Source: Lysinibacillus sp. FJAT-14745 (GTDB lineage Bacteria; Bacillota; Bacilli; Bacillales_A; Planococcaceae). Taken from it: a DNA stretch of 50,180 nt. Below the pieces are notes generated by a model. That model did not search any database, was not told the DNA's origin, and saw nothing but the letters and a program-made list of their open reading frames with translations. Position numbers and translations under genes: made by a program. Below, piece after piece: positions 1-50,180 of the stretch (its first letter is position 1; each line of letters begins with the position of its first letter). Location: assembly GCF_001275675.1 (NCBI RefSeq), contig NZ_LITM01000006.1:19567-69746 (forward strand), given 5' to 3'.

Positions 1-112
1 TTTTCGTGCCTGGAATATATTACAGAAAATTCAGTTTAAACGTTAGTGTGGAATTATTTTAATGCGACACTAGTGATCATGATAGTATATTTATATAGAG
101 AGGAGAAGATTC

Positions 113-805
113 ATGGAAATGGAAGAAATGATCCTGAATTATACATCGCAACAAAATGAATTAAGGAAGCGTATTTCCCTACAAAACAATTTTTCTGATG
201 ATCAAATTCAACTCGTTGCAGGGGTGGATATTGCCTATTGGGGTGAAAACAATAAAGAATATGGAGCTTGTTGCATACAAGTTATTGATTTTAATTCCAA
301 AAAAATCGTTGAACAAGTTGAGTACATAAATAAAATCACAATTCCATATATTTCTGGGTTTTTAGCCTTTCGTGAATTGCCTCTTGTATTAGAGGCTGTT
401 AAAAAGTTGAGAACGGATCCAGACATTTATATGTTTGATGGAAATGGTTATTTACATAAGCGCAATATGGGAGTTGCTACCCATGCTTCTTTCTACTTAG
501 AAAAACCGACAATTGGCGTAGCGAAAACGTATTATAAAATTGAAAATATGGATTTTATCATGCCGGAAAATAGAGCAGGAGCGTTTACTGATATTGTGAT
601 TGATGGGGAAGTGTATGGTCGTGCTCTAAGAAGTAGAAAGGATGTTAAACCGATATTTGTTTCATGTGGTAACGTGATTGATTTAGATACGGCAACTAAT
701 ATAACGATGCATTTTATTGAAAAAGATAGCCGTTTACCAATCCCTACAAGATATGCGGATTTAGCGACTCATCAGGCAAGGAAATTGCAAAAAGATAATG
801 TGTGA
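113..805 (+). CDS. nfi: Endonuclease V (deoxyinosine 3'-endonuclease)
   Basis: DNA repair nuclease that nicks the second phosphodiester bond 3' of deoxyinosine and other deaminated bases. The 230-residue length is usual for the family. Visible family signatures are VAGVDIAYW (metal ligand Asp39), FRELP (Glu88), and DGNGYLHKRNMGVATH (Asp109) followed by TIGVAKT, which together form the Mg2+-binding acidic site and the wedge region. The ATG at 113 is preceded by GAGGAG about 8 nt upstream, which supports this start. It stands alone, 63 bp ahead of the SUKH genes, so no functional link to them is implied. Confidence 0.93.
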   Translation: MEMEEMILNYTSQQNELRKRISLQNNFSDDQIQLVAGVDIAYWGENNKEYGACCIQVIDFNSKKIVEQVEYINKITIPYISGFLAFRELPLVLEAVKKLRTDPDIYMFDGNGYLHKRNMGVATHASFYLEKPTIGVAKTYYKIENMDFIMPENRAGAFTDIVIDGEVYGRALRSRKDVKPIFVSCGNVIDLDTATNITMHFIEKDSRLPIPTRYADLATHQARKLQKDNV

Positions 806-868
806 ATATGGTGGTATCTTTAAGTAGGATAAATTCTTTTATGGAAAAATTCAGAGTGGAGGTTACAA

Positions 869-1405
869 ATGAATACTCAAGCTAAAGATTTGTGGGATCG
901 TATCATTAAAAAGAATTCAAAGGTAGGAGTTAATGGTGAAGAAGTATTGAATCTTCAAACAGGTGCTACAGCTGAAGAATTCCAACTAATCGAAAAAACT
1001 TTAAATATTATTCTGCCTGAGGAGATGAAAAGTTTTTATAGCATTTATAATGGGCAAGTTTGGACTTTAGGGGTTGAGCCGATTATTAGGAATTTAACAC
1101 TTTCTCCTATTTCTGAAATTATTGACAATTGGAAGTTTCTACAGGAGGAATTTGATCCAGATGATTTGCTTCCAGATATAGAGTATGGTGTTGAGGTAAA
1201 ACCAACGCTTTGGAATGAAAAATGGATTCCGATTGCTGAAAATGGTGGAGGCGATTATCTTTGTCTTGATACAGATCCAACAGAAGAAGGAGTAGTGGGT
1301 CAAGTGTTGTATTTTTGGCATGATTGGGGAGATCGAACAATTGATGCAAATGGTCTTTTTGAATTTATAGAAATCTGCTTAAATGAAAATGATTCTGATA
1401 TTTGA
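869..1405 (+). CDS. SMI1/KNR4 (SUKH) family protein
   Basis: A 178-residue protein that is essentially one SUKH fold. The signature pieces are the ATAEEFQLIEKTLNIILPEEMKSFYSIYNGQ helix-turn (residues ~31-60), the central WIPIAENGGGDYLCLDTDP (residues ~112-130), and the acidic C-terminal WHDWGD / FEFIEICL segment. In bacteria this family often serves as the immunity partner of polymorphic nuclease toxins (established knowledge); no toxin gene is visible here, so an immunity role is inference. GGAGG lies about 9 nt before the ATG. It is followed after 20 bp by a second SUKH gene, probably in one operon. Confidence 0.85.
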   Translation: MNTQAKDLWDRIIKKNSKVGVNGEEVLNLQTGATAEEFQLIEKTLNIILPEEMKSFYSIYNGQVWTLGVEPIIRNLTLSPISEIIDNWKFLQEEFDPDDLLPDIEYGVEVKPTLWNEKWIPIAENGGGDYLCLDTDPTEEGVVGQVLYFWHDWGDRTIDANGLFEFIEICLNENDSDI

Positions 1406-1425
1406 ATAAGGAGATGGACACGAAG

Positions 1426-2964
1426 ATGATTCAGTTGATAATGGAGAAATTCAAGGTTCAATTAGACGAACTATTTTCACCGTTTTTAAATCCACCAGCT
1501 TCTGAGGAAGAGATACAGAAGGTTGAAAATGAGATGAGCATTAAATTTCCTGATGAATTAAGAGAGCTTTATCTTTTGCATAATGGAGAGAACGAAGATG
1601 GGCCGGGTTTGTTTTTTGGAATGCCGTTTTTACCATTAAATGATGTTTTGCAGGAATGGCAAGTATGGGCACAGTTAGAAGAAGAATATGCATTGGAAGG
1701 TGCTTCTTATTCTGTCCCAACTGGATATATAAAAGAGAGGTATATCAATCGTAATTGGATACCTATTAGTAAAGATTTTGGTGGCAATAATATCGGCATA
1801 GATGTCGATCCAGATCATAAAGGGCGAATAGGGCAAGTCATAAATTTTGGGCGTGATGAGGAAATAAAGTATGTTATAGCAAATCAATTATCAGAATTCC
1901 TACTATTTATTTCTGAAACGATAGTACAGGGTAATTATCAAATTGAACAAGAAGAAGATTATATCTACTGGAATTATGAAAACAGCACGCATTTTTTAGA
2001 TATACTAAACGCCATTGAATTGCCTGTTCTAGATCCTGTATCTTCTCAAATCTCAAACGAGGATACAACGAAATGGATGCAAGATTTGGACTCTCGATGG
2101 GAAGAAATAGTACAAGAAGAGTTTTCTGATCCAGAGAAGTTTATGAAAAAAAAGAAACTATATTTAATTGGGAAAAATCTCACGAATATTAAACCGTTAC
2201 GACTTTGTACAGAAGTAAAAGAATTAATCTTAACAAACAATCAACTGACTGATTTAACACCTTTACATAACATGCTATCTTTAAAAAAACTCTATTTAAT
2301 TAAGAATCCGCTAAGTGATTTAACGCCATTAGCGAATCTCAAGTATTTGCAAGAATTAAATATTAATCATACAAAAGTTTACGATATAACACCGTTAGTA
2401 AGTACTCCACAATTAAAAAAATTAGAAATGGCACAAACAGATGTTAAAGATTTTTCAATTCTTCAACAATGTCAAGCGCTTGAATCCTTATCAATTTCAA
2501 TAGTGAATAAAGAACAGTTAAAACAAATAGCTCAAATTAGTACTTTAAAACAATTATTTATTCACCAGTTGCAAAATATTGTAGAAGAGGATTTACTACA
2601 GTTAAGTCACCTAAAGAACTTGCAAGTAATGAAATTTGAAAATTGTTATTTGAAAAATGTAGATTGTTTTACATCCAGTCATTCACTGCGAGAAATCATT
2701 TTACATGATACAGTATTAGAGGACGGGAGAGCAATAGGTGCACTTAAAAATTTAAGAAGTATAGAGTTAAATGGTTCTACAATTGGAAATCTTGAGGTTA
2801 TTGCAAATTCTTCATCGCTTAAAATATTTACAGGATCATTTGAACAGTTTCATTTCTTAAAAGATCTTTTTCATCGAACGATTGACTTTTCCACAATTAT
2901 TGGTGAGATGTCAGATGAGGAAGATAAAGTATGGCATCAGTATTTAGATACCCATAAAATCTAA
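1426..2964 (+). CDS. SUKH-domain protein with C-terminal leucine-rich repeats
   Basis: The N-terminal ~170 residues form a SUKH domain paralogous to the preceding protein (ASEEEIQKVENEMSIKFPDELRELYLLHNG; NWIPISKDFGGNNIGIDVDPDHKGRIGQV). From roughly residue 245 to 480 the chain consists of internalin-like leucine-rich repeats of ~22 residues with the LTDLTPL / LSDLTPL / YDITPL periodicity, a typical protein-binding surface. There is no signal peptide, so it is cytosolic. A TTG at 1402 is in frame and would overlap the upstream stop, but AAGGAG at 1408-1413 fits the ATG at 1426 (12-nt spacing), so I use 1426. A terminator follows. A role as an immunity or adaptor protein is inferred only. Confidence 0.82.
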   Translation: MIQLIMEKFKVQLDELFSPFLNPPASEEEIQKVENEMSIKFPDELRELYLLHNGENEDGPGLFFGMPFLPLNDVLQEWQVWAQLEEEYALEGASYSVPTGYIKERYINRNWIPISKDFGGNNIGIDVDPDHKGRIGQVINFGRDEEIKYVIANQLSEFLLFISETIVQGNYQIEQEEDYIYWNYENSTHFLDILNAIELPVLDPVSSQISNEDTTKWMQDLDSRWEEIVQEEFSDPEKFMKKKKLYLIGKNLTNIKPLRLCTEVKELILTNNQLTDLTPLHNMLSLKKLYLIKNPLSDLTPLANLKYLQELNINHTKVYDITPLVSTPQLKKLEMAQTDVKDFSILQQCQALESLSISIVNKEQLKQIAQISTLKQLFIHQLQNIVEEDLLQLSHLKNLQVMKFENCYLKNVDCFTSSHSLREIILHDTVLEDGRAIGALKNLRSIELNGSTIGNLEVIANSSSLKIFTGSFEQFHFLKDLFHRTIDFSTIIGEMSDEEDKVWHQYLDTHKI

Positions 2965-2978
2965 ATTAAAATATATGT

Positions 2979-3024
2979 AAAGAGGTATCCCAAATCTTTA
3001 ATTGAGATGCCTCTTTGGTTTTTC
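2979..3024 (+). terminator. Rho-independent terminator of the SUKH pair
   Basis: AAAGAGGTATC pairs with GATGCCTCTTT (one G-T wobble), followed by a T-rich run; it sits 15 bp after the stop codon of the SUKH-LRR gene. Confidence 0.8.
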
Positions 3025-3146
3025 GTTAAATGCGCTAAATAGTTTATGTTTTTTAAAGCAACATCATCGAAAAGTTAGAGTTTCAGGTATCAAAAAAACA
3101 TTATTTAAATTCGAGTAAATGAGCACTATTTCCTTTTTTGGATATA

Positions 3147-3175
3147 TTGCCAAAATTAAGGGAAATTTTTAAACT
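3147..3175 (+). promoter_or_regulatory. Candidate sigma-A promoter for the surface protein gene
   Basis: TTGCCA at 3147-3152 and TAAACT at 3170-3175 with a 17-bp spacer, about 45 bp before the TTG start at 3220. The match to the consensus is moderate. Confidence 0.45.
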
Positions 3176-3219
3176 CATACCGATATAAAATTTAGAAGGT
3201 ATAAAGGAGGACAAAAGAC

Positions 3220-6078
3220 TTGAATAAAAAATTTCTTTTATCAGTTGCAGCAATTCCTGCAGTCATTGTTGCACCAGCAGTAGTAGGGGCGGAAGAAGTA
3301 TTAACTATTAAAATAAGCGCAGATGCGAAGGTCAATGACATAATCACAGCGGATGTGAAAAATTTACCACCTAATACATATGTAAACAGTTATCAATGGT
3401 ACTATATTGAAGCAGATGGTTCGGAAAAAATGATTCCTGGTGCTACAGACATATCTTTAAAAGTTCCTGTTGATGCAGAAAATAAAACTATTTTCGTAAA
3501 AGCGACAACTTCAAGTGAAACCTATAAAAGTAATACATGTACGATAAAGCCATTGCAATTAAGCCTTGATGAACCAATTTTTGAAGGCTACTCATCAACT
3601 AACTATGTGTCACCAGGTGATACTGTTAAAGTGGTAGGAGCAAATGTGATAGATGCAAATGGAGCAAAATTTCAAAGTAACCAGATTACATACAGCTATC
3701 AATGGTTTTATAAAGTAGGAGAAGTCTTTTCAATTATTAATGGGGCAACAGGAGCAACATTTACGATTCCTACTGATGCCATAGATAAGGAACCGAAAGA
3801 TATTGTAGTGAAAGTAACTGCGAAAGTAGGTCCACGCACACTCGAATCGCCTCCTTCAAAAATTCTTACAGTATCTAAAGCGCCGACAGAGACATTAACG
3901 AAGAATATTGAAAATTTACTGAAGAATGGCAACAAATATAATTTGACAAGCTTTGGAGAATTTCAGGCACTTGTGAAAGACTTAGATAAAAAATATCAAG
4001 CTCTATCAAGTGCTGCAAAGGCGAATGTTACTAATTATGATGTCTTGAAGCGAGCACTTGCAGATATTGCTACGATAAATGCATTAACTGAAAAGTTGGA
4101 TAAGTTAAAAGATAAAGGCGTTAGTGAAAAAGATTTACCTCAGTTTTTGAAAAATCTTGAAGCAGATTATAATAAGCTTGACTATTTACAGCGCAGTTTA
4201 GATGTCAATGATGAATTATACAATGCGATTAAAGTGGCATTGCATAACCCATCAAATATTAATGAGCTTTCAGAAGTAAGAGAGATTAATAAACAAATTA
4301 TTGCATTATTATCCTACGAAAATTCCTATATCAAATATGTCCCTTCTAGCTTAGAGTCTTTACAAGCGGAAGTGAACAAAATTGAAACTCGAATGTCGAA
4401 GCTGTCAAAAGATTACCGAACAATCGTACAAAACCAAACAATTTTACAAGAAGCAAAGCAAGATATTAAGAAAATTGAGCAGTTTATAAAATCATTTGAT
4501 AAATTGTCACCAAATGATACACCAAGCAAGCAAGTGACTGCTGCAAAATCGATTCGCTCTACTTATGAAAAGTTAACTTACAAGCAAATGCTATTAGTTC
4601 CAAATACGTATAAGGAAAAATTGCAGAATGCAGAAAATGCAGAACAAATTCAAATTGTGAAATTAAACGCATTAATTCAATCATATGTAGGAGGCAAGCA
4701 GTATCCAATTAATCCAACAAAAGAGACTTGGAAAGAGATTGTAGATAATGTAAATAAAATAATCAGTGATTATAAAAACTTAACGAAGACTTCAGCGGCA
4801 CAAATTATAGATTATGATCGTATTTTAACATTGCAAAAAGATCTTAAAACGGCTGAAAAAGTTATTAAGGATATGGATGCCTATCAAACACTTAAGAAAA
4901 CACCAGGAGTCTCAGAGAGCAAGTTAAAATCAAGCTATAGCAGTACACTTAAAGCCTATAATAAGCTAACAACTTTACAGCAATCACTTGTCTATAATGC
5001 AAAAGAATTTTTAAATAATTCACCAGATGTGACTGTTGGTAACGATGGAAAGTTGCCAGATGATAAAGCGGCAGCAGAAGCCCTAAAAAAACAAATCGAT
5101 TCCTTTGCAAACATCACCAACTATACACTGGAACAATTAGAAAAAGAAGTAGAGAGTGCTACAGCGGCTTACAAAAAGTTATCATCTGCAGCTCGGAAAT
5201 ATGTGACGAATTATGACTTACTAACAGCAGCAAGCAAAGATATTTCTGGCGCCAAATCGTTCCTTAAAAAAGTACAGGATGCTAAAGAAGAAAAGGATGT
5301 TACGAAGCAGGTCAAGAAAATTCAAACAGTGCAAACAGCTTATGCAAAGTTACCTGCAAATCAGCAACATTTAGCTAAACCTGAGTATGAAAAATTACTG
5401 AAACTATTAGATGGAAATGTTCCAAACGTATCAAAACTAGATAATGAAATTGCTGGAATTGTAAACAACAATTTGTATACCGTATCTATAGATAAAATTA
5501 AAGAGCTTTCAACTCAATATAATAAGCTGAGTTCTAGTGATAAAAAACGAGTTACCAATGCCTCTATCTTAACAACGGCTGTCTCTGATGTGAAAAAAGT
5601 AGAGTCATTCATGAAGCAATATGACAAATCATTCGAAAAAAATCCAGCAACTGTTACTAAAGCATTTTCAAAATTGACGTCAAAGCAGACGAGTTTAATA
5701 AATGAAAGTGTTCGGAAAAAAATTGTTGAAGAAGAAGCGAAACAACAATCTGCACACGAATCTGCTTTAAATTTAGTGGAAATGATAAATGGGCTTGAGA
5801 AAAATGGAGAATATATTGCCAATTTAGATACTGAAGTAACAAAAATTCGCATTTCGTATGACAAGCTTAATTCTACTGAGAAAAAAGTAGTGAAAAATTA
5901 CTCGAAGCTAACGCAAGCAGAAAGTGATTTGAAAAAAGTTACGGAAGTATATGAGCTATATAAAACATATGAAGCGGCTGCAGAAGAAAAGAAGGCAGCT
6001 GCATATAAGACATGGCAAACTGCTTATGGCAAACTTTCTAAAAAGCTTGAACTTCTATATAAACAAATGCAACCCTAA
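3220..6078 (+). CDS. Secreted surface protein with Ig-like and alpha-helical repeats
   Basis: A 952-residue exported protein. Residues 1-24 are a Sec signal peptide (MNKKFLLSVAAIPAVIVAPA, cleavage near VVGA|EE). Residues ~25-220 hold two beta-rich Ig-like modules, each with a SYQW(Y/F)Y core followed by an IPGATD / INGATGATF stretch, as in Bacillales S-layer proteins. The rest is helical and repetitive: units built on 'YxxLSSxxKxxVTNYxxLxxAxxD' occur near residues 258, 650, 766 and 878, with weaker copies between. No LPxTG motif, SLH domain or transmembrane tail is visible, so how it stays at the surface is unclear. The TTG start is fixed by AAAGGAGG at 3203-3210. Bordered by its own promoter and terminator; function unknown. 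Confidence 0.8.
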   Translation: MNKKFLLSVAAIPAVIVAPAVVGAEEVLTIKISADAKVNDIITADVKNLPPNTYVNSYQWYYIEADGSEKMIPGATDISLKVPVDAENKTIFVKATTSSETYKSNTCTIKPLQLSLDEPIFEGYSSTNYVSPGDTVKVVGANVIDANGAKFQSNQITYSYQWFYKVGEVFSIINGATGATFTIPTDAIDKEPKDIVVKVTAKVGPRTLESPPSKILTVSKAPTETLTKNIENLLKNGNKYNLTSFGEFQALVKDLDKKYQALSSAAKANVTNYDVLKRALADIATINALTEKLDKLKDKGVSEKDLPQFLKNLEADYNKLDYLQRSLDVNDELYNAIKVALHNPSNINELSEVREINKQIIALLSYENSYIKYVPSSLESLQAEVNKIETRMSKLSKDYRTIVQNQTILQEAKQDIKKIEQFIKSFDKLSPNDTPSKQVTAAKSIRSTYEKLTYKQMLLVPNTYKEKLQNAENAEQIQIVKLNALIQSYVGGKQYPINPTKETWKEIVDNVNKIISDYKNLTKTSAAQIIDYDRILTLQKDLKTAEKVIKDMDAYQTLKKTPGVSESKLKSSYSSTLKAYNKLTTLQQSLVYNAKEFLNNSPDVTVGNDGKLPDDKAAAEALKKQIDSFANITNYTLEQLEKEVESATAAYKKLSSAARKYVTNYDLLTAASKDISGAKSFLKKVQDAKEEKDVTKQVKKIQTVQTAYAKLPANQQHLAKPEYEKLLKLLDGNVPNVSKLDNEIAGIVNNNLYTVSIDKIKELSTQYNKLSSSDKKRVTNASILTTAVSDVKKVESFMKQYDKSFEKNPATVTKAFSKLTSKQTSLINESVRKKIVEEEAKQQSAHESALNLVEMINGLEKNGEYIANLDTEVTKIRISYDKLNSTEKKVVKNYSKLTQAESDLKKVTEVYELYKTYEAAAEEKKAAAYKTWQTAYGKLSKKLELLYKQMQP

Positions 6079-6095
6079 TATTTTTATTTGCTGTA

Positions 6096-6126
6096 GCCCT
6101 GAATAACGAATTTATTCGGGGCTTTT
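6096..6126 (+). terminator. Terminator after the surface protein gene
   Basis: GCCCTGAATAA pairs with TTATTCGGGGC across a short loop, followed by TTTT, 18 bp after the stop codon. Confidence 0.8.
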
Positions 6127-6172
6127 CAATAACCAAAAATTCAATTGTTCAAACTAAACTTATCGCTTTTAT

Positions 6173-6202
6173 TTGTCTAAATATTCATTTTTCCGCTATA
6201 CT
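6173..6202 (+). promoter_or_regulatory. Possible promoter upstream of the abgB remnant
   Basis: TTGTCT at 6173 and TATACT at 6197 with an 18-bp spacer. The gene it would have served is truncated, so it may be a leftover. Confidence 0.3.
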
Positions 6203-6343
6203 ATTTACAGTTAATTTTGGCTGTTTTCTAGATATACACCTTTTAAAATTGCTAGATAGACAAGCGTTTCACAGGATAAGCTGGCACATATAATCTTTTC
6301 TGAAGCGGCCATCTATAAAGGATTTTTAGAGCAGTCCTTTAAA

Positions 6344-7183
6344 ATGAAAAAATTTATTGAGAGTGTCAGTATTGATATTATCCCATCACATGCAGCAGCT
6401 GCACCTCATCTGGGACGAAGTGCATTAGATACTGTTGAGTTAATGAATGTTGGGGTAAACTACGTGCATTATGCGGTTACAAACACAGGAGGATCGTCTC
6501 CAAATGTCGTTCAGCCATATGCAGAGGTGACTTACTTAGTTAGAGCGCCTAAAAAGCATCAAGTACAAGAGATTTATCAACGTGTTAAAAATATTGCTAA
6601 AGGGGCAACGTTAATGACTGAAACATCGTTAGAAATTGCCTTTGAGGGAGCTGCGTCAGATCTTATTCCAAATAAAACACTTTATGATGTGATGCAAAAA
6701 CAAATACTTGATTTAGGAATGCCAACTTATACAAAAGAAGATGAGCAGCATGCCCAAGCTATTTTTAATACATTTTCTTCTGAAATTCAGGCAACATCGT
6801 TAATTGGTCTAAAAAAAGAAGATGCCGCGCAGTTACAAGGTAAAGTTATTGCTAACCACATCCCAAGCGTCCTTCCTGAGTTTATATTGGGTGGATCAAC
6901 GGATGTTGGAGATGTAAGCTGGAATGTCCCAACTGTTCAATGTACAACGGTGTGTATGGCATTAGGTACACCACTTCATACTTGGCAGGTTGTATCACAG
7001 GGTGTCATGCCAATAGCTCATAAAGGGATGTTACAGGCTGCAAAAATTATGGCTTGCACTGCTGTTGATTTAATTAATAATCCGGCACTTATTGAAAAAG
7101 CTAAAAAAGAATGGAAGGATCGTCTGGATGGAGAGACATATGTTTCACTAATTCCAGAAGGTACTAAGCCACCAAAGCTTTAA
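6344..7183 (+). pseudogene. C-terminal half of an AbgB-type M20 amidohydrolase (remnant)
   Basis: The 279-residue frame matches the C-terminal half of p-aminobenzoyl-glutamate hydrolase subunit B-like peptidases: SHAAAAPHLGRSALDTVELMNVG, TNTGGSSPNVVQPYAEVTYLVRAP, LMTETSLEIAF and STDVGDVSWNVPTVQ...GTPLHTWQ. Full-length members are about 480 residues. Here the N-terminal catalytic part with the GHGCGHN-type metal ligands is absent, and upstream sequence in the same frame reaches a stop at 6257 without showing family similarity. About ten residues normally present in the dimerisation loop also seem missing between Tyr40 and Val41 (alignment from memory of E. coli AbgB). No ribosome binding site precedes the ATG. 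I read it as a decayed gene. Confidence 0.75.
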
Positions 7184-7198
7184 AAAGTTATAGCAGAT

Positions 7199-7236
7199 AG
7201 AGTCTTCATAGGGTAAACTATGGAGGCTCTGTTTTT
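7199..7236 (+). terminator. Terminator of the abgB remnant
   Basis: AGAGTCTTCATAG pairs with CTATGGAGGCTCT (G-T wobbles), then GTTTTT. Confidence 0.75.
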
Positions 7237-7313
7237 GCCTAATAATAAGTTTTATCTTAGTAAAGTGTACGAAAGAGTAGCAAAGTTGCATTTTTTGAAA
7301 GGAGACCACAAGT

Positions 7314-8279
7314 ATGCCGACAAATCATATTAACCATCATCACCTTGCGGCAGAATGGATGAAACAGTTTCGTCCTTATGCAAAAGAGGGGAAATGCGCA
7401 AGCTATATTCCTGCTTTATCAGAAAAAGATCCAAATCAATTAGCTATTTCGATTATCGGACCAGATAGTGACGAAATCAAAGCAGGAGAGGCAACTGAAC
7501 TGTTTACTCTGCAAAGTGTTTCAAAAGTTGTTACATTTATTTTAGCGTGTATGGAACGGGGATTACCCTATGTTTTAGAGCGAGTAGATGTTGAACCGAC
7601 AGGCGATACCTTCAATTCAATCATTCGACTTGAAAGTCATCAGCCTGGAAAACCTTTTAACCCAATGATTAATGCAGGAGCGATTACAGTATCCTCTATG
7701 CTTGACGGAAATTCACCACAAGAGAAGGTTTCAAAAATCTTAAATTTTTTAGAACAAATCATTGGCAAAAAAATAAGGGTAAATGAAGAGGTTTTCCAAT
7801 CTGAATGGCAAACGGCTAATCGTAATCGATCATTAGCATACTATTTAATGGATTCAGGCTTTTTAGATTGCCCTGTAGAGGAGGCATTGGAGGTTTATTT
7901 GAAACAATGTGCTATTGAAGTCAATGTTTCGGATTTAGCGATGATTGGTTTAGTCATCGCCAATGATGGCTATCATCCTCTATTAAAAACCCAACTCTTT
8001 CCAAAGCAAGTGGCAAAATTAGCGAAGGCATTAATGGTTACTTGCGGTATGTATAATGCTTCTGGTAAATTTGCTGCATTTATTGGGTTACCTGCTAAAA
8101 GTGGTGTCTCTGGCGCAATTTTGGTGGCTGTACCAAGTCACGCAGGCTTAGATTCACCATTTCCTGCTGGCTGCGGTATTGGCATTTATGGACCAGCCAT
8201 TGATACCATCGGGAACAGTGTAGCGGGTGTGAATTTACTAAAGCATATCGCTACCGAGTGGAATATGAATATTTTTTAA
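7314..8279 (+). CDS. glsA: Glutaminase
   Basis: Hydrolyses L-glutamine to glutamate and ammonia (beta-lactamase-like serine glutaminase family). The 321 residues are close to the usual ~310. The catalytic Ser-x-x-Lys is LQSVSK (Ser68/Lys71). Other family blocks are PGKPFNPMINAGAI, the ANRNRSLAYYLMDSGF segment, SDLAMIGLVIANDGYHP and the C-terminal PAKSGVSGAILVAVP. GAAAGGAGA lies before the ATG at 7314. It is a single-gene unit between two terminators. Its neighbour, the AbgB remnant, also concerns glutamate-releasing chemistry, but nothing else ties them together. Confidence 0.95.
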   Translation: MPTNHINHHHLAAEWMKQFRPYAKEGKCASYIPALSEKDPNQLAISIIGPDSDEIKAGEATELFTLQSVSKVVTFILACMERGLPYVLERVDVEPTGDTFNSIIRLESHQPGKPFNPMINAGAITVSSMLDGNSPQEKVSKILNFLEQIIGKKIRVNEEVFQSEWQTANRNRSLAYYLMDSGFLDCPVEEALEVYLKQCAIEVNVSDLAMIGLVIANDGYHPLLKTQLFPKQVAKLAKALMVTCGMYNASGKFAAFIGLPAKSGVSGAILVAVPSHAGLDSPFPAGCGIGIYGPAIDTIGNSVAGVNLLKHIATEWNMNIF

Positions 8280-8280
8280 T

Positions 8281-8328
8281 CACAAAAAAAGATGACTTCG
8301 TAAATGGACGAAGTCATCTTTTTTGTGA
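8281..8328. terminator. Strong bidirectional terminator between glsA and the permease
   Basis: A near-perfect inverted repeat: CACAAAAAAAGATGACTTCG (8281-8300) against its complement ending in TTTTTTGTG, with a short loop. A/T runs on both sides suit the convergent genes. Confidence 0.88.
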
Positions 8329-8421
8329 TTTGATTTTGCTGCAGCTTCGATTTCACACAAAAAATAAAGCCCTGAATAGGTTCACTTTCTTTAAAAGTGT
8401 TACTATCCAGGACAATTCATC

Positions 8422-9771
8422 TTAGCGTATTGCTTTCTTTCTTTTCATTTTATAAATAATTAGTAGCATAATAAACCAAATTGGTGTTAGCAGTAATGCA
8501 GTACGTGTTGCCTCTGAAATGAACATGACTACTAATAGAAATGCAAAAAAGGCAAGTACTAAATAGTTTACGAACGGAGTAAAAGGTGCCTTGAAAATCG
8601 ATGCTTCATGAAGTGCACGATTTCTACGTTTATAAATGATATGAGAGATTAATATTATACTCCACACCCAGATAAAGCAAATTGCACTAATCGTTGTAAC
8701 AACACTAAAGGCGTTTTCAGGCATTAATTTACTTAGTAATGCACCGGCGGAAACTACAATTGCAGAAACAATGAGTGCGTTACTTGGTACACTGTTTTTA
8801 TTGAGCTTTGCAAACGTTGGTGAAGCTTGCTTGTTGTTGCCAAGATTAAAAAGCATGCGGCTTGTAGAAAATAAACCACTATTACCGGCCGAAGCAGCAG
8901 ATGTTAGAACGACAAAATTAATAATACCTGCAGCAATTGGAATTCCAGCTAGTGTAAATACTTGTACAAATGGACTACTTGAGGCAGACATTTCAGACCA
9001 AGGATTAATACATAAAATAACAAATAACGCTCCTACGTAGAATAATAAAATACGTAATGGAATTTTGTTAATGGCAGAAGGGATATTTTTTTTAGGATTG
9101 GCCGTTTCTGCAGCAGAAACGCCTACTAATTCGACACCAACAAAAGCGAAAACAACCATTTGGAATGCCATAAGGAAACCGTTTAGGCCGTTCGGGAATA
9201 ACCCGCCATGTGCCCAAAGATTTTCAACAGAAACTGTGCCAGAGCTTGTTTGAAAGCCTGTAAATAACATGATTAGTCCAATAATAATCAGCGCAACAAT
9301 GGTGATGACTTTTATAAGGGCAAACCAAAATTCTAGTTCGCCAAATAGTTTTACAGACAATAAATTCAAAATTAATAACAGTACTAAACAGCCAATTGCA
9401 GGCACCCATTGGGGTATATCAAACCAATATTGTATATAAACGCCGACAGCAATAATATCTGCCATAGCAGTCATAATCCAGCAAAACCAGTATGTCCAGC
9501 CAGTGATGTAACCTGCCCAAGGGCCTATGTATTCGGATGCAAAATCAGTAAATGATGTATAGCCAGCATTCGATAATAATAGTTCGCCTAATGCCCGCAT
9601 GACAAAAAATAAGGCAGTTCCGACAATTAGATAGGCAAAGAGGATGGAAGGTCCCGCTAAAGCAATGGCTTTACCTGATCCTAAAAATAAACCAGTACCT
9701 ATTGTTCCGCCAATCGCAATGAGCTGCACATGGCGATTTTTTAAATCACGTTTTAATTGTTGTTGTTCCAC
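8422..9771 (-). CDS. Amino-acid permease, CycA type (D-serine/D-alanine/glycine:H+ symporter family)
   Basis: APC-superfamily transporter with about 12 membrane helices. The N-terminal block LKNRHVQLIAIGGTIGTGLF, followed by GSGKAIALAGPSILFAY, then FVMRALGELLLSN and GPWAGYITGWTYWFCWIMTAMADI, closely follows E. coli CycA. That suggests uptake of glycine, D-alanine and related amino acids, and a glycine riboswitch in the leader independently supports glycine as a substrate. In-frame TTG at 9786 is possible, but GAGGGGG followed by six bases points to the GTG at 9771, giving a 449-residue product beginning MEQQQLKRDLKNRH. Regulation is likely by premature termination in the leader at 9812-9842. 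Confidence 0.88.
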   Translation of the reverse strand: MEQQQLKRDLKNRHVQLIAIGGTIGTGLFLGSGKAIALAGPSILFAYLIVGTALFFVMRALGELLLSNAGYTSFTDFASEYIGPWAGYITGWTYWFCWIMTAMADIIAVGVYIQYWFDIPQWVPAIGCLVLLLILNLLSVKLFGELEFWFALIKVITIVALIIIGLIMLFTGFQTSSGTVSVENLWAHGGLFPNGLNGFLMAFQMVVFAFVGVELVGVSAAETANPKKNIPSAINKIPLRILLFYVGALFVILCINPWSEMSASSSPFVQVFTLAGIPIAAGIINFVVLTSAASAGNSGLFSTSRMLFNLGNNKQASPTFAKLNKNSVPSNALIVSAIVVSAGALLSKLMPENAFSVVTTISAICFIWVWSIILISHIIYKRRNRALHEASIFKAPFTPFVNYLVLAFFAFLLVVMFISEATRTALLLTPIWFIMLLIIYKMKRKKAIR

Positions 9772-9811
9772 GTTGATCCCCCTCAAAGATGTAAAAACTA
9801 TGACTGGAAAA

Positions 9812-9842
9812 TAAAAAAGAGACTAGTAGTGACACTAGTCTC
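9812..9842 (-). terminator. Leader terminator (expression platform) of the glycine riboswitch
   Basis: On the minus strand GAGACTAGT, six-base loop, ACTAGTCTC, then TTTTTT. It lies between the aptamer and the permease start, so it is the likely on/off element. A TTCTGTC sequence just upstream (9849-9855) is complementary to the conserved GACAGAA that closes the aptamer (9940-9946), a plausible competing pairing. Confidence 0.82.
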
Positions 9843-9937
9843 GTAAACGACAGAATAACAAATACCGATAACGGATGTTGTATGTAAAAAAAGAAAACAT
9901 TCGTGTGGTATAGCTTTCATGATGAAAGTTGATATTA

Positions 9938-10015
9938 CTCTTCTGTCCTTTTGCCTGAGATAGTGAACCCTTCGGCGACGCAAAATGCGCTCTCTCCAGA
10001 ACTGCTCCTGCTATA
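9938..10015 (-). promoter_or_regulatory. Glycine riboswitch (single aptamer)
   Basis: Read on the minus strand, the sequence contains the glycine-aptamer hallmarks in order: GGAGAGAGCGC, a short hairpin GCGCATTTTGCGT, CGCCGAAGG, CTCAGGCAAAAGGACAGA. The closing stem P1 pairs TTCTG (9997-10001) with CAGAA (9941-9945). Only one aptamer is recognisable; neither flank shows a second GGAGAGA...GGACAGA copy, so it is a singlet rather than the usual tandem. It controls the CycA-type permease through the downstream terminator. Whether glycine switches transport on or off cannot be read directly. Confidence 0.92.
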
Positions 10016-10073
10016 GTGTTATCCATAGCATTCATAGCTTGTATTGTATGTCTTATTGACATTATTTTAAGAT

Positions 10074-10102
10074 ATTATACATCCTATCAGTGCCTGCTTA
10101 AT
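10074..10102 (-). promoter_or_regulatory. Candidate promoter for the riboswitch-permease transcript
   Basis: Minus-strand TATAAT at 10074-10079 and a weak TTAAGC -35 sixteen bases upstream, about 60 bp before the aptamer. Confidence 0.5.
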
Positions 10103-10536
10103 TATTCAAGGGTAAATTTCAGTTATTTTCAGAAAAAAAGAAGATTGGAGTTCGTCTAGGTAAATATTTTACGAAAAATAGTATTTTTAGACATACGTTA
10201 ATTTATGGATAATATTTAATTTGTGGTATATGGCGTTAAAAGAGGCGAACTATTGGAACTAGCCTAGGAAGCGTCTTGCATTTTGGCAAGGGAAAAGTGA
10301 TGAAAGAAGTATATTACACACGTTGCTTTATGTTCCTCGAACTAACTTGTCAGACGTTAAACAATATATATTATAGTAGAAACTCAGAATTTTTTGCAAA
10401 AAGCAAACCATCTCATAGTCATTTGAGATGGTTTGCTTTTTGTTTAAAACAAAGTGATATAGGTAAATATAAATAAACTTACTTTGTTTCCATGAGTAGA
10501 TTTATTTATATTAGTCACTAATGTCTTATCGATTTT
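10103..10536 (+). other. Gene-free stretch ending in a strong terminator; possible small RNA
   Basis: No convincing gene. A 66-residue frame at 10276-10476 runs straight through the terminator palindrome and lacks a ribosome binding site. The part at 10235-10390 is locally more G+C rich and contains short complementary runs (for example CTTGCATTTTGGCAAG near 10273), followed by the terminator at 10398-10443. A transcript starting near 10220 would be about 200 nt. It does not fit the T-box, lysine, SAM or cobalamin riboswitch consensus that I know. Unknown. Confidence 0.35.
10398..10443. terminator. Strong palindromic terminator
   Basis: AAAAAGCAAACCATCTCA pairs perfectly with TGAGATGGTTTGCTTTTT over an eight-base loop. 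It can work in either direction; no plus-strand gene lies immediately upstream, and yqhL on the minus strand ends about 95 bp downstream. Confidence 0.85.
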
Positions 10537-10929
10537 TTAATTTTGTTTTTTGGATTTTATTTTACCTGTCCAAGTACGGAAGCCGCCTTGAAGTTGGTAA
10601 ATTTGGTTGTAGCCACGTTTTTTAAGAAACAGAGCAGCACGTGAGCTACGGCCTGTATTTTGACAGTATAAATATACTGGTAAATCTGGGCGAATTTCTT
10701 TGTAACGTTGACGTAGAGTAGTTGAAGGAACATTACGTGCACCAAGAATGTGGCCAGCATCAAATTCTTTTTGCTCACGTACGTCGATAAGCTGTGCTTT
10801 ACGATAGCCTTCAATAAATTGTTCTTGTGTTAGGTTTGTTACGGCTTTTTTTAGTCGTAGGGCATTGATGCCGATATATGCAATTACAACTACTAAAATA
10901 ACACCGATTGTGATAAGTGTGTTTAACAA
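10537..10929 (-). CDS. yqhL: Membrane-anchored rhodanese-like protein YqhL
   Basis: A 130-residue protein: one N-terminal membrane helix (residues ~3-24, LITIGVILVVVIAYIGINAL), then a single rhodanese domain with LIDVREQKEFDAGHILGARNVP and the active-site loop CQNTGRSSRAA (Cys89). Rhodanese domains move sulfane sulfur, but the physiological acceptor is not known. The TTG start is supported by GAAAGGGG about 10 nt upstream. In Bacillus subtilis yqhL also lies next to lipM (yqhM) in divergent orientation, as here. Confidence 0.88.
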   Translation of the reverse strand: MLNTLITIGVILVVVIAYIGINALRLKKAVTNLTQEQFIEGYRKAQLIDVREQKEFDAGHILGARNVPSTTLRQRYKEIRPDLPVYLYCQNTGRSSRAALFLKKRGYNQIYQLQGGFRTWTGKIKSKKQN

Positions 10930-11277
10930 AATTTCTTACCCCTTTCTATCTTCTTTATTATTATAAAAGATGCGCTAGCGATAGTCCAATGAGTTTGATA
11001 AAATTAATTAGATTGTGGCTAGAATTAATCTATCTTATGTATATGAATGTTTTAGTGAAAGGTCTCAGAAGTATTCCTCTATTTTCTTGGTTTAGGGTGG
11101 GGGAATACTTTAATAAAGAATAGAACTTAATGCAGAGTGTCAAAATTTTGAGAAGCATTATTTTTGGCTGATCACCAAGAGTTGAACATTTGTTAAAACG
11201 TATGCAAATATATATAAGGTGACTTATTTTGTACACTTTCGCTAAAGTTTAATTAAATATTTGTAGGAGATGAAAAT
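10930..11277 (+). other. Divergent yqhL-lipM intergenic region
   Basis: About 350 bp between divergent genes. Toward lipM a weak promoter can be drawn (TTGTAC at 11229, TTAAAT 18 bp later). The short frames here (68 residues on each strand) have neither ribosome binding sites nor recognisable domains. Confidence 0.4.
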
Positions 11278-12108
11278 ATGACAACTTGGTATTTTCTTAA
11301 TTCAGGGAAATGTAGCCCTTCTTTTAATATGGCATTAGATGAAGCATTACTCGATTGGCATAGTGAAGGTTTAATTCCACCAGTCATTCGCTTTTATGAG
11401 TGGGAGCCAGCAACTCTTTCGATTGGCTATTTTCAGCAAGCGAAAAGAGATATTAATTTCGATGCTGTGCGAGAGCAAGGATTAGGTTTTGTTCGTCGAC
11501 CAACAGGTGGTAGAGCCGTTTTACATGAACATGAGTTGACATATAGCGTCATTGTTTCAGAAAGCTACCCAGATATGCCTGAATCAGTGACAGAGGCATA
11601 TAGAGTGTTAAGTGAAGGTATATTGCAAGGTTTTCATAATCTAGGTATGGATGCTTATTTTAGTGTACCTGATACAGAAGAACAAAGAGCAGACTTAAAG
11701 AAACCAAAAAGCGCAGTTTGCTTCGATGCACCAAGCTGGTATGAGCTTGTTGTAGAAGGTAAAAAAGTAGCTGGTAGTGCACAAACTCGTCAAAAAGGTG
11801 TTATTTTACAGCACGGAGCTATTTTACTTGATTTAGATCAAGAAAAATTATTGTCTGTCTTCAATTTTTCAAGTGAAGAGGCGAAGGACCGTATGCGTAG
11901 AAAGATGCCAGAGAAAGCGGTAGCTATCAATAATCTTGTTAAAGAACCAGTGACTATTGAACAATGTGTAACAGCTTTTAGAGATGGCTTTGCAAAATCG
12001 TTGCAAATTGATTTAAAACCATTTACACTTTCTGAGGAGCAATTAGAATACGTGCATGCACTTGAAGAGAAAAAATATGCATGTGATGATTGGAACTTCA
12101 AAAAATAA
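11278..12108 (+). CDS. lipM: Octanoyltransferase LipM
   Basis: Transfers octanoate from acyl-carrier protein to a lipoyl-domain protein (GcvH in Bacillus), the first step of lipoate synthesis. The 276-residue sequence follows B. subtilis Lip[59 protein letters not shown], then [30 protein letters not shown]. The cysteine nucleophile is Cys148, and Lys158 in GKKVAGS is the usual lysine partner. TAGGAG precedes the ATG. A single gene, followed by the nrdJ control region. Confidence 0.95.
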
Positions 12109-12200
12109 AAAATGGTAGAAGAAAAATATTTTTTTATCGTTCAACCCTTGTGATAACAAGAGGTTCGGATTCTATTCGAAATTGCAAGTGTTGAATTAAA

Positions 12201-12271
12201 AAACTATATATAGTATCTTTTTTAAAGAACCATACACAATATGTAGTGTTTAACGACACATGATATTGTGT
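12201..12271. promoter_or_regulatory. NrdR boxes upstream of nrdJ
   Basis: Two 16-bp elements match the NrdR box consensus ACACWATATMTWGTGT: acacaatatgtagtgt at 12234-12249 and acacatgatattgtgt at 12256-12271. A third, weaker one, aaactatatatagtat, is at 12201-12216. Starts are 33 and 22 bp apart, so all three face the same side of the helix. NrdR is the ATP/dATP-sensing repressor of ribonucleotide reductase genes, which fits the gene downstream. Confidence 0.85.
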
Positions 12272-12317
12272 ATTTATTATGTAATGCAAGTAATGCAAAA
12301 ATAAGGGAGGCAAAACG

Positions 12318-13106
12318 ATGGTACTCACAAATCATCAACCCGAAGTAAACAAATTTGAACAGTTAAACAAAGATATTGAACAATTTCCACAGGTGCATCC
12401 TGTAACGCCTGATATGCACATTAAGCATAAAGGTGTATCAAGGCTTGTGATGATCGATCGCTACTCGTTTAAGGATACGGAGAAGAAAACGTTAAAAGCC
12501 GGTGATTTCGTCGTATTAACAGTGAAAGCAGATCCAAAATTCCCTGCACGTGGTTTAGGGACAATCCAAAAGCTTGATATGTCTACAAAAACAGCAGATA
12601 TTTTGATTGAGGAAGATTATCGTAGTGCTTTAGATGATCCAAAAGAGCAAGAAACGGGTGTGATTACGCGTTCAATTGACGTGCTAGAAAAGCCTCTTGA
12701 AATTTTTTATGAACAAATCGCAAAACGAAATGCAACAGGACTTGCTGCTGTTGAAAAAACACCAGAGAAACGCCAAGAATGGTTTGAGAAGTTCTATGCG
12801 CAGTTAGTATCATTAAAATTCATTCCAGCTGGACGAGTTATTTACGGAGCAGGGTCTGAAACAGATGTAACGTTCTTCAACTGTTACGTAATGCCATTTG
12901 TAGCAGATTCACGTGAAGGAATCAGTGATCACCGTAAGCAAGTGATGGAAATTATGAGCCGCGGTGGTGGTGTAGGGACAAATGGTTCGACATTACGTCC
13001 ACGTAACACTTTAGCACGTGGTGTAAATGGTAAATCATCTGGCTCTGTATCATGGTTAGATGATATTGCGAAGCTGACTCATCTTGTCGAACAAGGTGGA
13101 TCCCGT
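12318..13106 (+). CDS. nrdJ: Adenosylcobalamin-dependent ribonucleotide reductase NrdJ, exon 1
   Basis: First of three exons of class II ribonucleotide reductase, which reduces ribonucleotides to deoxyribonucleotides using a cobalamin-generated thiyl radical and so needs no oxygen-dependent small subunit. This exon encodes residues 1-263: an N-terminal extension, then the catalytic barrel start with IPAGRVIYGAGS, FFNCYVMP (redox-active Cys189), SRGGGVGTNGSTLRP and LDDIAKLTHLVEQGGSR. GGGAGG at 12303-12309 fixes the ATG. The apparent stop at 13107 is the first codon of the intron; coding resumes at 14246 with RGAQMIMLADWHPD. Exon lengths 789 + 651 + 1128 bp join in frame to give 855 residues. 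Confidence 0.93.
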
Positions 13107-14245
13107 TAACCGAAAACGGCGGGATTAAAATCTCGTGAATTGCTGGAACACCCTGATAGCTTTTCTTGCTACAACGTAAACTGTGAAGTTAGGCGTGAAT
13201 GCTTGAAAAAAGAAAAGATTGGGCAATCAGCAGCGAAGCATCTATGGAAACGTAGTTGAACGTTCAACGACTATTGAACCTTCCTAAACTTTGAACCACA
13301 TCGGAGGTGGAAGCATGGAAGAAGTAAATCGTATTGTACGGAGACGTCCTTACGAGGCGCGAGACAAAGAACGATTGATTAAAAGAATTATTGAGTTGCA
13401 TGAAAATGGTATGAGCCAAGTTGATATTGCAAAAACACTTAACATAAGTAGAGGAACAATCCTTAGATGGAACAAAGAGCTAGAGCTTTTTAAAGCGAGA
13501 AAGCCTGGTCAAGCGGGAAAGCTGAAAAATAAGAAGTATCATTACGATGAAAACTACTTTAAAAATATTGATACACCCAATAAGGCTTATTTAGTAGGTT
13601 ATATTACTGGTGATGGTACTCTACATGACCGTGGTAAATCTAAACGTCTTATTTTATCACTTGCTGAGCAGGACCGGCAATTACTTGAAGATATAGCAAA
13701 AGAATTGACTATGCAAGAAGCGATTAAATTCCGTAAGCGATATGCACCAAATGAACAAAACAAATACTCTTTAATAATAAATTCAACAGAAATGTGCAAT
13801 GATTTAATGAGGTTGGGAATTAAACCTCGAAAAACAGGTTTTGAAAGTTGGATTGATTTTAAAAATGAGGATTTGCAATGGACCTATTTAAGAGGTTTTT
13901 TTGATGCAGATGGCCATTTCTCAAAGCGTGGGAGAATAGGTTTTACGGGTAGTCGCGAAATGCTTTTATCGTTACTAAAATTTTTGCATAATCAACAACT
14001 AGCTTTGACGGTCCATAAAGTTTACCCAAAACAAGGATGCGTTGATTTATTTATTAATCGAAAAGATGACGTGTTAAAGATTGTTCGTAAGTTATACGCA
14101 CATGGTTCCATACAGCTCAATAGAAAATATGAAAAAATCAAATCCTTCTTTGATGATATAGTCTGATCTTATGTGAAAGCATAAGAATGTGGCAGAAATG
14201 ACCACATCGAAAAAGTATTTTAAAATATTTTTTTGTAACAAAAAG
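13107..14245 (+). mobile_element. Group I intron 1 in nrdJ (1,139 bp)
   Basis: Splice sites follow group I rules. The exon ends in T at 13106 and the intron ends in G at 14245. Exon ATCCCGT (13100-13106) pairs with the internal guide GCGGGAT (13119-13125), giving P1 with the expected U-G wobble at the cut site, and ACG (13116-13118) can pair with the first CGT of exon 2 (P10). Core-like blocks are present: AATTGCTGGAACACC (P), AATCAGCAGCGAAGC (Q), GTTCAACGACTAT (R) and GATATAGTCTGA (S). Removal restores GGSR|RGAQM, continuous in class II reductases. The intron hosts a LAGLIDADG endonuclease gene. Confidence 0.93.
13315..14166 (+). CDS. LAGLIDADG homing endonuclease encoded in nrdJ intron 1
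   Basis: A 283-residue protein that should cut intronless nrdJ alleles and drive homing. Two LAGLIDADG helices are present, LVGYITGDG (~93-101) and LRGFFDADG (~192-200), each ending in the catalytic acidic residue, so it would act as a monomer. Residues ~18-60 contain a helix-turn-helix (GMSQVDIAKTLNISRGTILRW) that may help DNA binding. A TTG at 13291 is in frame, but CGGAGGTGG just before the ATG at 13315 marks the likely start. The last codons (FFDDIV, stop) overlap the intron's S segment, so coding and ribozyme sequence are shared. No disruption is visible. Confidence 0.9.
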   Translation: MEEVNRIVRRRPYEARDKERLIKRIIELHENGMSQVDIAKTLNISRGTILRWNKELELFKARKPGQAGKLKNKKYHYDENYFKNIDTPNKAYLVGYITGDGTLHDRGKSKRLILSLAEQDRQLLEDIAKELTMQEAIKFRKRYAPNEQNKYSLIINSTEMCNDLMRLGIKPRKTGFESWIDFKNEDLQWTYLRGFFDADGHFSKRGRIGFTGSREMLLSLLKFLHNQQLALTVHKVYPKQGCVDLFINRKDDVLKIVRKLYAHGSIQLNRKYEKIKSFFDDIV

Positions 14246-14896
14246 CGTGGGGCACAAATGATTATGCTGGCAGATTGGCATCCTGATATCGTGGAATTTA
14301 TTATTTCGAAAATGCAAAATCCACGTATTCTACGATACCTAATCGAAAATACAACGGATGAAACGATCATTCGTCTAGCAAAAGAAAAATTAAACTTTAA
14401 ACCTCTTTCATTCCAAGAGGAAGCTATGTATCAAGGGATTGTTAACTATAAAGGTATTGAAGGCTTAGGCGGTTTTGATACGGCTATTATTCGTGAAGCG
14501 GAAAACAAACTACGCGATGGTGGTACTTATACTGTTCACAATCCAGAGTTTTTAACGGGTGCAAATATTTCTGTAACATTAACAAAAGAATTTATGCAAG
14601 CTGTAGAAAATGACGCTGATTTTGAGCTTCGTTTCCCAGCTGTTGAAGAATATACAAAAGAAGAGATGGCTATTTACAACAGTGAGTGGCATAAAGTTGG
14701 AGATGTGCGCGAATGGGAGAAAATGGGCTATAAAGTACGCACTTACCGCACGATTAAAGCGAAGGAATTATGGAATTTAATCAACGTTTGTGCAACATAC
14801 TCTGCAGAGCCAGGTATTTTCTTCATCGACAACGCTAATGACATGACAAATGCAAAAGCATATGGTCAAAGTGTTGTAGCGACAAACCCGTGTGGT
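14246..14896 (+). CDS. nrdJ: NrdJ exon 2
   Basis: Encodes residues 264-480 of the ribonucleotide reductase: RGAQMIMLADWHPDIVEFI at its start, TVHNPEFLTGANISVTL, AYGQSVVATNPCG at its end. The final codons carry the thiyl-radical cysteine of the N-x-C-x-E active-site motif (Cys479 in the spliced protein). The exon stops after the glycine codon GGT, between the catalytic cysteine and glutamate. Unspliced, translation would add GLRLTLKIAG and stop. The first residues seen when reading from 14189 belong to the intron, not to the protein. Confidence 0.93.
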
Positions 14897-15661
14897 GGAC
14901 TTCGCCTCACGTTAAAAATTGCGGGATAAAGCGGGAAGGCTGAGAAATAGTAATTAACGATACTTTCAACATGATTCTTATTTGTTAGGTGATAACATGA
15001 CAAAACAATGTAGGAAGTGTAATAAGATAAAAAATTTAAGTTGTTTTGGAAAACGATCTGACAGTAAAGATGGCTATAGAAACGATTGTAAAGAGTGTGT
15101 ATCTCAAAGAGTGAAGGTTTGGGGAAAAAATAACTTTTGAAAAAATCGAACAAAATCTTTTAATAATGGCTCTGGAAGAAGAAATGGAAAAGCTGGAGAT
15201 ATTATTAGAAATTCAGACCCTATATCTGAGAATGACTTGAAAAAGCTCTATGAAACTGAACCATTTTGTAGCTATTGTAAAATTGAACTTGAAAAAGGAA
15301 CAAGTAGTATTTGAACATAAAACCCCTCTAAGTAGAGGTGGAAAGCATTGTATCCAGAATGTTTGTATAAGCTGTCATGATTGTAATCAACTTAAAGGGA
15401 CAAGAACGGAAGATGAATTTCAGAAGTTCATATTTAGTTACATTGAAAGATTTCGTTAATTATTTGCTAATCCGAACCGAAGGCTAAAGGTAAAACTTCA
15501 GTCAGGGGCAACGCATACCCGGTGATCCTACCTAGTAGACTATAATCCGGGCACGAGACCGCAACATTACAGAAAGAAGTGTAATGAAAATGTATGCTGA
15601 ACTTGCAGGAATTGAACTGTAAGAACTAGAGGATAAAAAGCCTTTAGGATAACAATAATTG
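14897..15661 (+). mobile_element. Group I intron 2 in nrdJ (765 bp), at the active-site codons
   Basis: The exon ends in T (14896) and the intron ends in G (15661). Exon CGTGTGGT pairs with guide GCCTCACG (14904-14911) with one mismatch and the terminal U-G wobble; TTC (14901-14903) can pair with the GAA that opens exon 3 (P10). AAAATTGCGGGATAAAG is a P-like block, and CCTAGTAGACTATAATCCGGGC resembles the core of the phage T4 td intron, pointing to a IA2-like subgroup. Removal restores NPCG|EQPLAPYSVCN. It contains a broken HNH endonuclease gene. Confidence 0.9.
14997..15459 (+). pseudogene. Decayed HNH homing endonuclease in nrdJ intron 2
   Basis: The reading frame opens at ATG 14997 (MTKQCRKCNKIKNLSCFGK, a four-cysteine zinc-binding start) but hits an in-frame TGA at 15138. 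It continues in the same frame to FCSYCKIELEKGTSSI, where a second TGA appears at 15312. Skipping one T in the TTT at 15310-15312 restores EHKTPLSRGGKH...CISCHDCNQLKGTRTEDEF, a complete HNH motif ending at 15459. One nonsense codon plus one single-base insertion make it inactive, although the intron itself looks intact. This is the state expected of a homing gene after fixation. Confidence 0.82.
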
Positions 15662-16789
15662 GAACAACCACTTGCACCATATTCTGTGTGTAACTTAGCA
15701 GCTGTGAACTTAGCACAGTTTGCAAATAAAGAAGATCAAACAATTGATTACGAAGCACTGCGTGAAACAGTTCGTGTTGGTGTTCGTATGCAAGATAACG
15801 TTATTGATGCTACACCATACTTCTTAGAAGAAAACCGTGTACAAGCTCTTGGAGAGCGTCGTGTTGGCTTGGGCGTAATGGGCTTAGCGGACTTACTTAT
15901 TTATTGTGAGAAAGAATATGGCTCAGAAGCGGGTAATGAGCTAGTTGATGAAATCTTTAAAACGATTGCTGAGACTGCGTATGAGGCGTCAACTGAGCTT
16001 GCAAAAGAACGCGGTAGCTTCCCATTCCTTGTAGGAGCAACAGAGGAAGAGACAGCACGTTTACGTAAAGCATTTACTGAAACAGGCTACATGCAAAAAA
16101 TGCCTGCGCACATTAAGGAACAAATTTTAGCAACAGGTATTCGTAACTCGCATTTATTGACAGTAGCCCCAACTGGTTCTACTGGTACGATGGTTGGCGT
16201 GGCAACTGGTCTTGAGCCATACTTCTCGTTCACATATTACCGTTCTGGTCGTCTAGGTAAATTCATCGAGGTAAAAGCAGAAATCGTTCATGAATATTTA
16301 GAACGTCATCCAGAAGTAAATGAGAATGACCTTCCTGAATGGTTCGTTACAGCGATGGAGTTAAAACCAGAGGCACACGCGGATGTGCAATGTATCATCC
16401 AAAAATGGATCGATTCATCCATTTCAAAAACTGTAAACGCACCAAAAGGTTATACAGTACAACAAGTTGAAAAAGTATATGAGCGCTTATATAAAGGCGG
16501 TGCTAAAGGTGGTACGGTCTATGTAGATGGTAGCCGTGACTCACAAGTACTGACACTAAAAGCTGAAGAAAATGATATGGATCAACTATCATTTGAAGAA
16601 GAATTAGTAGAAGAGCCAACAAAACGTCCTGTTGTATTAGTAGATACGATTCAAGCGTTAGAATCGACAACAGTTATCGGTTCGGATGTAGGGAATACTT
16701 GTCCAGTATGCCGTAAAGGAACTGTTGAAGAAATCGGCGGCTGTAATACATGTACAAACTGTGCTGCACAACTAAAATGTGGCCTATAA
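15662..16789 (+). CDS. nrdJ: NrdJ exon 3
   Basis: Encodes residues 481-855: EQPLAPYSVCNLAAVNLAQF (beginning with the active-site Glu481), ENRVQALGERRVGLGVMGLADLL, NSHLLTVAPTGSTGTMVG, and a C-terminal cysteine-rich tail with CPVCRKGTVEEIGGCNTCTNCAAQLKCG. The tail supplies the CxxC pairs that re-reduce the active site and probably bind zinc. The exon is in frame with exons 1 and 2. A terminator follows 8 bp downstream, so nrdJ is a one-gene transcript. Confidence 0.93.
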   Translation, partial: EQPLAPYSVCNLAAVNLAQFANKEDQTIDYEALRETVRVGVRMQDNVIDATPYFLEENRVQALGERRVGLGVMGLADLLIYCEKEYGSEAGNELVDEIFKTIAETAYEASTELAKERGSFPFLVGATEEETARLRKAFTETGYMQKMPAHIKEQILATGIRNSHLLTVAPTGSTGTMVGVATGLEPYFSFTYYRSGRLGKFIEVKAEIVHEYLERHPEVNENDLPEWFVTAMELKPEAHADVQCIIQKWIDSSISKTVNAPKGYTVQQVEKVYERLYKGGAKGGTVYVDGSRDSQVLTLKAEENDMDQLSFEEELVEEPTKRPVVLVDTIQALESTTVIGSDVGNTCPVCRKGTVEEIGGCNTCTNCAAQLKCGL

Positions 16790-16796
16790 AATAATG

Positions 16797-16830
16797 AAAA
16801 AGTGTCTATCTCGTGGTAGGCACTTTTTTA
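16797..16830 (+). terminator. Terminator of nrdJ
   Basis: AAAAAGTGTCTATC pairs with GGTAGGCACTTTTTT across TCGT (G-T wobbles), leading into T-rich sequence. Confidence 0.85.
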
Positions 16831-17192
16831 TTGTATGCTTTGTAAAAAAGATTGATCGTTTATCATAAAGATTGATTATTTGTAATAAAGTTTGATGAAA
16901 ATCACCTCTTTAGTTATTATTTGAGATGATTTTTTTATTGGGCATAAATGTTAAAAATGATGTTTATCTTGTGAAGAAATGTACATAAACTAACAGTTCA
17001 GGTTAGTTCCACAGTGTTGTTGAACTATACCTTATAAATAATAAGCTTTCTATGTAATAGTTTAAAAGAGATTGTAAGGTTTGTACTTAAAATAAGGGGA
17101 CAGATTAAATAAATTTCATAATATACCCTAAAATGATAAAATAAGAATATACATTCTATTTTGATTATATTGTCAATTTTAGGGGAGGGCAA
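16831..17192 (+). other. Gene-free AT-rich stretch with short repeats
   Basis: No gene. Holds three spaced copies of AAAG(A/T)TTGAT (near 16849, 16869 and 16889, about 20 bp apart), a weak hairpin (AAAATCacCTC ... GAGatGATTTTTT, about 16893-16937), the first copy of a 26-bp repeat (16969-16994), and the inverted repeat AACTAAC agttcag GTTAGTT at 16988-17008. Confidence 0.6.
16969..16994 (+). repeat. 26-bp direct repeat, copy 1
   Basis: Identical over 26 bases to 18758-18783; begins TTGTGAAGAAATGTACATAA and ends ACTAAC. Together the copies bracket the metallophosphoesterase gene and its neighbour. Confidence 0.9.
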
Positions 17193-18062
17193 ATGAAAGA
17201 TATGAAACATAAGATTGCTTTACTAGCAGATGTCCATGGGAATGCAAGTGCTTTAAAAGCAGTTATCGAAGATTCGATTAAAGAAGGTGTTACTGAATAT
17301 TGGTTTTTAGGGGATTTAATCATGCCTGGTCCTGGGGCAAATGATTTATTTGAAATATTAGATAGTATTAAAGTTGCTACTTATGTTAAAGGAAATTGGG
17401 AAGACTGCTTCCTTGACGTATTGAATAAAGAGATTGACTTTAATAATGCTTCTGATATCTATGTTTCTAGGTTAGTTCAGTATCAGTGTGAAAATTTGGA
17501 TGAAAACTATATTAATCTTATTAAGAATTTACCATTACACCTAACAAGACAAGTTAATAATCTATCAATCAGTATTAGCCATAATTTACAAAATAAAAAT
17601 TATGGAGGGGATTTATGGCCCACTAATAATCAGAAAAATTTTGATCAGTTATTTGAGCATGATTACGATATTGCGATTTATGCTCATACCCATCACCAAT
17701 TGTTACGCTATAGTAGCAATGATCAATTGATTATTAACCCAGGAACTATTGGACAGCCCTTTTACAAATGGGACAAGTTACATTCTGACCTACGTGCTCA
17801 GTATGCAATTCTTGAAATTGATGAGACGGGGATTGCTGAGGTGAGATTTAGAAAAATTTCCTATGATGTAGAAAAGGAATTAAACAACGCTATTAATAAT
17901 AAACTTCCTTATATTGACTTATATCGAGAAATGCTTGAGACAGGAAAAACTCATACCCATGATATTGAGTTATTACAAAAGGTCAATGATAAATTTAACT
18001 ATAAAGATGAGATAATAAATTTTTTTGAAAAAAAATATTGGGAATATAAAGGGATAAAGTGA
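17193..18062 (+). CDS. Calcineurin-like metallophosphoesterase
   Basis: A 289-residue protein with the dinuclear-metal phosphoesterase signature in order: DVHGN (residues ~11-15), FLGDLIMPGP, GNWE, an ISHN histidine, AHTHHQ, and NPGTIGQP. The N-terminal two thirds are typical of the YfcE/YsnB-like bacterial branch. The C-terminal ~70 residues (from about FRKISYDVEKE) are helical and not assigned. The substrate could be a phosphodiester or nucleotide; it cannot be told from sequence. GGGAGGG at 17182-17188 supports ATG 17193, with ATG 17202 as an alternative. It sits alone between copies of a 26-bp repeat. Confidence 0.85.
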   Translation: MKDMKHKIALLADVHGNASALKAVIEDSIKEGVTEYWFLGDLIMPGPGANDLFEILDSIKVATYVKGNWEDCFLDVLNKEIDFNNASDIYVSRLVQYQCENLDENYINLIKNLPLHLTRQVNNLSISISHNLQNKNYGGDLWPTNNQKNFDQLFEHDYDIAIYAHTHHQLLRYSSNDQLIINPGTIGQPFYKWDKLHSDLRAQYAILEIDETGIAEVRFRKISYDVEKELNNAINNKLPYIDLYREMLETGKTHTHDIELLQKVNDKFNYKDEIINFFEKKYWEYKGIK

Positions 18063-18069
18063 ACTTTTT

Positions 18070-18095
18070 CAACTAACGACAGATTAATTGAATAA
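18070..18095 (+). repeat. CTAACG intergenic motif, copy a
   Basis: AACTAACG, 11 bases, then GAATAAGA, just after the metallophosphoesterase stop codon. The same arrangement recurs at 19184 and, less well, at 20096. Confidence 0.5.
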
Positions 18096-18190
18096 GACAT
18101 GTACTTATGATCTTCGGATTAATATGCATAATAGCGAGAAGAAAGTTCTTGAGTGATTGTTGTTAAAACTATAATAAAGGAGAAATGTGC

Positions 18191-18544
18191 ATGGGAGTTT
18201 CTGTTTATTACACTTGTAGGAGAAACCATAACCTTACCAACAGTGAGGAGCAAGAGATAACGACCATCATCGATAAATACAATGCGGGTTTTGAAATGAA
18301 GGATATTGGAGAAACATTTTGTGTTTATGACTATGATCAGGATGAACCAACAGTGATCTTTACAGGTTCAACAAAGCTACCTTTTTCAGATGATTTTGAA
18401 GATACATTGCATGCGCTGTTTTATTGGTTGACCTGTTTGACGGATATTAAAAGAAGTATTTCTAAAGGGGATTGGCATGTACATCTAGACGATACCGATG
18501 CCATTTGGGATGAGGAAACGGGTTGGAAAATGCCTGAATATTAG
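18191..18544 (+). CDS. Small acidic protein of unknown function
   Basis: A 117-residue, soluble-looking, acidic protein (many Asp/Glu; segments DYDQDEPTVIFTGSTKLP and HVHLDDTDAIWDEETGW). I do not recognise the family. AAGGAG at 18177-18182 is 8 nt before the ATG at 18191, which is better placed than the in-frame ATG at 18185 (2 nt). It has its own leader and lies within the repeat-bounded segment 16969-18783. Confidence 0.7.
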   Translation: MGVSVYYTCRRNHNLTNSEEQEITTIIDKYNAGFEMKDIGETFCVYDYDQDEPTVIFTGSTKLPFSDDFEDTLHALFYWLTCLTDIKRSISKGDWHVHLDDTDAIWDEETGWKMPEY

Positions 18545-18757
18545 TACTAATATTTCTAAAAGAGTGATGGACGGATTTTATTTAAGTGCATGTGCGAGGC
18601 AAATCAAAAATGCGTCAATTACTCACTAAATTAAGAAGAGGAGGCATTCTCCTTTTTACTGTTTTCTTCAGACTGTCTGTTACTGAACTAACGGAGCAGT
18701 TCATTTTTTTAGAGTTGATTTTTCTGTTGGATATTTATGGTAAAGTTGATTTAAAGA

Positions 18758-18783
18758 TTGTGAAGAAATGTACATAAACTAAC
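18758..18783 (+). repeat. 26-bp direct repeat, copy 2
   Basis: Second exact copy of 16969-16994. It runs into AAACTA acgcc TAGTTT (18776-18792), a small inverted repeat analogous to the one attached to copy 1. Confidence 0.9.
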
Positions 18784-18841
18784 GCCTAGTTTGGTTTAAT
18801 TAAGAACTACAATAAATGCTGTAATATATGGAGGTATAGTT

Positions 18842-19126
18842 ATGTGGATAATATTAGGGATTATTGCAATAGTAGCAACTCTTATAAATCTTTATATGTA
18901 TATAGCAGGAAAGGATTATAAGCTTGCTATGGCGATAGGATTATCATTTACAGCATTAACACTTTGTTCAGAATACAGTCTTGTATCTAGGTGGGTAAAG
19001 ATGGAAGATTGGCCAGCTCTATTGGATGTAGTACCTAGTATGGAAAAGGCATTATGGTTTTTGACAATTGTTTCCATCATGCTAAATATAACACCTATAC
19101 TTTTAGAACTAAAAGGTAAGAGATAA
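18842..19126 (+). CDS. Small integral membrane protein
   Basis: A 94-residue protein with about three hydrophobic segments (residues ~2-22, 28-46 and 70-90) and a short charged tail KGKR. GGAGG lies 7 nt before the ATG. No family recognised; it stands alone between CTAACG motifs. Confidence 0.65.
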   Translation: MWIILGIIAIVATLINLYMYIAGKDYKLAMAIGLSFTALTLCSEYSLVSRWVKMEDWPALLDVVPSMEKALWFLTIVSIMLNITPILLELKGKR

Positions 19127-19183
19127 TTACTTATTGTCACATCATTTATATAATATGCAATTATTGTGTATGTCTGTTTGTAT

Positions 19184-19212
19184 AACTAACGGGCGCTTTC
19201 ACGGAATAAGAA
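19184..19212 (+). repeat. CTAACG intergenic motif, copy b
   Basis: AACTAACG, 12 bases, GAATAAGA, placed about 60 bp after the membrane-protein stop codon. Confidence 0.5.
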
Positions 19213-19303
19213 TTGCTCCCTTTTTGCTTTTAAGGGCATTTAATTAAAGAAGAATGGTATTATCAGTTCTTATGTAATCGTAAAACGAAGGAGCGAAGTC
19301 TGT

Positions 19304-19942
19304 TTGGAACAAAATAAAAAATTTAAAAATACTATTGAAACTGAAGAAGAATTACGTTCAATTATTGGATTTCCGAGTGAATTAGTAATAAGAAAGGTGA
19401 TTACAGATTTAGACCATCATTGTTATGATTTTATTTCTAAGTCACCTTTTTTAGTGATTTCAACTTCTGATAATTTAGGTTTCTGTGATGTTTCACCAAG
19501 AGGGGATATGCCTGGTTTTGTTCGTGTACTAGATAATAAGCATTTAATTATTCCAGAAAGACCAGGAAACAAAAGAATAGATTCTATGCGTAATATTTTA
19601 TTAAATCCGAAAGTGGGCCTTTTATTTTTTATTCCGGGATTAGGGGAAACACTCAGAGTTAACGGTAAGGCTTGTTTGGTAAAAGATGATGAACTACTTG
19701 AAAAGATGGCTGTTAAAGGACAAAAACCTATTGTAGGTATTGGAGTGGAAGTAGAGGAATGTTTCATACATTGTGCAAAAGCTTTTAAGAGGTCAAAATT
19801 ATGGGAAACGTCCTCTTGGGCTAATAAGGAAACATTACCATCTGCCGCTAAAATTTTATTTGAACACGCTAAGATTCCAAACTCTAGTGTTGATATAATT
19901 GCTGAAAGACTTCAGGAAAGTTATACAAAAAGACTTTATTGA
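19304..19942 (+). CDS. Pyridoxamine 5'-phosphate oxidase family protein (flavin-binding split barrel)
   Basis: A 212-residue protein with the split-barrel pattern of MSMEG_1061-like members: KSPFLVISTSDNLGFCDVSPRGD (residues ~44-67), IIPERPGNKRIDSMRNIL, VGLLFFIPG, GETLRVNGKA, and CFIHCAKAFKRSKLW. Such proteins bind FMN or F420 and act as reductases or oxidases of small molecules; the substrate is unknown. The TTG start is supported by AAGGAG at 19288-19293. A single-gene unit in the cassette-like region. Confidence 0.82.
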   Translation: MEQNKKFKNTIETEEELRSIIGFPSELVIRKVITDLDHHCYDFISKSPFLVISTSDNLGFCDVSPRGDMPGFVRVLDNKHLIIPERPGNKRIDSMRNILLNPKVGLLFFIPGLGETLRVNGKACLVKDDELLEKMAVKGQKPIVGIGVEVEECFIHCAKAFKRSKLWETSSWANKETLPSAAKILFEHAKIPNSSVDIIAERLQESYTKRLY

Positions 19943-20033
19943 AAAGGTGTTTTTCTTAATCAATGCTCAGCAATGATCTTCAGTAATCGGGCGCGATTGT
20001 TTAATAAACGTCACTGTTCTTCTTAAACTCCCA

Positions 20034-20062
20034 TGAAAGAACTTAATCATCTTTCATTTTCT
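20034..20062 (+). terminator. Possible terminator after the oxidase-family gene
   Basis: TGAAAGA pairs with TCTTTCA over nine bases and is followed by TTTT. Just downstream ATGTAGCGC pairs with GCGCTACAT (20066-20091), a second hairpin without a T run. Confidence 0.45.
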
Positions 20063-20095
20063 GTGATGTAGCGCTGGTTTTTGCGCTACATGGAT

Positions 20096-20120
20096 GGCTA
20101 ACGGCAGAATAATGGAATTA
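20096..20120 (+). repeat. CTAACG intergenic motif, copy c (divergent)
   Basis: GGCTAACGGCAGAATAATGG followed by AATTAAGA; it resembles the motifs at 18070 and 19184. Confidence 0.4.
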
Positions 20121-20360
20121 AGATAAAAATTGCTAAATTCAATTTTAGTATCGAGGAATTACGCTTTTTAGAATTAGAATTTCCCTAACATTGTAATTCC
20201 GCATTTTCCTAAACTACATCAAGTTGTATGTGTAAAATATCGCTAAAAAAAGTGCGAAATACCTCCTGAAGCAACCCGTCCTAGGTTAGAACGGGTTAGC
20301 TTTACTGAGATTATAAAATTAAATAGCTATATTGTCACTTTATATTACTTCATCTGGTGG

Positions 20361-20420
20361 CTAGGTTGTGTCTTTCTCCACCCATAAAACTGCATGACGT
20401 CTTTTGATCATATAAATCAT
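20361..20420 (-). CDS. Putative 19-residue peptide downstream of the YrzI-type gene
   Basis: A minus-strand ATG at 20420 with AAAGGTGGG seven bases upstream encodes a basic 19-residue peptide (MIYMIKRRHAVLWVEKDTT). It lies 37 bp after the YrzI-type stop codon, so the two could be co-transcribed. Such a short frame can arise by chance; the good ribosome binding site is the main support. Confidence 0.4.
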   Translation of the reverse strand: MIYMIKRRHAVLWVEKDTT

Positions 20421-20457
20421 CTCAATTCCCACCTTTCATGTTTTTTAATTAACAAAA

Positions 20458-20604
20458 TTAATATTGACGAATACGAATATAATTTTCTACTTTTCTTCGG
20501 TTCTCTTCAAAGATTTTTTTCGCATTTTCATTATGAAGTGCTTCCTCAAGAGAGTTCTCACGTTTTGTAATAGTTATCGTGAGAGCAAAAATGTTTAATA
20601 TCAT
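20458..20604 (-). CDS. YrzI-family small protein
   Basis: A minus-strand gene of 48 residues too short for usual gene lists. AAGGAGGTGATAATAA directly precedes the ATG, an almost perfect ribosome binding site. The product starts with a hydrophobic MILNIFALTITITKRE segment and continues as a charged helix (LEEALHNENAKKIFEENRRK), the arrangement of the Bacillus YrzI small-protein family. Function is not established; it is membrane-active by appearance. Two terminator hairpins lie directly upstream of it, suggesting transcript attenuation. Confidence 0.8.
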   Translation of the reverse strand: MILNIFALTITITKRENSLEEALHNENAKKIFEENRRKVENYIRIRQY

Positions 20605-20637
20605 TTATTATCACCTCCTTAAATTACCATGAAAAAT

Positions 20638-20668
20638 GAAAAAAACCGTAGAGAGACTCCCCTACGGT
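20638..20668 (-). terminator. Minus-strand hairpin with T run directly before the YrzI-type gene
   Basis: ACCGTAG (20645-20651) pairs with CTACGGT (20662-20668); on the minus strand the stem runs into TTTTTTT. Only about 18 bases separate it from the AAGGAGG of the YrzI-type gene, so it would act as an attenuator. Confidence 0.75.
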
Positions 20669-20679
20669 GAAAAAAGGCA

Positions 20680-20716
20680 CAAAAATACCGCAGGGGCACA
20701 CTTCTCCCTGCGGTAT
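20680..20716 (-). terminator. Minus-strand terminator after the 30-residue peptide
   Basis: ATACCGCAGGG and CCCTGCGGTAT form an 11-bp perfect stem followed on the minus strand by TTTTTG. Confidence 0.8.
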
Positions 20717-20742
20717 GGGTATGCTTAATTACAAAAAAAACC

Positions 20743-20835
20743 TTAAGCGATCCATTCCGATCTGGTCGAATGTGTGATTTTCATTTTTACTGAAGTTGTA
20801 ACTACCAATGACATCAATTTAACGATAACGATCAT
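20743..20835 (-). CDS. Putative 30-residue peptide
   Basis: A minus-strand ATG at 20835 follows AAGGAGG by about ten bases and lies behind a clear promoter (20875-20903). The product begins MIVIVKLMSLVVTTSVKMKI, again a hydrophobic start followed by a polar tail, like the YrzI-type peptide further along. Ends 27 bp before a strong terminator. Confidence 0.6.
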   Translation of the reverse strand: MIVIVKLMSLVVTTSVKMKITHSTRSEWIA

Positions 20836-20874
20836 TTCATTCGACCTCCTTAAGAATTTTTTGTTTACTTTGTA

Positions 20875-20903
20875 AGTATATCTATCTTTAAGTTGTTTGT
20901 AAA
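20875..20903 (-). promoter_or_regulatory. Sigma-A promoter of the small-peptide locus
   Basis: Minus-strand TTTACA (20898-20903), 17-bp spacer, TATACT (20875-20880): a good match to consensus, about 40 bp before the peptide start. Confidence 0.75.
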
Positions 20904-21154
20904 CATCTTTTACTAAGTTTTCCTTATTGTGTTAATGATTAGTAAAACTCTTTGCTGCTTTACATTGTTAGTTACCTGATTTTTTCGGAGGAGCAAATAG
21001 AAGGTATAGAAGACTTAAAGCCAAAAAACATAATTATTTTTAAGGCAGGGATTTCAGAAAAGGTTTAGAATAATTAAATTTAAGGACAATTTAAAGGAAA
21101 ACCTAAGGTTCATCACCATAACTTGGGGTTGACCATAAAAAATTCAATAAAAAT

Positions 21155-21200
21155 AAAAAAAGCTGTCATTTTGATCTTTATTCAAAACGACAGCTTTTTA
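21155..21200. terminator. Strong terminator hairpin
   Basis: AAAAAGCTGTCATTTTGA pairs with TCAAAACGACAGCTTTTT (one mismatch), with A/T runs on both sides. No complete gene precedes it, so it is probably the tail of a lost gene. Confidence 0.8.
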
Positions 21201-21337
21201 TTTACAATTAAATCAAGGATTTAGAGTGATTTATAATCAAAATTTATTCTAAACCAACATCAAAGCTTTTAGCTATGGCCAATCGTACAATCAAGTCAGA
21301 TCTGGTCAAACGACTTCGTACGAAAAGAGGCTCCAAA

Positions 21338-21406
21338 ATGGATAATAAAAGTTTCGCAAATACAACATGGAATTGTAAGTATCACATCCTATCTCACCAA
21401 CAGTGA
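21338..21406 (+). pseudogene. IS200-type transposase (TnpA) N-terminal remnant
   Basis: ATG 21338 encodes MDNKSFANTTWNCKYHI, the characteristic beginning of IS200 TnpA, and then stops after LSHQQ. The remaining ~130 residues, including the catalytic HxH and tyrosine, are absent. Short inverted segments upstream (CGTAC...GTACG near 21286-21322) may be leftover end hairpins. Confidence 0.65.
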
Positions 21407-21638
21407 ATTGAAACAATACCTTTGTTTATCCTAAAATGAATCATGTGTTTGTTGTTATGCCCATCCCTGAGGCCATAGATGCTCATCACAAAATTATTAA
21501 TATAATTAGTAACTAGATTAGCTAAACGAAAGAGTGCGTTACTTTAAGAAGCATGAGCTATATGTTAGTTCAATTAAAAGGCGATTTAAATAAGCAAGGT
21601 TCACGAAAAACATCAAACTTTTTATAACATTTGAGAAT

Positions 21639-21691
21639 AGAAAAAGCGTGTTTGGATCAATCTTTTTTTTCAAAACATGCTTTTTCTTTTT
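21639..21691. terminator. Terminator hairpin
   Basis: AGAAAAAGCGTGTTTGG pairs with CAAAACATGCTTTTTCT (few mismatches), followed by T-rich sequence; a 61-residue frame overlapping it is spurious. Confidence 0.65.
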
Positions 21692-21859
21692 GTTCGTTAA
21701 TCAATATTATAAGTAGCTATTTGATAAAACTTTGTTTCAAAGCAACACTTTTTTTATTGCTAAACCACTTATCCCATATAACCGACCAGTCGTCCAAAAT
21801 CCATTTACATAATTAGTTAAAAATTTTATAGTGAAGTCGAATGAAAGGACTGTGATGAT

Positions 21860-22300
21860 ATGAAGGTAGAAGTGTCGATTGACCCGGCATGCAAAGAGCC
21901 AAAAGTTATTATTCACACAGATAAGATGACCGATGAAATAGAGAATCTCATGCAGTGTATCACTTCCACTGAAATGAATACATTGTCGGCCCTATCACAA
22001 AAAGGTGTTGAATTTATTAACTGTGGGGACATTGTGCGCATTTATACGGAACAAAAGAAAGTTTTCGTTCAAACAATGGATGGTATTTACACTGTACGCT
22101 TTCGCTTGTATGAGCTTGAAGAAAAGCTAAATACACAGATGTTTGTACGTATTTCAAATGCTGAAATTGTCAATCGCAATATGATTATACATATGGACAT
22201 TAGTAAAACAGGAACAATCGGGGTTGAACTAAAAGGTGGAATTAAAACATACGCTTCAAGGCGCTATGTTACAAAAATTAAGAAGCAATTAGGGTTATGA
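21860..22300 (+). CDS. LytTR DNA-binding domain protein
   Basis: A 146-residue regulator whose C-terminal ~100 residues form a LytTR domain (INCGDIVRIYTEQKKVFVQT, YELEEKLNTQMFVRISNAEIVN, TYASRRYVTKIKKQLGL). There is no receiver domain, so it is not a response regulator; the N-terminal ~45 residues are family-specific. Stand-alone LytTR proteins next to DUF3021 membrane proteins and ABC exporters form a recurrent Firmicutes cassette, in which the DUF3021 protein is thought to restrain the regulator. First gene of a four-gene operon; the next start follows the TGA at once. Confidence 0.9.
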   Translation: MKVEVSIDPACKEPKVIIHTDKMTDEIENLMQCITSTEMNTLSALSQKGVEFINCGDIVRIYTEQKKVFVQTMDGIYTVRFRLYELEEKLNTQMFVRISNAEIVNRNMIIHMDISKTGTIGVELKGGIKTYASRRYVTKIKKQLGL

Positions 22301-22301
22301 G

Positions 22302-22763
22302 GTGAAAAACGTGCGAAAAGAATTATTAATTCGAATTATTGGTGGGTTTGTCATTGGTGCTGTACTTGGGCAAGTAGTGCAATTCTTTGTATCAATGGGG
22401 ATAGCGCAAGGAAGTTACGCTTGGGTAGTTCCCGAATTCCGAGCACTATTTACAAATGGAATAATCGCAATTATTACTCAAGTTTTGTTGACTGGTTTGA
22501 TTGGGATAACTTTCGCTTTAGCAGCACTATTTTTTGAAATGGCTAGATGGGGGATGCTGAAGCAGTATATTGTGCACTTTTTTGTAACGGCAATTATTTG
22601 GATACCGATTGTGATGATTTTATGGATGCCGAAAACGGTGGCTAATGTTTGTTCCTTATTAGCAAGTTTCTTAGGAACATATGTCATAACATGGCTATTT
22701 CAATATAAGCTTTCTAAACGTGATATTGAAAAAATAAATGCAATGTTAACAAAAGAGAGGTGA
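22302..22763 (+). CDS. DUF3021 membrane protein (LytTR partner)
   Basis: A 153-residue protein with four predicted membrane helices (residues ~11-31, 45-75, 84-104 and 110-130) and a short basic C-terminal helix, the usual DUF3021 plan. It is probably the membrane sensor or inhibitor of the LytTR protein before it. GTG 22302 is one base after the upstream stop; GTG 22311, six bases after GAGGTG, is an equally possible start. Overlaps or abuts the ABC ATPase gene, consistent with one transcript. Confidence 0.85.
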   Translation: MKNVRKELLIRIIGGFVIGAVLGQVVQFFVSMGIAQGSYAWVVPEFRALFTNGIIAIITQVLLTGLIGITFALAALFFEMARWGMLKQYIVHFFVTAIIWIPIVMILWMPKTVANVCSLLASFLGTYVITWLFQYKLSKRDIEKINAMLTKER

Positions 22764-22768
22764 GGCTC

Positions 22769-23494
22769 ATGACAATTGAAATTAACGGTTTAACAAAGCA
22801 GTATAAGGAACATGTAGTGGTGGATCAGTTATCTTTAAAGATAAAGATGGGGGAATTCTTTGCACTTCTTGGCCAAAATGCTGCCGGGAAGACGACAACG
22901 ATTAAAATGCTTTGTGGACTTTTATCACCAACAGCTGGAGATGCCCTTTTGGATGGTGAAAGTATTGTTCATCATCAGGTCGCTGCTAAAAAGAAATTAA
23001 ATATTTCTCCGCAGGAAACAGCCGTTGCACCGAATTTAACGGTATTAGAAAATTTGCTATTAATGGGCCGGATTTATGGGTGCTCAAAAACAGAGGCAAA
23101 GAAACGAGCGAGCGCACAAATGAATTTATTTGGCTTGATTCCTCGTCAGTCTAGTAAAGCCAAAACATTATCGGGCGGCTATAAGCGTCGATTAAGTGTT
23201 GCGATGGCTATGATGTCTAATCCGAAAATACTTTTTTTAGATGAACCAACATTAGGTATGGATGTACGTGCACGCCGCGATTTATGGAAAATACTAAATC
23301 AGTTAAAAGGTCAAGTAACGATTGTACTAACGACTCACTATTTAGAAGAAGTAGAGATACTGGCAGATCGTGTAGGAATTATGCATCAAGGGAGATTACG
23401 TGCTCTTGGTACAGTCCAGCAATTAAAGCATGAAACACAAAAGAATTCTTTAGAAGACGTATTTTTAGAGCTTACAGAGGAGGAGTTACTTTGA
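22769..23494 (+). CDS. ABC transporter ATP-binding protein
   Basis: Nucleotide-binding subunit of an ABC-2 type exporter, 241 residues. Walker A GQNAAGKT (35-42), Q-loop Gln82, signature LSGGYKRR (134-141), Walker B ILFLDEP (154-160), switch histidine in LTTHYLEE. An in-frame GTG at 22760 is possible, but GAGAGG eight bases before ATG 22769 favours the shorter product. Pairs with the permease that starts inside its last codons. The cargo is unknown; such cassettes often export peptides, antibiotics or lipids. Confidence 0.92.
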   Translation: MTIEINGLTKQYKEHVVVDQLSLKIKMGEFFALLGQNAAGKTTTIKMLCGLLSPTAGDALLDGESIVHHQVAAKKKLNISPQETAVAPNLTVLENLLLMGRIYGCSKTEAKKRASAQMNLFGLIPRQSSKAKTLSGGYKRRLSVAMAMMSNPKILFLDEPTLGMDVRARRDLWKILNQLKGQVTIVLTTHYLEEVEILADRVGIMHQGRLRALGTVQQLKHETQKNSLEDVFLELTEEELL

Positions 23495-24222
23495 GAGCAG
23501 GTGTATTTGCAACAAGAAATCATAAGGAAATAGTACGTGATCCATTAACACTCATTTTTGGCATGGGCTTGCCAATGCTTCTTATGTGGCTATTTTCTGT
23601 CATGCAAAAAAATATGCCGTTTGCATTATATGAAATTAGTAATCTCACACCAGGTGTTATTGTTTTTAGTTTCTCATTTCTCACTCTTTTTTCTGGTATG
23701 TTACTAGGTAAGGATAAAAGTTCATCGTTTTTAATGCGGATTTTTGCTTCTCCTATGTCAGCAAGAGATTATATTTTGGGCTATGCCTTGCCTCTGCTAC
23801 CAATTGCAGTATTGCAAATCGTATTCAGTTTACTTACCGCTGTATTTTTAGGCTTGTCCTTAAACATATCGGTCTTTTTAATGGTAGGCGTACTTATTGT
23901 AATTTCTTTATTGTATATAGGGTTTGGTTTATTACTTGGAACAATTTTTACGGACAAGCAGGTAGGAGGTATCTTTGCGATATTTGTCAATTTATCAACG
24001 TGGTTTAGTGGTATATGGTTTGAGCCTGACATGATAGGTGGTACATTTCAATCTATCACACAATTTTTGCCATTTATTCATGCCGTGAATGCAGCGCGTG
24101 CAGTACTAAGTGGAGCATATTCAGATGTTTTCGTTCCGCTCTCTATCGTTTTAGGTTATACGGTCTTTATTTTTATGATTGCTACTCTGTTATTTCAACG
24201 TAAGATGCGTGGACAGAGCTAA
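23491..24222 (+). CDS. ABC-2 type transporter permease
   Basis: A 243-residue membrane subunit with six helices: a short cytosolic N-terminus with a TRNHKEIVRDPLTLIFGMGLP entry, a long cytosolic loop containing GKDKSSSFLMRIFASPMSARDYILGY, and paired helices to the end, the DrrB/NodJ-type plan. The TTG start overlaps the ATPase stop by four bases (TTGA) behind GAGGAGG, indicating translational coupling. Last gene of the LytTR/DUF3021/ABC operon. Confidence 0.9.
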   Translation: MRAGVFATRNHKEIVRDPLTLIFGMGLPMLLMWLFSVMQKNMPFALYEISNLTPGVIVFSFSFLTLFSGMLLGKDKSSSFLMRIFASPMSARDYILGYALPLLPIAVLQIVFSLLTAVFLGLSLNISVFLMVGVLIVISLLYIGFGLLLGTIFTDKQVGGIFAIFVNLSTWFSGIWFEPDMIGGTFQSITQFLPFIHAVNAARAVLSGAYSDVFVPLSIVLGYTVFIFMIATLLFQRKMRGQS

Positions 24223-24230
24223 AATTTAAC

Positions 24231-24614
24231 TTATTTCAGCAGAAGTCTCCCACCTCTATAGGTGGTGAGATGAATGCAAATGTAAGCTATTTTTCAGCGG
24301 GTGTCCAAACGCCTGCTGAAATAGAAGAACTCAGTCTAAGATCGCCACGTCCTGTGGCGATCTTAGACTGAGTGACCAACATCATGTTGGCCTAAAGCCT
24401 CCGGCGGATGTCATGGAATCGGAAAGGAGTTCTTAGGGGATGTTAGCCTAAAACCATCGCATCCATGCGATAACGGCTAACTGACCTGCATCGGTAAAAA
24501 CGCCACGTCCTGTGGCATTACCGAAATGACCGACGTCGTGTCGGCCCTCACGCAGGCCTAAGCACAAAGCCGATTCCAGACGCAATTATGCCAAGGCACA
24601 ATTGATTTTTTTTT
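24231..24614. repeat. 380-bp element of nested hairpins ending in a terminator
   Basis: Almost every base can pair. TATTTCAGCAG (24232) with CTGCTGAAATA (24313), enclosing CCACC/GGTGG; a 20-bp perfect stem ACTCAGTCTAAGATCGCCAC (24329-24348) with its complement around loop GTCCT; CCAAC/GTTGG (24376-24390); GTTAGCC (24442) with GGCTAAC (24475) around TCGCATCCATGCGA; TCGGTAA/TTACCGA around GCCAC GTCCT GTGGC; CCGAC/GTCGG. A long-range pair joins GGAATCGG (24415) and CCGATTCC (24570). The end forms CAATTaTGCC aa GGCAcAATTG plus T9, a terminator. A decayed relative of its right end is at 30513. No protein frame. Might be a structured RNA or a palindrome-rich mobile repeat. Confidence 0.75.
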
Positions 24615-24668
24615 AGTAGGATTTTCAGGAAATTTCTCGAAATATTTAAGTATAAAGGGGGAGAGTGT

Positions 24669-25577
24669 ATGTCTAGTTTGCCAATTATAGTAGCTCCGAT
24701 GTTTTTAGTTTCTAACCCTAAAATGGTTATTGAGGCTAGTAGAGCAGGGGCTATCGGTTCATTTCCGTTATTAAATGCAAGACCCGCTTCAGTTTGTGCT
24801 GAGTGGCTTGAAGAAATAAAAAAGGCACTACCTACTAAGCAATGGGCAGTCAACTTAATATGTCATCCTGTAGCGAATACACGCTTTGAGGAAGATTTAC
24901 AGTTAATTGAACAATTCCAGCCACCAATTGTCATTACGTCACTCGGTAATCCAAAGAGAGTTATGGACGTTGTGCACGGCTATGGAGGGAAGGTCTATGC
25001 AGATGTTGCGAACGTCAAACATGCTAAAAAGTCTGCCGCCACAGGTGTAGACGGACTAATCCTTGTTTGTGCAGGCGCTGGTGGGCATGGCGGACAATTG
25101 AACCCATTTGGCTTTATCTCTGCGGTAAAGAAATTCTTTACGGGGACCATCATTTTATCGGGCTCCATCTCTAGCGGTGCAGACGTACTAGCTGCTCAAA
25201 TAATGGGAGCAGACTATGCCTATATGGGTACTCGTTTTTTAGCTTGTAATGAAGGAAATGCACCTGAAGAGTACAAAAATATGGTAATTGAAAGTGATAC
25301 CTCTGATATTTTATATACAGATGCCTTTAGCGGTGTCCATGTGAATGTGTTAATTCTATCCTTATTGAAGGAGGGCATTGATCCAGCGACATTGAAGCCA
25401 AGAGAGGACATTGATTTAACACATCTCGTGAATGTCAAGGCATGGCGAGACATTTGGTCTGCCGGACATGGCATTACCAATATTGTCATGCGGGAGTCGG
25501 TTCGTGAAATAATCAAAACATTGGAAGAAGAATACGAGAAAGCAAAGCAGCAAATAATTTCTGTACAGTCATTGTAA
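24669..25577 (+). CDS. NAD(P)H-dependent flavin oxidoreductase, nitronate monooxygenase family (paralogue 1)
   Basis: A 302-residue FMN-dependent TIM-barrel protein of the 2-nitropropane dioxygenase group: IIVAPMFLVSNPKMV at the start, AGAIGSFP, AVNLICHP, VYADVANVKHAKKSAATGVDGLI, CAGAGGHGGQ, ILSGSISSGADVLAAQIMGADYAYMGTRF. These enzymes oxidise alkyl nitronates or act as enoyl reductases; the real substrate is not apparent. GGGGGAG precedes the ATG. Starts 55 bp after the hairpin element's terminator and ends at a shared terminator facing yqhQ. Confidence 0.88.
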   Translation: MSSLPIIVAPMFLVSNPKMVIEASRAGAIGSFPLLNARPASVCAEWLEEIKKALPTKQWAVNLICHPVANTRFEEDLQLIEQFQPPIVITSLGNPKRVMDVVHGYGGKVYADVANVKHAKKSAATGVDGLILVCAGAGGHGGQLNPFGFISAVKKFFTGTIILSGSISSGADVLAAQIMGADYAYMGTRFLACNEGNAPEEYKNMVIESDTSDILYTDAFSGVHVNVLILSLLKEGIDPATLKPREDIDLTHLVNVKAWRDIWSAGHGITNIVMRESVREIIKTLEEEYEKAKQQIISVQSL

Positions 25578-25584
25578 AAACTAT

Positions 25585-25632
25585 AAAAAAAGGCAAGTCC
25601 AACTGATGCATTTAGTTGGACTTGCTCTTTAA
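25585..25632. terminator. Bidirectional terminator between convergent genes
   Basis: AGGCAAGTCCAACT pairs with AGTTGGACTTGCTCT over a short loop, with A/T runs on both sides. Confidence 0.88.
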
Positions 25633-25635
25633 TTT

Positions 25636-26568
25636 TTAATCATGATTTAAAGTAGCTGCGATTTCTGGTTGCTGTTCAACTTGAAGCAGCATATTGAAGG
25701 ATGCGATAGCTACTTCTACTTGCTCATCCTTAGGCTCACGTGTTGTCAGTAATTGGAGCCATAAGCCTGGATAGCCAAGGAAGCGTAACACGGGAATATT
25801 ACGGCATGCATTTGTCGCTTGAAGTACTTCAAATGATATACCAAGAACGACTGGAATTAATAGAATACGGTCCAAAAGGCGTAACCAAAGTGGATCAGTT
25901 GGTACGAAGAAATATAAAAACATGCCTACAAACACAGTGAATAGCATAAAACTACTACCGCAACGATAGTGTAAGCGTGATTGTGCTTGTACATTTTCTA
26001 CTGTTACGTCCATACCAGCTTCATAGCAATTGATAACCTTATGTTCTGCACCATGATATTGGAATACTCGTTTAATTATCGGAGTTAAAGATATAAAATA
26101 TAAATAGGTAAGTAGTAAAAATAGCTTAATGCCGCTTTCCAGTAAAATTTGACCGGTTTTGCCCTCTATCCATCTAGAGAAAAAATCTGCAATAAATACA
26201 GGAATTAATGTAAAGGCAAATTTACCAAATAAAAAGGAAAGAATACCTACAACTGCAACTCCTAAAATCATTTGAAGTCTCGAGCCTTCCTCTTTATGAT
26301 CTTCTTCTTCGCCAGGTGTAACGTCGTAACGGTCCCCTGAAAATTGCATATGGCGAGAGCCTAAGCCAGCTGATTCAATCAGTGCTACAACGCCCCGTAC
26401 CAATGGAATTTTTTTAAGCTTTTGTAAAATAGGGTTTTGAACTTTTTTAAAATGATAATAATCAATGGAATCATCGTTACGGCGAATAGCAGTAATCGTA
26501 TGTTCCTTTCCTCCGAACATTACACCCTCTAATTGTGCTTGTCCCCCGTATACAGGTGAATTGCTCAA
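25636..26568 (-). CDS. yqhQ: DUF1385 membrane protein YqhQ
   Basis: A 310-residue integral membrane protein. Family markers are PVYGGQAQLEGVMFGG near the start, LVRGVVALIESAGLGSRHMQFS, the FQYHGAEHKVINCYE motif with HxxxH-like histidines, LHYRCGSSFM and NIPVLRFLGYPGLWLQLLTTREP. Function unknown. An ATG at 26607 is in frame but has no ribosome binding site and overlaps a TACAAT -10-like box; related proteins begin shortly before YGGQA, so I take TTG 26568 (behind GAGAGTGG). Position before yqhR and aroQ matches B. subtilis, where yqhQ is likewise divergent. Confidence 0.85.
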   Translation of the reverse strand: MSNSPVYGGQAQLEGVMFGGKEHTITAIRRNDDSIDYYHFKKVQNPILQKLKKIPLVRGVVALIESAGLGSRHMQFSGDRYDVTPGEEEDHKEEGSRLQMILGVAVVGILSFLFGKFAFTLIPVFIADFFSRWIEGKTGQILLESGIKLFLLLTYLYFISLTPIIKRVFQYHGAEHKVINCYEAGMDVTVENVQAQSRLHYRCGSSFMLFTVFVGMFLYFFVPTDPLWLRLLDRILLIPVVLGISFEVLQATNACRNIPVLRFLGYPGLWLQLLTTREPKDEQVEVAIASFNMLLQVEQQPEIAATLNHD

Positions 26569-26699
26569 GGCTAACACCACTCTCTTTATATATTTCAACT
26601 GTATCATTGTACTAAATTTAGCGAAAAACCTCTAGAGTTACGCATAGTAAAATTTCTATATGGTTACACTAATCGTACAGTTTAGGAAATGATTAACGT

Positions 26700-27164
26700 T
26701 TGAAAATAAACTCGTGGTACAAGTTAGGAGGACTTTGCTTGAAAGTAGCTAGTATTACATCGCTCGTCAGTGCACTTGTTTTAGCATTGTGTTTAAAGGG
26801 ATTTCAATACTTTCAACTCATTAAATGGAATCCAATAGGTTTTTATAAGAAGTGGGATATATTTGAAGGTAGTTCAAAACTATTTCAATGGAGCTTTCTC
26901 ATCCTAGTCTTATTTTTTATTGGATTTTTATTATTTATTACATTGAGATATGTCTATATTATCCCAGCTGTGCTAACTTCTTTTTTGCTCGGCCTTTTTT
27001 TGTCCATCACATTAGAATGGATTGTTCTTGATTTGCCTTTACAATCTTCTTCCTTTAAAAAACTATCAATCCCTTTCATAGTCATCGTTATTTGTCTATT
27101 ACGTTTCTTGCTTGAAACTGCGAATTTTCATCAGAAAGAGCACACAGCACAAAAAGGAAATTAG
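26700..27164 (+). CDS. yqhR: Membrane protein YqhR
   Basis: A 154-residue protein with four membrane helices (residues ~12-32, 60-82, 87-110 and 122-138). Identification rests on size, topology and its exact position between yqhQ and aroQ. TTG start behind AGGAAATG, a modest ribosome binding site. Function unknown. Confidence 0.7.
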   Translation: MKINSWYKLGGLCLKVASITSLVSALVLALCLKGFQYFQLIKWNPIGFYKKWDIFEGSSKLFQWSFLILVLFFIGFLLFITLRYVYIIPAVLTSFLLGLFLSITLEWIVLDLPLQSSSFKKLSIPFIVIVICLLRFLLETANFHQKEHTAQKGN

Positions 27165-27192
27165 TTGCTGTATGTGTCTTGTATGATAAAAT
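27165..27192 (+). promoter_or_regulatory. Candidate promoter for aroQ-yqhT-efp
   Basis: TTGCTG at 27165-27170 and TAAAAT at 27187-27192 with a 16-bp spacer, about 32 bp before the aroQ start. Confidence 0.45.
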
Positions 27193-27224
27193 AATGGCAA
27201 GTACATAGAAAGAGGCGAGTATGC

Positions 27225-27659
27225 GTGAAGTTATTATGTTTGAATGGACCTAACTTAAATCGGCTAGGTAAACGAGAGCCACATATTTATGGTTATGAGA
27301 CATTAGAAGATGTGAAAAATAATGTTCAGAATCTTGCGGCGTCTTTAGGTGCCACTGTCGAGTTTCGTCAATCTAACCATGAAGGAGTACTTGTTGATTG
27401 GGTGCATGAAGCAGAGGACGAAAAATATGATGGTATTATCTTTAACCCCGGTGCATATACCCATACAAGCATCGCGTTACATGATGCAATTGCAGGAATT
27501 TCTGTGCCGGTTATAGAAGTACATATTTCAAATATCCATAAACGTGAGGCTTTCCGTCATCATTCTTATCTCGCTCCGGCATGCCTTGGTCAAATCAGTG
27601 GACTAGGTACGAAAGGCTATGAACTGGCACTACGCACATTTATCGAGAGGGAGAATTGA
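27225..27659 (+). CDS. aroQ: Type II 3-dehydroquinate dehydratase
   Basis: Converts 3-dehydroquinate to 3-dehydroshikimate in the shikimate pathway. 144 residues, the usual size. Signatures: LNGPNLNRLGKREPHIYG (with the flexible-loop Arg and catalytic Tyr), EFRQSNHEG, NPGAYTHTSIALHDAI, EVHISNIHKREAFRHHSY. GTG start with AGAGGCG seven bases upstream. Ends where yqhT begins, so the two are co-transcribed. Confidence 0.96.
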   Translation: MKLLCLNGPNLNRLGKREPHIYGYETLEDVKNNVQNLAASLGATVEFRQSNHEGVLVDWVHEAEDEKYDGIIFNPGAYTHTSIALHDAIAGISVPVIEVHISNIHKREAFRHHSYLAPACLGQISGLGTKGYELALRTFIEREN

Positions 27660-27661
27660 TT

Positions 27662-28723
27662 ATGTTGAAATTACAAAAGCTACGTAAGGCACTTCAGGAG
27701 CAAAGTATCGATGGCATTTTAATTACGAACGGATACAACCGTCGTTATATGACTGGTTTTACAGGGACATCGGGTGTAGCGATTGTGTCTCAAAATGATG
27801 CTGTGTTTATCACGGATTTTCGTTATACAGAGCAAGCGGCTGCGCAAGTACAGGACTTCCGAATTGTCAAGCATGAGGCGACGATCATTGAAGAAATTGC
27901 AACGCAAGTAAACAACATGGGTATCAAATTATTGGGCTTTGAGAAAGATACTGTTAGCTATGGCACATATGAGCTGTATAAAAACAAAATTCAAGCAGAT
28001 TTAGTACCGATTTCTGGGCTAATTGAAAAAATTCGCTTGATTAAGACGCAACAAGAGATTAATATTATTAAGGTTGCGTGTGAAATTGCTGATCACGCAT
28101 ATACACATATCTTAAACTTCATCAAGCCAGGTAAAACAGAGCTTGAGGTTTCGAATGAATTAGAATTTTTCATGCGTAAACAAGGAGCAACTCAGTCCTC
28201 GTTTGATATAATAGTTGCGTCGGGTCTTCGCTCAGCTTTACCACATGGCGTTGCAACGAATAAAGTGATTGAAAAAGGCGACTTTGTTACATTAGATTAT
28301 GGAGCGCTGTACAATGGCTATATCTCAGATATTACACGTACTGTGGCAGTTGGCGAGCCATCTGAAAAATTAGTGGATATGTACAACGCAGTACTTGCTT
28401 CCCAGCTTTTAGCACTTGAAAAGGTAGGCCCTGGCTTAACAGGGATTCAAGCAGATGCGATTGCACGTAACTACTTAACAGAAAAAGGCTATGGCGCGGC
28501 ATTTGGTCATTCATTAGGACACGGGATTGGTCTTGAAGTACATGAAGGTCCTGGCTTATCGATGCGTTCTGAAGTGGTGCTAGAGCCAGGTATGGCCGTA
28601 ACGATTGAACCAGGCGTTTATTTACCTGGAATCGGTGGTTTACGTATCGAGGACGATATTTTAATCACAGAGACAGGTAATGAACTACTAACTCATTCGT
28701 CAAAAGAACTTATTATTTTGTAA
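27662..28723 (+). CDS. yqhT: M24 family Xaa-Pro peptidase YqhT
   Basis: A 353-residue metallopeptidase that removes N-terminal residues before proline. The N-terminal creatinase-like domain (~1-125) precedes the pita-bread domain with all metal ligands: [16 protein letters not shown] (two Asp), [16 protein letters not shown] (His), EPGVYL (Glu) and RIEDD (Glu). TTG 27656 would overlap aroQ by four bases, but GAGAGGGAG fits ATG 27662 better. Directly before efp, whose product helps translate polyproline runs; this pairing is conserved in Bacillus. Confidence 0.94.
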
Positions 28724-28740
28724 ACTATGGAGGAACACAA

Positions 28741-29298
28741 ATGATTTCAGTAAACGATTTCCGTACAGGTCTAACTATTATTGTAGATGGCCAATTATAC
28801 CGCGTGTTAGATTTCCAACACGTTAAACCAGGTAAAGGTGCTGCATTCGTACGCTCTAAATTACGTAACCTACGTAACGGTTCAGTAAACGAAAAAACTT
28901 TCCGTGCTGGTGAAAAAGTTGAAAAAGCACAAATTGATAACCGTAAAATGCAATACCTTTATGCTCAAGGTGACGAGCATGTTTTCATGGACTTAGAATC
29001 ATATGAGCAAACTGAACTTGCTTCAGCTGCAATTGAATATGAATTAAAATTCCTAAAAGAAAACATGGAAGTTCATATTCAATCATACCAAAGCGAAATG
29101 CTAGGTGTTGAATTACCAAACACTGTTGAGTTAGAAGTAGCAGAAACAGAGCCTGGTATTAAAGGTGATACAGCTTCTGGTGGTACAAAACCAGCAACTC
29201 TTGAAACGGGTCTTATTGTACAAGTGCCATTCTTCGTAAACCAAGGTGACAAGTTAATCATCAATACAGAAGAAGCTTCTTACGTTTCTCGTGCGTAA
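28741..29298 (+). CDS. efp: Translation elongation factor P
   Basis: Relieves ribosome stalling at consecutive prolines. 185 residues, three beta domains: KOW-like ~1-65, OB ~67-128, C-terminal OB to the end with the [16 protein letters not shown] signature. The tip loop is VKPGKGAAF with Lys32, the residue that carries the 5-aminopentanol modification in B. subtilis. TATGGAGG precedes the ATG; 17 bp separate it from yqhT. Confidence 0.97.
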
Positions 29299-29313
29299 TG
29301 AATAACAATATCA

Positions 29314-29347
29314 AGCCTACTCTTTGCTAACAAAAGGGTAGGTTTTT
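29314..29347 (+). terminator. Terminator of efp
   Basis: CCTACTCTTT pairs with AAAGGGTAGG around GCTAACA, then TTTTTATT. Confidence 0.85.
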
Positions 29348-29497
29348 ATTTATACATAAAATACAAACGCAATCGAACTTTGTGACAATAGATAGAGAAA
29401 TAGCAACCTTTTTACTAGTATAAAAATTTGGTTCTATCATTTGATATATGGTCATATTTGGAAGAGTTGTTTACAATAATGGTAAGGAGTGAATGCT

Positions 29498-30505
29498 ATG
29501 TTACAAACAACTTTTGAGACAACATATCCAATAATACAGGCACCAATGGCTGGTGTAACTACGCCGAAATTTGTGGCTGCCTGTGCAGAGGAAGGTATTT
29601 TAGGCTCGATTGGAGCGGGCTATTTAGATGGGGAGCAAACGAAAAGCTTTATTCAGGAAGTTAAAAAGTTAACGAAAAAGCCATTTGCTGTTAATTTATT
29701 TGTACAGGAAGAGCCACGTATTGATATCGATGTCCTTCAAAAAGCTCGAATGGCTTTACAACCGATTTATGATGAACTAGGACTTTCACCTGTACAAAGT
29801 GTTATGTCCAAGGAAGTGTTTGAAGGACAAGTACAAGCTGTTCTTGATGAAAATGTAGCTATTTGTTCCTTCACATTTGGTATTCCTTCAGCAGATGTCA
29901 TTCATCGTTTACAGGACAACAATGTTTATGTTATGGGTACAGCTACTACATTAGAGGAAGCAAAACGTGTAGAACAAGCAGGGATGCAAGCTGTTGTCCT
30001 TCAGGGTGGGGAAGCTGGTGGTCATCGTGGTTCCTTCACTGAACCTATGCAATTAATTGATTTGCATGATTTACTGCAGCAAGTAGTAGGACAAATTTCC
30101 ATACCGATTATTGCTGCAGGAGGTATTGTTACAAAGGAAGATGTAAGCAAAGCACTAGCAATGGGTGCTCAAGCAGTTCAAATCGGTACAGCCTTATTAG
30201 TAGCGGATGAGTGTGAAATTTCACCTCTCTATAAAAATGCCTTACTTGAATCGAAAGCACAGCAGACGACGATTACTCGTGCTTTTTCTGGTAAACCAGC
30301 AAGAGGCTTAGTGAATGGTTTTACGGAACGTATGAAGAATGCTGTTGTAGCACCTTATCCATTGCAAAATGATCTAACTACAACAATTCGTAAAGAAAGT
30401 GCAAAACAGGGCAAAGGCGAATTTTTATCGATGTGGATGGGTGAAAAGAGCTATTTAGTGAATCAACCAGGTACTGTGAAAAGCATCATTGAAAAGCTAC
30501 TTTAA
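29498..30505 (+). CDS. Nitronate monooxygenase family flavoprotein (paralogue 2)
   Basis: A 335-residue member of the FMN-dependent 2-nitropropane dioxygenase family: PIIQAPMAGVTTPKFVAACAEEG, GSIGAGYLDG, FAVNLFV, CSFTFGIPSADVIHRL, AVVLQGGEAGGHRG, PIIAAGGIVTKEDVSKALAMGAQAVQIGTALL. Distinct in sequence from paralogue 1 and closer to classical nitronate monooxygenases. AAGGAG at 29484-29489 supports ATG 29498 rather than GTG 29489. It occupies the place between efp and spoIIIAC where spoIIIAA and spoIIIAB stand in Bacillus. Confidence 0.9.
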   Translation: MLQTTFETTYPIIQAPMAGVTTPKFVAACAEEGILGSIGAGYLDGEQTKSFIQEVKKLTKKPFAVNLFVQEEPRIDIDVLQKARMALQPIYDELGLSPVQSVMSKEVFEGQVQAVLDENVAICSFTFGIPSADVIHRLQDNNVYVMGTATTLEEAKRVEQAGMQAVVLQGGEAGGHRGSFTEPMQLIDLHDLLQQVVGQISIPIIAAGGIVTKEDVSKALAMGAQAVQIGTALLVADECEISPLYKNALLESKAQQTTITRAFSGKPARGLVNGFTERMKNAVVAPYPLQNDLTTTIRKESAKQGKGEFLSMWMGEKSYLVNQPGTVKSIIEKLL

Positions 30506-30512
30506 CTTCTTT

Positions 30513-30617
30513 CCGATTCCGGACGCGTTGTTTATCTGAGAAGAAGCGTAGCCACAGCGGCAAATGTTTTCTGTAGCGAAAGCAAAGCGTCAGTTACAAT
30601 TATGTCGAGGCATCATT
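30513..30617. repeat. Decayed relative of the 24.2-kb hairpin element
   Basis: CCGATTCCGGACGC at the left and CAATTATGTCGAGGCAT at the right match the last part of the 24231-24614 element (CCGATTCCAGACGC, then CAATTATGCCAAGGCA). Here about 70 bp with small hairpins (GACGC...GCGTC) separate the two, whereas they adjoin in the other copy. The terminator T run is lost. Confidence 0.6.
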
Positions 30618-30636
30618 AATTTCATAAAAATACTAA

Positions 30637-30670
30637 GATCTCTATACGTCTGTATAGAGGTCTTTTTTTT
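30637..30670 (+). terminator. Terminator upstream of spoIIIAC
   Basis: GATCTCTATAC pairs with GTATAGAGGTC around GTCT, followed by a T9 run. It isolates the spoIII genes from the monooxygenase gene, so spoIIIAC must have its own promoter in the ~45 bp that remain; CATATATT at about 30689 is a possible sigma-E -10 without a convincing -35. Confidence 0.8.
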
Positions 30671-30712
30671 CGGGTAACAACATATATTGCTGTACACGAG
30701 GGGGCGTATGAA

Positions 30713-30922
30713 ATGGAATTACAAGACGTATTAAGAGTCGCTGGAGTGGGACTAGTAGTTGCGCTTCTTCATGTCTTCTTTGATCAAACAGGAAAGAAAG
30801 AATTTTCATTTTTCCTATTTTTCATTGCCTACTTATATATGACAGCGGAATTACTGCGATTTTTACGTCTATTTTTCAATGAAATCCTTACATTCTTTCA
30901 ATGGCTGACCTCATCAGGGTAG
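30713..30922 (+). CDS. spoIIIAC: Stage III sporulation protein AC
   Basis: A 69-residue protein with two membrane helices, made in the mother cell and part of the SpoIIIA-SpoIIQ channel linking mother cell and forespore. The pattern VAGVGLVVALLHVFFDQTGKKEF matches SpoIIIAC of Bacillus. GAGGGGG precedes the ATG. First spoIIIA gene present here: AA and AB are missing upstream. Confidence 0.92.
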   Translation: MELQDVLRVAGVGLVVALLHVFFDQTGKKEFSFFLFFIAYLYMTAELLRFLRLFFNEILTFFQWLTSSG

Positions 30923-30926
30923 GTAA

Positions 30927-31304
30927 ATGGAAATTGTCATCGTTGCTGTTGTCATGTTGCTTTTATTATTGCTTATTAAAGAAGTCATAAGGCCACTCCA
31001 TGCGCTAATTAGTGTAATGTTTTCGTTTTTGCTATTCGGTATGTTGTTTTCGACACTCTTAATGCCATTCATCAAGCAATTGCTTGAGACATTAGCTTTT
31101 TTACCTTATGCAAAAGCAATTGTAGTAAGTGCTAGCCTTTTTTATATAGGGCAATGGGTGTCTTTTTTACTTGTAGAACAAGGCTATAAAGTACTCGCGC
31201 AAATTGTCTATGATGGGGTCAAGATTGTTATTTTGTTGTACTGGTTTAAGGAATTTTTGGCTGTTTTACAGGAGGTGTCGGCCATTTTACAACGGCTAAA
31301 CTAA
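30927..31304 (+). CDS. spoIIIAD: Stage III sporulation protein AD
   Basis: A 125-residue protein with about four membrane helices; the pattern of YAKAIVVSASLFYIGQWVSFLLVEQGYKVLAQIVYDGVKIVILL and its place 4 bp after spoIIIAC identify it. Partner of AC in the membrane part of the feeding-tube complex. Confidence 0.88.
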   Translation: MEIVIVAVVMLLLLLLIKEVIRPLHALISVMFSFLLFGMLFSTLLMPFIKQLLETLAFLPYAKAIVVSASLFYIGQWVSFLLVEQGYKVLAQIVYDGVKIVILLYWFKEFLAVLQEVSAILQRLN

Positions 31305-31317
31305 GGGGCGGAAGACA

Positions 31318-32229
31318 TTGCTGGAGCAAATATTTTCGTTTTTAACAGATCCATTTTTTCTATTGCTGAAGATGACGCTTATTTTATGTGGCTACGTCAT
31401 TATAATTTTGATTGTCAATATGATATTACCAGAATTTGAAAAAGGGACAAGGATACTTTTTTTTCTTATTGTACTTGCAACAATAGGACCAGTCGTTGTG
31501 AAATCATTTAATTTAATAGACGAAATAGCACAGGGACTTGCACATATATTTACTGCATTTTATCCCATCCTTACTTCAAGCTTTCTTTTATCAAGCAGTA
31601 TCACAGCGATTGCTTCTTGGCAGCCTTTTTTACTTTTTTTTGTACAAGTCTTAACGATTATTAGTAGTAAATGGCTTATTCCGGGAGTGCTTTTTGCCAT
31701 TGTTTTCGATGTTTGCAGTGTCATTGTTAAAGAAATTTCGTTTACGAGAATTGCTGAATTGATTCGTTTTACCATAATGAGTATCGTCTCTGCATCTGTT
31801 ATTTGTTACATCATTCTAATGTCGGCGAGTGGCGTGGCGGTATTTACTGTCAACGCAGCTGTTGCAGAGCCTGTGAAAAAATTAATAGAGGAAAATATTC
31901 CGGTTGTTGGTTCCTTTATAGTAGATAGTTTTTCGATGTTCCAGCATATGACACAATTTTCCTCTTCCATTACTAGTATTTCTGCATTTATAGCGGTTAT
32001 TACCGTATCGTTCATTCCAACAGTTCAGCTTGTTGTCAGTGCCTATTCGTTGAAAATGTTAGCTGCTATTTTAGAACCAATTGCTTTTGATGATATTTGT
32101 AAACTACTTGATCATGTTAGTAAATCTCTATTTACATTGTGCGCTGTATCATTTCTAATTGCTTTTTCATTTATGTTTTCTTGTTTATTCCTCATCGTTT
32201 TTGTGCAAGTTATGGCTGGGGGGAGATAG
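31318..32229 (+). CDS. spoIIIAE: Stage III sporulation protein AE (short form)
   Basis: A 303-residue, highly hydrophobic protein with about eight helices, polytopic like SpoIIIAE (FDVCSVIVKEISFTRIAELIRFT, SASGVAVFTVNAAVAEPVKKLI, SITSISAFIAVITVSFIPTVQL). B. subtilis SpoIIIAE is about 400 residues with a signal peptide and extra N-terminal region; here translation starts at TTG 31318 (behind GGGGCGGA) inside the first helix, so ~90 residues are absent. No frame upstream supplies them. Likely functional core retained, but shortened. Confidence 0.85.
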   Translation: MLEQIFSFLTDPFFLLLKMTLILCGYVIIILIVNMILPEFEKGTRILFFLIVLATIGPVVVKSFNLIDEIAQGLAHIFTAFYPILTSSFLLSSSITAIASWQPFLLFFVQVLTIISSKWLIPGVLFAIVFDVCSVIVKEISFTRIAELIRFTIMSIVSASVICYIILMSASGVAVFTVNAAVAEPVKKLIEENIPVVGSFIVDSFSMFQHMTQFSSSITSISAFIAVITVSFIPTVQLVVSAYSLKMLAAILEPIAFDDICKLLDHVSKSLFTLCAVSFLIAFSFMFSCLFLIVFVQVMAGGR

Positions 32230-32230
32230 A

Positions 32231-32374
32231 TTGATTCTTTTATTGGCAATGCTCTTTATCTGTCAGATATTTGTGTTTCTAACAGAAGATAAAGAAATAA
32301 TTTCACTCACAAAGCTTGTTATTACGTTAGTATTTTTGCAATTGCTATTAAAGATTCCATTTATCAATTCATAG
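32231..32374 (+). CDS. spoIIIAF: Truncated stage III sporulation protein AF
   Basis: A 47-residue frame immediately after spoIIIAE: TTG 32231 behind GGGGGGAG. It has two membrane helices (LILLLAMLFICQIFVFL and LTKLVITLVFLQLLLKIPF) that correspond in spacing to the N-terminal helices of SpoIIIAF. The ~150-residue soluble domain of the normal ~206-residue protein is missing; only 62 bp separate the stop from spoIIIAG. Whether this is a functional minimal form or a decayed gene cannot be decided from sequence. Confidence 0.6.
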   Translation: MILLLAMLFICQIFVFLTEDKEIISLTKLVITLVFLQLLLKIPFINS

Positions 32375-32436
32375 GAGGAAACAAGCGTACATACACTTGA
32401 AAAAGAGAAGATGAAAGGAGGCAATGTACAAGTGAT

Positions 32437-32856
32437 GTGGAAAAGAAACGAAAAAAAACAACGTCATTTATAGTCTTAATGCTTATCGCTGCCTCCATGG
32501 GAATTTTCATCATTTTACCAATGTATCAATCGAATACAACAAATGGGCAAGAAACACCGATGACCAATGAAGCAAAACTTGAGCAGACACTGAAGGCTAT
32601 GAAAGGTGTTGGGGAGGTTAAAGTCTATTTTTATTACGGAGATATGACAGATGCAAAAGATGACAATAAACTATTCAGTCAATATTTTCGAGGAACTGAA
32701 CAAGGCACGAAAGAAGTAACAGGGATGCTAATTGTTTCAGAAGGAGCAGCAGACATCTTTGTTAAAAACGAAATTCGTGCGGTCGTTAGTCAAGTAATGC
32801 AATTGCCGATTCATCGAATTATTATCGTTCCAATGGAAAATAAGGAGGAAAAGTAA
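32437..32856 (+). CDS. spoIIIAG: Stage III sporulation protein AG (short form)
   Basis: A 139-residue protein: basic N-terminus, one membrane helix (~11-31), then the ring-building domain (KLEQTLKAMKGVGEVKVYFYYG, GMLIVSEGA, VKNEIRAVVSQVMQLPIHRIIIVPM). SpoIIIAG forms the large ring of the mother cell-forespore channel. The B. subtilis protein is ~229 residues; the variable insertions are lacking here. GTG start, with AAAGGAGG 15 bases upstream, a rather long spacing. Confidence 0.88.
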   Translation: MEKKRKKTTSFIVLMLIAASMGIFIILPMYQSNTTNGQETPMTNEAKLEQTLKAMKGVGEVKVYFYYGDMTDAKDDNKLFSQYFRGTEQGTKEVTGMLIVSEGAADIFVKNEIRAVVSQVMQLPIHRIIIVPMENKEEK

Positions 32857-33414
32857 ATGCGCGTACGTAGAAGAACAGTTTGGTTTATGACATTATTAAG
32901 TCTAGTAGCGGTTATTTCAGTGTATTATTTGGTTGATCCAGCAAAACAATTTAATGGACTAACTATTTTCACAGATGACTCATTACAGCAAACTGCGGTA
33001 ACGGGTGTGACAGATCAACAAGCAACGAAAGAGGGAGAGACGAAGGAAGTATCTTCTCCAAGTCATTTATTTGAAGAAATGCGCATGCAAGTTAGTGATG
33101 AAAGAAGTCAGCTTAAACAACAATTAACACAGAAGATCGGTTCAAAAGATTACACAGCAGAACAAAAAAGTGAAGCTTATAATGAAATGGATAACCTTAT
33201 AAAACAAGAATCCTCTGAAGCAATGTTAGAAATGCTTATTAAATCTTCAGGTTACTCCGATGCGTTTGTAAAAGCAGATGGTGATAAAGTATCTGTAACT
33301 GTTATGGCGGAGGAGCTATCAAAAGCTCAAGCAAATGAAATTATTTATTTGGTAAAAACAGAGATGGAAGGCGCAAATGACGTCCAAGTAAAATTCAGCG
33401 CAAATAACTATTAA
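32857..33414 (+). CDS. spoIIIAH: Stage III sporulation protein AH
   Basis: A 185-residue bitopic protein: N-terminal membrane helix (~8-26), a variable linker with RQ/EK-rich stretch, and a C-terminal YscJ/FliF-like ring domain (LEMLIKSSGYSDAFVKADGD, KAQANEIIYLVKTEM). It binds forespore SpoIIQ across the intermembrane space. Starts directly after the spoIIIAG stop, with AAGGAGG inside the upstream gene's last codons. Confidence 0.92.
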   Translation: MRVRRRTVWFMTLLSLVAVISVYYLVDPAKQFNGLTIFTDDSLQQTAVTGVTDQQATKEGETKEVSSPSHLFEEMRMQVSDERSQLKQQLTQKIGSKDYTAEQKSEAYNEMDNLIKQESSEAMLEMLIKSSGYSDAFVKADGDKVSVTVMAEELSKAQANEIIYLVKTEMEGANDVQVKFSANNY

Positions 33415-33478
33415 AAATAGAAAGAAAAAGATGAATTTTCTGTTTATTAGATAACTATTGTTATATATCAGCGTAATG

Positions 33479-33514
33479 AAAAGGCTTTCGTTTAGTAAAG
33501 GAAAGCCTTTTATT
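33479..33514 (+). terminator. Terminator of the spoIIIA operon
   Basis: AAAAGGCTTTC pairs with GAAAGCCTTTT around a loop, followed by ATTTTG. Confidence 0.85.
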
Positions 33515-33615
33515 TTGTTCATATTTACTTAATTTGCATTAAAGTATTTCAAATTGTTCGAAAAAAATATAGAATAGTGTTTGTAGTAGATTTTATTTCA
33601 TAAGGAGAGTTAGAA

Positions 33616-34110
33616 ATGTTCAAAATTCAAGAAATTCGTGAAATTATCAAATTAGTAGATTCTTCTTCAATTGACGAGTTCGTTTACGAAGTAGATGGCG
33701 CAAAAGTTAAATTAAAAAAGAATGGTGTTGTTGTTACTGAAACTGTAGCACCTAAAAAAGAAGTAGTTGCACCTGTTGTACAACAGTCTGCACCTGTAGC
33801 ACCAGCTACTCCAGCACCAGTAAAAGCTGAAGAAGCACCGGTTGCATCAACAACAAATAACGACTCGTCGTTACATAAAATTGTATCGCCGATGGTTGGG
33901 ACTTATTATCAATCTCCAAATCCAGATTCACCAGCTTACGTTAAAGTGGGAGACAAAGTTGGTAATGAAACAATCGTATGTATCGTAGAAGCTATGAAAC
34001 TATTCAACGAAATTGAAGCAGAAGTTCAAGGGGAAATCGTTGAAGTACTTGTTAAAGACGGTGAATTAGTAGAATACGGTCAACCATTATTCCTTGTAAA
34101 AGCTGAGTAA
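33616..34110 (+). CDS. accB: Biotin carboxyl carrier protein of acetyl-CoA carboxylase
   Basis: A 164-residue carrier: N-terminal [21 protein letters not shown] segment, an Ala/Pro-rich linker (~60-85), and the C-terminal biotinyl domain with the EAMKL motif; Lys128 is the biotinylated residue. Supplies carboxybiotin for malonyl-CoA synthesis. AAGGAGAG precedes the ATG. 13 bp separate it from accC. Confidence 0.97.
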
Positions 34111-34123
34111 GGAGTGCACAACC

Positions 34124-35482
34124 ATGAAAAAAGTATTAATTGCAAACCGCGGCGAAATCGCTGTGCGTATCATTCGTGCTTGTAAAGAGTTAGGCATTCA
34201 ATCTGTTGCCGTATACTCAGAAGCAGACGCAGACGCATTACATGTGAAATTAGCAGACGAAGCATATTGTATCGGACCAAAGCTATCAAAAGATTCATAT
34301 CTTAGCTTCCCGGCTTTACTTAGCGTAGCAGAAAAAACAGGTGCAGACGGTATCCATCCTGGTTACGGTTTCGTATCTGAAAACGCTGACTTCGCTGAAG
34401 CTTGTGAAAACGCAGGCATTAAGTTCATTGGACCTTCATCTGATTCTATTAAAATTATGGGTATTAAAGACGTTGCACGTACAACAATGGAAGCAGCAGG
34501 CGTTCCACTTGTTCCGGGTACTGGTATTGTTCCAGATATTGAAACAGGTAAAGAATGGGCTGCTAAAATTGGTTACCCAGTGATCATCAAAGCAACTGCT
34601 GGTGGTGGCGGTAAAGGTATCCGTGTAGCTCGTACAGAAGAAGACCTTGTAAAAGGCATTGATATTACGCAAAAAGAGGCTGCTGCAGCATTCGGTAACC
34701 CTGGCGTATATTTAGAAAAATTCATCGAGTACTTCCGTCACTGTGAAATCCAAGTATTAGCGGATGGCTATGGTAACGTTGTACATTTAGGTGAACGTGA
34801 CTGTACAGTTCAACGCCGTATGCAGAAATTAGTAGAAGAAGCTCCATCTCCAGCTCTATCTTCTGAACGTCGTGCTGAGATGGGTGCCGCTGCTGTTAAA
34901 GCTGCAGAAGCTTGTAACTACGAAGGTGCTGGAACAATCGAGTTTATTTATGACTATCAAGAAGATAAATTCTACTTCATGGAAATGAATACTCGTATCC
35001 AAGTAGAACACCCAGTAACTGAAATGATTTCTGGTGTAGATCTTGTACAACAACAATTAAAAATTGCATCTGGTGAAAAACTTCCTTTCACACAAGATGA
35101 TATTAAATTAAATGGATGGGCAATTGAATGCCGTATTAACGCAGAAAATGCTTATAAAAACTTCATGCCATCAGCTGGTACTGTAGATACTTACGTAACT
35201 CCAGGTGGCTACGGTGTACGTATTGACTCTGCTGTATATGCTGGCTATACAATCCCACCATACTATGACTCAATGGTTGCAAAACTAATTGTTCATGCCA
35301 ATACACGTGAAGAAGCGATTGCGAAAATGAATCGTGCGCTTAGCGAATTTGAGGTATCTGGTCCTGGGATCAATACAACAATTCCATTCCACCAAGCATT
35401 AATGAACAATGATGTTTTCAAATCAGCGCAATTCAATACGAAGTTCCTTGAAGAGAATGATGTTTTGGGGACAAGCAAGTAA
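34124..35482 (+). CDS. accC: Biotin carboxylase subunit of acetyl-CoA carboxylase
   Basis: A 452-residue ATP-grasp enzyme that carboxylates the biotin on AccB. Motifs in order: [22 protein letters not shown] at the start, [28 protein letters not shown] (ATP-binding glycine loop), [41 protein letters not shown] (metal-binding glutamates). AAGGAG precedes the ATG; co-transcribed with accB. In Bacillus it is followed by yqhY and nusB; here accessory DNA follows. Confidence 0.97.
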
Positions 35483-35540
35483 GACGTATCAAATCGTCTC
35501 GGCTAATAGTCGGGAAGCTTGCGAAATAGTTGTGCGATAT

Positions 35541-35569
35541 TTGACAACGAAATAGAATTAGGAATAAAA
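35541..35569 (+). promoter_or_regulatory. Possible promoter downstream of accC
   Basis: A perfect TTGACA at 35541, 17-bp spacer and a weak ATAAAA -10. It would drive the small genes from 35631 through the terminator just before them. Confidence 0.35.
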
Positions 35570-35592
35570 CAAAACGGAATATCCGAATTTTA

Positions 35593-35630
35593 GACCCTTT
35601 AACGAACCTGATTCGTTAGGGGGTCTTTTT
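35593..35630 (+). terminator. Terminator after accC
   Basis: GACCCTTTAACGAA pairs with TTCGTTAGGGGGTC around CCTGA, then TTTTT. It abuts the GTG at 35631, so for the next gene it could also be an attenuator. Confidence 0.85.
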
Positions 35631-35897
35631 GTGTGTAAAAATAAGCTGCGTACCGGTATTTTCGATTTAGAAAATATGAATCCGATCGAACTAAAAACGA
35701 TTAATCCTATAACCAGAAATAATGATCCGTTAATAACAGTGCCAACAGTTATGATTGAAGTTATTTCAGTTCGTTTAAAAGGTAATCGTATAAGTGCATA
35801 TTCGGCGCTAATCATCGTTAAAGAACTAATGCGCTTATTGAGTATACGCAAACAAACGATTAATGAATACGACTACAACTACAATTTACGAATATGA
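35631..35897 (+). CDS. Hypothetical protein, first of an overlapping pair
   Basis: An 88-residue frame with no recognised domain; mixed basic and hydrophobic, with a helical segment around VKELMRLLSIRKQTI. The GTG start directly follows a terminator and has no ribosome binding site, so the true start may be the ATG at 35676. Its stop overlaps the next start by four bases (ATGA), which is the best sign that both are genes. Confidence 0.4.
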   Translation: MCKNKLRTGIFDLENMNPIELKTINPITRNNDPLITVPTVMIEVISVRLKGNRISAYSALIIVKELMRLLSIRKQTINEYDYNYNLRI

Positions 35898-36133
35898 ATA
35901 TCGAATATTTAGACGAAATAACAACGGAAACATTATTCGGATTTATAACATTATTAGGCGATTTAAAAGACATTACAAAGCAAAGTAAATTATGTGTGAT
36001 AAAAGCTATATTAAATCGTATGGTCGGTAATGGCTGGATTGAAAAGCGATTTTGGAAAGATATAAAAATTAAAGTCGACGGGAAAATCAAACCGCCTGCT
36101 AATGAGAATTATTTAGCAATACTTCTTTCGTAA
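35894..36133 (+). CDS. Hypothetical protein, second of an overlapping pair
   Basis: A 79-residue frame starting at the ATG within ATGA of the previous gene. Ends with a basic segment (GWIEKRFWKDIKIKVDGKIK). Not recognised. The pair looks like a small accessory or phage-type operon inserted after accC, but no phage gene is nearby to support this. Confidence 0.45.
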   Translation: MNIEYLDEITTETLFGFITLLGDLKDITKQSKLCVIKAILNRMVGNGWIEKRFWKDIKIKVDGKIKPPANENYLAILLS

Positions 36134-36245
36134 AGAAAACTCGTGGCATAGTGGAGAATTGGATAGGTGAATTCTTTACATATTTTAGGAGTATTCACTA
36201 TAAAGGTCGTGGAATCTACCTATTAATAGTACAAATAAAATTTTA

Positions 36246-36274
36246 TGGACATACTGTAAAAAAATAACTATACT
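36246..36274 (+). promoter_or_regulatory. Sigma-A promoter ahead of the NRPS-linked genes
   Basis: TGGACA at 36246-36251, 17-bp spacer, TATACT at 36269-36274. CATACT and AGTATG (36250-36255 and 36279-36284) flank the -10 as a 6-bp inverted repeat, a possible operator. About 70 bp before the small membrane protein gene. Confidence 0.6.
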
Positions 36275-36345
36275 GAATAGTATGAAAGATTAATTGAGTT
36301 GAAGTCACATGTAAATATCTTTCAACAAAAAGGGGGCGCATAACA

Positions 36346-36576
36346 ATGAAAAAAAGAATTAGAATTGGAATTTTTATTTGGGTGGTTGCTTGCGGGTTTG
36401 ATATTGTTACTACCAGACTGGGTTTAGCTAAAAAAGTCACTTCTTTTAATGAACTCTTCCCTATGACAGTCTCGGATGGCATCTTTATCGGAATCAATAC
36501 TGCTCTGTATCTGTGCGGATTATTTGTTTTCCTTAGTGGGATCTTACAGCTATTTAAGAGACAGAGGCATGCGTAG
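36346..36576 (+). CDS. Small membrane protein upstream of the NRPS
   Basis: A 76-residue protein with two membrane helices (~8-24 and 48-68) and basic ends; not recognised. AAAGGGGG lies about 9 bases before the ATG. It lies between a good promoter and the NRPS gene with no terminator in between, so it may be the first gene of the NRPS transcript. Confidence 0.6.
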   Translation: MKKRIRIGIFIWVVACGFDIVTTRLGLAKKVTSFNELFPMTVSDGIFIGINTALYLCGLFVFLSGILQLFKRQRHA

Positions 36577-36682
36577 CTTCGAGGAATCGATAGAGAGAAT
36601 GCAAAGTGTTCCCATTGGTCGTAGATGGGGCACTAGCACGATCTTTATTACCATTATTTTGTTTAAAAGTATATTTTTGTAA
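36569..36682 (+). CDS. Putative 37-residue membrane peptide
   Basis: Starts at an ATG overlapping the previous stop codon (ATGCGTAG) and encodes a charged N-terminus followed by one hydrophobic segment (STIFITIILFKSIFL). The ribosome binding site (AGAGG) is close and weak. Could be chance; position and overlap favour translational coupling. Confidence 0.3.
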   Translation: MRSFEESIERMQSVPIGRRWGTSTIFITIILFKSIFL

Positions 36683-36723
36683 TATGGTAAATGAATTTAC
36701 CGAGGGAATAGGGGGAATTGTTT

Positions 36724-39700
36724 ATGAAAGGTAACAGCGACAGTGGAAAGATGGTCAAAGAGATGTACCCTCTCACGTCTTTGCAGGAAGGGATGCTCTA
36801 CCATCATATAGCCAACAATGGGTCGTCAGGCTATGTATTTCAGAAAATCTTGACTTTCACGGGTGACATAAGCGAGGAGCGATTCGTTCAAGCATTGAAC
36901 CTGCTTGCGATACGCCATGATGTATTAAGAACGGTCTTTATTTATGAAAAAGTGATAAGTCCGAAACAAATCATATTAAACAATAAAGAATTGGAATATG
37001 AAGTCTTTGATCTGAGGGGACTCCACGAAATGGAGCAGGAGAAAAAGGTATCAGAAATAGCTAACTCGGATGTTGAGCGAGGATTTGACCTTGAGCATGA
37101 TCTCCTGTTACGCGTAAAGTTTCTCTTCCTCCGAGATGATTGTTGCAAAGTAATCTTGGGCTACCATCATATTATCTTGGATGGCTGGTCCTTGTCCTTA
37201 ATCATCAACGACTTCGTAAGATACATAAGCCTTCGCCAACGTATCGGTATGTCCGAGGCGAAACGAATTGTTCTGAAGGAGAAAAGTCAGACAGGTGAAT
37301 TCAATGAATATGTGCAATGGCTCGAAAAACAGGACAAAGAAACTGGTCTAACCTATTGGAGAGAGTTACTCTCTGAGTATGACGAAACGGCTAATCTGAA
37401 GCCTATGAGCAAGCCGATTCTCACTGATGTTCAGATCGCTAAGACTAGCATCAAGTGTTCCGAAGAAATGACGCAACGCTTACAAGAATTAGCTCAATCC
37501 TATGATACCCAGATTGATACGCTTACAGAGGCAGCATGGGCCCTTGTCTTGCAACAATACAACAGATGTAACGATGTCGTATTCGGAAAAGTCTTGCCAG
37601 GGAGACCATCTGAGATCCGGGACAACAAAAATATAGCCGGACTGTTTATTCAAACCATCCCTACAAGAGTCAAATGCACGGATGATATGACCTTTTCGGA
37701 ACTGGTGGAAGCACTGAAGAAGCAAAAAATGGCGAGTAATGACTATTCGTATTGCTCACTTGCTGAAATTCAGGCGGTATCCAAACAAAAAACTGATCTC
37801 ATCAAAACGTTATACGTATTTGAGGATTACAATGTTTATAAGGAGAGAATGCAAGACCATGCTGAAGGGTTTCAACTCTCTCTTTCTGCTGAAAGAAAAA
37901 TGACAAACTATGAGATTACGGCAAGCGCCAGCTTCGAGGATGATGCCTTACATTTCGGTATTGCATACAATCCTAATGTGTACCCAGAAGATGACATCCA
38001 GAGCACCCTGTCAAGAATTGAAGTCATTTTGCAGGCGTTTGTGGCAAACCCCCAAGGGAAATTGTCGGAAATCGAAGTGATCACTGAACAGGAGCGAGTC
38101 CAAATTCTCGGTGAGTTCAACAATACGGCCCGCGAGTATGCTAAGGACCAAACGGTTGTAGACTTGTTTGAGGAGCAGGTTAGTAAAACGCCTGACGGGA
38201 TCGCGCTTGTCTTCCAAGATGAGCAGTTGACCTATGCGCAGCTGAACCAGAAAGTGAATCAAGTGGCATGGAAACTCCGCGAGTTGGGTGTGAAACCTGG
38301 TGATCGGGTGGCGATCGTGGCGGAGCGCAGTATCGAGATGATTGCTGGGATTTACGGCATCATGAAAGCAGGCGGCGCGTATGTACCGATTGATCCTACG
38401 TTCCCGGCAGACCGTATCCAGTTCATTTTAGAGGATTGCCAGCCACAAGCGGTGCTGCTCTACCAAACGAACCTAGAAACGGAGCTGCCTGTCCTCGATC
38501 TTGCAGGCCGTGTGCTCTGGAAAGGTTCGTCTGACAACCCAGAAAAGGTCAACAAGCCCGATGATTTGGCGTATGTCATCTACACATCGGGAACCACTGG
38601 CCAGCCAAAGGGCGTCATGCTCCAGCATCAAGGTGTTGCAGCGTTGCGTATCTCTCTGCAGGACATGTACCAGGTAACTAAGCAAGACAACGTGTTGCAA
38701 TTTGCCAACTACGTTTTTGATGCGGCGGTCGCCGAAATGACCATGTCGCTGTTGCTTGGCGCAAGGCTGACGCTGATCTCGAAAGAGATTATTGCAGATA
38801 TCAGAAGCTTCAATGCGTTCGTGAATAAGAGCGGAATTACGTTGACTGTGTTGCCGCCACAGTATTATCTACAGACCGAGTTAACAGGCCTGAAAGTGCT
38901 GACGACCGCTGGATCGGCATCGAATGCGGAAATCATTCAAAAAGCAGGAAGTCAGTACCGATACGTCAATGCATATGGACCAACGGAAAATACCGTACAG
39001 GCTACAAGCTGGGAATATGACGGGTTAAGTGACATCCCGTATCCAATACCGATCGGCAGACCGGTCTCCAATACACAGGTCTACATCATGAATGATATGA
39101 AACTGTGTGGAATTGGCATCCCAGGCGAGTTGTGCATAGCGGGGGACAGTGTGGCCCAAGGGTACGTAAACAAGCCGGAACTGACAGCCGAAAAATTCAT
39201 TACCAATCCGTTTGGAGAAGGCAGACTGTATCGTTCGGGAGACCTGGCAAGATGGCTGCCTGATGGCAATATCGAGTATCTTGGTCGAATCGATCAGCAG
39301 GTGAAGATCAGAGGGTTCCGCATCGAGATGGGCGAAATCGAAGCTGTGCTCCGAAAGATTGGTCATATTCAGGACGCGGCCGTCATTGCACGAGAGGATG
39401 CTACGGGTGAGAAGGCAATCTGCGCATATCTCGTATCTAATGAGGCGATCAGCATAGCGGCCATCAGGGATACCCTTGACAAATCGTTACCTGACTACAT
39501 GATTCCGGCATACATAATGCAAATTGACAGTATTCCGGTTACCAGAAGCGGTAAGTTGGACCAAGATGTGTTGCCAAAGTTTGATACCAGCAGCCAGTAT
39601 GCATATGTCGCTCCAAGAAGTGAAGTGGAAGAAATTTTGTGCCAATCCTTCGTCGAAGTTCTGGGCGTGCAGCTAGTAGGTATGAAAGACAATTTCTTCG

Positions 39701-42700
39701 AGCTTGGCGGTGATTCGATTAAGGCGATCCGAATCGTATCGAAAATCAGGAACGCCGGGTATGAAATTTCTGTCAAGGACATCATGGAGAAATCGAATGT
39801 TGAACAGGTTGCATACGCTGTCACCTCTTCCGCTCACGAGAACACCTATGAGCAAAATGAAGTAACAGGTAAAGTGCCCTCAACGCCGATCATTGAAGAG
39901 TTCAAGTCTTGGGAATTGTCGAAGCCGCATCATTTTAATCAGGACATCATGTTGGAAATCGATACCGATGATGTTGTACAAATTAAAACAGTGCTTGACG
40001 CATTGTGCATCCACCACGATGCGATTCGTTCGGTTTATAGAGACGGGACGCTTGAGATATTAGATAGTCAAGCGAGCGAGATGTACGGTTTTGGGGTTCT
40101 TGATTTCCGAGATGAAACTGATACAACTGCCAAGATCGCTTCGGCTTGTACTGAGGCGCATGCGAGCATCGATTTGGAAAACGGACCGCTGATGAAAGCG
40201 CTGTTGTTCCAAACTAAAGATGCCCATCATCTGTTTATATGCATTCATCATCTGGTGGTAGATGGTATTTCGTGGCGTGTCTTGATTGAAGACTTCAACA
40301 CCGCTTTGCAACAGGTGCAAGAAGGCAAAGCAATAGAGTTCTCTCCGAAGACTGCTTCTTTCAAGGAATGGGCAGAAGCACTAAACGAATACAAGAGCAG
40401 TAGACAGTTAGGGAAAGAGAAAAAGTACTGGGATACTGTTATGACCGAGATGCAATACGGCAGAATGGCTGTCGAGGATTCCATTATCGAGTCAGGGTAT
40501 GCGGATGTCACGATCACATTCACAGAAGACGAAACTGATCAATTGGTACAAAAGGCAGGTAAAGCCTTCAATACTAAGATAAATGATTTGCTGTTGAGTG
40601 CGATTAGTATGTCGGTACAACGTCTAACGGGACAAGCTCGAGTTACCGTCGGCCTTGAGGGTCACGGGCGGGAAGAAATTCACAAGAAGATTGACATTAC
40701 GAGAACTGTCGGTTGGTTCACGACGGTTTATCCTGTCGTTGTCGACTGCTTGGAAGATGTACAAACAAGCGTTGTATCGACGAAGGAAAAATTACGGAAA
40801 CTCCCGAATCAGGGGCTCGGGTTCGGTCTGCTGAAAGAGGAGCTTGGAGACATTTCGGCCGACATTTACTTCAATTACTTGGGGCAAATGGACGCTGAGT
40901 CGAAAGCAGTCTTCTATTCCTCGGGGAAACGCTCGGCGGATGAAAATAAAACCTTTGCTAATATCGCCTTCAGTGGCATGATTACCCAGGGAAAACTGGG
41001 GTTCACGATTAAATATAACCGGAGTAAATTCTCGGCGGAAACGATTGAGAAACTGGCCGAGCTGTATCAAAGCTGTCTGGTTGAAATCATTGAGTACTGC
41101 ATAGGGCAGGAGAAATCACTGAAGACCGCATCGGACTACTCGGCACCAGAGCTGACAAGTGCGGATATTGCTAGTTTGAGCAACCGTTATGGCGGACAAG
41201 ACGAGATTGTGGACATCTATTCACTCGTGCCTTTGCAAGAGGGCATGCTCTATCACCACTTGATTAACGGTGAATCCTCCGAGTATTTCGTACAAAACGT
41301 GTTCGATGTCAATTCCAGTTTGAACGAGCAGACCATTCAGCGGGCGTTGAAGTTTTTAGTCCTGAAACATGCGGTCTTGCGTACGGCTGTTGTGTACGAA
41401 AAACTTTCGGCTCCAAGACAAGTGATCCTGAAGAACCGGAAAGTGGAGTATGAACGAATTGATTTATCTGGTTTGAATGAAGATGAGCAAAGAGTTCGAG
41501 TGGCGGATTTGGCTGCACAAGATGTTAAACGAGGATTCGATCTGCAGCATGATTCGCTGATCCGAGTTAAGCACATCCAACTGGCTGATAATCGCCACAC
41601 AATGATCTGGAACTATCACCACATTATTGTGGACGGCTGGTGCGGATCGTTGCTACAGAGTGATTTCGTGCGCTTCTACAACCTGATTGACAGCGGTAGA
41701 AGCATGTCTGACATGGAACAGCTTGTTTCGGAAGAAAAAAATCAGACAGCTTCCTATGGTGATTTCATCAAGTGGATAGAAAAACAGGACAAGGAAAGCG
41801 CGCTTTCATACTGGAGCGAAACGCTCTCCGATTACGACTCAATGGCAGAGATCAAGCCAATGACACAACCTAAGCCTTCGGGCATGCAGGTAGAGCAAGT
41901 CAAACTTTTGATTTCCAGGGAAACAAGTCAAAGTCTGCTCGGACTGTCGGCTTATCATCACTTTACCCTCAATACGTTAGCTGAGATGGCATGGGGAATC
42001 GTCCTGCAAGCATACTGCCACACACAGGACGTTGTGTTCGGTAAAGTCGTGTCAGGAAGAAATGCAAACATTAGGGGCATTGAAAAAATCATCGGGATCT
42101 TCATCAACACCATCCCTACACGGGTCAAATCCGATGCGAATACGACAATTCTGGACCTGTTGAAAGAGTTGCAAAAAAGGGGGACCGAGAATGATCAATA
42201 TTCATATTGCTCCCTTGCTGAGATTCAAGAAGTAACCAAGCAAAAAGCCGATCTGATCAAAACCTTGTTTGTATCTGAATACTATCTTGGGCAGGAAGAC
42301 TCGAAGGACAGCGAAGACGGACTTCGGCTGACCCTGCAGTCGGCTCGTGAGCAGACCAACTATGCGATTACCATAGTGGCTGGGATGGAAGGTGACGCTT
42401 TGCGCTTTGAGGTTCTGTACAACCCGAATGAGTTTGCGAAGGAGGAAATCCAAAGTATCCTGGCAAGAATTGAAGTCGTCTTGCAGGCGATTGCGACCAA
42501 CCCAAATGGGAAATTGTCGGAGATCGAAGCGATTACCGAACAGGAGCGAGTTCAAATCCTTGGTGAGTTCAACAATACGGCCCGCGAGTATACTAAGGAC
42601 CAGACGGTTGTGGACTTGTTTGAGGAGCAGGTTAGTAAAACGCCTGACGGGATCGCGATTGTCTTCCAAGATGAGCAGTTGACCTATGCGCAGTTGAACC

Positions 42701-45700
42701 AGAAAGTGAATCAAGTGGCATGGAAACTCCGCGAGTTGGGTGTGAAGCCTGGTGATCGGGTGGCGATCATGACGGAGCGCAGCATCGAGATGATTGCTGG
42801 GATTTACGGCATCTTGAAAGCGGGCGGCGCGTATGTGCCGATCGATCCAACGTTCCCGGCGGACCGCATCCAGTTCATTTTAGAGGATTGCCAGCCGCAA
42901 GCGGTGCTGCTCTACCAAACGAACCTGGAAACGGAGCTGCCTGTCCTTGATCTTGCAGGCCGCGTGCTCTGGGAAGGTTCGTCTGACAATCCAGAAAAGG
43001 TCAACAAGCCCGATGATTTGGCGTATGTCATCTACACATCAGGAACCACTGGTCAGCCAAAGGGCGTCATGCTCCAGCATCAAGGTGTTGCAGCGTTGCG
43101 TATCTATCTGCAGGACCTGTACCAGGTAACTGAGCAAGACAACGTGTTGCAATTTGCTAACTACGTCTTTGACGCGGCGGTCTGGGAAATGACCCTGTCG
43201 CTGTTGCTTGGTGCAAGGCTGACGCTGATCTCGAAAGAAATCATTGCAGATATCGGAAGCTTCAACGCGTTTGTGAATCAGAGTGGAATTACGCTGACCG
43301 TGTTACCGCCGCAGTATTATCTACAGACCGAGCTGACAGGCTTAAAAGTGCTGACGACCGCTGGATCGGCATCGAATGCGGAAATCATTCAAAAAGCAGG
43401 CAATCATTGCCGATACGTCAATGCCTATGGACCGACGGAAAACACCATACAGGCTACTAGTTGGGAATATGACGGGTTGAGTGACATCCCGTATCCAATA
43501 CCGATTGGCAGACCGATCTCTAATACGCAGGTATACATCATGAACAATATGAATCTGTGCGGAATCGGCATCCCAGGCGAATTGTGCATCGCTGGGGACG
43601 GTGTGGCACGAGGGTACCTAAACAAGCCGGAACTGACAGCCGAGAAATTCATCGCCAATCCGTTTGGGGAAGGTAGACTGTATCGTTCGGGAGACCTGGC
43701 AAGATGGCTGCCTGATGGCAATATCGAGTATCTTGGTCGAATCGACCAGCAGGTGAAAATCAGAGGGTTCCGGATTGAGTTGGGCGAAATCGAAGCTGTG
43801 CTCCGAAAGATCGATCATATTCTGGACGCAGCTGTCATCACACGAGAGGATGCTACGGGTGAGAAGGCGATCTGCGCATATCTCATATCTGATGAGGCGA
43901 TTAGCTTTGCGACCATCCGGGATACCCTTGACAGGTCGTTGCCTGACTACATGATTCCGGCATATATGATGCAGATTGACAGTATTCCGGTTACCCGAAA
44001 CGGCAAGCTGGACAAAAACGCACTGCCGGATATTGAAGCAAACAGCGCACGTGAGTATGTGGCACCAAGAAACGAGATGGAAGAAATCATCTGTAAGATC
44101 TTCAGTCAGATCCTCGGCGTTGAACAAGTGGGAGTTCATAACAACTTCTTTGAACTCGGCGGTCATTCGCTGAGAGCAACAAGACTTGTCAACCAGATCG
44201 AAACCGAGACTGGCTATCGGATGATGCTTCAGGAGATTTTTGCTCATCCGACACCAGCGTGGCTGGCAGAGAACATCTCTGGAAAAGAATCGGATTCCTA
44301 TGCGCCAATCGTGGCGGCGGAAGAAAAAGACTATTATCCAATGTTATCCGCACAAAAACGGGTTTATCTTGTTTGCCAGATGGGGATCGACGGAACTGCC
44401 TACAATATCCCGCAAAGCTTTAAAATCAAGGGACCGGTGAGCGTTGAATTCATAGAATCGGCACTGCAAAAAATGATCGATCGTCACGAAATCTTACGAA
44501 CGGATTTCCTGCTGATAGACGGGGAACCTGTACAAAGAGTAAAAAAGACGGCCAAAGCTGACTTTGAATTTGTGGCAGACAGTGAAACGTCGGAAGTAGA
44601 ATTATTCAAGGCGTTTATCCAACCTTTCGACTTGAGCAAGGCTCCGCTTGTGCGCATCAAGCTCATTCAGCGAGGCGATTACCATTTGCTGATGCTAGAT
44701 ATGCATCATATCGTCAGTGATGGAATGAGCTTAGCAACCTTTATCCGAGAATTCACCGCACTGTACAACGGGGAATCACTCAAACCTTTGACGATTCAAT
44801 ACAAGGATTACAGCGAATGGATCAGCAAGAGGGATTTCAGCACTCAAAAGGAGTTCTGGGCCAACGAGTTCCGTGACGAACTTCCAGTGCTGGATTTGCC
44901 ACTCGATTACAGACGTCCGAAGATACAGAGTTACAACGGAGCTATTATCGAATGCACAACCGGCAAAAAATTGGCAGAAAAGGTCAAGGACATCTGCCTC
45001 AAGACAGAAGCGACTGAATACATGGTGTTCCTGTCGGCAGCCATGATCTTGCTGAGCAAATACAGCAGACAGGAAGACATCATTGTTGGCAGTTTGAGCA
45101 GCGGCAGAACCCACAAGGATACCGAGAGCATGCTCGGAATGTTTGTAAACACCTTGGCGATGAGAGGAAGGGCAGAAGGTAAGAAAACATTCGCTGAGTT
45201 CTTGAATGAAATGAAAGAAAAATGCCTGAATGCGTACGACAATCAGGAGTATCCGTTTGAAGAATTAGTTGAAGCGGTGCAAGTTAGACGAGACATGGCC
45301 AGAAACCCACTGTTCGATGTCCTACTGGTCATGCAAAACAACGAACAGCAAGAATTCAAGTTGAACGGAATCCAAACTGAGTATGTCAAGCAGGAAAGTA
45401 CGATTTCCAAGTTTGACCTCAACTTCAGTATCGTTGAAACGGACGCCGAATTCTGCATCTTGTTGGAATACTGCACGGACCTGTTTAAGGAAGAAAGCGT
45501 CAAGCGAATGCTTGAACACTTTGTAGGCGTGCTGGAACAGATTGCAGAAAATTCCAATCTGCTGATTAGCGAGATCGAAGTCATCAATGAGGCCGAGAAA
45601 ACGCTTATTCATCAGACAATTAACGACACCGATATGGTGTTCCCGCTGGAGAAGTCAGTTGTCGATCTGTTTGAAGAGCATGTTGAGAATAAACCGGATC

Positions 45701-48700
45701 AACTTGCGCTCATCTTCGGGGAAGAGCAGCTCATGCGCTCTGAATTGAATCAAAAAGCAAACCAACTGGCGAGGATGCTCCGAAATCATGGCATCAAGCC
45801 TGGCGATTTTGTGGCCATCGTCGCTCAAAGATGCCCTGAGATGATTGTTGCGATTCTTGGCATCCTGAAGGCGGGTGGGGCGTATGTGCCGATTGACCCG
45901 ATGTACCCGACTGACCGGATTAGCTACATCATCGATGATTGCCAGCCAAAAGTGATCTTGACAGCAAAGGCTGAGGTGCCGTTTAATACGGAAATTCCGT
46001 TGATTGATCTCTGTGATGCGGACGTCTACACAGGGGTGGCGACGAATTTGGACAAGGTCGTTTCCAAATATGATGTGGCGTATTGCATCTACACCTCTGG
46101 GACAACGGGCAAGCCGAAGGGAGTTATGATTGAAAATCATTCCTTGACCTCGAACATGTTTTATTCGGCTAAACGTTTCTTACTGGGCAATGAAATTCTG
46201 GTACCGCTGTTCACCAACTATTGCTTCGACTTGACGGTTCCGTCGATTTTCTTGCCCCTCTGCTTCGGCGGTACGCTTGATCTGATCGACAACGAAAAAG
46301 AACTGGATATCGAGTTCATTATGACGAACAAAGAGTACACATTCATCAAGATGACGCCTTCACAGTTGAAAACGCTTATCGACTCCAAAAACGGCAAGAC
46401 GCTTGAGAAATTGCGTTGTCTGGTGGTCGGGGGCGAAATGCTGGAGAGCGCTGTAGCACGTTCTATCTTGGAAATCTACGGTGGGCATATCGTCTTGCTT
46501 AATGAATACGGACCGACAGAAGCAACTGTTGGCAGCTTGTTATACACGTATTCCAAAACTGACGACCGAACATTCGTACCGATCGGCAAGCCGTTCGCCA
46601 ACACGCAAATCTACATTATGAACGAGATGAAGCTGTGCGGCTTGGGGGTTCCGGGCGAAATTTGCATCGCAGGCGAACAAATTGCCCGAGGCTACCTGAA
46701 TATGCCAGAGTTAACAGCTCAGAAGTTCATCGACAATCCTTTTGGCGAAGGAAAACTGTATCGTACCGGAGACCTTGCGATGTGGCTACCTGACGGTAAT
46801 ATAGACTGTCTGGGCCGAATCGATGAGCAGGTAAAAGTTCGGGGCTTCCGGATTGAACTTGGCGAGATCAGTCATGCGATTCGTAACATCGAACCGATCA
46901 TCGATACCGCCGTGATCGTAAGAGAAGACGAATACGGTGATAAAACGATCCATGCGTATTATGTGTCCGACCAAGAAATCAGCACATCCGATGTGCGTGA
47001 AGATCTAAGAAAGAACCTTCCGGAATATATGATTCCGACCTACTTCATGCAGGTCGACAAACTACCGGTCACAGAAAACGGAAAGCTTGACAAAAGGGCG
47101 CTGCCGCAGATCGTCCTCGACAGAGCGACTGAATTTGTGGCGCCGAGAAACAAGACGGAAGAACTATTAAGTCAGACCTTTAGCGAAATGCTGGGAGTGG
47201 AAGCAATAAGCGTTACGGACAGCTTCTTCGAACTTGGTGGGGATTCTATCAAGGCAATCCGAATCGTTTCGAGAATGAGAAGTGCAGGCTATGAACTGTC
47301 TGTCCGTGACATCATGAGTCAATATACTGTCGAAGCAATCGCTCGCAAAGTTGTTGTCACCCAAGAGAATCGCTATGAGCAGAATGAAGTGACTGGACAC
47401 GTCATCCCGACACCAATCATCAAAGACTTCGCGACTCGAAATTGGAACAATCCGAACCACTACACTCAGGATGCAATCTTGGAGATCGATACGGACAATG
47501 AATCGCACATCCGAACAGCGCTTGGTGTGTTAACCGTTCACCATGACATCATTCGATCTGTCTATCGGGATGGTAACTTAGAGATATTAAGTAGTCGTGA
47601 AAGCAGGTTGTATGATTTCGTAGAGTTTGATTTCAGAGATGAAGAGAATGCAACGAGTCACTTGAAAACGGCATGCACCAAGCTCCAGAATAGCATCATT
47701 TTGGAGAATGGACCGCTGATGAAAGTTGCTTTCTTCCAAACGCAGTCCGGCAACTTCCTCTTCCTGTGTATGCACCATCTAATAGTAGATGCTGTTTCAT
47801 GGCACATTTTACTGGAAGATCTTCAGACTGCGCTGCAGCAGGCGAAGGACGGAAAGCAGATCAGCTTGCCACCAAAGTCTGCTTCCTTTAAGGAGTGGGC
47901 AGAAGCGCTGGAAGAATACAAAGGCAGTATACAGCTGAAGCAAGAGCGCCTCTACTGGGAAACAGTAACGGCAGACATGAAAGATGGCAACATCAACCTA
48001 GAAGAAAGAACGAACAAAACAGGCTACGACGATGTGACGATCACCTTTAACGAAGAACAAACGGAACAACTTGTTCGACGTGCAGGCAAAGCCTTCAACA
48101 CAGAAATCAACGACTTGCTAATCAGTGCCATCGGTCAGTCGATCAGAGAATTGACGGGACAAGCCAAAGTTACCGTTGGCCTGGAAGGCCACGGCCGGGA
48201 AGAAATCCATAAGAAGGTGGACATCGACCGAACTGTCGGCTGGTTCACTATCAAGTATCCAATCATCGTTGAGTGTCATGAGAAAATAAAGGAAAGTATC
48301 GTTTCAATCAAAGATATGTTACGAAAAGTTCCCGTAAACGGATTGGGTTACGGTCTGCTGCAGGATGGACATTCGGGCATCTCTGCCGATATTTTCTTCA
48401 ACTATTTGGGACAACTGGACATCGAATCGAAAGCAGCTTTGTTCTCGACTGGCAACAGCTTAGATGAAGCAAACGGTATTTCCGGAACCATAGACATGAA
48501 CGGATATATTGTAGAGGGCAAATTAAGCTTCCTGATTCGATACGACAGAAGCAGATTCACTGCTGATACCGTCGAACGCTTTGCCGAAATGTACCATCGT
48601 CATTTGACAGAGAGCATTACGTATTGCAACGCACAGGTAACAACGGTAAAGACTGTTTCAGACTATTCGGCAAGTGATTTGACGAGCACGGACTTGTCGG

Positions 48701-50180
48701 CCTTGTACGCTCAAATTACCGACCCAGCAGAGATCGATGACATATACGCGCTAACCTCTCTTCAGGAAGGCATCCTCTATCACAACATAGCGGATCCGGA
48801 ATCGACAAGCTATCTCACACAGGTTGTATATGCATTCAGCGGAGCAACGGATGAGGAAACCGTTTGTCAGGCGTTGAAACTGCTCGTCATGAGGCACGAT
48901 GTGCTGCGAGCGGCGATTGTGCATGAAGAGCTTTCTAAACCGAGACAGATTCTGTTACACAACCGAGAAGTGGAATATGAAAAAATCGATCTGTCGGGAC
49001 TTAGCAAGTTGGAGCAGGAGCAAAAGATTGACGAATTGAAAAACCTGAATCTCCGTCGAGGCTTCAATCTGCAGCATGATTCACTGCTGCGCGTTCAGCA
49101 TATAGTTCTCAATTCTACCGAAGGCAAACTCATCTGGAGTTACCATCATATCGTCTTTGACGGCTGGTCCTCCAACTTGTTGTTCGGCGATTTAGTCGAA
49201 ATTTCCAAGCAATTGCAGAACGGCAGTAGACTGTCTGACCTCGAGCGGATGATAGTGGAAGAAAAGGCGAAAACTGCAAGCTATGGTGAGTATGTCGACT
49301 GGATCGAGAAGCAGGATATGGAGCAGGGGCTGTCTTATTGGAGCGAATTGCTCTCCGATTATGAGGAGACGGCTGAAATCAAGCCGCTGCGCAAGCCTGA
49401 ACCGTCTAAGCTGCAAATGGAGCGAATCGGAATGCAACTTGCCGATGAAACTACCCAACAGCTGCTTCAGACATCAGCTACTCATCGGATTACAATCAAT
49501 ACAGTGACAGAAGCCGCATTGGGAATTGTGTTGCAGGAATATAGTGGCATCAAAGACGTTGTATTTGGCAAGGTTGTTTCCGGAAGAAATGCAGACGTTC
49601 AAGGGATTGAGAAGATTGTCGGATTGTTCATTAATACCATCCCTGCAAGAGTTAGACTAAGAGAGCAGATGACTGTGGTGGAGCTCTGGCAAGAGATTCA
49701 AGAACAGGGGATCGAAAGCAGTCAGTATTCCTATTGTTCTCTTGCGGATGTCCAAGGATTGACCGAACAAAAAGGAGATCTAATTAAGGTTCTGTTCGTG
49801 TTTGACAACTATTATGTGGATGAGGAAAAACAAAAAGGCGATGAAAACAGACTTCAGTTTTTCATGGAATCGGGACGAGAACAGACAAACTACGCCATCA
49901 CCTTGAAAGCGTACTTTGTCGATGATCGATTAGTATTCGATGTTCTTTACGATCCAAACCAATTTGTCTTGGATGAAGTCAAAAGCATCTTGTCCAGAAT
50001 TCAAGCTGTCTTGGAGTCGTTTGCTGCCAACCCAAATGGGAAATTGTTGGAGATCGAAGTGATTACCGAACAGGAGCGAGTCCAAATTCTTGATGAGTTC
50101 AACAATACGGCCCGCGAGTATGCTAAGGACCAGACGGTCGTGGAGTTGTTGGAGGAGCAGGTACGGAAATTCCCTCATCG
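36724..50180 (+). CDS. Nonribosomal peptide synthetase, C-A-T-E / C-A-T / C-A-T-E / C-A(partial), open at the window end
   Basis: At least 4,485 codons; the same frame was confirmed at motifs throughout. C1 (HHIILDGW) ~16-440; A1 ~455-955; T1, GGDSIK with Ser998; E1 ~1055-1475 (HHLVVDGISW, His1175); C2 ~1497-1925 (HHIIVDGW, His1632); A2 ~1940-2435; T2, GGHSL with Ser2482; C3 ~2540-2955 (HHIVSDG, His2661); A3 ~2975-3460; T3 Ser3508; E3 ~3560-3980 (HHLIVDAVSW, His3684); C4 ~4005-4430; A4 begins. Binding-pocket residues read by position: A1 DAAVTAAVQ, A2 DAWVTAAIQ (substrates not assigned), A3 DLPKVGEVG (close to the Asn code DLTKLGEVG). Predicted order: D-X1, L-X2, D-Asn, then more. ATG 36724 follows AGGGGGA. 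Richer in G+C than its surroundings by eye. Confidence 0.95.
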   Translation, partial: MKGNSDSGKMVKEMYPLTSLQEGMLYHHIANNGSSGYVFQKILTFTGDISEERFVQALNLLAIRHDVLRTVFIYEKVISPKQIILNNKELEYEVFDLRGLHEMEQEKKVSEIANSDVERGFDLEHDLLLRVKFLFLRDDCCKVILGYHHIILDGWSLSLIINDFVRYISLRQRIGMSEAKRIVLKEKSQTGEFNEYVQWLEKQDKETGLTYWRELLSEYDETANLKPMSKPILTDVQIAKTSIKCSEEMTQRLQELAQSYDTQIDTLTEAAWALVLQQYNRCNDVVFGKVLPGRPSEIRDNKNIAGLFIQTIPTRVKCTDDMTFSELVEALKKQKMASNDYSYCSLAEIQAVSKQKTDLIKTLYVFEDYNVYKERMQDHAEGFQLSLSAERKMTNYEITASASFEDDALHFGIAYNPNVYPEDDIQSTLSRIEVILQAFVANPQGKLSEIEVITEQERVQILGEFNNTAREYAKDQTVVDLFEEQVSKTPDGIALVFQDEQLTYAQLNQKVNQVAWKLRELGVKPGDRVAIVAERSIEMIAGIYGIMKAGGAYVPIDPTFPADRIQFILEDCQPQAVLLYQTNLETELPVLDLAGRVLWKGSSDNPEKVNKPDDLAYVIYTSGTTGQPKGVMLQHQGVAALRISLQDMYQVTKQDNVLQFANYVFDAAVAEMTMSLLLGARLTLISKEIIADIRSFNAFVNKSGITLTVLPPQYYLQTELTGLKVLTTAGSASNAEIIQKAGSQYRYVNAYGPTENTVQATSWEYDGLSDIPYPIPIGRPVSNTQVYIMNDMKLCGIGIPGELCIAGDSVAQGYVNKPELTAEKFITNPFGEGRLYRSGDLARWLPDGNIEYLGRIDQQVKIRGFRIEMGEIEAVLRKIGHIQDAAVIAREDATGEKAICAYLVSNEAISIAAIRDTLDKSLPDYMIPAYIMQIDSIPVTRSGKLDQDVLPKFDTSSQYAYVAPRSEVEEILCQSFVEVLGVQLVGMKDNFFELGGDSIKAIRIVSKIRNAGYEISVKDIMEKSNVEQVAYAVTSSAHENTYEQNEVTGKVPSTPIIEEFKSWELSKPHHFNQDIMLEIDTDDVVQIKTVLDALCIHHDAIRSVYRDGTLEILDSQASEMYGFGVLDFRDETDTTAKIASACTEAHASIDLENGPLMKALLFQTKDAHHLFICIHHLVVDGISWRVLIEDFNTALQQVQEGKAIEFSPKTASFKEWAEALNEYKSSRQLGKEKKYWDTVMTEMQYGRMAVEDSIIESGYADVTITFTEDETDQLVQKAGKAFNTKINDLLLSAISMSVQRLTGQARVTVGLEGHGREEIHKKIDITRTVGWFTTVYPVVVDCLEDVQTSVVSTKEKLRKLPNQGLGFGLLKEELGDISADIYFNYLGQMDAESKAVFYSSGKRSADENKTFANIAFSGMITQGKLGFTIKYNRSKFSAETIEKLAELYQSCLVEIIEYCIGQEKSLKTASDYSAPELTSADIASLSNRYGGQDEIVDIYSLVPLQEGMLYHHLINGESSEYFVQNVFDVNSSLNEQTIQRALKFLVLKHAVLRTAVVYEKLSAPRQVILKNRKVEYERIDLSGLNEDEQRVRVADLAAQDVKRGFDLQHDSLIRVKHIQLADNRHTMIWNYHHIIVDGWCGSLLQSDFVRFYNLIDSGRSMSDMEQLVSEEKNQTASYGDFIKWIEKQDKESALSYWSETLSDYDSMAEIKPMTQPKPSGMQVEQVKLLISRETSQSLLGLSAYHHFTLNTLAEMAWGIVLQAYCHTQDVVFGKVVSGRNANIRGIEKIIGIFINTIPTRVKSDANTTILDLLKELQKRGTENDQYSYCSLAEIQEVTKQKADLIKTLFVSEYYLGQEDSKDSEDGLRLTLQSAREQTNYAITIVAGMEGDALRFEVLYNPNEFAKEEIQSILARIEVVLQAIATNPNGKLSEIEAITEQERVQILGEFNNTAREYTKDQTVVDLFEEQVSKTPDGIAIVFQDEQLTYAQLNQKVNQVAWKLRELGVKPGDRVAIMTERSIEMIAGIYGILKAGGAYVPIDPTFPADRIQFILEDCQPQAVLLYQTNLETELPVLDLAGRVLWEGSSDNPEKVNKPDDLAYVIYTSGTTGQPKGVMLQHQGVAALRIYLQDLYQVTEQDNVLQFANYVFDAAVWEMTLSLLLGARLTLISKEIIADIGSFNAFVNQSGITLTVLPPQYYLQTELTGLKVLTTAGSASNAEIIQKAGNHCRYVNAYGPTENTIQATSWEYDGLSDIPYPIPIGRPISNTQVYIMNNMNLCGIGIPGELCIAGDGVARGYLNKPELTAEKFIANPFGEGRLYRSGDLARWLPDGNIEYLGRIDQQVKIRGFRIELGEIEAVLRKIDHILDAAVITREDATGEKAICAYLISDEAISFATIRDTLDRSLPDYMIPAYMMQIDSIPVTRNGKLDKNALPDIEANSAREYVAPRNEMEEIICKIFSQILGVEQVGVHNNFFELGGHSLRATRLVNQIETETGYRMMLQEIFAHPTPAWLAENISGKESDSYAPIVAAEEKDYYPMLSAQKRVYLVCQMGIDGTAYNIPQSFKIKGPVSVEFIESALQKMIDRHEILRTDFLLIDGEPVQRVKKTAKADFEFVADSETSEVELFKAFIQPFDLSKAPLVRIKLIQRGDYHLLMLDMHHIVSDGMSLATFIREFTALYNGESLKPLTIQYKDYSEWISKRDFSTQKEFWANEFRDELPVLDLPLDYRRPKIQSYNGAIIECTTGKKLAEKVKDICLKTEATEYMVFLSAAMILLSKYSRQEDIIVGSLSSGRTHKDTESMLGMFVNTLAMRGRAEGKKTFAEFLNEMKEKCLNAYDNQEYPFEELVEAVQVRRDMARNPLFDVLLVMQNNEQQEFKLNGIQTEYVKQESTISKFDLNFSIVETDAEFCILLEYCTDLFKEESVKRMLEHFVGVLEQIAENSNLLISEIEVINEAEKTLIHQTINDTDMVFPLEKSVVDLFEEHVENKPDQLALIFGEEQLMRSELNQKANQLARMLRNHGIKPGDFVAIVAQRCPEMIVAILGILKAGGAYVPIDPMYPTDRISYIIDDCQPKVILTAKAEVPFNTEIPLIDLCDADVYTGVATNLDKVVSKYDVAYCIYTSGTTGKPKGVMIENHSLTSNMFYSAKRFLLGNEILVPLFTNYCFDLTVPSIFLPLCFGGTLDLIDNEKELDIEFIMTNKEYTFIKMTPSQLKTLIDSKNGKTLEKLRCLVVGGEMLESAVARSILEIYGGHIVLLNEYGPTEATVGSLLYTYSKTDDRTFVPIGKPFANTQIYIMNEMKLCGLGVPGEICIAGEQIARGYLNMPELTAQKFIDNPFGEGKLYRTGDLAMWLPDGNIDCLGRIDEQVKVRGFRIELGEISHAIRNIEPIIDTAVIVREDEYGDKTIHAYYVSDQEISTSDVREDLRKNLPEYMIPTYFMQVDKLPVTENGKLDKRALPQIVLDRATEFVAPRNKTEELLSQTFSEMLGVEAISVTDSFFELGGDSIKAIRIVSRMRSAGYELSVRDIMSQYTVEAIARKVVVTQENRYEQNEVTGHVIPTPIIKDFATRNWNNPNHYTQDAILEIDTDNESHIRTALGVLTVHHDIIRSVYRDGNLEILSSRESRLYDFVEFDFRDEENATSHLKTACTKLQNSIILENGPLMKVAFFQTQSGNFLFLCMHHLIVDAVSWHILLEDLQTALQQAKDGKQISLPPKSASFKEWAEALEEYKGSIQLKQERLYWETVTADMKDGNINLEERTNKTGYDDVTITFNEEQTEQLVRRAGKAFNTEINDLLISAIGQSIRELTGQAKVTVGLEGHGREEIHKKVDIDRTVGWFTIKYPIIVECHEKIKESIVSIKDMLRKVPVNGLGYGLLQDGHSGISADIFFNYLGQLDIESKAALFSTGNSLDEANGISGTIDMNGYIVEGKLSFLIRYDRSRFTADTVERFAEMYHRHLTESITYCNAQVTTVKTVSDYSASDLTSTDLSALYAQITDPAEIDDIYALTSLQEGILYHNIADPESTSYLTQVVYAFSGATDEETVCQALKLLVMRHDVLRAAIVHEELSKPRQILLHNREVEYEKIDLSGLSKLEQEQKIDELKNLNLRRGFNLQHDSLLRVQHIVLNSTEGKLIWSYHHIVFDGWSSNLLFGDLVEISKQLQNGSRLSDLERMIVEEKAKTASYGEYVDWIEKQDMEQGLSYWSELLSDYEETAEIKPLRKPEPSKLQMERIGMQLADETTQQLLQTSATHRITINTVTEAALGIVLQEYSGIKDVVFGKVVSGRNADVQGIEKIVGLFINTIPARVRLREQMTVVELWQEIQEQGIESSQYSYCSLADVQGLTEQKGDLIKVLFVFDNYYVDEEKQKGDENRLQFFMESGREQTNYAITLKAYFVDDRLVFDVLYDPNQFVLDEVKSILSRIQAVLESFAANPNGKLLEIEVITEQERVQILDEFNNTAREYAKDQTVVELLEEQVRKFPH
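38050..39570 (+). repeat. Near-identical A-domain copy 1 in the NRPS
   Basis: Matches 42502-44022 over about 1.5 kb at a constant offset of 4,452 bp, with mostly synonymous differences. Similarity starts in the C-A linker and fades just after the (R/N)GKLD motif, so the exchanged unit is a whole adenylation domain. A coding change at the pocket distinguishes them: GTCGCCGAA here, GTCTGGGAA in copy 2. Confidence 0.88.
42502..44022 (+). repeat. Near-identical A-domain copy 2 in the NRPS
   Basis: Partner of 38050-39570. It keeps the usual tryptophan (VFDAAVWEM) at the third pocket position. Confidence 0.88.
50030..50180 (+). repeat. Start of a third related A-domain copy
   Basis: Sequence from about 50030 repeats the C-A linker and A-domain start of copies 1 and 2 (offset 7,530 bp from copy 1) until about 50160, where it diverges and the window ends. 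Confidence 0.8.

Follow-up and report, generated by a model that had tools for sequence, protein, structure and literature searches.

How could a class II ribonucleotide reductase gene whose reading frame is interrupted twice by stop codons still deliver an enzyme, and on what would the supply of dNTPs then depend? The question is raised by nrdJ in a stretch of 50,180 nucleotides from Lysinibacillus sp. FJAT-14745 (the window). Judging from sequence comparison, it is very probable that nrdJ is split by two group IA introns and spliced into a B12-dependent reductase of 855 amino acids, that intron 1 has the look of a mobile element and intron 2 that of one whose endonuclease has decayed, and that nrdE is split likewise.

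Exons and Joined Product of nrdJ

Three frames follow one another in the window:

12318..13106, + strand: nrdJ exon 1, 263 aa, ends GGSR; NF005991 positions 4-263, 498 bits
14246..14896, + strand: nrdJ exon 2, 217 aa, RGAQM...NPCG; NF005991 positions 264-481, 437 bits
15662..16789, + strand: nrdJ exon 3, 375 aa, EQPLA...; NF005991 positions 481-858, 745 bits (scanned from 15659)

The earlier note had taken these frames for consecutive parts of NrdJ; its coordinates are correct, and the profile NF005991 is divided among the frames in order. Position 481 occurs in the matches of both exon 2 and exon 3, the scanned exon-2 frame ending in one intron residue. In a profile search, residues 4-855 of the 855-aa joined product match positions 4-858 of 858 in one stretch with 1721 bits (curated cut-off 854), which identifies a class II B12-dependent reductase and bears out the claim of a continuous product; no exon alone reaches the cut-off. 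Compared with two relatives carrying the insertion at site 1 (the position of intron 1) and three intronless relatives, each exon gives a dN/dS of 0.01-0.06, and the exons are, by this measure, under strong purifying selection.

Intron 1

The first insertion comprises the following features:

13107..14245, + strand: group I intron 1, IA type, 1139 nt, inserted after Arg263 (from relatives L070 and L076, covariation and empty sites)
13099..13126, + strand: P1, 5' exon GATCCCGT (13099-13106) with guide GCGGGATT (13119-13126), U-G at the splice site (read from the sequence)
13131..13364, + strand: P3, TCTCGTG (13131-13137) with CGCGAGA (13358-13364), both-side change in 3/7 pairs
13269..14163, + strand: P7, the guanosine site, GACTA (13269-13273) with TAGTC (14159-14163), invariant in the set
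13315..14166, + strand: open ORF, HTH and LAGLIDADG_3 homing endonuclease, 283 aa from ATG

The first in-frame codon of the intron is the stop TAA. U13106 precedes the 5' cut and G14245 is the last nucleotide, as at group I boundaries, with a P1 of 8 bp that was left out of the pair counts; P10 joins ACG (13116-13118) to CGT (14246-14248) by 3 bp only. Among nine sequences, four of them with the ORF shortened, 99.6% of 503 cells are paired and 17 of 56 pairs have changed on both sides, the structures having been drawn from the same sequences as were tested, which gives them an advantage over slid controls. None of 500 shuffles reaches the observed value on four of five covariation measures; on the fifth (further pair types) 181 do, and the observed value is thus not above the shuffles. 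P4 and P7 are invariant in the set and lend no covariation support, P7.1 and P7.2 show both-side change in 1/5 and 3/5 pairs, respectively, and the window copy has a U-U in P6.

From the 3' strand of P7.1 the ORF extends over P7.2 and P3' into the P8 loop, which it fills, and its last codons overlap P7'. A Pfam scan taken from the TTG at 13291 assigns it to the LAGLIDADG family (PF14528, 7.9e-12, 45.7 bits, cut-off 22.5) and also matches PF02796 (2.4e-7); it has 153 homologues, 120 of them among the matches listed. Judged by its sequence, intron 1 therefore resembles a complete mobile intron whose LAGLIDADG homing endonuclease frame is open and would presumably direct its homing.

Intron 2

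The second insertion is shorter:

14897..15661, + strand: group I intron 2, IA type with P7.1/P7.2, 765 nt, interrupting the NPCG|E motif (from covariation, model R1 and empty sites)
14919..15564, + strand: P3, TTGCGG (14919-14924) with CCGCAA (15559-15564), both-side change in 1/6 pairs
15513..15597, + strand: P7, GCATAC (15513-15518) with GTATGC (15592-15597), invariant in five of its six pairs, the remaining one unpaired in 3/16
14997..15459, + strand: remnant of a broken HNH homing endonuclease, located in a peripheral loop, pieces 14997-15140 (47 aa) and 15250-15459 (69 aa)

Its ends are again those of a group I intron (U14896 before the 5' cut, G15661 last). P1 pairs CGTGTGGT (14889-14896) with GCCTCACG (14904-14911), with U-G at the junction and one internal U-U mismatch, and P10 pairs TTC (14901-14903) with GAA (15662-15664), 3 bp only. 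Both gaps had been said to obey group I rules exactly; the U, the G, the P1 with its U-G and the P10 hold for both, and exactness fails at the mismatch inside the P1 of intron 2. Across 16 introns of the same type, 98.8% of 942 cells are paired, both-side change is found in 21/59 pairs, and none of 500 shuffles reaches the observed value on any of the five measures; here, too, the structures come from the tested sequences, which favours them over slid controls. Support comes in part from P7.1 (both-side change in 3/4 pairs) and P7.2 (2/4); P1 is invariant, as is almost the whole of P7, and neither gives any.

A UAA lies 30 nt into the intron. The HNH frame is in two pieces, the second matching PF14279 (1.4e-8) and PF01844 (2.5e-6), the first matching no Pfam family above cut-off in the Pfam scan. 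At the same place in the intron, L153 has an open HNH ORF of 161 aa (PF01844, 5.3e-11), and L149 and L150 have open ORFs of 159 aa. Intron 2 gives the impression of a long-established resident: its endonuclease would have decayed, the ribozyme having been retained.

Assignment to Group I

P7.1 and P7.2 between P7 and P3' are the mark of subgroup IA, and they are present in both introns. They are also treated as a named intron feature in the accessible part of one paper (PMC3984707). On predicted structure, both nrdJ insertions thus belong to subgroup IA of the group I introns, with IA1, IA2 and IA3 taken together here.

The Rfam group I model RF00028 gave no match in the window at its gathering cut-off, nor any up to E 5 on 12900-15900. 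In a whole-genome search it scored 42.7 bits over 13035-13516 and 26.9 bits over 14046-14185, both below the cut-off of 50, so that neither window intron passes. The covariance search whose failure the earlier note had named as a refutation did fail in this ordinary form for the window copies; it succeeded with ORF-less relatives of intron 1 at the same site (L070, 89.3 bits; L076, 73.9 bits). Because the ORF interrupts the core, the low score of intron 1 costs the database criterion more than the assignment. At site 2 (the position of intron 2), RF00028 matched neither the window nor any of the 10 named loci that carry this type of intron. A model built from relatives of intron 2 (R1) scores intron 2 itself at 173.7 bits (15417-15669) and 45.8 bits (14885-15021), and also matches an intron in the C9 prophage (81.2 bits), for which RF00028 independently gives 43.6 bits, below its cut-off. 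This chain, from R1 through C9 to RF00028, ties intron 2 to group I indirectly; the C9 counterpart of its P7 reads, by eye, GCGTA/TACGC. One branch of IA introns thus falls short of Rfam's group I model.

That the insertions are inteins, group II introns or IStrons is barely credible. Inteins, which likewise may contain homing-endonuclease domains, are excluded because a stop follows immediately upon exon 1 and another lies 30 nt inside intron 2. A group II intron does lie two codons from site 2 in a relative (G047) and RF00028 misses the intron-2 type, but neither window intron has a group II match and covariation reveals a group I core. Probable IStrons occur elsewhere in the genome; the intron ORFs, however, fall far below the cut-offs for IS630 (20.2 bits against 100) and IscB (27.7 against 175). 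All three identities were rejected for both window insertions.

Interrupted and Uninterrupted Relatives

The site-1 region is empty in 60 of 80 named loci and site 2 in 70 of 80. Because relatives have empty sites and the helices covary, the insertions are not due to chance, and the claim that this class II nrdJ contains two group I introns is supported at the level of sequence. In L077, L080 and partly L068 the insertion lies, by eye, ten codons downstream (MLAD|WHP), and these are therefore counted under the site-1 region, not site 1. L086, counted as empty, has a -1 gap at site 1, with exon 2 matched from residue 75 only; a frame slip is possible there.

The three frames might instead be separate polypeptides that assemble, with splicing unneeded; the phage Aeh1 nrdA is reported, in the accessible part of the source, to be split yet working without splicing (PMC3653736), and exons 2 and 3 have GTG and TTG starts at their beginnings or close by. 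This is most unlikely, given that the breaks fall within the conserved motifs GSR|RGA and NPCG|E, that the insertions have a group I core, and that uninterrupted alleles exist at the same points.

All 11 copies of intron 2 examined (the window and 10 named loci) are preceded by the same exon end, CCGTGTGGT; T stands at -1 in 29 of the 70 empty site-2 loci (Fisher p 0.0004, 10 vs 70, nominal, the sequences being related). Of the 32 genomes compared in the genus, 22 have an interrupted nrdJ, 11 of them at both places, including G047 with its group II intron near site 2; interruption is therefore not rare in this Lysinibacillus-like genus. The word "unusual" in the earlier note thus fails within the genus and may hold against bacteria at large, as is partly borne out by the available text of one review (PMC3984707).

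Other Reductase Genes and Presumed Dependence on Splicing

NrdJ had been suggested as the sole aerobic reductase. A genome search contradicts this: class I nrdE (434 + 303 aa) and nrdF are encoded elsewhere, preceded by a cobalamin riboswitch, and NrdJ as the only reductase is ruled out. Searches of the assembly found neither nrdD nor a third large subunit, and we infer that it holds no reductase beyond those found. In nrdE, too, the frame is interrupted by a group I intron of 341 nt (RF00028, 85.5 bits), at a point one codon from nrdJ site 2, and therefore every large-subunit gene found is split. The two genes carry three group I introns, of which two interrupt the same catalytic motif, NxCxE. 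The supposed reliance of dNTP supply on splicing thus does not run through a sole NrdJ, and may nevertheless stand through the split nrdE together with the lack of an nrdD match.

With nrdE/nrdF present and the intron-2 HNH ORF broken, nrdJ might be thought a decaying gene, the class I enzyme doing the work and the insertions no longer splicing. This is very unlikely, since dN/dS is low in all three exons, the ribozyme helices are maintained by compensatory change and nrdE is itself intron-split.

Under the preferred reading, that of spliced group I introns, a single pre-mRNA would be transcribed from nrdJ; the two introns would fold, bind guanosine in P7 and excise themselves, and the exons would be ligated to encode the 855-aa enzyme. 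Self-splicing of both introns is what we infer from their predicted cores. On unspliced RNA, ribosomes would be halted early in each intron by a UAA, directly at the 5' splice site in intron 1 and 30 nt further in for intron 2, and both dNTP routes would rely on group I splicing. It is tempting to speculate further, if improbably, that splicing, which uses a guanosine cofactor and competes with translation, forms a shared checkpoint gating all de novo dNTP supply, beyond the choice between enzymes that the B12 riboswitch would make. Growth appears to require splicing by parasite-derived ribozymes, every reductase large-subunit gene found on the chromosome being intron-split.

Every large-subunit gene found is split in 4 of the 32 genus genomes, including that of the window. 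In 12 of the 32, no nrdE match was found at 1e-50; the idea that these have nrdJ alone was discarded after a PF02867 search, as each of the 12 possesses a different nrdE-type gene, about 702 aa long. In G047 and G051, nrdE has an insertion of 1092 nt that shares the insertion point and ends of the nrdE intron in the window genome and has no RF00028 match up to E 0.01 and no R1 match; its putative type is taken from the shared ends. The nrdE intron shares 38 nt with L068, L077 and L080, and 18 nt more with L080; with short matches only, it is no recent copy of either window intron.

The genus thus offers a natural series of empty, single and double insertions, of open, broken and absent endonucleases, of insertion points one codon apart and of a group II intron in the same motif (G047), which could serve to examine how an essential gene comes to accommodate introns and whether it is regulated by them.

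Comparison with Known Introns

Meng et al. 2007 reportedly described a cyanobacterial reductase gene, said to be of class II and from Trichodesmium, that contains a group I intron. As in nrdJ, a bacterial reductase gene is interrupted there by a group I intron; that intron carries an insertion sequence, whereas those of nrdJ carry LAGLIDADG and HNH ORFs. Nord et al. 2007 reportedly described the nrdE intron of B. anthracis. That intron also appears in the accessible part of PMC6145125, and there a class I gene has one intron, whereas the class II nrdJ has two.

As far as the available portions of the sources go, group I introns are known in nrdE/nrdF of Bacillus and of the SP-beta, Twort and Brochothrix A9 phages (PMC3984707, PMC3653736); like those of nrdJ, they are often several per gene, lie near conserved reductase residues and contain homing endonuclease ORFs, but the host here is a chromosomal class II nrdJ. 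RNRdb, in the part of its description available, curates over 100 group I introns, with gene and element of the same kind as here (PMC2795772). The IStrons of Lysinibacillus likewise contain a group I intron in the same genus and, according to the accessible text, are linked with transposon genes of the IS607 type instead of homing endonucleases (PMC4227781). Reductase genes have long been known as homes of introns, and the nrdJ introns belong to a known kind; the available parts of the open-licence literature gave no description of group I introns in Bacillaceae nrdJ. Among phage and plasmid records, none reaches 80% coverage of intron 1, of intron 2 or of the whole span 13107-15661, and core parts of the introns have DNA matches of 71-88% to Staphylococcus and other phage records.

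An interrupted but living nrdJ

The nrdJ gene is laid out as follows (window positions; model positions refer to NF005991, the NCBIfam model of a B12-dependent, class II ribonucleotide reductase).

12318-13106, + strand: nrdJ exon 1 (model positions 4-263)
13107-14245: intron 1, inserted at site 1
14246-14896, + strand: nrdJ exon 2 (model positions 264-481)
14897-15661: intron 2, inserted at site 2
15662-16789, + strand: nrdJ exon 3 (model positions 481-858)

As the earlier note had read them, the three frames are consecutive parts of one NrdJ, whose joined product of 855 residues matches NF005991 in a single stretch (1721 bits; cut-off, 854). The closest match of exon 3 with an organism name is Lysinibacillus sphaericus SDF0037 (99% identity). 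The dN/dS values per exon are 0.02-0.06 against L015 and L016, two loci that also bear a site-1 insertion, and 0.01-0.04 against the intronless loci L017, L019, and L025 (exon 1 limited to its last 600 nt). These values argue that nrdJ is a living gene under selection, since an unspliceable gene is not expected to show them.

Group I cores of the two introns

Intron 1 is a group I intron. Relatives that share its core but have no ORF exceed the cut-off of the Rfam group I model RF00028 (50 bits), both at the window's own insertion point (L070, 89.3 bits; L076, 73.9 bits) and one codon on (L041, 74.9 bits; L028, 74.7 bits). The window copy scored below the cut-off in a whole-genome search (42.7 bits over 13035-13516 and 26.9 bits over 14046-14185) and gave no match in searches of the window or of 12900-15900. 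The likely reason is that the endonuclease ORF interrupts the core, beginning at the 3′ strand of P7.1, spanning P7.2 and P3′, occupying the P8 loop, and ending over P7′. In an alignment of nine introns (four with the ORF shortened), counted over P3-P9.1, 99.6% of 503 cells are paired and 17 of 56 pairs changed on both sides; none of 500 shuffles reached four of the five measures, and 181 reached the fifth (further pair types). P4 is invariant in this set and thus silent on covariation. At the splice sites, the 8-bp P1 includes the pair U13106-G13119, the final base is G14245, and a P10 of 3 bp could form.

Intron 2 is likewise a group I intron. RF00028 did not match the window copy in searches of the window or of 12900-15900, and none of the ten occupied loci (among the best 80 of 224) passes it. 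Relatives of the intron were matched in 43 of 261 genomes, and from the 30 loci kept, the 16 distinct ORF-less ones that were short enough were aligned; 98.8% of 942 cells are paired, 21 of 59 pairs changed on both sides, and 0 of 500 shuffles did as well on any of the five measures. P1 of intron 2 is invariant, as are nearly all pairs of P7 in both intron sets, so that these helices are silent on covariation. R1, the covariance model built from the 16 relatives, scores 173.7 bits over 15417-15669 and 45.8 bits over 14885-15021 on the window copy, and matches 44 of the 261 genomes. It also matches (81.2 bits) an intron on contig C9 of the same genome, to which RF00028 independently gives 43.6 bits, below its cut-off. 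This intron-2-related group I intron (C9, 111135-111402) lies at the end of a long frame, tape-measure-like by eye, probably of a prophage.

The ends of intron 2 comprise a U14896-G14904 pair, one U-U within P1, the terminal G15661, and a 3-bp P10. The statement of the earlier note that both gaps obey group I rules exactly therefore holds for the U and G ends, P1, and the 3-bp P10, but not for the U-U inside P1 of intron 2. As for the covariance-model search named in the earlier note, RF00028 misses the window copies or scores them below its cut-off; ORF-less relatives of intron 1 pass, and the cores of both introns covary. In both introns P7.1 and P7.2 lie between P7 and P3′, a mark of subgroup IA, to which both introns belong.

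The nine exon bases before intron 2 are CCGTGTGGT in all 11 copies examined (the window and 10 loci). The 70 empty site-2 alleles vary at these bases (commonest, CCATGTGGT, n = 13) and only 29 of them end in T; the contrast in the T end has p = 0.0004, which is nominal since the sequences are related. The uniform exon end fits guide matching together with co-conversion of the exon at homing.

Occupancy and history of the insertion sites

Relatives of exon 3 were matched in 224 coding stretches, the best 80 of which were kept; the site-1 region lacks an insertion in 60 of these and site 2 in 70. At empty sites the exon matches adjoin with a gap of 0, except in L086 (-1 at site 1). All ten occupied loci at site 2 are interrupted at the window's exact point, and the 20 occupied site-1 regions are of four kinds.

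Table. Insertions in the site-1 region of nrdJ (junctions judged by eye; slash, insertion point)
Window's own point, GSR/RGAQM: 6 loci (L015, L016, L068, L070, L075, L076)
One codon on, GSRR/G: 3 loci (L028, L041, L042)
Two codons on, GSRRG/A: 9 loci (L018, L020, L022, L024, L027, L034, L062, L085, L092)
Ten codons on: 2 loci (L077, L080)

By eye, L068 seems to bear the ten-codons-on insertion as well. Another nrdJ insertion point, within exon 3 at or near PTG/STG (residues 172/173), occurs in other genera of the family (L205, L206, L207, and L208). A weak group II intron match lies 3′ of nrdJ in L. xylanilyticus (L016, 7616-7775; 33.3 bits; cut-off, 32).

Intron 1 (13107-14245) and the L028 intron (3792-4162) are alike in two stretches, one of 244 nt (86% identity) and one of 100 nt (88%). 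The insertion points of intron 1 and of L028, L041, and L042 are one codon apart and the guides differ; further groups lie two and ten codons on. Homologous introns seem to have switched target via a change of guide; the limited open literature searched yielded nothing on intron sliding or guide change of group I introns. Among the 20 phage records listed of 142, parts of the intron 1 core are 71-82% identical to Staphylococcus and other phages; for the 3′ half of intron 2, identity to phages is 76-88% (20 listed of 47 records). No phage or plasmid record holds a copy covering 80% of either intron. A history shared with phage introns is likely.

The ORF of intron 1 is open for 283 aa counted from the ATG and encodes HTH and LAGLIDADG_3 domains; it has 153 homologues, and the 120 listed are, where an organism is given, mostly from genera of Bacillales. 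Intron 2 contains a broken HNH gene in pieces of 47 and 69 aa, of which only the second matches HNH families, the first having no family over the cut-off in a Pfam scan. In L149, L150, and L153, an ORF in the same loop is open for 159-161 aa, and the one scanned (L153) is an HNH ORF. Further copies of intron 2 carry other ORFs, the longest of 321 aa, in a separate loop that is P8 by eye, or lack an ORF. Homing endonucleases are expected to pass through gain, decay, and loss, and the ORF states of intron 2 represent this cycle.

Ribonucleotide reductases of the strain and genus

The same genome encodes a class I enzyme outside the window.

Contig C21, 63166-66024 (locus L008): nrdE, split by a group I intron of 341 nt, and nrdF, which is uninterrupted, preceded by a cobalamin riboswitch

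The riboswitch (98.9 bits) lies 5′ of nrdE/nrdF, an arrangement that would let the class I enzyme take over at B12 shortage. The nrdE intron (RF00028, 85.5 bits) sits after SSNLC and before TEIFQNM, a point that is joined without an intron in a relative (L213, genome G056). On TIGR02504, a model that both proteins match, exon 1 of nrdE runs to position 282 and exon 2 of nrdJ to 283; the nrdE point NLC/TE therefore lies one codon before the nrdJ point NPCG/E, at the catalytic cysteine and glutamate. A Bacillaceae-1 RNA lies near nrdE (L008, 6899-6965, - strand).

The presence of nrdE and nrdF removes the suggestion that NrdJ is the sole aerobic reductase, which the earlier note had made conditional on their absence. 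Its view that the supply of dNTPs would rest on RNA splicing is likely correct, but for another reason: nrdE is also split by an intron, and neither nrdD nor a third PF02867 gene was found in this genome.

Of the 32 genomes of the Lysinibacillus-like genus, this strain included, 10 have an uninterrupted nrdJ, 11 an insertion in the site-1 region alone, and 11 insertions in both places; these counts include insertions of any type, part of them typed by R1 or RF00028. Among the 11 genomes interrupted in both places, R1 detects the intron-2 type in 10. In the eleventh, G047, a group II intron (66.6 bits) lies some two codons beyond site 2 instead and bears an ORF of 610 aa that is reverse-transcriptase-like by eye. 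The nrdJ of G047 (L209, 3949-6570) thus holds two intron classes, the site-1 region bearing a group I intron (53.5 bits). The nrdE gene is interrupted in five of the 32 genomes (this strain, G031, G047, G050, and G051), and the interruptions in this strain, G047, G050, and G051 were read in sequence. RF00028 confirmed the insertions of this strain and G050 (85.2 bits) but not those of G047 and G051, which are longer than the intron of this strain and have the same ends. A large-subunit gene without interruption was not found in four of the 32 (this strain, G047, G050, and G051), and nrdD was found in none.

Introns of this kind are already known. A review counts recA and nrdE of Bacillus, together with nrdE genes of some cyanobacteria, among intron hosts (PMC3984707), and a paper on RNRdb mentions more than 100 curated group I introns (PMC2795772); the accessible portions of the open literature searched held no description of introns in Bacillaceae nrdJ. 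The nrdJ introns are a well-supported member of the known kind in an unusual genome-wide setting.

Other RNA elements

Two group I matches below the cut-off, on contigs C25 (L010) and C28 (L011, sequence partly masked), lie beside genes that are TnpB-like by eye and are probably IStrons, which are reported for Lysinibacillus (PMC4227781). Two further kinds of element were found in the window.

9933-10009, - strand: glycine riboswitch 5′ of an amino-acid permease-like gene (8422-9786, - strand, by eye)
24320-24390 and 24432-24496, + strand: two adjoining Bacillaceae-1 RNAs
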